A DNA stretch of 23,091 nt, from the IMG/VR virus record IMGVR_UViG_3300044731_001182, positions 1-23,091 of that record. One strand, 5' to 3'. This stretch comes from a virus. The translations under genes and the position numbers were made by a program. Shown here in pieces: positions 1 through 23,091 of this stretch. The notes under the pieces are model-generated. The model worked only from the letters and a program-made list of their open reading frames with translations, had not been told where the DNA came from and did no database searches. Each line of letters opens with the position of its first letter. The first letter of the stretch is position 1.

Positions 1-508
1 AAACTGGAGCTGTTGTTGTACTTGTTGTTGTACTTGTTGATGTACTAGTAGTAGTAGTTGTAGGAGGAACAGTAGTAGTAGTAGTTGTAGGAGGAACAGT
101 AGTAGTAGTAGTTGTAGGAGGAACAGTAGTAGTAGTAGTTGTAGGAGGAACAGTAGTAGTAGTAGTTGTAGGATCTGGAAGTTGATTAGCATTTCCTATA
201 AAATTACAATTTAAAATTTGATTAGCAGTTCCAGTGAAATCACAAATAGGACAACATATATCTAACTGATTTTGGATATTAATTATATCTTCTGTTATAA
301 GCATTAAGTCTTCAGTGATATTAGTTACTTCTTCTAAAAGAGAATTCACATTATCTGTAGCAGAACATATAACAGCATCAAACTTACTAAGAATGTCATT
401 TAATCCATCACACGTATTTACATTTGTACAAGGAAGTGGAGTGCTATCATATTTGACAGCACTCGTTCCTATTATACTTGTGTTATTTATTTGAGAGCAC
501 TCAGCCAT
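1..508 (-). CDS. Thr-rich tail fibre protein, partial (runs off left edge)
   Basis: An open frame of 169 codons starts at the ATG at 506-508 and stays open to the left edge, so the C-terminus is missing. The N-terminal part is Cys-rich with a heptad-like stretch, and ends in a CC pair followed by CPIC. It aligns by eye with the next gene upstream (the 660-residue fibre): both share Y-D, LPC, CD-LN, K-D-IC, VTNIT, DIINI and a CC pair at similar spacing, so the two N-termini look duplicated. From about residue 112 the protein becomes a tandem array of VPPTTTTTT units and then a Ser/Thr linker. The role is inferred: an adsorption fibre whose N-terminus attaches to the virion. The start is preceded by an AAAAATAAATAA-type leader and lies 20 bases past the stop of the 660-residue gene, so the two are probably cotranscribed. 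Confidence 0.8.
   Translation of the reverse strand, partial: MAECSQINNTSIIGTSAVKYDSTPLPCTNVNTCDGLNDILSKFDAVICSATDNVNSLLEEVTNITEDLMLITEDIINIQNQLDICCPICDFTGTANQILNCNFIGNANQLPDPTTTTTTVPPTTTTTTVPPTTTTTTVPPTTTTTTVPPTTTTTSTSTSTTTSTTTAPV
44..173 (-). repeat. 27-base in-frame tandem repeat encoding VPPTTTTTT
   Basis: About 4.8 copies of a 27-base unit. Boundaries fall after positions 70, 97, 124 and 151. The three inner copies are identical, the copy at 44-70 differs near its outer end, and the last copy is partial. Each unit encodes nine residues (VPPTTTTTT) on the minus strand. Because 27 is a multiple of three, gain or loss of copies would change linker length without a frameshift. Confidence 0.95.
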
Positions 509-528
509 CGTTATTTATTTTTAAATTA

Positions 529-2511
529 TTAACAATAGGTTATTGGATATTCAACACGTCCATCTGTTCTAATTTCTACATATCCAGAAGCATCTCCAAG
601 TATTTGTATATGCCACCATCTGTTAAGTCCATCAAAAGGAATAGTTCCTTCAGGATTTATATATGCATATTTATTAAGACCAACAGTTTTAATATATAAT
701 GTAGTAGTTAATTCATAAGTACAAGTATCTGGTGAATTAGTTGCTTTACTTTCAGTAGATATGAACATAGGTGCAAGACAACATTCATTAAGTTTTATAG
801 GATCTGGTAAAGGAGTAATCTCTGAATCTATTTCTATATATTGTGAAATATATGGATTAGTTCTACTTACACAAATAGTTTCAGTTCCAGCTTTATTAAA
901 TAAGAATGTGTAATACTCATTAGAAAAACAAGCTTCATCTACATACACGTAAACTATACCATTGTCACTATCCTCTAATTGTTCTTCAGTTACAGTAACT
1001 TCATAAACATAACAATCGCAAAATATACTAGTAGTAGTAGTTGTAGTTGGTGCTATGGTAGTTGTTGTACTTGTTGTGGTTACAGGTAATGTTGTTGTTG
1101 TTGTAGTTGTTACAGCACATTCACCATTAACTAAACAAAGAGTTTCTAAATTAACAACTTGACTCTGTACATCAGTTACTATAATATTATTTTTTGTATA
1201 TGTTAATTCAATCGTAGGAATTACACTTGATTTTAAACAATATGAATAAGTTCCTGCAGTGTCGTAATGCATAACAATATCTTCATTCTCACAAGTTATT
1301 TGTTTTCCATTTGTCCCTTCTACATTAACATTTCCATTTAACGTAGTATTTCCTGTAGCATCATCAATATCAGCTTGACTAATAATTATATCTACACAAC
1401 TACAAGGTATTGTAGTGGTTGTTGTAGTTGTTAATGCACAAGCTTCACCATATTGAAAGCCTCCAGTTCCACATAAATATACAGGAGGTGGATAATTTAA
1501 CATACAGAATGTAAGTAATTCACCTGAACTAGTTTCAACTGTTTGAACATTTCCTTCACAATCTGTATATTGAATTAATGCATAATCTTGATCTGGACAA
1601 TTTGTACTAACATCAATTGATATTTCTATACAAGATAATTCTGCAGTGGTGGTAGTGGTAGTAGTTGGACATTGGTCATCAATACAATTTGCACCAATAT
1701 TAATAGTTACAAACTCACTATCAGCAAGTCCACAACATCCACAAACTTTTATAGTTTCGTAAGCATCTATAAGAAGTCCACTAATTAATGTACCAGTGCA
1801 ATCTTCATAACTTATAGAATGTGAAACAGAATCACTGTTAGAGAATGTAAGACATTCACAAGGAATTGCTGTAGTTGTAGTGGTGGTTGTAGAACTAGTT
1901 GAACTAGTGGTAGAAGATGATGTAGTGGTAGTTGTTAAAGGAGCACAAGGACCGTTTGGTGTAACAATCACTGTACCTGGAACAGTTAGAGGACTATCTG
2001 TTATAACGCAAATATTTGTATCTCCTGGCATCAATACTATAGCTTCTTGTTCTTGTGTAGTACAATCAGTAACAATTATAGCTACAGGATCATCTCCTGT
2101 GTTACTTAATGAGAAGTTTTCACAAGGACGTACTGTAGTGGATGTACTAGTAGTAGTTGCAGAACAACATTCACCTAATGTATTGTATATATTAATTATA
2201 TCACCATTAATGTCTATCACTTGATTAGTGATGTTAGTAACTTGGTTAGTTAGATAATTTATCTGTGTTATCAAAGTGCAAATAATCTCATCTATCTTTT
2301 GTAACACTACATTAAGTGTATCACATGGTTCAGCCACTATACATGGTAATTCAGGACCATCATAGACAATAGTACTAGATATAGTTAAATGAGTGCTACA
2401 TGGATTGTTGTTGTTACAACTACTATTGGTAATTGTAGAACTACACCCACAAGGATCATTTATAACTACGTCTGTACAGCAAGGATTAACTGGTAAAAAA
2501 GGATATGCCAT
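529..2511 (-). CDS. Mosaic Cys-rich tail fibre with poly-threonine linkers
   Basis: A 660-residue protein. Residues 1-117 are a Cys-rich head with a probable coiled coil (about 63-112) shared with the partial fibre to its left. Then come five Cys-bounded modules separated by Thr/Ser linkers: about 130-190, 218-282, 294-360, 370-467 and 498-579. The linkers lie at 119-128, 193-216, 283-293, 361-369 and 468-497. Most modules open with C or CxC after the linker, and several carry an internal YxDC-G type motif; they look like small beta-sandwich units. The C-terminal domain (580-660) has a WW pair and no linker. I count about 43 cysteines, which is unusual for a phage protein. The role is inferred: a receptor-binding or side fibre. 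The start is 12 bases past the collar gene stop, so the two are probably in one operon. The modules resemble no enzyme that I recognise. Confidence 0.8.
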   Translation of the reverse strand: MAYPFLPVNPCCTDVVINDPCGCSSTITNSSCNNNNPCSTHLTISSTIVYDGPELPCIVAEPCDTLNVVLQKIDEIICTLITQINYLTNQVTNITNQVIDINGDIINIYNTLGECCSATTTSTSTTVRPCENFSLSNTGDDPVAIIVTDCTTQEQEAIVLMPGDTNICVITDSPLTVPGTVIVTPNGPCAPLTTTTTSSSTTSSTSSTTTTTTTAIPCECLTFSNSDSVSHSISYEDCTGTLISGLLIDAYETIKVCGCCGLADSEFVTINIGANCIDDQCPTTTTTTTAELSCIEISIDVSTNCPDQDYALIQYTDCEGNVQTVETSSGELLTFCMLNYPPPVYLCGTGGFQYGEACALTTTTTTTIPCSCVDIIISQADIDDATGNTTLNGNVNVEGTNGKQITCENEDIVMHYDTAGTYSYCLKSSVIPTIELTYTKNNIIVTDVQSQVVNLETLCLVNGECAVTTTTTTTLPVTTTSTTTTIAPTTTTTTSIFCDCYVYEVTVTEEQLEDSDNGIVYVYVDEACFSNEYYTFLFNKAGTETICVSRTNPYISQYIEIDSEITPLPDPIKLNECCLAPMFISTESKATNSPDTCTYELTTTLYIKTVGLNKYAYINPEGTIPFDGLNRWWHIQILGDASGYVEIRTDGRVEYPITYC

Positions 2512-2523
2512 TTTGATAAGTTA

Positions 2524-3621
2524 TTAAGGTAAGTAAATAATGTAATAAGCAGCATTCACTGGTTGTATATTTGTGTGAGGAAGTCCACCTCCATTATTTT
2601 GACAAGTTACATCAACATTTACATCAATTGTAATTCCTGTTAAAGCAGGATCTGTAGTTCTAGTTGTTGGTACAGACTGTCTACCACCATTACCATCTCC
2701 AGAAGAATTAGTTACTCCTTGAAAGGTGTGTGAATGTCCAGGATCTGTAACATCTGTTGAAACAACAGTTACTAAATTATGGTTGTGATCAGGCATTTCT
2801 TGAAGACCAAGAGTAACTTGATTTGTTCCTGCTACACCACCTAGTGAATAATTAGGATTTCCAGAAACTGCTGGATCTACAGCAGGATTCATAGTTGGTC
2901 CAGGAACACCATTAATAGCACCAACAATAGTTCTTCCTCTTAAGTCAGGAGTTCCATTGTTTCCATTACATAAATAAATTCTATTCCAATCTCCAGTACC
3001 TGCTCCTGTAGAATTAAAGTTTGTTAAAGGACCATAATAAGCTACAACACCATATGGAACCATTCTTGAACTATATAATGATCCACTAGAAGTACCATCT
3101 ATATAAGCTTGTATATAAGTATCAATGTCATCAATACTAACATATGTATTAGGAAGATTATTAACAAGAAGATCAAAATCTGTTTTTAATGTACATAATG
3201 TATTAATTACAGCTTGTACAATAGCATGTGTATCTGAAGAACTTGTAACTCCTGTTAAACAATTTGCTGGTAAAGTGTAATTAGCATTTAATATAGTAAG
3301 TTCTGCTACAATAGCATCTACTTGTTCTTGAAGATCACAAGCAGCTTCTATAAGAGCTTTTGATATATCTACAATAGAAAGATCTCCACAAGTAGGAAGA
3401 TATTGTTGTACAAGATTACATATCACTGTGGTACCAAGATCAATTTTCACTCCTGTACCATCTAATGTAGATGTAAGAAACGTAATTAGTGCTTGTTCTA
3501 CAAAAGATAGAGAATCACCAGTTTGAATTCCTAAGACAGGAACATCAATTCCTGTATATCTAACACATCTGTCAGAGACAATCTCTGTACATCCGTTATA
3601 ACAATTTGAGCAATTGGACAT
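2524..3621 (-). CDS. Tail collar (short tail fibre) domain protein
   Basis: A 365-residue protein. The N-terminus is Cys-rich, with an RYTGIDVP...GIQTGDSL motif (21-38) that distantly resembles the heads of the two Thr-rich fibres. The middle (90-180) is helical. The C-terminal half is a phage tail-collar domain: MVPYGVVAYYG (187-197), GDWNRIYLCNG followed by TPDLRGR (210-230), MPDHNHNL (276-283), GHSHTF (295-300) and a closing P-NIQP--AAYYIIYL (348-364). In T4 gp12-type fibres, HxH motifs of this kind bind metal at the trimer axis; here HNH and HSH are candidates. By family knowledge it is a virion-tip or baseplate-attached fibre. It lies between the protease gene and the 660-residue fibre, with an AAAATAAAATAAT leader before its ATG. 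Confidence 0.85.
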   Translation of the reverse strand: MSNCSNCYNGCTEIVSDRCVRYTGIDVPVLGIQTGDSLSFVEQALITFLTSTLDGTGVKIDLGTTVICNLVQQYLPTCGDLSIVDISKALIEAACDLQEQVDAIVAELTILNANYTLPANCLTGVTSSSDTHAIVQAVINTLCTLKTDFDLLVNNLPNTYVSIDDIDTYIQAYIDGTSSGSLYSSRMVPYGVVAYYGPLTNFNSTGAGTGDWNRIYLCNGNNGTPDLRGRTIVGAINGVPGPTMNPAVDPAVSGNPNYSLGGVAGTNQVTLGLQEMPDHNHNLVTVVSTDVTDPGHSHTFQGVTNSSGDGNGGRQSVPTTRTTDPALTGITIDVNVDVTCQNNGGGLPHTNIQPVNAAYYIIYLP

Positions 3622-3653
3622 ATTATTTTATTTTAAAGATTTGATTTATTATT

Positions 3654-4922
3654 TTAACAAGGGTTATCTAATGATCCAGTTAATCCTACTTGCCAATATT
3701 CTTTTGTTAAACAAGTTAATGTTTTATTTGAGTTTCCTCCAACTGTTGTTTTATATTCAATAGATGTAAGATCTACAACAGTTAATGGTTCTGTATTATC
3801 CCACCATTCAATTCCTAATTGAGCTGCAACTTGATCTATTCTACATGCATATCCATATATTGTATTTCCATTTGCATCTTCACCACCAGCAAAATTTAAT
3901 CCTATTACTTTTATAGTTCCACCTATATCTGCTAATAATAAAGATCCTGAATCTCCAGGTCTAACTGGACTAAAACATTGAGGAACTTGAGCAGTTGGTG
4001 TAGCTGGATCAGGTTTAACAAACACAATACAATTAGTAAATGTACATAATGTATCAACACCTTGTAATTTAAAATTAACTAATGTATTTGCACCAACTTG
4101 ATAAATAGTTAATGGACACAAAGACCCACCCTTAGGACCTGTTGTTCTTCCTGAACTGTATAATTGTGGATTTGTAGAATACAAATTATTAATTTCTAAT
4201 GTTGTAGCAAAAGGAGGATTTTGTGTTAACGATAAACCAACTTGATCCCAAGATGAATCTACATCAACTACGTCTTCACTTAATGAAAATATTGCAGCAT
4301 CCACTTGATTTACTCCTGTACCAAATTGTACAATCGGTACATATCTTAAACTTTGTCCAATTACATCAACTGAGTCAGGTACGTTTGGTTCAGTATTTTG
4401 ATAAATAACATTAACAGGAGTGTATTCATTCTTTAATAAACCACTTTGATTTCTCTGTGATGTGTAAAATGCATCTTGTATTGTTACGTGATTATTTGTA
4501 AGACCTACAACAGCTCCACTTTGAGTGTGTTTAACTAAACTACCTATTGTTCCTCTTGATGGATATAGATTAGATGTTGTTATAGATAATGCCCCTTTAA
4601 TAGGTCTTGTATAAGTTCTATTATCAATAGAGCTTGCACCATTATCTTCACCACATCCAACGTTACAAACAAGTGAACTAACTGCATGTATTTGAACAAT
4701 ATCAGTTTTAATTATATCTTCACCTATTTGAATTTCAGAAGGAATTATTTCTTCTGGAGATAAATCAGCAATATTCTTTTTTTCTTTTAATTGATAAATT
4801 ATAGCTGAATCTCCTGTAGCTTCCCCATTTGAAATCTTAGGACCATAACCAATAGATATAGCATCAGGATGTAAATTCCTTAACTCATCTATCTTATTTA
4901 ATATTTCATTTGTTAATTGCAT
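3654..4922 (-). CDS. Trypsin/chymotrypsin-fold serine protease, virion-associated candidate
   Basis: A 422-residue protein. The catalytic triad can be read directly: His145 in LTNNHV (141-146), Asp208 in QVDAAIF (206-212) and Ser325 in RPGDSGSLLL (321-330), in the order and spacing of the S1 fold. Residues 15-80 carry a domain seen in front of many bacterial NAL1-like or trypsin-like proteases: GYGPKISNG, TGDSAIIYQL, then LSPEEIIPSEI and a TDIVQI strand. It may act as a propeptide or inhibitor. No signal peptide or membrane segment is visible. The gene sits inside the tail-fibre cassette, 31 bases from the collar gene and 12 bases past the 806-residue fibre gene. That suggests a virion or assembly role: trimming Thr/Cys-rich fibre proteins, or cutting a host surface protein. 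A head maturation protease is an alternative, since no other protease is visible here. Fold and catalysis are well supported; the substrate is unknown. Confidence 0.85.
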   Translation of the reverse strand: MQLTNEILNKIDELRNLHPDAISIGYGPKISNGEATGDSAIIYQLKEKKNIADLSPEEIIPSEIQIGEDIIKTDIVQIHAVSSLVCNVGCGEDNGASSIDNRTYTRPIKGALSITTSNLYPSRGTIGSLVKHTQSGAVVGLTNNHVTIQDAFYTSQRNQSGLLKNEYTPVNVIYQNTEPNVPDSVDVIGQSLRYVPIVQFGTGVNQVDAAIFSLSEDVVDVDSSWDQVGLSLTQNPPFATTLEINNLYSTNPQLYSSGRTTGPKGGSLCPLTIYQVGANTLVNFKLQGVDTLCTFTNCIVFVKPDPATPTAQVPQCFSPVRPGDSGSLLLADIGGTIKVIGLNFAGGEDANGNTIYGYACRIDQVAAQLGIEWWDNTEPLTVVDLTSIEYKTTVGGNSNKTLTCLTKEYWQVGLTGSLDNPC

Positions 4923-4933
4923 ATTGTTTTTTA

Positions 4934-7354
4934 TTATGGAGTTACTCCTTCAAAATATGTAAACACTGTATTCACACCTGCTATTGTTGTAGTTGTTGTT
5001 GTTGTAGGAGGAAAAAGTGTAGTGGTTGATGTAGTTACTACAGGATCATCTGTACAACCTAACCATATTGGTCCACCATTTCCACAATTCGTACCTGATA
5101 TTGTTACTTGAGTATAATCAGATGGAGCAGTTATAACAAATTCTCCACCACCACCACCAAAAAATGTTCCATCAACTCCATATAATTCATTTCCAACAAT
5201 ATCTATATAACAACTTACATTTGCTGTAATAGTAGGTGTACCTCCATTTGTTGTAAATCTAAAATCATCATTTCCATCTACTACTGCAAGTCTAAATGGT
5301 ATATTATTAACTGGAGAAGGAAATGTCAATGTATAATCAAATGCTGGAGTATCTAATGAACAACTTCCTGTATTTCCAATAGTAAATACAGTAGGAGTAT
5401 TACCAACAGAAAGTCCGCTACACGAAAAAATATCATTAGCATATGCTGCAGGTCTAGTACCTTGATAAATAACACTACTAGCTTGAACAGTCATTCCTAA
5501 ATAAGTAAAGTTAACTGGACCAATATATGGACCACTTGCACTAGATCTTAAACCTGGTAATGATGTAGGTGTACAATCAGGAGCATATACTTCAAAGTTT
5601 ACATTTGAACAACCTGTTGATGCCCAAAAAGTTTGTGTGTCAGAATATCCTAAATTACTTTCTAATAAAGTAAGACCATAGTTTGAGTTTTGTTCTACTT
5701 CATATAAATCAGAAGTTTCTGGATTAACTAAATAAACTATTCCGTTCCAAGCAAATAAATCAAAAGCTTTTCTTCCAGTGTAACCAATGGTAAAATCAAC
5801 TGTATCTTGTACACGAATTGCACCTATACTTGGTAACCATGGAATTGAAAAACTAGGATTAGGTAATCCTGCATATTGTTTAATAAAGTTACCAACATTA
5901 TTAGTAGAAGATACAAAATTATTTCTAGTGCTAATTATGACATTTCCTGAATTTGTATAAACAATGCCAGTAATTTCTTCATTTACACCAAAAGTATTAG
6001 TGACACCTACACTACGAGAAGCTACTGAATTACCAAGTGAAATTGTAACAGAAGGACTAGTTATGTCCCAATATCCAATATTAGCTAAACCACCACTAGT
6101 TGTAGTATTTCCTAATAATATAGTAGTGTCATTTATTGCAGCAATTGTATTTGGTTGATTTTGACTAGAACCAAAACTAATAACATTAATATCTCTAACA
6201 AAAGAAAGACTTAATGTTTCTTGCATTATGTCCCACTCTTTAATTGTATTTGCTCCATCACCAATCCACAATTTATTATTTGTAGAAGCCTGCATTGTAA
6301 TTTCTGTAGGTGTAGCAAAATCATTTGGTACAGATATAGTAACAGTTGTGTTTGAATCAATATCGTATACATCTATTGAACCAACTACATCTATATCTCT
6401 AGACCATACACAAGGTGATGCACTTGGAAAAAGTAATGTGGTACTAGTAGTGGTTGTAGATGAAGTGCTACTAGTAGACGTTGTACTTGTTGAACTTGTA
6501 CTAGTTGTTGAAGTGCTACTAGTTGACGTACTGCTAGAACTAGTGGTAGTTGTTGTAGGACAAGGTCCTATTGAAGAATCAACTACAAAAATCTGGTCTG
6601 CTAAAACTTCCCAAGTACCAATAGGGTAACTACCACTTCCTCCTGAAGAAATATATGAAAATACATTACCAATTGTTGCATTATATAATTCAGAGACAAC
6701 CCATTGATTTACATAATCCCCTGATGTAGAGAACCATATATAAACAGGTTCATCAAAACCTACCCATTGAGTTGTACAATCTGGCAGAAGAAGTTTATAA
6801 TATGGTTTTCCATTTATTAATCCTACTTCAGGTTCAACAGTACAAGAATATAGATCACCTGGAGTTTCTCCTCCCATGTAGAAACACATAGAAGCTATAG
6901 TAGTGGTAGTTGTCGTAGTGGTTGAACTAGTTGAAGTGGTTGTACTGGTGCTAGTTGAGGTGCTACTAGAACTAGTAGTGGTTGTAGTAGGTTGAATAGT
7001 AGTACTAGTAGTTGTTGTAGGATTTGGTACAATTGTAATGTCACAAGGTTCTTCTAAACAACGTTCTGGTTCATTACATTTACTAACACATCCTGATGTA
7101 AGACGAATCACTCTACTAGCAATCATTTGTACAGAGTAGGTATGCACATAATTAGGATTGTAATATTTGTACATAAGAATTCTTCTATATCCAATTAATT
7201 GAAGTATGTCATTAGAAGGCACAGATTTATTCAACATATATGAAATATTGTTGTATAAGTTGTTGCCAAGTTCTGCCAACTTGCAATCTATTTTCTTAAT
7301 TAAAGAAGGAATGTTTGCACATTCTGGACAATTAGTTAGTCTTGGTGATAACAT
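4934..7354 (-). CDS. Thr/Ser-linker fibre protein with probable beta-propeller
   Basis: An 806-residue protein. The N-terminal domain (1-112) is helical with paired cysteines (NCPEC, KIDCKL, then later C-x3-C and C-x4-C spacings) and probably anchors it to the virion. Thr/Ser linkers lie at about 113-153, 267-307 and 772-795. The first linker-bounded domain (154-266) has four cysteines. The large middle part (about 315-580) repeats short beta-strand patterns such as LWIGDGANTIKEWDI and GGLANIGYWDI, as in beta-propeller blades. The part that follows (590-770) is beta-rich and ends in a GGGGG turn and a CG-GGP-WLGC segment. It is probably a long adsorption fibre or tail-tip protein; the propeller call is inferred. 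It follows the 31-residue zinc protein by 11 bases and precedes the protease by 11 bases, so it belongs to the same operon. Confidence 0.75.
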   Translation of the reverse strand: MLSPRLTNCPECANIPSLIKKIDCKLAELGNNLYNNISYMLNKSVPSNDILQLIGYRRILMYKYYNPNYVHTYSVQMIASRVIRLTSGCVSKCNEPERCLEEPCDITIVPNPTTTTSTTIQPTTTTTSSSSTSTSTSTTTSTSSTTTTTTTTIASMCFYMGGETPGDLYSCTVEPEVGLINGKPYYKLLLPDCTTQWVGFDEPVYIWFSTSGDYVNQWVVSELYNATIGNVFSYISSGGSGSYPIGTWEVLADQIFVVDSSIGPCPTTTTTSSSSTSTSSTSTTSTSSTSTTSTSSTSSTTTTSTTLLFPSASPCVWSRDIDVVGSIDVYDIDSNTTVTISVPNDFATPTEITMQASTNNKLWIGDGANTIKEWDIMQETLSLSFVRDINVISFGSSQNQPNTIAAINDTTILLGNTTTSGGLANIGYWDITSPSVTISLGNSVASRSVGVTNTFGVNEEITGIVYTNSGNVIISTRNNFVSSTNNVGNFIKQYAGLPNPSFSIPWLPSIGAIRVQDTVDFTIGYTGRKAFDLFAWNGIVYLVNPETSDLYEVEQNSNYGLTLLESNLGYSDTQTFWASTGCSNVNFEVYAPDCTPTSLPGLRSSASGPYIGPVNFTYLGMTVQASSVIYQGTRPAAYANDIFSCSGLSVGNTPTVFTIGNTGSCSLDTPAFDYTLTFPSPVNNIPFRLAVVDGNDDFRFTTNGGTPTITANVSCYIDIVGNELYGVDGTFFGGGGGEFVITAPSDYTQVTISGTNCGNGGPIWLGCTDDPVVTTSTTTLFPPTTTTTTTIAGVNTVFTYFEGVTP

Positions 7355-7365
7355 AATCAGGTTTT

Positions 7366-7461
7366 TTATTTTTCAACTTTAGATGCACAGTGTCCACATA
7401 ACCCATTGGTTAATTGACATCCACATCCCACTCTAGCTCCGCATGAAGTACATTGTGCCAT
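7366..7461 (-). CDS. 31-residue Cys-rich zinc-knuckle protein
   Basis: A very short gene. It reads ATG at 7459-7461, 31 codons, TAA at 7366-7368. Six of 31 residues are cysteine: C4, C7, C13, C15, C22 and C25, giving CxxC, CxC and CxxC clusters plus one His (H24). This is the pattern of a small zinc-binding fold. It fits exactly between the stop of the 806-residue fibre's upstream leader and the 187-residue gene, with 2 bases before it and 11 after it. That packing, together with the clustered cysteines, argues that it is real despite its size. The function is unknown; a structural or assembly cofactor for the neighbouring Cys-rich fibre is possible. I associate similar tiny Cys proteins with tail cassettes of Bacteroidota and aquatic phages. 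Confidence 0.7.
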   Translation of the reverse strand: MAQCTSCGARVGCGCQLTNGLCGHCASKVEK

Positions 7462-7463
7462 AA

Positions 7464-8027
7464 TTAATAAAAGTTTATTAGGTAGTTGTTACCAGAACAA
7501 CCACAGTTGGATTTTAAAAAGTTGTTTAACATATTATCTGCTTGAGCATATAATGTGTTTGATTCATATTCTGCACAGTTATTAGCTGCTGAAATAGCTC
7601 CTTGAATAAAGAAGTTGATTGTATTTAATTGTACACTAGATTGTGTTTTAAGTGCTCTATCACATTCCATCATATTTAATTGAAGAAATGCATTATCAAA
7701 CTTTTCTTGAAGTTTATCAACACGTAATATTGTCTTCTCTACATAGTTTGCATATGCAGGAGCAACAGAATATTTAATTCTATATATTCCATCAGGAAGA
7801 GCTTGATTGCAACCAGGATCTGTTATTCCTAAATTAGATGATGTAAATACATTGATTTCATTAGGAACAAAAGGTAATATTTTGGTTCCAAATCCAGGAA
7901 TGTCAATCTCAATAGATGGTGCAGAAACCACTGGAGGATTGGTAGGATATACAGAAGCATCTGCAACACCAAGTGTAAGTACACTATAAGTAGGAACTAC
8001 TAATATATCTAATTGTAAGTTTGCCAT
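7464..8027 (-). CDS. Conserved phage tail-region protein, unknown function
   Basis: A 187-residue protein. The N-terminal half (1-95) is beta-rich and ends with a GIYRIKYSV strand. The C-terminal half is helical, with the pattern MMECDRALKTQ (118-128), an AANNC-EYES segment and NNFLKSNCGC near the end, so three spaced cysteine sites close the protein. There is no signal peptide or transmembrane helix. It resembles a structural adaptor with a beta head and a helical C-terminus, but I do not recognise the family with certainty. It is the first gene after the stem-loop at 8045-8082 and lies 2 bases from the 31-residue zinc protein, so it leads the fibre operon. It could be a tail-fibre hinge or an assembly chaperone. 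Confidence 0.65.
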   Translation of the reverse strand: MANLQLDILVVPTYSVLTLGVADASVYPTNPPVVSAPSIEIDIPGFGTKILPFVPNEINVFTSSNLGITDPGCNQALPDGIYRIKYSVAPAYANYVEKTILRVDKLQEKFDNAFLQLNMMECDRALKTQSSVQLNTINFFIQGAISAANNCAEYESNTLYAQADNMLNNFLKSNCGCSGNNYLINFY

Positions 8028-8044
8028 GTTGTTTTTAAATAAAT

Positions 8045-8082
8045 ATGCCAGAGGATGTGAGTTATCCTCTATCCCCTGGCAT
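8045..8082 (-). promoter_or_regulatory. Two-part stem-loop in the gap before the fibre cassette
   Basis: ATGCCAG at 8045-8051 pairs with CTGGCAT at 8076-8082. Inside, AGGAT pairs with ATCCT around a 7-base loop. On the minus strand the outer stem is followed by TATTTATTT, a weak U-tract. It lies between the 390-residue virion protein gene and the fibre cassette. It may be a leaky terminator that lowers fibre transcription relative to the abundant protein, or a processing site. No promoter-like site is seen in this gap. Confidence 0.55.
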
Positions 8083-8115
8083 AGGTTATTATTAATTTAC
8101 TCTCTTCTTTTATTC

Positions 8116-9288
8116 TTAAGGAATAAGAGTAGAAGTAGTAGTTGTTGTAGATACAGGAGCACTAGAAGTTGTAGTGGTTGTAGTAATACAAGCATTGTTA
8201 TCAACTACAGTTCCTAAAGCAGCTTCTAAAATTGTTTCAAAAGTAGAAGTTAAGTTACTACCACCTTGAGGTACAGCAAGAATCACTGTAGAATCTTCCA
8301 TGATATAATCACCCCATTGGTACTCAGATTTGTTATACTCGTTGAATTTAATATAGAAAGTGTTATAAGTAGCACCATCAGATACCCAAGACTCAAAGTT
8401 CTCGTTGTAACCATTCATTCTATATAAATGTTTCAAGTAACCAGCTTGGTAACTGTAGAAGTTTTTCTCTAATTGAGCAATTTCTGCAGATGTACCAGTA
8501 GCATAAGAAGCACGTTGTCTAATAATAGGATCAGCAACTAAATTACAAGCATCTGCTACAATAAAGTCAGCAGTTGTAGCTGGACCAGAATAAACAAAAG
8601 TTCTAAAAGACATTCTATCATATTCAAAAGGGAACGCTGCGATATCACAAGGTTGACCATATTTAGTTAATGGTTTTCCTGTAATACGTAATGTAGTTCC
8701 ACCTATATTTTCAAATGTATAGAATGTAGAGAAAGAAATGTTGTCAGGGTTGTTTCCTGGAGCTTTCAAGTTTAATTGATAGATCAAGTCATTGATGATA
8801 GTGTTAGCACTTACATCATCACATGGATTGTCATCACAATTACAACATGGAGCTTGGATAGTTACTGAACGAGTGAAACCATTGAAATACAATGTATCAA
8901 TATAAGAAGAGTGAGCACGTAAAGTTAACGTGATAACTTCTCCACATTGTACAGTGAAATTAGTTACATCAGTAATTTGGTTTGCCGCAGTTGGACATCC
9001 TGATACTTTGTACCATTCTGTTACATTTTGACCTGTACCAGCATTGTTTTTACCTGAAATCTTGTCAGATCTTTTTGATCCTTGTAAATAAGTGTTTGTT
9101 CTACCTTGAGCTACGTAAAAGTAAGGAGCAGAAGCAATTGGATTTGTACCAGCAGCAGTAACATATGCATAGTTACTACCAAAGATACCCACAATACCTT
9201 CATCTAGGTCTTGTGTTGAGCCAGAGCTAGGGACAGCAGTTTGCCCTACTGGAACCACGAATAACGTGGTTAATGAAAAATCAGCCAT
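8116..9288 (-). CDS. Abundant virion protein candidate (tail sheath or tube?) with Thr-rich tail
   Basis: A 390-residue protein. Residues 1-365 are a compact mixed alpha/beta domain without Thr linkers. A cysteine cluster, CCxCxxxxC, lies at 148-156. The last 25 residues switch abruptly to poly-threonine with a short Ser-Ala-Pro-Val-Ser break, and nothing follows. The codons look less A/T-biased than those of the fibre genes and similar to the capsid gene, which suggests high expression. The position after the neck candidate and before the fibre cassette fits a major tail or second major virion protein. I do not recognise the family, so tail tube, sheath or decoration protein all remain possible. 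The leader before the ATG is an AAAATAAATAAAA tract. A stem-loop lies 34 bases downstream of its stop. Confidence 0.6.
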   Translation of the reverse strand: MADFSLTTLFVVPVGQTAVPSSGSTQDLDEGIVGIFGSNYAYVTAAGTNPIASAPYFYVAQGRTNTYLQGSKRSDKISGKNNAGTGQNVTEWYKVSGCPTAANQITDVTNFTVQCGEVITLTLRAHSSYIDTLYFNGFTRSVTIQAPCCNCDDNPCDDVSANTIINDLIYQLNLKAPGNNPDNISFSTFYTFENIGGTTLRITGKPLTKYGQPCDIAAFPFEYDRMSFRTFVYSGPATTADFIVADACNLVADPIIRQRASYATGTSAEIAQLEKNFYSYQAGYLKHLYRMNGYNENFESWVSDGATYNTFYIKFNEYNKSEYQWGDYIMEDSTVILAVPQGGSNLTSTFETILEAALGTVVDNNACITTTTTTSSAPVSTTTTTSTLIP

Positions 9289-9316
9289 TTTTATTTATTT
9301 TAAATGTTAATAAAGT

Positions 9317-10048
9317 TTATTCGTTTGTTTGTATTCTGAATTGAGCACTCTGAGCTGCAGAAGCATTTTCAGTATACATTGCTAGATTTTGTACTGTAAG
9401 ATCTAACAATTCATCTTCTAAATATAATTCAAGTTCACAATCTTGATCAAATGATGGACTACCATCTAACATTATATATCCTGTCTTATTTATATATTGA
9501 GGATATCTCATGTACATTATGTAAACTTTTGTTGGTGTGAATGTACCATCTGTAAAATAACTTATCTCATCTGATGATAAAGAGTTGAATGTTTCTTGGT
9601 ATTCAAAACTTGGTTTGTAATGATCGTTATTCATAATGAACTGAAGATCACCATGTTTTGCAAGATCTCGATTAATCCAAATCTTTCTATTCTTACATCT
9701 TCCTTTGTCTGCTAAAACATATGAATCTATATAGAACATATATTGTGGCTCAAGATTGTGTACATACGTACACCATTGATTTATTTCAGGATTCTTTAAT
9801 ACAAGATCTAGAGGTTGGTGATTATAATTCATTATAAGACTTTGTAAGTCTTCATAACGTTTCTTAAACGAATCCATCCCTAATCCACTAGTAACACTAA
9901 GACCATCAACTTTTTGTTTTATCAACTTGATCTGAGCCTCATTCAAAGCTAAGATTTTGTCTTCTAATTGAATCTGTTGGTGCTCATTAGTTGATAGCTT
10001 ATTTAGTTTCTGATCGATCTTATATAATAAACTATCTACTGGTATCAT
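9317..10048 (-). CDS. Neck/head-tail connector candidate
   Basis: A 243-residue protein. Residues 5-50 are a strong coiled-coil heptad stretch. The middle (90-150) is mixed, and the C-terminal part has PTKVYIMYMRYP (172-183), SPSFDQDCELEL and a DELLDLTVQNLAMYTEN helix (213-228). The last pattern (acidic-C-L followed by a helix with E-x2-DL) is common in phage neck or adaptor proteins that dock on the portal. It has no cysteine cluster or Thr linker, unlike the genes to its left. It lies 28 bases before the 390-residue virion gene and just past the hairpin at 10065-10095. The connector role is inferred from position and that C-terminal pattern. Confidence 0.5.
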   Translation of the reverse strand: MIPVDSLLYKIDQKLNKLSTNEHQQIQLEDKILALNEAQIKLIKQKVDGLSVTSGLGMDSFKKRYEDLQSLIMNYNHQPLDLVLKNPEINQWCTYVHNLEPQYMFYIDSYVLADKGRCKNRKIWINRDLAKHGDLQFIMNNDHYKPSFEYQETFNSLSSDEISYFTDGTFTPTKVYIMYMRYPQYINKTGYIMLDGSPSFDQDCELELYLEDELLDLTVQNLAMYTENASAAQSAQFRIQTNE

Positions 10049-10064
10049 ATTCTTTTATATTTAT

Positions 10065-10095
10065 AAAACTAGCCTCTTAAATAGAAGCTAGTTTT
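10065..10095 (-). terminator. Hairpin over the stop codon of the 350-residue gene
   Basis: A 9-base perfect stem: AAAACTAGC (10065-10073) pairs with GCTAGTTTT (10087-10095), with a 13-base loop. On the minus strand it spans the last codons and TAA of the 350-residue gene and is followed by TTTTATAAATAT. It could be a weak intrinsic terminator or a translation-coupling element. The stem is A/T-rich, so strength is uncertain. Confidence 0.5.
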
Positions 10096-11129
10096 TTAGT
10101 TTTTAATTTGCCTTCTAATACTAATAACTCATCTTGGTTATCATCATCAGCAAGGAATTTAATTAAATCTTCTTCATCTTTAGCTATTTCAAACTCTCCT
10201 TCATAAACCTTACCGTTAGGTTTGATTCTGTAGATAGAATGTGCAACAGCTTGTTTTACTAAATCTTTAATATGGAGTAAACTCTCTTTCATGTCAGCAA
10301 ATCTATTGAACACTTCAACTGGATTTAATCCTGAATATTTACCATTCTTGAATTCAGTTTGTTTCAATACATTATCTACTAAGTTATACACCACTTCTTC
10401 TTTTGAATCTTCTGATACTGGAAGACCTAATAGTCTTGCAACTTTACGTTTTTTCTCAGGAGTCATAGAATCAAACTTAACAATTGCTTTGTTGATCAAT
10501 TGTTTTTTCTTGAAGATCACTGCATTCTCAATCTCATCATCAACAACATAAAACTGTGTTTCTGCTGGATATTCTCCTCTTTCCCATGCTTGGTGAGAAG
10601 ATGCAATAGTTGGATGTACTCTCAACCATGAAAAGGCTATTTCTTGGAAAGCATTTGATAAATCAAAATAGTTATCACCATCCATTAATTTAACTGCTTG
10701 TACGTGAGTTTGATCATCTGGAGATAATGACAATCCATAGTTCCAAAATTTAGAACGTGGTCCTAAGTCAATATCACCTATTTCACTCTCAAGTTTTGCT
10801 CTAAGAGCAGTTACTCTTTCAACTTCAAGTTCTCTTTCAGTATCATCTTTGATACGTCTAATGTAAGCAGCATCTGGATCAAGTCCTGTTCTATACTTAC
10901 CATCTAATTCCTTATAAGGATATTTGAATACACCTGTTCCAGGGATTCTTGTCATTCCTTTTTGTGCTAACCCACTATCCATTGTTTGTAACTGAGAACT
11001 ATTATATTCTCTCTTAATAGTAGAAATTTTGCCTGTTTTACCCATAATGTAGTTATTTAATAATATTTGGTTTAATTTGTAGAGTGTTCCCATTGAAGGG
11101 AATGCGACTGGGAAATCCCAATCCATCAC
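10077..11129 (-). CDS. Helical virion protein with SAP-like motif, unknown function
   Basis: A 350-residue protein read from GTG at 11129, with ATG one codon later at 11126; the true start could be either, or the internal ATG at residue 29. Residues 85-120 are a charged helix. A helix-extended-helix (SAP-like) pattern lies at about 220-256 (SMTPEKKRKVARLLGLPVS, then a second helix), a fold that often binds nucleic acid or partner proteins. The C-terminus repeats acidic and Lys-rich strands. There is no signal peptide and no Thr linker. The gene lies between the capsid gene and the neck candidate, so a head-completion or internal head role is possible. I do not recognise the family. It is preceded by the three-stem-loop gap and an AAAAAATAAACAAGA leader. 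Confidence 0.6.
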   Translation of the reverse strand: MMDWDFPVAFPSMGTLYKLNQILLNNYIMGKTGKISTIKREYNSSQLQTMDSGLAQKGMTRIPGTGVFKYPYKELDGKYRTGLDPDAAYIRRIKDDTERELEVERVTALRAKLESEIGDIDLGPRSKFWNYGLSLSPDDQTHVQAVKLMDGDNYFDLSNAFQEIAFSWLRVHPTIASSHQAWERGEYPAETQFYVVDDEIENAVIFKKKQLINKAIVKFDSMTPEKKRKVARLLGLPVSEDSKEEVVYNLVDNVLKQTEFKNGKYSGLNPVEVFNRFADMKESLLHIKDLVKQAVAHSIYRIKPNGKVYEGEFEIAKDEEDLIKFLADDDNQDELLVLEGKLKTKKLASI

Positions 11130-11146
11130 TCTTGTTTATTTTTTAA

Positions 11147-11302
11147 AGTGCTCAGTTATAGCAGAATGTATAATAGGGCACTAGGTTTGAGAATCATCCC
11201 CTCGTAGGAGGGAGAGGAGTTGAGGGGATTCTTCTCGAATAAAAGAGTTACTCTGGTACGCCTACAACTAGTAAAAGTGATTATTCTTCTTGGCGTAGTA
11301 AC
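11147..11302 (-). ncRNA. Three consecutive stem-loops after the capsid gene
   Basis: The 187-base gap between the capsid stop and the next start is nearly filled by three hairpins (minus-strand order). First, 11247-11302: GTTACT and ACGCC pair with GGCGT and AGTAAC around a 29-base loop, with a 5-base bulge. Second, 11189-11236: 13 of 15 pairs, interrupted by a tandem GA/GA mismatch, with a pyrimidine-rich 18-base loop containing CUCCCUCC. Third, 11147-11182: AGTGC/GCACT outside TTATA/TATAA. There is no long U-run after any of them. It could be a 3' stabiliser of the capsid message, a processing element or an untranslated RNA. Pairing was read by eye. Confidence 0.55.
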
Positions 11303-11316
11303 TACTATTATTTTTA

Positions 11317-12879
11317 TTAGAATTGTGGCATTTCCTCAATCAACACAGTTCTAGATAAGTCTTCAATAAATACATCACATCTGTCTTTCATCCAGATTTC
11401 GTATCCTGGGAATTTATTAGCAGAACTCATACCTTGAGATTTAGCAAAACCTAAGTGGTGACGAGTACCATCAATATAACCCCATGTCATAGAAGGAGCA
11501 CCTTTCATTCTCACTTCTCTAATATTGTTTACCATTGAACCATCAGACATTGGAGAAACATCAAACACCATAAATACTGGAGTAGATTTTTTGTTTTGTC
11601 CAAACTCTAAGTTAGTTTGAGGTAAATCTAATTCTTTTAAGTGGATCAATTCAACTCTACCAGTCTCACGAGTTACCATTGCATCAAATGCAAAGTTGTA
11701 AGTGATATGTTGTCCTTCACCTTGCATATATCTGTTTCCAGAATCTGCCATGAAAGTTAATCCAGAGTTTAATGCATCATTTTTCAAAGCTTGTTGGAAC
11801 ACGTCAAAACCAGCCTCGTTAGTGTACATTTTAACACTTCTATCTTTTACATCCACACGTCTGTAGAATAAATCTCCAAATACTGAACGGATTAAGTTAG
11901 CAGAGAACTCACCTCTGTTGTATTGTACTAAGTTACCATTGTTTCTCATTCTGTGGTAAACACCAGCAGATGTACGTTTCAATTCTTGTTTAGAACCGTT
12001 AGTTTTAACTGTACCAGGCTTAGCCCAAATCATACGTTTAACTTTCAATTCTAACATTGATTTACGCATCCAGAATTCGATGAACGGTTCCCATTTAACA
12101 TCATTACGAGTTAAAGGTAATTGGTTACGTCTTTGTGGAGCATATACTAAAATGTCTAATGGTTTACCAGAAGCATCTCTCATCATTTTGTCATCAGCCC
12201 ATTCAGTGATTTTGTGCTCATATCCATATGCAGAACCTAAAGATTCAAACATAGTGATTTGCTCACCTAATCTAGGAAGACCTAATAAGTCTTGATCAAA
12301 CTCACCAATAGCAGCGTCAACTAATTCTAGCTCAACACCATATTGTAAAAAGATAGGATTTACATAATCAACAACTGGGTTGTCAGTTACTAATGTGAAT
12401 GTGTATAAGTAACCCATGTTCCAAGGCACAGGATCTTTGATTACGTAGAATCTAGGACCATATTGACGTGTACCTACAGAAACAATAGCATTTTTAGAGA
12501 ATTCATTAGTATCTAATACTAAAGTGAATTCTTGACCATCGATACCTGTTTTACCAGACGTAATTAAATCTTGTGTGGTAGAAGGAATGTCAATAATTTT
12601 TGGGAACTTGTAAGGAACAGCTACTTGCCATTTCCAAGCATCACTATTATTATCAATGTAATAAGGTGTGCTTTTGTTGATCATGTCTAAGAAGTCATTA
12701 CTGTACAACGAGCTCTGAGTATATAAAGAGATAATCTTTTTATCATAATCTGCAGGCTCAGTCGAGTGAAAACTCTCTAAGTGATTTGAGTCTGTAAGTT
12801 TCCCTACTGCACGTTTGTCCATAGACGCAACACGAGCATAAGTAAAACCTGTTAACCCAGGGATAGTTTGAATTGCCAT
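11317..12879 (-). CDS. Major capsid protein candidate
   Basis: A 520-residue protein of the size expected for a major capsid protein. It directly follows the acidic scaffold candidate and portal in the usual head-gene order. Its codons are less A/T-biased than those of the fibre genes, as expected for the most abundant protein. It lacks signal peptide, membrane segments, Cys clusters and low complexity. Mixed strands with several GxxY and RRxD patterns in the 200-380 region fit an HK97-like shell protein, but I do not see a diagnostic signature, so this call rests mainly on context and length. The leader is GAATAAACA directly before the ATG, and the gap to the scaffold stop is 38 bases without a promoter-like site, so the two are probably cotranscribed. 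Confidence 0.75.
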   Translation of the reverse strand: MAIQTIPGLTGFTYARVASMDKRAVGKLTDSNHLESFHSTEPADYDKKIISLYTQSSLYSNDFLDMINKSTPYYIDNNSDAWKWQVAVPYKFPKIIDIPSTTQDLITSGKTGIDGQEFTLVLDTNEFSKNAIVSVGTRQYGPRFYVIKDPVPWNMGYLYTFTLVTDNPVVDYVNPIFLQYGVELELVDAAIGEFDQDLLGLPRLGEQITMFESLGSAYGYEHKITEWADDKMMRDASGKPLDILVYAPQRRNQLPLTRNDVKWEPFIEFWMRKSMLELKVKRMIWAKPGTVKTNGSKQELKRTSAGVYHRMRNNGNLVQYNRGEFSANLIRSVFGDLFYRRVDVKDRSVKMYTNEAGFDVFQQALKNDALNSGLTFMADSGNRYMQGEGQHITYNFAFDAMVTRETGRVELIHLKELDLPQTNLEFGQNKKSTPVFMVFDVSPMSDGSMVNNIREVRMKGAPSMTWGYIDGTRHHLGFAKSQGMSSANKFPGYEIWMKDRCDVFIEDLSRTVLIEEMPQF

Positions 12880-12917
12880 TGTTTATTCGTTTTTTTGTTA
12901 ATTATTAATTTGTTTTG

Positions 12918-14180
12918 TTATAAGAACCATGAATTAGGATTAGATTTTGAACCAGTAGCTCCAGTTGATTTAACTTTAGTTACTTGTCTTGCAACTTCTC
13001 CAAATAACTCGTTAGACTTTTTAGTCACACCTGTTTTTTGTATAGTTGATAATGTAGGATCTTTTTCTAACATCTTCATGATAAGCCCTAACTTAACTTT
13101 CATTACATGATTCTCTGGTCTTTTCATATCCAGAATAGCACGATCAAAGTCTGTAAGAGTTTCTCCTGTAGGAGTTTTCCACTTATCAACTAATAAGAAG
13201 TCTTGTAGTTCGCCTGCTAATGTTGGATTGATAGGAATACCATCAAACTCTTTTGATTTTATTTTATCATTAAGAATGTCTTGAACGTTCTTAATATATT
13301 GATTTCTAATTTGTGCTTTTTGTTGTAATTCTTGTTCAGCCTTAACTTCCATTTGTTGCAACTTAACTGCTTCTTTTTTAACTAACACCTTGTGATGTTT
13401 AGTAGCTACGCTTTCAAGATCACCATAATTTTTAAATCTTTCAATCTCTGTATCAATATCTTCATTATCAAATCCTTGATCTAATAATGCTTGTCTCACT
13501 ACTCTTGCTTGATTATCTTCATCACTAAGATCCATTTCAGCAAAACTAACTACTTGATTGTAAGTTCCAAAATACTCTTTAGGATTAACTCCTTTTACAA
13601 ATATGGCTTCAAATGCTTGTTGATAATCTTCTCCAAATTGTCCTATGAAATTATTAACTGTTTCAATTGCACCTTTCTTCTTTTCTTCATTGAATCGTTC
13701 TAAGAACTCTTCTGCAGTGGAGATTGGTTCTTGATCTTCATCTTCATCAGAAGTGAACACTCCTAATTTATAAAGATCGTTTGCAAGAGCAGTGAATTGT
13801 GTACCTTGTGGTTCATCCTCATCTCCATCAGCAGCAGCTTCTGTAGCTTTTGCAGGTTTTGCTGGAGCAGGTGTATCATCTTCATCATCATCTTCAGAAT
13901 CACTCAAGAAATCAGAAATCATTGATTGTCCTTCTTGTTTTTCTTCATCTGTTTTACCATCAACGCTTTTAGGAGGAACAATGTCCTTACCTTTTGGTAC
14001 TGCTGGTGCATCTGGTGCAGCAGGAGCATCTGCGTTTTTAATAATAGGTTGAACATCATCTGGATTAGAAGATGCTGTCTCAGGTTCGAATAATCCTTGA
14101 AGCAATTCTTGGTTACCCATACCCATTTCCATAGTATCTTGAATACTAAAGTTACCCATAGTTTCTAAATTATCAGCCAT
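12918..14180 (-). CDS. Capsid scaffold candidate
   Basis: A 420-residue acidic protein. Residues 45-150 are low-complexity with Ala/Pro and Asp/Glu runs (for example SDSEDDDEDD at 93-102). Residues 150-250 are acidic helices. A long coiled coil with Lys/Gln/Glu lies at about 262-300, then a compact C-terminal region ending in SNPNSWFL. The acidic disordered start, coiled coil and short conserved end resemble phage scaffolding proteins that drive shell assembly and are later lost. The position between portal and capsid genes agrees. No protease domain is visible in it. A promoter-like site (14212-14242) lies just upstream, so scaffold and capsid may have their own transcript. The leader is ACATAAATACAACTACAT before the ATG. 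Confidence 0.7.
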   Translation of the reverse strand: MADNLETMGNFSIQDTMEMGMGNQELLQGLFEPETASSNPDDVQPIIKNADAPAAPDAPAVPKGKDIVPPKSVDGKTDEEKQEGQSMISDFLSDSEDDDEDDTPAPAKPAKATEAAADGDEDEPQGTQFTALANDLYKLGVFTSDEDEDQEPISTAEEFLERFNEEKKKGAIETVNNFIGQFGEDYQQAFEAIFVKGVNPKEYFGTYNQVVSFAEMDLSDEDNQARVVRQALLDQGFDNEDIDTEIERFKNYGDLESVATKHHKVLVKKEAVKLQQMEVKAEQELQQKAQIRNQYIKNVQDILNDKIKSKEFDGIPINPTLAGELQDFLLVDKWKTPTGETLTDFDRAILDMKRPENHVMKVKLGLIMKMLEKDPTLSTIQKTGVTKKSNELFGEVARQVTKVKSTGATGSKSNPNSWFL

Positions 14181-14211
14181 ATGTAGTTGTATTTATGTTT
14201 GGTTTATTATG

Positions 14212-14242
14212 TAAAAGTATAATAAGAGTTTTTAATATCAAA
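14212..14242 (-). promoter_or_regulatory. Bacteroidota-type promoter-like site before scaffold-capsid genes
   Basis: On the minus strand TTTG (14239-14242) is followed, after 19 bases, by TACTTTTA (14212-14219). The Bacteroidota sigma consensus is TTTG, about 19-21 bases, then TAnnTTTG, so only the last base differs. The start would fall near 14205, giving a leader of about 25 bases. It would give the scaffold and capsid genes extra expression. Confidence 0.5.
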
Positions 14243-14298
14243 GGAATATACATCAATGTGATCCAATTTTCCAGATAATATAGCATTAATATTATTTA

Positions 14299-14314
14299 CC
14301 CCTCCGAAGAGGGG
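14299..14314 (-). terminator. UUCG-tetraloop hairpin after the portal gene
   Basis: A 6-base GC-rich stem: CCCCTC pairs with GAGGGG around a TTCG loop on the minus strand, a C(UUCG)G tetraloop of unusual stability. It begins 8 bases past the portal stop. The minus-strand tail is TAAATAAT rather than a U-run, so it could slow polymerase or protect the 3' end. In the plus direction it is followed by CAACTTTTTT and would look more like an intrinsic terminator. Confidence 0.7.
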
Positions 14315-14322
14315 CAACTTTT

Positions 14323-16908
14323 TTAACCTTTTTTGTTATTTCTACCCTTTGCGTTCTCTTTAGCAACAGCAAGATCGTTTGCCATATTCTCTCTAGCTAC
14401 AGCAATTTTCTCCATTTCTATTTGCTTCTTATCGCTAGATTCTTTTGATTTAACTTGTATCTCTTGCATTTTCAATTGATATGCTTGAGCAGCTTTAGAT
14501 TGATCATTTGATAATTTACTAACTTCTAAAGCATCAGCCACTCCTGAATTATCAACATCTGCTGCTGCATTTTCATTTCTACCTAATGCATTAATAAGAG
14601 CAACTTCTTTTTTATTGATTCTATCAAGTTCGTTTTGGTAATCCTCATGAGCTTGATCAGCTTGTTTCATTTGAATAGCTTGTTGCATTTGAGCTTGTGC
14701 TTGCTGAGCTTGTTGTTCAACTTTTTGTTGTTCAAGTTGTTGAGCTTGTTGTTGTTGAGCAAGTTGTTGATCTCTAAGGTCTTTGAATGTTTTCTTCATT
14801 TCTCTCATAGACTTAGTGCTGTAAAGCTCAATAACATCGTATAATGAACCACCATTCTGCATCAAAGGTTGTGCCAATTGACGAAGCTCATTAAACATTT
14901 GTGTATCTTCAGGTCTATTAGTTAAGAACACTTTCAAGTCACGGAACTTAAGGTCTGACCCATTCACTTGTACAAAAGCAGCTTCTCCTTCATTTGTAAT
15001 GTATGAAAGTGTAGATTGTGGCTTAGATGATTCTACATAAAGAGCAGCATCTATAATAGCTTGGTACAATTGTCCCATTACATATTCATGTGCCACAAAC
15101 AGAGGCTCTGTCTGAGAATAACTTTGTTGCATAGCAGTGTTAGTACCTGTAGCACTTTCTGATGCTGATACAGATCCCATACGTTGTCTAGACATACCTA
15201 CAAGTTCCCAACACTCAGCTTTAAGTTGTTGTGCTAATGTATATCTAGATTGTATCTCCTGCGTACGTGTAAGATCAAGAGCTGTAAACTGATTGAATGA
15301 ACTAGGACTCTTCATGTTTTCTGGAGAGTCATCAATAAATACCACTCCTCTGTTACGTGCTTCCATTTCCCATATGTCAAGAGCATCTTGTGCATCTCCA
15401 TCTTTAGGAATAGGAATATGTCTTAATGACATAAGTTGAACCTTACCCACTTCTTTCTCAAGAAGTTTGTACAATTGGTTCATACATACGTTATATAGCA
15501 CTTGGAAAGGTTTCATAAGATCAACTAAGCTTTTAGCTTCTGTGTTCTTCACCTCATATGTTGTTCCTATAATAGGACAATAATTTAAAAGCTTGAATGG
15601 TTTAATGTGATAGATGTCTGGTCCAATTTTAGTTCCTTGATACCATTCATTAATCCATCCCCATTCTAATGATTGTTGTGTAGGTATTGTGCCTGATTTA
15701 TAAGTTTCATCAACAAGCATAGATTGTTCATTACCCATCTCATCTATATAAATAAGCTTACCTATCTTTCTTTTAGAAATCCAATAAGAACGCACAACAA
15801 CATATTTATAACCAAATGAACTAACGTTATTAGTAAGACCTAAGAAGTCTTTTAATCCATCATTGTTCTCTTTCATTTCTGATTCTATAATCATACGTGT
15901 CTGAAGAACAAGAGGATCAAATGTATCGTACATTACAGAATCTTGTCCAGGAATAGCATCTGGGTTACCAAGATTAGATTCTCTAACATTGATTAATCCA
16001 TAGTCTTGTAACGATGAACGTAAGTGATCGATTTCCTCTTTCGTAAGATCTGGTATGCTTTCAATGATCTCTGAAAGCTCCATAACTTGTACTGTACCAG
16101 CAGCATAGGCTCCCTGAGCTCTACCTGTGGGATCAGATATCCATTTTCTATCAGGAGTAGTAAGAAACCAGGTGTTCTTTGGGTTAGCCACTTCGATGTT
16201 GAAACCAAGTTTCGAGTTGTCTTCATATATGTGATAAAATTGTCTAGCAGAAATAAGCATGTCTCTGAATGCATCTTCTGATTTTTCTTTTAAATTGAAT
16301 TCAGCTTTTTGACAAGTAAGAATGTGGTTTGCCCATTTTTCAGCAACAGACGTGTAGCTATCTAACTGATCTTGAACTTGTTGCATTGTCATTTGTTCAA
16401 TTTCTTCTTCAGGAATTTCATTTCCTTCCATAGCAGCTTTTGCCATGATTTGTTGTCTAGCTTGACTCATTACATATTGTTGTAATGTATCTGTTTTAAA
16501 CTGTAACTCTTCTGATTGACTATCATCATCAAAAGCTTTCACTCTAAATGCATCAGGTCTTTTGCTGATTTCTCCTACTAATTCATTTACAGGAGTGGTG
16601 ATAATAGAATACATCTTTACATAAGCAGGAAGTTCTAAATCAGATGTTAACACATCTGTAAAGCTTCTCACCTCTGGTTCTTGATAGAAATCTTCCATAC
16701 GAAGAATGCCTTTCATAAGATCGTAATTCTTAACAAATGTATCTCTATTCTTTACATATTCAGCATATGCTTTGTTGGAGAAATAGTCCATTGTGTTTTT
16801 GATCCAACTCTCGTCTTGCTTTTCTTTCTCTGTCTTAAACTGATCAGGAAAGATGTTTAAGTATGCATACCTGATTGTTGCATCTTTTGTATATCTAATT
16901 ATTGCCAT
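14323..16908 (-). CDS. Portal protein
   Basis: An 861-residue protein. Length, position right after the large terminase and helical architecture fit a phage portal, the ring through which DNA enters the head. The N-terminal part (35-120) is helical, and residues 230-650 form the probable clip, stem and wing region. The C-terminal tail (about 701-861) is a long helical barrel with Gln-rich repeats (714-750). A canonical EF-hand-like calcium loop (D-x-D-x-S-G-x-x-D-x-x-E) lies at 784-795. There is no cysteine cluster and no signal peptide. The start is one base past the TerL stop, with an AAATGTTTAGATAAC leader, so translation is probably coupled. It is longer than many portals, mainly because of the C-terminal helices. 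The call is strong from context and moderate from motifs. Confidence 0.8.
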   Translation of the reverse strand: MAIIRYTKDATIRYAYLNIFPDQFKTEKEKQDESWIKNTMDYFSNKAYAEYVKNRDTFVKNYDLMKGILRMEDFYQEPEVRSFTDVLTSDLELPAYVKMYSIITTPVNELVGEISKRPDAFRVKAFDDDSQSEELQFKTDTLQQYVMSQARQQIMAKAAMEGNEIPEEEIEQMTMQQVQDQLDSYTSVAEKWANHILTCQKAEFNLKEKSEDAFRDMLISARQFYHIYEDNSKLGFNIEVANPKNTWFLTTPDRKWISDPTGRAQGAYAAGTVQVMELSEIIESIPDLTKEEIDHLRSSLQDYGLINVRESNLGNPDAIPGQDSVMYDTFDPLVLQTRMIIESEMKENNDGLKDFLGLTNNVSSFGYKYVVVRSYWISKRKIGKLIYIDEMGNEQSMLVDETYKSGTIPTQQSLEWGWINEWYQGTKIGPDIYHIKPFKLLNYCPIIGTTYEVKNTEAKSLVDLMKPFQVLYNVCMNQLYKLLEKEVGKVQLMSLRHIPIPKDGDAQDALDIWEMEARNRGVVFIDDSPENMKSPSSFNQFTALDLTRTQEIQSRYTLAQQLKAECWELVGMSRQRMGSVSASESATGTNTAMQQSYSQTEPLFVAHEYVMGQLYQAIIDAALYVESSKPQSTLSYITNEGEAAFVQVNGSDLKFRDLKVFLTNRPEDTQMFNELRQLAQPLMQNGGSLYDVIELYSTKSMREMKKTFKDLRDQQLAQQQQAQQLEQQKVEQQAQQAQAQMQQAIQMKQADQAHEDYQNELDRINKKEVALINALGRNENAAADVDNSGVADALEVSKLSNDQSKAAQAYQLKMQEIQVKSKESSDKKQIEMEKIAVARENMANDLAVAKENAKGRNNKKG
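14524..14559 (-). other. EF-hand-like calcium loop in the portal C-terminus
   Basis: Codons 784-795 of the portal read DVDNSGVADALE, matching the 12-residue EF-hand loop at positions 1, 3, 5, 6, 9 and 12. The hydrophobic at loop position 8 is Ala. It separates two helices. Confidence 0.5.
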
Positions 16909-16909
16909 G

Positions 16910-18934
16910 TTATCTAAACATTTTATTTTTTGGTGAGTTAAACATTGATCTGCTCTCTGTGAACAGCATATTCTTTTTGTTCTTAGTGAACATTGATTTA
17001 ATTCTTACATCTTCCTCTCCACCTATTTTTCCCATAATTGGATCTAGTTTCATCGCTAAAGCTATTGCAAGCTCTGCAGCAATGATACGGTCAAAGTTAC
17101 CTTGTTCATTATATTGGATCATCTCTTCTAACAAGACAGGATCAAATATCTTTGACATACCTTTTATCTCTGATATAATGTTTCCATCTTCATCTTTCTC
17201 TACATGTATAGCTTCTTCTGTATACTTCTTCAATGCTCCATGTAAGAAGTCTCGTATTTTCTCAGAAGATCTATGTATTCCAAAATCTCTTCTTACAGTG
17301 GTGTTTGGAACTATTTCTTTTAACCAATCTGGTTGTCTTTCTAAATAATGTGAGTCTCCTTTAGCTATCATATAGTCTATGAAAGATATTTCATCATTCT
17401 CACATAAAGCTCTAGCATTATAATACTTAATTAGATATCTAGCTTGTTCTTCCCATGTTTCTTTCTTGTCTGGTCTAGCACAATAGCTGGCCACAAACAT
17501 ATCTTGATACTTCTCTCCAGAAATAGCATGCATACGTTTGTATATATAGACAGATCCTAATGAACTTGAATATGCAGACTTACCTTGTCTATAAGGGTCA
17601 ATTCCTGCTACATATAATCCATATGGAGGACTATCAACAGGAAACTCATATATCACTACAGGAGCATCTTTCATGTCACTATTCTTAAGAGGGAAATTTG
17701 ATATAGGAAGTTTATCTGTAAACTCATGTTTTACTCCTTGACCATCATCATATAGAACAACAGGTGTTCCTGTTCTTTCTTGCATTAACAGTCTGGATTT
17801 CTGACGTTTAGCTGCTTCAATATCAAATATGTTTGTATCCTCATTTAAGAATATATCATCCACTTCTTGTGGGTAGTACATCTTTTCTTTTAAATAAGCT
17901 AGTCTATCACCAGCTTTCTTTAATCTCTCAAGATTTTCGTTTGTAATTTTGTCTGCTGTTTCTTCATTAGAAACTAACATACTTACATTATGTAAATCTG
18001 AATCTAATGGTTGTTCTAAAAAAGCACCTAAAGAGGAAGGCTCTTTAGCTTCCATTCTATATTTATGTGAAATAAATAGTCCATGGATTCTTTGTTCATC
18101 CTTAGCACTGTTGTATTCTAAGAAGTTAAAATTGGCCACATCAAACATTAAGCTTTTTGCGTCCATGAAATTCTGCATATCTCCACCTGTACCTGTAAGA
18201 ATAGGGCTACATCCCCAACCAAATGGTGTTGTAAAACCAGGAACAGCTGCTTGAAAACCTCTTAAGAAGTTACCTTTACCTATCTCATCAATAATAAGCC
18301 TTCTTGGCTTAGTACCTGCAATAGCCTCTTCATTGTTACCACCATCTAAGTTACGAATAAGAATCTGAGAGAACGGTATTCTCTCTCCAGCTTTTGTCTT
18401 GATTCCTAATGTAACTTGGTTTTTCCAATTATCTTCTACTCTCTGCCATCTCCAGGCTTCTGGTAAGAAGTTAAGTCCTTTGTCAATCTTATCTGTGATA
18501 AGCTTTATATCGGGAGCATTCAATCCTGCAATAATGTTCTGGGAGTTTTCATCAAATGTAGCTCCAAGACCTATGTAAGAACTCTCAATTACTGACTTAG
18601 CTAAACGTCTGATTCCTAGAATTACTAGGCCTTTCTTTTCTGTATGTGCTCTATCTATTTCATTTGTTATAATCCACTCATTATCACGTAGATAAGGATT
18701 GGCATATTTTTGTGATATTCTACCACGATCATCTATAACATCCACCTCTGTATTCCAGAAGTTCAAATGCCAATATAAAAAAGGATTGATATACACGCCT
18801 CCCATCATACAACCATCCATACATAATTGTTTATGGAAAGCATAGAATTCTTTATACTCTTCTGAATCCTTACTGGGAACTCTTTTCTGATTAATAAACC
18901 AGTCTTTGTAATCAATACTTTGTAATCCGTTCAT
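16910..18934 (-). CDS. terL: Terminase large subunit
   Basis: A 674-residue packaging motor. The ATPase domain has a Walker A variant GIRRLAKS (107-114), Walker B RLIIDEIG (212-219) with the catalytic E217 after D216, and a coupling-motif candidate ILTGTGG (245-251). The nuclease domain has D446 in AGIDPYRQG (443-451), E512 in LCENDE and D615 in NFDRIIAAE, the acidic triad expected of an RNase H-like nuclease. It cuts concatemeric DNA and drives it through the portal. The upstream gene overlaps by one base (TAATG), so translation is coupled to the small subunit candidate, and the portal starts one base after its stop. Length and motif order are normal for the family. The Walker A is the G-x-R-R-x-x-K-S type that I associate with crAss-like and other Bacteroidota phages. 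Confidence 0.95.
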   Translation of the reverse strand: MNGLQSIDYKDWFINQKRVPSKDSEEYKEFYAFHKQLCMDGCMMGGVYINPFLYWHLNFWNTEVDVIDDRGRISQKYANPYLRDNEWIITNEIDRAHTEKKGLVILGIRRLAKSVIESSYIGLGATFDENSQNIIAGLNAPDIKLITDKIDKGLNFLPEAWRWQRVEDNWKNQVTLGIKTKAGERIPFSQILIRNLDGGNNEEAIAGTKPRRLIIDEIGKGNFLRGFQAAVPGFTTPFGWGCSPILTGTGGDMQNFMDAKSLMFDVANFNFLEYNSAKDEQRIHGLFISHKYRMEAKEPSSLGAFLEQPLDSDLHNVSMLVSNEETADKITNENLERLKKAGDRLAYLKEKMYYPQEVDDIFLNEDTNIFDIEAAKRQKSRLLMQERTGTPVVLYDDGQGVKHEFTDKLPISNFPLKNSDMKDAPVVIYEFPVDSPPYGLYVAGIDPYRQGKSAYSSSLGSVYIYKRMHAISGEKYQDMFVASYCARPDKKETWEEQARYLIKYYNARALCENDEISFIDYMIAKGDSHYLERQPDWLKEIVPNTTVRRDFGIHRSSEKIRDFLHGALKKYTEEAIHVEKDEDGNIISEIKGMSKIFDPVLLEEMIQYNEQGNFDRIIAAELAIALAMKLDPIMGKIGGEEDVRIKSMFTKNKKNMLFTESRSMFNSPKNKMFR

Positions 18935-19266
18935 TATTTTCTACCTTTTAAGAAATCCTCTGCCATACTTCCTAGTTCAACACCACCTCTTACAGGCACC
19001 ACCTTTGCTTCTTCTTTCTCACGTAGTTTCTCAACTTGTTCAAGAAGAGCTAAATAGTTTTTCATTGTCTCTTGTACAAACTTACCCTGTGCTTCAATAG
19101 ATGCAATCACCATAGGCATTGCTCCACCAGCTTTGGTTTCTTTCCACTTGATTCTATCCTCTAATGTATGTAAAGGATTTGCATCAACGTATTGTTTCCA
19201 GCTTGATAACTGTTCCTCAGCCCAATCAAGTTCTGTATTTATGTATGTAGTTTTTTTTATTGCCAT
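18934..19266 (-). CDS. Small terminase subunit candidate
   Basis: A 110-residue protein. Two helices are apparent: ELDWAEEQLSSWKQYVDA (13-30) and a long one over 55-90 with FVQETMKNYLALLEQVEKLREKE. A flexible Gly-Val stretch and a basic FLKGRK tail follow. It lies immediately upstream of TerL, overlapping its start by one base, where small terminases normally sit, and its helical composition fits. I do not see a clear helix-turn-helix, so DNA recognition could instead be by the winged-helix protein at the head of the operon. It overlaps the 119-residue gene by one base on the other side. Confidence 0.5.
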   Translation of the reverse strand: MAIKKTTYINTELDWAEEQLSSWKQYVDANPLHTLEDRIKWKETKAGGAMPMVIASIEAQGKFVQETMKNYLALLEQVEKLREKEEAKVVPVRGGVELGSMAEDFLKGRK

Positions 19267-19625
19267 TATTTTATGTATTCATTAAACGACTCATCTATCT
19301 TCTGTCTATACACTTTTATATCATCTATCTCTGCTCTGATTTTCTTTTTATAAGATTCTATTCTATTTTGACATTGATATATCTCATCATAACATTCACT
19401 TTGTATGCTACGAAATATAGAGAATTTATCTTCTCTACCTTCTTCTAAAAAATCTTGTATAACTTCACAAGTGTTTTCTGGATTACAAGCTGGTATATCT
19501 CCAGGGTTATAAAATTTATCTTCTGTACTTTGATATTCTTTTTCTGTATTTAAAACAAAAGCAATATCTCCTTCTTTACAAAACAAAGGATCATGTACAG
19601 TTTTCAACTCGTGTGTGTTTTCCAT
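19266..19625 (-). CDS. Hypothetical protein with C-terminal coiled coil
   Basis: A 119-residue protein. The first half (1-60) is acidic with scattered Cys and Pro. The second half (72-116) is a charged coiled coil with QCQNRIESYKKKIRAEIDDI. There is no membrane segment or signal. It overlaps the small terminase candidate by one base at its stop and follows the 91-residue gene by 23 bases. The compact overlap shows cotranscription with the packaging genes. I do not recognise the family. It could be a packaging cofactor. Confidence 0.6.
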   Translation of the reverse strand: MENTHELKTVHDPLFCKEGDIAFVLNTEKEYQSTEDKFYNPGDIPACNPENTCEVIQDFLEEGREDKFSIFRSIQSECYDEIYQCQNRIESYKKKIRAEIDDIKVYRQKIDESFNEYIK

Positions 19626-19648
19626 TATGTAGTTGGTTTTTATTAATA

Positions 19649-19924
19649 TTAGTCCTCGTCTTCCTCAAGGAACATTCTTTCTAAATTCATGCCACCTTTT
19701 ATTATCTTCTTTAAATCATCTTCATCTTCATGTGGATAATCTATGTTAAGCTCTATTTCATATTTCTCTAAAGCAAGAAGAAGCTCTTTATCACTTACAC
19801 CCCAAAGGTCATTATATTCATACAATGCTGTTGAGAGATGTCTTCCCATATTGTATGTTGGATAACTCTTTTGTAAACGATTGAGCGTTTTTGTAATTTG
19901 GCTATAGTAGTTTGGTTTTGCCAT
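19649..19924 (-). CDS. Conserved small phage protein, unknown function
   Basis: A 91-residue protein. The central pattern is YPTYNMGRHLSTALYEYNDL followed by WGVSDKELLLALEKYEIELN (21-60) and then an acidic stretch ending in EEDED. It resembles a small protein (YPxYNxGRHxSTA, WGxSDKELLxAL) that I associate with the genes just before the terminase of Bacteroidota phages; its function is unknown. It shares one base with the 88-residue gene at its start and lies in the compact pre-terminase block. There is no metal motif or membrane segment. Confidence 0.65.
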   Translation of the reverse strand: MAKPNYYSQITKTLNRLQKSYPTYNMGRHLSTALYEYNDLWGVSDKELLLALEKYEIELNIDYPHEDEDDLKKIIKGGMNLERMFLEEDED

Positions 19925-20190
19925 TATATTAAATCATTTATATCCTCGTCAGAAAGACCTGATGGTCTATCATCTTCTTCTGTCCACTCCATAGTTAGTT
20001 CTTGTTCTAAAGTTAGACCATCATCTATATCAGATATGTATTCAGGTTTCACTGTAATCTTAATTGTATCTCTTGGAACACCATCAACATCTGTGTCTCC
20101 TGATATATCAACATAATCAGCTCCACCATCGTAGAGCTCTTGAAGAATTTGAATAAGCATTTCCAAAGGAATTTTACGTAGTGGATCCAT
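19924..20190 (-). CDS. Small acidic protein, unknown function
   Basis: An 88-residue, strongly acidic protein. An N-terminal helix (LEMLIQILQELYDGG, 9-23) precedes two or three strands (YVDISGD, DTIKITVKPEYI) and an acidic helix. It overlaps the zinc-ribbon gene at its start by 17 bases and shares one base with the next gene. There is no diagnostic motif. The high acidity could indicate a DNA mimic or a partner of a basic protein; that is only inference. Confidence 0.6.
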   Translation of the reverse strand: MDPLRKIPLEMLIQILQELYDGGADYVDISGDTDVDGVPRDTIKITVKPEYISDIDDGLTLEQELTMEWTEEDDRPSGLSDEDINDLI

Positions 20191-20455
20191 TGTCTTCTGG
20201 CATTGGTTGTGGAAGCCATTTCTTTAATGGACATTCACAGGTTAAACATTTAGTCTTTGCAGCTAACGTACATCCACAATTTGTGCAATGTGCATCTAGC
20301 CTTAAGCTCTTATACTCTTTCTTATTAGAAGAATGTTCTTCACATTCGTTACATGTAGCTAATCTTGTAGAACTAACGTGTTCTATGAAAGCTCTTTTTC
20401 TTTCTTCAGGAAGAAGATGATTCTTCCATCCCTCGATCATTTGATTCAGACTCAT
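20174..20455 (-). CDS. Zinc-ribbon protein
   Basis: A 93-residue protein. Eight cysteines fall in three groups: C35-x2-C38, C57-x2-C60-x-C62 and C70-x2-C73-x-C75, followed by PLKKW (76-80). The CTNCGC and CxxCxCPLxxW pattern is that of a small zinc-ribbon protein common in phages. The N-terminal part is helical (WKNHLLPEERKRAF). It may recognise nucleic acid or another protein; no catalytic motif is seen. It overlaps the HU-like gene by 50 bases and the 88-residue gene by 17, showing tight translational packing. Confidence 0.7.
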   Translation of the reverse strand: MSLNQMIEGWKNHLLPEERKRAFIEHVSSTRLATCNECEEHSSNKKEYKSLRLDAHCTNCGCTLAAKTKCLTCECPLKKWLPQPMPEDNGSTT

Positions 20456-20795
20456 TGATTTTTGGTTTTAGTGTCTTTATACTAGATTCTAATATTTGTA
20501 ATTTAAATTCTACAGCATTCTTTTTTGTAGCTGTAATGTTCTCATCTGAAAGCATTCTTTCATATGCCTTCTTGATAGCTAATAACTTATTATATTGTGC
20601 AAGAGCTTTCTTATCATTAAAATAAAATTTTCCAAATCCAGAAATCTCTACACTCTTATGTATATTCAAAGCATCATTAGCTGAATCAAATTGATGTACA
20701 ACAATAGCGTCAATCACCTTTTCTGATATCACCATATTAATGGACATCTTCTTGATAATCCACTCCTTCATTGACATTGATTGTGGTTTCTCCAT
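20406..20795 (-). CDS. HU/IHF-like DNA-binding protein candidate
   Basis: A 129-residue protein. Residues 23-64 read like the core of an HU/IHF subunit: a helix with VIDAIVVHQFDSANDAL, then SVEISGFGKFYFNDKKA (48-64). The GFG turn after a beta strand corresponds to the HU GFGxF motif. The rest is a helix (65-110) and an acidic, Ser-rich tail. Such proteins bend DNA and are conserved in crAss-like phages. The start is uncertain: the ATG at 20795 overlaps the previous gene by 59 bases, and in-frame ATGs at 20777 and 20771 give a better-looking N-terminus (MSMKEWIIKK). If shorter, about 121-123 residues remain. The arm that inserts into the minor groove is not obvious, so the fold may be degenerate. 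Confidence 0.55.
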   Translation of the reverse strand: MEKPQSMSMKEWIIKKMSINMVISEKVIDAIVVHQFDSANDALNIHKSVEISGFGKFYFNDKKALAQYNKLLAIKKAYERMLSDENITATKKNAVEFKLQILESSIKTLKPKINESESNDRGMEESSSS

Positions 20796-21141
20796 GTACT
20801 AGTTTTATATCTAACATTAAATCTTTCTTGAAATCAATAACAATGACAGGATTCACCTTCACCTTTCCATTCTCCTTCACAAATATACCTATCTTCTTCA
20901 ACTTAGAAATAATGTTATTAATCGTAGGAGATGTTGTATTGTATGTCTTACAGAATTCTTCTCTTACATTAGCATATGTAATGTTTCCTTTAATAGCTGT
21001 AAAAGAAATAAGTTGAATTTCTCTTTCAGTTAGATGAAGAGTGTTTATAGCAGATAGAATAGAATAATACTTTATAGCTAATTCCATATCACTATATGTC
21101 TCTTTCTTTAGTCTTTGTACTATAATCTTTGTTGGACTCAT
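20737..21141 (-). CDS. Winged-helix protein, candidate late regulator or terminase partner
   Basis: A 134-residue protein. Residues 36-100 suggest a winged helix: LTEREIQLISFTAI, then a YANVREEFCKTYN helix, a TSPTINNIISKLKKIGIF recognition helix and a GKVKVNP wing. The N-terminus has a basic helix. It is the first gene of the minus-strand block and follows a Bacteroidota-type promoter-like site, which suits a regulator of late genes. DNA-binding small terminase proteins also use such folds, so packaging-site recognition is an alternative. Its stop overlaps the HU-like gene by 59 bases if the longer start is used. Confidence 0.55.
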   Translation of the reverse strand: MSPTKIIVQRLKKETYSDMELAIKYYSILSAINTLHLTEREIQLISFTAIKGNITYANVREEFCKTYNTTSPTINNIISKLKKIGIFVKENGKVKVNPVIVIDFKKDLMLDIKLVHGETTINVNEGVDYQEDVH

Positions 21142-21165
21142 AATTTAGTTTTGACATTATAAAGA

Positions 21166-21195
21166 CAAAGATATATAATAAAAACTTATAATCAA
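21166..21195 (-). promoter_or_regulatory. Bacteroidota-type promoter-like site for the late block
   Basis: On the minus strand TTGA (21192-21195), 18 bases, then TATCTTTG (21166-21173), an exact TAnnTTTG match. An upstream TTTTG also exists but with a spacing of 29 bases. The start would be near 21159, giving a leader of roughly 18 bases to the ATG at 21141. Confidence 0.55.
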
Positions 21196-21307
21196 TACAT
21201 TACAAAAGAAATATTTAAATCCCTATGCTATATTATGAAAGACTATCTTCTTACATAGACATACCCACCCACCCAGCCAAAGGTAGAACATAAAATATAT
21301 ATCCACC

Positions 21308-21339
21308 AAATTTTTTTTCAAAAATTTTTTTCAAAATTT
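21308..21339. other. A/T tract likely to bend DNA
   Basis: Phased T and A runs (eight T, then A and T runs and another A run) lie in a 32-base stretch. Such tracts are intrinsically curved and occur near promoters and origins. The role here is unknown. Confidence 0.6.
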
Positions 21340-21400
21340 AGAACCCCGTTGTGTGTGTGGGTTTGTTGACCACTTCCAATTCGCTACTCCACCTTTGTTT

Positions 21401-21420
21401 GGGTGAGCAGGGTGCTCCCC
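21401..21420 (+). promoter_or_regulatory. 5' leader hairpin upstream of the 117-residue gene
   Basis: GGG-T-GAGCA pairs with TGCTC-CCC around a GGG loop, an 8-base GC-rich stem with one bulged T. It ends about 25 bases before the ATG, and no U-run follows, so a leader or binding site is more likely than a terminator. Confidence 0.5.
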
Positions 21421-21445
21421 CACTAAACCATTAAAACAGAACAAA

Positions 21446-21799
21446 ATGGCAATTCAAAAATTAAACGCTACAGAAGTAGCAGAGATTCAGTGTGACGGAC
21501 AATTATTTCCTTACAAAGCAGGAACAAAAATGGAAGGTAAATTTTATCGTCGTTATGTTTTTGAAGGTAAAGTATTTATTAGTAATGATGACACCTTCTA
21601 CAAAGAACTTGAGAATGGAGGCGTTGAAAGTTTAAAGATTGAACCTAATGAAGAAGGTAAACTTGCTATGGTAGGTTATTTAACTTACAAGAAAATGATT
21701 GGTGTTAGACGTAATCAATTAACATTGGAAGCAATGACTATTGAAAACTTTAAACCAACCATTATGGTTAATCCAGAAGAATTTGCAGGGCTTGAATAG
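21446..21799 (+). CDS. Hypothetical protein, first plus-strand gene
   Basis: A 117-residue protein rich in short beta strands: GQLFPYKAG, KFYRRYVFEGKVFIS and KLAMVGYLTYKKMIG. It ends in TAG, and the terminator stem overlaps that stop. It has no signal peptide, membrane segment or metal cluster. Residues 20-50 suggest a small beta barrel. It begins with an ACAGAACAAA leader. Its codons are less A/T-biased than those of the other plus-strand genes, so it may be well expressed. I do not recognise the family. It could be an early or regulatory protein, because it is transcribed away from the late block. Confidence 0.65.
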   Translation: MAIQKLNATEVAEIQCDGQLFPYKAGTKMEGKFYRRYVFEGKVFISNDDTFYKELENGGVESLKIEPNEEGKLAMVGYLTYKKMIGVRRNQLTLEAMTIENFKPTIMVNPEEFAGLE

Positions 21800-21812
21800 C
21801 CCTGTTTTTCTT
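21786..21812 (+). terminator. Intrinsic terminator overlapping the stop codon
   Basis: A 7-base perfect stem CAGGGCT/AGCCCTG (21786-21792 and 21798-21804) with a 5-base loop, then TTTTTCTT. The TAG stop at 21797-21799 lies at the loop-stem border. It is the clearest intrinsic terminator in the window. Confidence 0.9.
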
Positions 21813-21978
21813 ATATATAAAGGGTGGAGATGTCTGGGTGGGTGAAAAAATCCAACACAACATCCAACTTTATATAACAGGTATTGATGTCTTATTACAT
21901 TATTCATAAGTTTTTACGGAGACTATATAAGAATAATGCAATGAGATGTTGATATTACTGAGAATCTTTCAATAAATG

Positions 21979-21986
21979 TATGTTTG
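21979..21986 (+). promoter_or_regulatory. Possible -7 element before the next plus-strand genes
   Basis: TATGTTTG is an exact TAnnTTTG match. The nearest TTG upstream is 27 bases away, longer than usual, so this is weak. Confidence 0.3.
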
Positions 21987-22008
21987 TTGGGAGTGTTAAT
22001 GTGTTGAC

Positions 22009-22221
22009 GTGAGTACACAAGGACATAAACAAAGCACAATCATCAATGACCAAAATCAATCAACTAACGAAATATATATAGCATTAACAATGAAACAATA
22101 CATAGAATCAAAGCTAATTGCCATAGAACAACAAATAGTATTAGAGAGATGTTATAACAAACTTCAATCTCTTATTGAAGATAGATCTGTTATTGTTTAT
22201 CTCTTATCTTTTTATATATAG
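22009..22221 (+). CDS. Small hypothetical protein, GTG or internal ATG start
   Basis: A 70-residue reading from GTG at 22009, or a 43-residue one from ATG at 22090. Residues 1-27 are polar with N/Q repeats. From residue 28 a helix-rich stretch, MKQYIESKLIAIEQQI, leads to a hydrophobic end (VIVYLLSFYI) that may contact membrane. It follows a weak promoter-like site and stops (TAG) before the structured region at 22235. I cannot decide the start. The function is unknown. Confidence 0.4.
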   Translation: MSTQGHKQSTIINDQNQSTNEIYIALTMKQYIESKLIAIEQQIVLERCYNKLQSLIEDRSVIVYLLSFYI

Positions 22222-22234
22222 AATAATATTAACA

Positions 22235-22319
22235 GGCTCTTTTACAGGTATGCTGTTGTCCTATGAAATAATTAGGTTAACGAGTAACAGTAAAGATGAA
22301 ACAGTACTGATAAGAGCCA
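22235..22319 (+). ncRNA. Structured 85-base element with a closing 7-base stem
   Basis: GGCTCTT (22235-22241) pairs with AAGAGCC (22312-22318), followed by ATTTTT. Inside, ACAG/CTGT, CTGTT/AACAG and CCTA/TAGG can form, but not all at once. The outline recalls a tRNA acceptor stem and D arm, yet no TPsiC arm or CCA is present. A 27-codon frame (22250-22333) overlaps it, so coding and RNA interpretations compete. Confidence 0.35.
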
Positions 22320-22333
22320 TTTTTAATAACTAA
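22250..22333 (+). CDS. Possible 27-residue micropeptide
   Basis: ATG at 22250, 27 codons, TAA at 22331-22333. The stop is followed by the same TTCCTTAAT leader that links the next genes, which is the main argument that it is coding. It overlaps the structured element. Without that leader link I would not call it. No domain is visible. Confidence 0.25.
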   Translation: MLLSYEIIRLTSNSKDETVLIRAIFNN

Positions 22334-22353
22334 TTCCTTAATGATAAACAATT

Positions 22354-22557
22354 ATGAAAACAAATTATTATTTCTTAGTGTTGATAGCATTGGTTATATC
22401 AATTACTATTAATGTATATCATTTTAGTAATGATGTAGAATATCAAATAGAACTCATCAATCAAACTGATGTAAAACTAATGGATGAGAATGGTGAAACA
22501 TTACATATTACAACACTTGATAGTATTGAATATTATATTGAACAAGATAATCTTTAA
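22354..22557 (+). CDS. Small membrane-anchored protein
   Basis: A 67-residue protein. Residues 4-23 form one hydrophobic membrane helix (NYYFLVLIALVISITINVYH); the rest is acidic and polar with an YQIELINQTDVKLMDENGET stretch, probably a small beta hairpin. It is likely an inner-membrane anchored protein, possibly a holin, superinfection or host-interaction factor; none of these is shown. The start follows a TTCCTTAAT leader shared with its neighbours. Confidence 0.6.
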   Translation: MKTNYYFLVLIALVISITINVYHFSNDVEYQIELINQTDVKLMDENGETLHITTLDSIEYYIEQDNL

Positions 22558-22569
22558 TTCCTTAATAAC

Positions 22570-22797
22570 ATGAACAAAGTATACATAGTTTACTCTATTA
22601 CAATAAATGAAATGGAGCCATTACATTATTCATCTAGTAAGTATGAATCTATACAAGGAATATATACATCTAATGAATTAGCTATTGCTAAGATAGATGA
22701 ATTGTATGAATCATATTTTCAAGCTTCTTTGGCTCATCCAGAGTATGATTATATTAGACAAGAGTGTAGAATAGAAGAACATCAATTAAATCCTTAA
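22570..22797 (+). CDS. Small hypothetical protein, DUF7336-like
   Basis: A 75-residue protein. KVYIVYSITI (3-12), then IQGIYTSNELAIAKIDELYESYF (28-50) and a polar tail. The strand plus GIYTS-ELAIAKID helix resembles the small phage family seen as DUF7336 (a strand, then G-x-F/Y-S/T-x-E-x-A). The next gene shares this layout, so they may be paralogues. Its start follows TTCCTTAATAAC. Confidence 0.55.
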   Translation: MNKVYIVYSITINEMEPLHYSSSKYESIQGIYTSNELAIAKIDELYESYFQASLAHPEYDYIRQECRIEEHQLNP

Positions 22798-22801
22798 TAA
22801 C

Positions 22802-23091
22802 ATGAAAATATACACAGCACATTGGAAGCATTATAAAGATGATTATTATGCTCCATATAATAGAAAAATGTTCACAACACGAGAATTAGCTAATACATTC
22901 TTAGATGATATTATCAACTACGATGGTATAGAGAGATATTATATTCTTGAAGAAACTGTTCTTGAACAATATTCTCCTATAAATTATATAATGGAGAGTG
23001 ATTGGGAATGTTCATTAGGTACATTACATGGTCATGATGATGTTTGTAATTGTGATGAATACATTGATGATTATCCTTGTGATATAATAAA
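22802..23091 (+). CDS. Small hypothetical protein, partial at right edge
   Basis: ATG at 22802 and open to the window end: 96 codons plus two bases. It opens with MKIYTAHWKHYKDDYYAPYN and a MFTTRELANTFLDDIINYD helix (23-41), matching the layout of the upstream 75-residue protein, and is acidic with several cysteines (CSLGT, CNCDEYIDDYPC). The C-terminus is missing, so no function can be given. It follows TCCTTAATAAC. Confidence 0.55.
   Translation, partial: MKIYTAHWKHYKDDYYAPYNRKMFTTRELANTFLDDIINYDGIERYYILEETVLEQYSPINYIMESDWECSLGTLHGHDDVCNCDEYIDDYPCDII

Follow-up and report, generated by a model that had tools for sequence, protein, structure and literature searches.

The window, i.e. the whole stretch of 23,091 nucleotides analysed here, is taken to be a segment of a crAss-like (Crassvirales-like) phage because its major capsid protein (11317..12879, minus strand) matches PF23898 with an E-value of 2.6e-28; the nearest named relative of this capsid protein is that of Leptolyngbya phage Lbo-JY46 (25.7%). 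The gene studied here lies at 3654..4922 on the minus strand, starts with ATG and encodes a protein of 422 aa. It is preceded by a gene for an 806-aa fibre-like protein with Thr-rich linkers (4934..7354, minus strand), and followed by one for a protein of the tail collar/fibre type (2524..3621, minus strand; PHROG tail matches and a weak match to Gp10_C). The same cassette contains a Thr-linker repeat protein (529..2511, minus strand). Another protein with Thr-rich linkers, a partial copy at the contig end (1-508), is related to the repeat protein (E 3.4e-13), and the serial arrangement of the two suggests a duplication of fibre modules.

An earlier note on this DNA placed the gene between a fibre and a collar gene, as we also find, and described the site as one where no protease is expected. 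The cassette is indeed of the fibre type, but the arrangement is not a one-off anomaly, since dozens of phage contigs share a protease gene paired with a fibre-like gene that carries a C-terminal tag, described below. The collar gene is not strictly linked to the protease: in L024 and L057 it is found elsewhere, with the protease preceded by a large gene all the same.

Fold, catalytic residues and relatives of the protease

The product of the gene almost certainly has a protease fold. The catalytic residues named in the earlier note are found on the minus strand as His145 (codon 4488..4490, in the motif TNNH), Asp208 (4299..4301, NQVD) and Ser325 (3948..3950, GDSGS), and all three are invariant in a 12-member alignment of the protease family. 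The conserved order His-Asp-Ser and the GDSG around the serine are those of the PA clan. The triad is complete in all 85 copies of the first set in which all three columns could be aligned, as well as in 39 of 39 further distinct proteins from a later scan, with identities down to about 30%; triad loss is confined to extra copies in a single tandem array (L068). Among close relatives, pairwise dN/dS values lie between 0.17 and 0.32, so the protease is under purifying selection.

An AlphaFold model, calculated from a 51-row family alignment, has a mean pLDDT of 91.5 and a pTM of 0.92. When the model was compared with the PDB by Foldseek, the top match was rice NAL1 (8hau, E 2.6e-17, 402 columns, i.e. 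the whole length), followed by chymotrypsin-like proteases of Streptomyces; the matches to streptogrisins and tryptase (E 1e-8 to 1e-4) are to proteins of the double beta-barrel fold, in agreement with the chymotrypsin fold that had been proposed. From this high-confidence model and the NAL1 alignment, the triad residues are likely to lie within bonding distance.

The similarity to NAL1 is also detectable by profile. The family profile finds rice NAL1 in the PDB with an E-value of 2.2e-5, and the N-domain, the catalytic His (TN-x-HV in NAL1) and the GDSGS motif are all aligned. A first, narrow family profile gave chance-level matches only, and a single-sequence phmmer search of the PDB with the window protease gave no match. 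The N-terminal NAL1_N-like domain covers approximately residues 1-96 (4635..4922, minus strand; the boundary is approximate) and is assigned from the match to the N-domain of NAL1 and from weak matches of relatives to the Pfam family NAL1_N (PF25608), found in 11 of the 51 family members (best E 0.0025). Structure and profile thus bear out the front domain that the earlier note had described. The Pfam model finds no match in the window protease, and its curated cut-off is not reached, hence we classify the protein as NAL1-like and not as a member of the Pfam family.

Scans of viral contigs gave more than 100 protease loci on contigs of up to 323 kb, with identities down to about 30%; 80 of the 238 relatives found in the last scan were kept. 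Some loci (L006, L012, L033) are situated outside an obvious capsid or tail cluster. Bacterial and archaeal genomes were scanned twice, with a pattern as seed that may miss distant relatives; no copy was found, and no cellular source of the protease was identified in the genomes scanned. Likewise, no close named relatives were found among the INPHARED phages, and one further search for named relatives gave chance-level matches only. A weak match (25.6%) was seen in one unannotated record of 484 kb. Two side observations can be mentioned: L006/L007 has two adjacent protease paralogues (8001-10569), the first of which has no tag before the second, and the protease frame of L021 (1160-2463) is broken by a frameshift, i.e. 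it is either a pseudogene or an assembly error.

Many lineages encode the protease as the N-terminal portion of a longer protein, of up to 1974 aa (L015-L020, L045, L050, L071, L075, L076, L081, L086, L087, L102 and others). In several of these fusions, Thr-rich or TPTP linkers precede further domains, and the C-terminal parts are often fibre-like. At another locus (L079) the protease lies near collagen-repeat and S74 tail-fibre genes. Fibre-type proteins accompany the protease either as fusion partners or as constantly paired neighbours. In the L068 array (1439-14598), six protease-fold genes lie in tandem, some active and some degenerate: one domain has His replaced by Tyr, and one copy has Asp replaced by Asn and Ser by Cys. 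Every tag-like C-terminus in this array precedes the next protease copy. A gene of the same contig at 15046 resembles a tail sheath by eye, with no family match behind it.

The C-terminal tag of the upstream protein

The upstream fibre-like protein carries at its C-terminus a conserved partner tag, GVNTVFTYFEGVTP (4937..4978, minus strand). Its pattern is T-[IVLM]-[FWY]-x-x-[FWI], and the residue after it is in most cases acidic or polar. A scoring matrix was trained repeatedly, each time omitting one group, and ranks 46 of the 59 distinct upstream tails higher than any of 569 other C-termini. At new loci, out of sample, the same holds for 23 of 28 tails as compared to the best of 326 control tails, and two of the five tails that fail belong to upstream genes that do not adjoin the protease. 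A looser pattern is present in 88 of 96 adjacent upstream proteins (eight are without the tag) versus 87 of 983 other tails; the 96 come from crAss-like and jumbo-size phage contigs and include many related variants, i.e. the counts are not independent. The tag lies at the end of a stretch, more than half of which is Thr, Ser or Pro in 56% of the cases as opposed to 3% of the controls.

The two sets of control tails reject a chance C-terminus, and shared ancestry of the upstream proteins is rejected as the 100 residues that precede the tag sort them into 24 groups. Selection appears to act at the protein level, because the codons of the tag vary synonymously and its residues conservatively, and for the same reason a DNA-level signal, such as a ribosome site, is not favoured.

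The 806-aa protein of the window corresponds to two separate genes in L009, L015, L018, L026, L029, L037 and L039. Where the upstream protein of relatives is split, the tag is absent from the gene of the N-terminal part, and the one adjoining the protease carries it; the exception is L025, in which neither gene is tagged. Compared with these split genes, the 806-aa protein is a natural fusion in which the conserved N-terminal domain is joined to the tagged part. Taken as a whole, we are highly confident that the tag is functionally tied to the protease.

Possible roles of the protease

The flexible tether ends in a strand-like peptide beside the protease gene, and we therefore read the tag as a docking peptide. 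We propose that the upstream fibre protein would recruit the protease via this extreme C-terminal, beta-strand-like peptide, which commonly ends a Thr/Ser/Pro-rich tether, and that the tag would dock the protease without being consumed. The protease, a NAL1-like serine protease of the PA fold that is predicted to be catalytically competent, would be a subunit of the tail or fibre appendage and would cut a host-surface protein during adsorption. We consider such a tag-recruited appendage protease the best explanation overall, and hold it tentatively, at a little short of an even chance. Its parts deserve different degrees of trust. Fusions and gene context indicate that the protease is probably carried by the virion, and the same evidence leaves a host-surface target evenly balanced. 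That the tag docks rather than is cleaved seems somewhat the better supposition. In an AlphaFold construct with tag and protease in cis, where the intergenic stop codons of L028 were read as Gln, the tag was undocked with a pLDDT of about 44. This prediction, which relied on one chain, a short forced linker and an alignment of little depth, is a weak test that speaks against docking; the eight untagged upstream proteins and the loci outside an obvious capsid or tail cluster also count against the proposal. NAL1 entries in the PDB contain 3, 6 or more chains, numbers that, by analogy, would fit trimeric fibres.

The alternative that comes closest is that the tag is a recognition sequence and the upstream fibre is cut in the tag or in the nearby linker at assembly; the earlier note had named processing of fibre proteins, or else digestion of a host surface protein, as what the protease could do. 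The genetic pairing of tag and protease would suit such a fibre-maturation enzyme, and chymotrypsin-fold enzymes generally bind their substrates as extended strands. However, tag-like peptides are also kept before the catalytically dead domains of L068, and 23 tags end one residue past the core, which would leave a cut hardly anything to remove; we prefer docking over cleavage for these two reasons. Outside the core, no obvious conserved cleavage site was found in the upstream tails. Fibre maturation is thus unlikely in our opinion.

It could also be argued that the protease fold is largely structural, i.e. a fibre tip or adaptor for which catalysis is secondary, as the tandem and dead copies of L068 and the fusions with long C-terminal parts might indicate; we find this improbable given that the triad is kept in all other copies across a wide divergence. 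Quite improbable, too, is an intracellular protease of host takeover that merely lies within a late operon. In plants, NAL1 acts inside the cell as a regulatory protease, which would favour this idea, but the fusion with fibre-like domains and the constant presence of a tagged fibre-like partner speak against it. Finally, a head-maturation protease, conceivable in as much as none was recognised among the ten window proteins scanned, can be rejected as highly improbable since the partner is a fibre-like gene in every context, and there is neither a match to a prohead-protease family nor a link to capsid genes. The earlier note had also seen no head protease here; we agree, and regard this as weak evidence because the words protease and cleave are absent throughout the PhiCrAss001 structure paper (PMC10172136).

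Comparison with known systems

It is useful to compare the tag-docked protease proposed above to the nearest known systems. Rice NARROW LEAF 1 (NAL1; PDB 8hau, 8pmg and 7y77) has the same overall architecture, an N-domain followed by a chymotrypsin-fold domain. The two proteins are only about 16% identical, the phage gene is paired with a tagged fibre-like protein, and the phage proteases, unlike NAL1, are often fused to long C-terminal parts. The secreted bacterial protease B of S. griseus (3sgb) shares the fold of the catalytic domain (E about 1e-7), but, in contrast to the phage protease, it has neither the N-domain nor a tag partner. A partial structural match of the protease model (E 1.6e-4) was seen to a gp5/VgrG OB-fold protein of Agrobacterium phage Atu_ph07 (BFVD A0A223W0P2), hinting at another virion-borne chymotrypsin-fold domain.

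Public protein data already contain the family, both in entries that lack annotation and in a PHROG that bears the label 'protease'. The closest public entry is an unannotated protein of Virus NIOZ-UU157 (A0A7S9XDX3), which belongs to the same family (47% identity, TM 0.96). PHROG_20754 matches the N-domain and the His/Asp half by profile (E 5.6e-13); it carries the label only, and we found no described partner tag. In the open-licence literature on crAss proteases, virion trypsin-like proteases, NAL1 and C-terminal tags, no matching tag-protease system was found. As an analogy only, one can think of the gp38-type fibre partners of T4-like phages, which are likewise encoded directly after the fibre gene and act at the C-terminal end of the fibre. 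In our case, on the other hand, a chymotrypsin-fold protease would take the place of such a partner, with a short C-terminal tag as the link.

A broader view is possible, if somewhat less likely than not: the tag may recruit NAL1-like proteases to diverse appendage proteins in crAss-like and in unrelated jumbo-size phages, i.e. a surface-digesting protease would be a widespread plug-in mounted on interchangeable fibres, and L068 would represent chained units of tagged protease folds. To our knowledge, the phage fibre enzymes described so far are mostly glycan-cutting. If a conserved serine protease is indeed recruited by the tag, some phages would routinely cut host surface proteins. The pairing of tag and protease amounts to a simple tag-partner rule, and in phages that lack annotation the tag is of use for locating protease partners and for recognising fibre genes.
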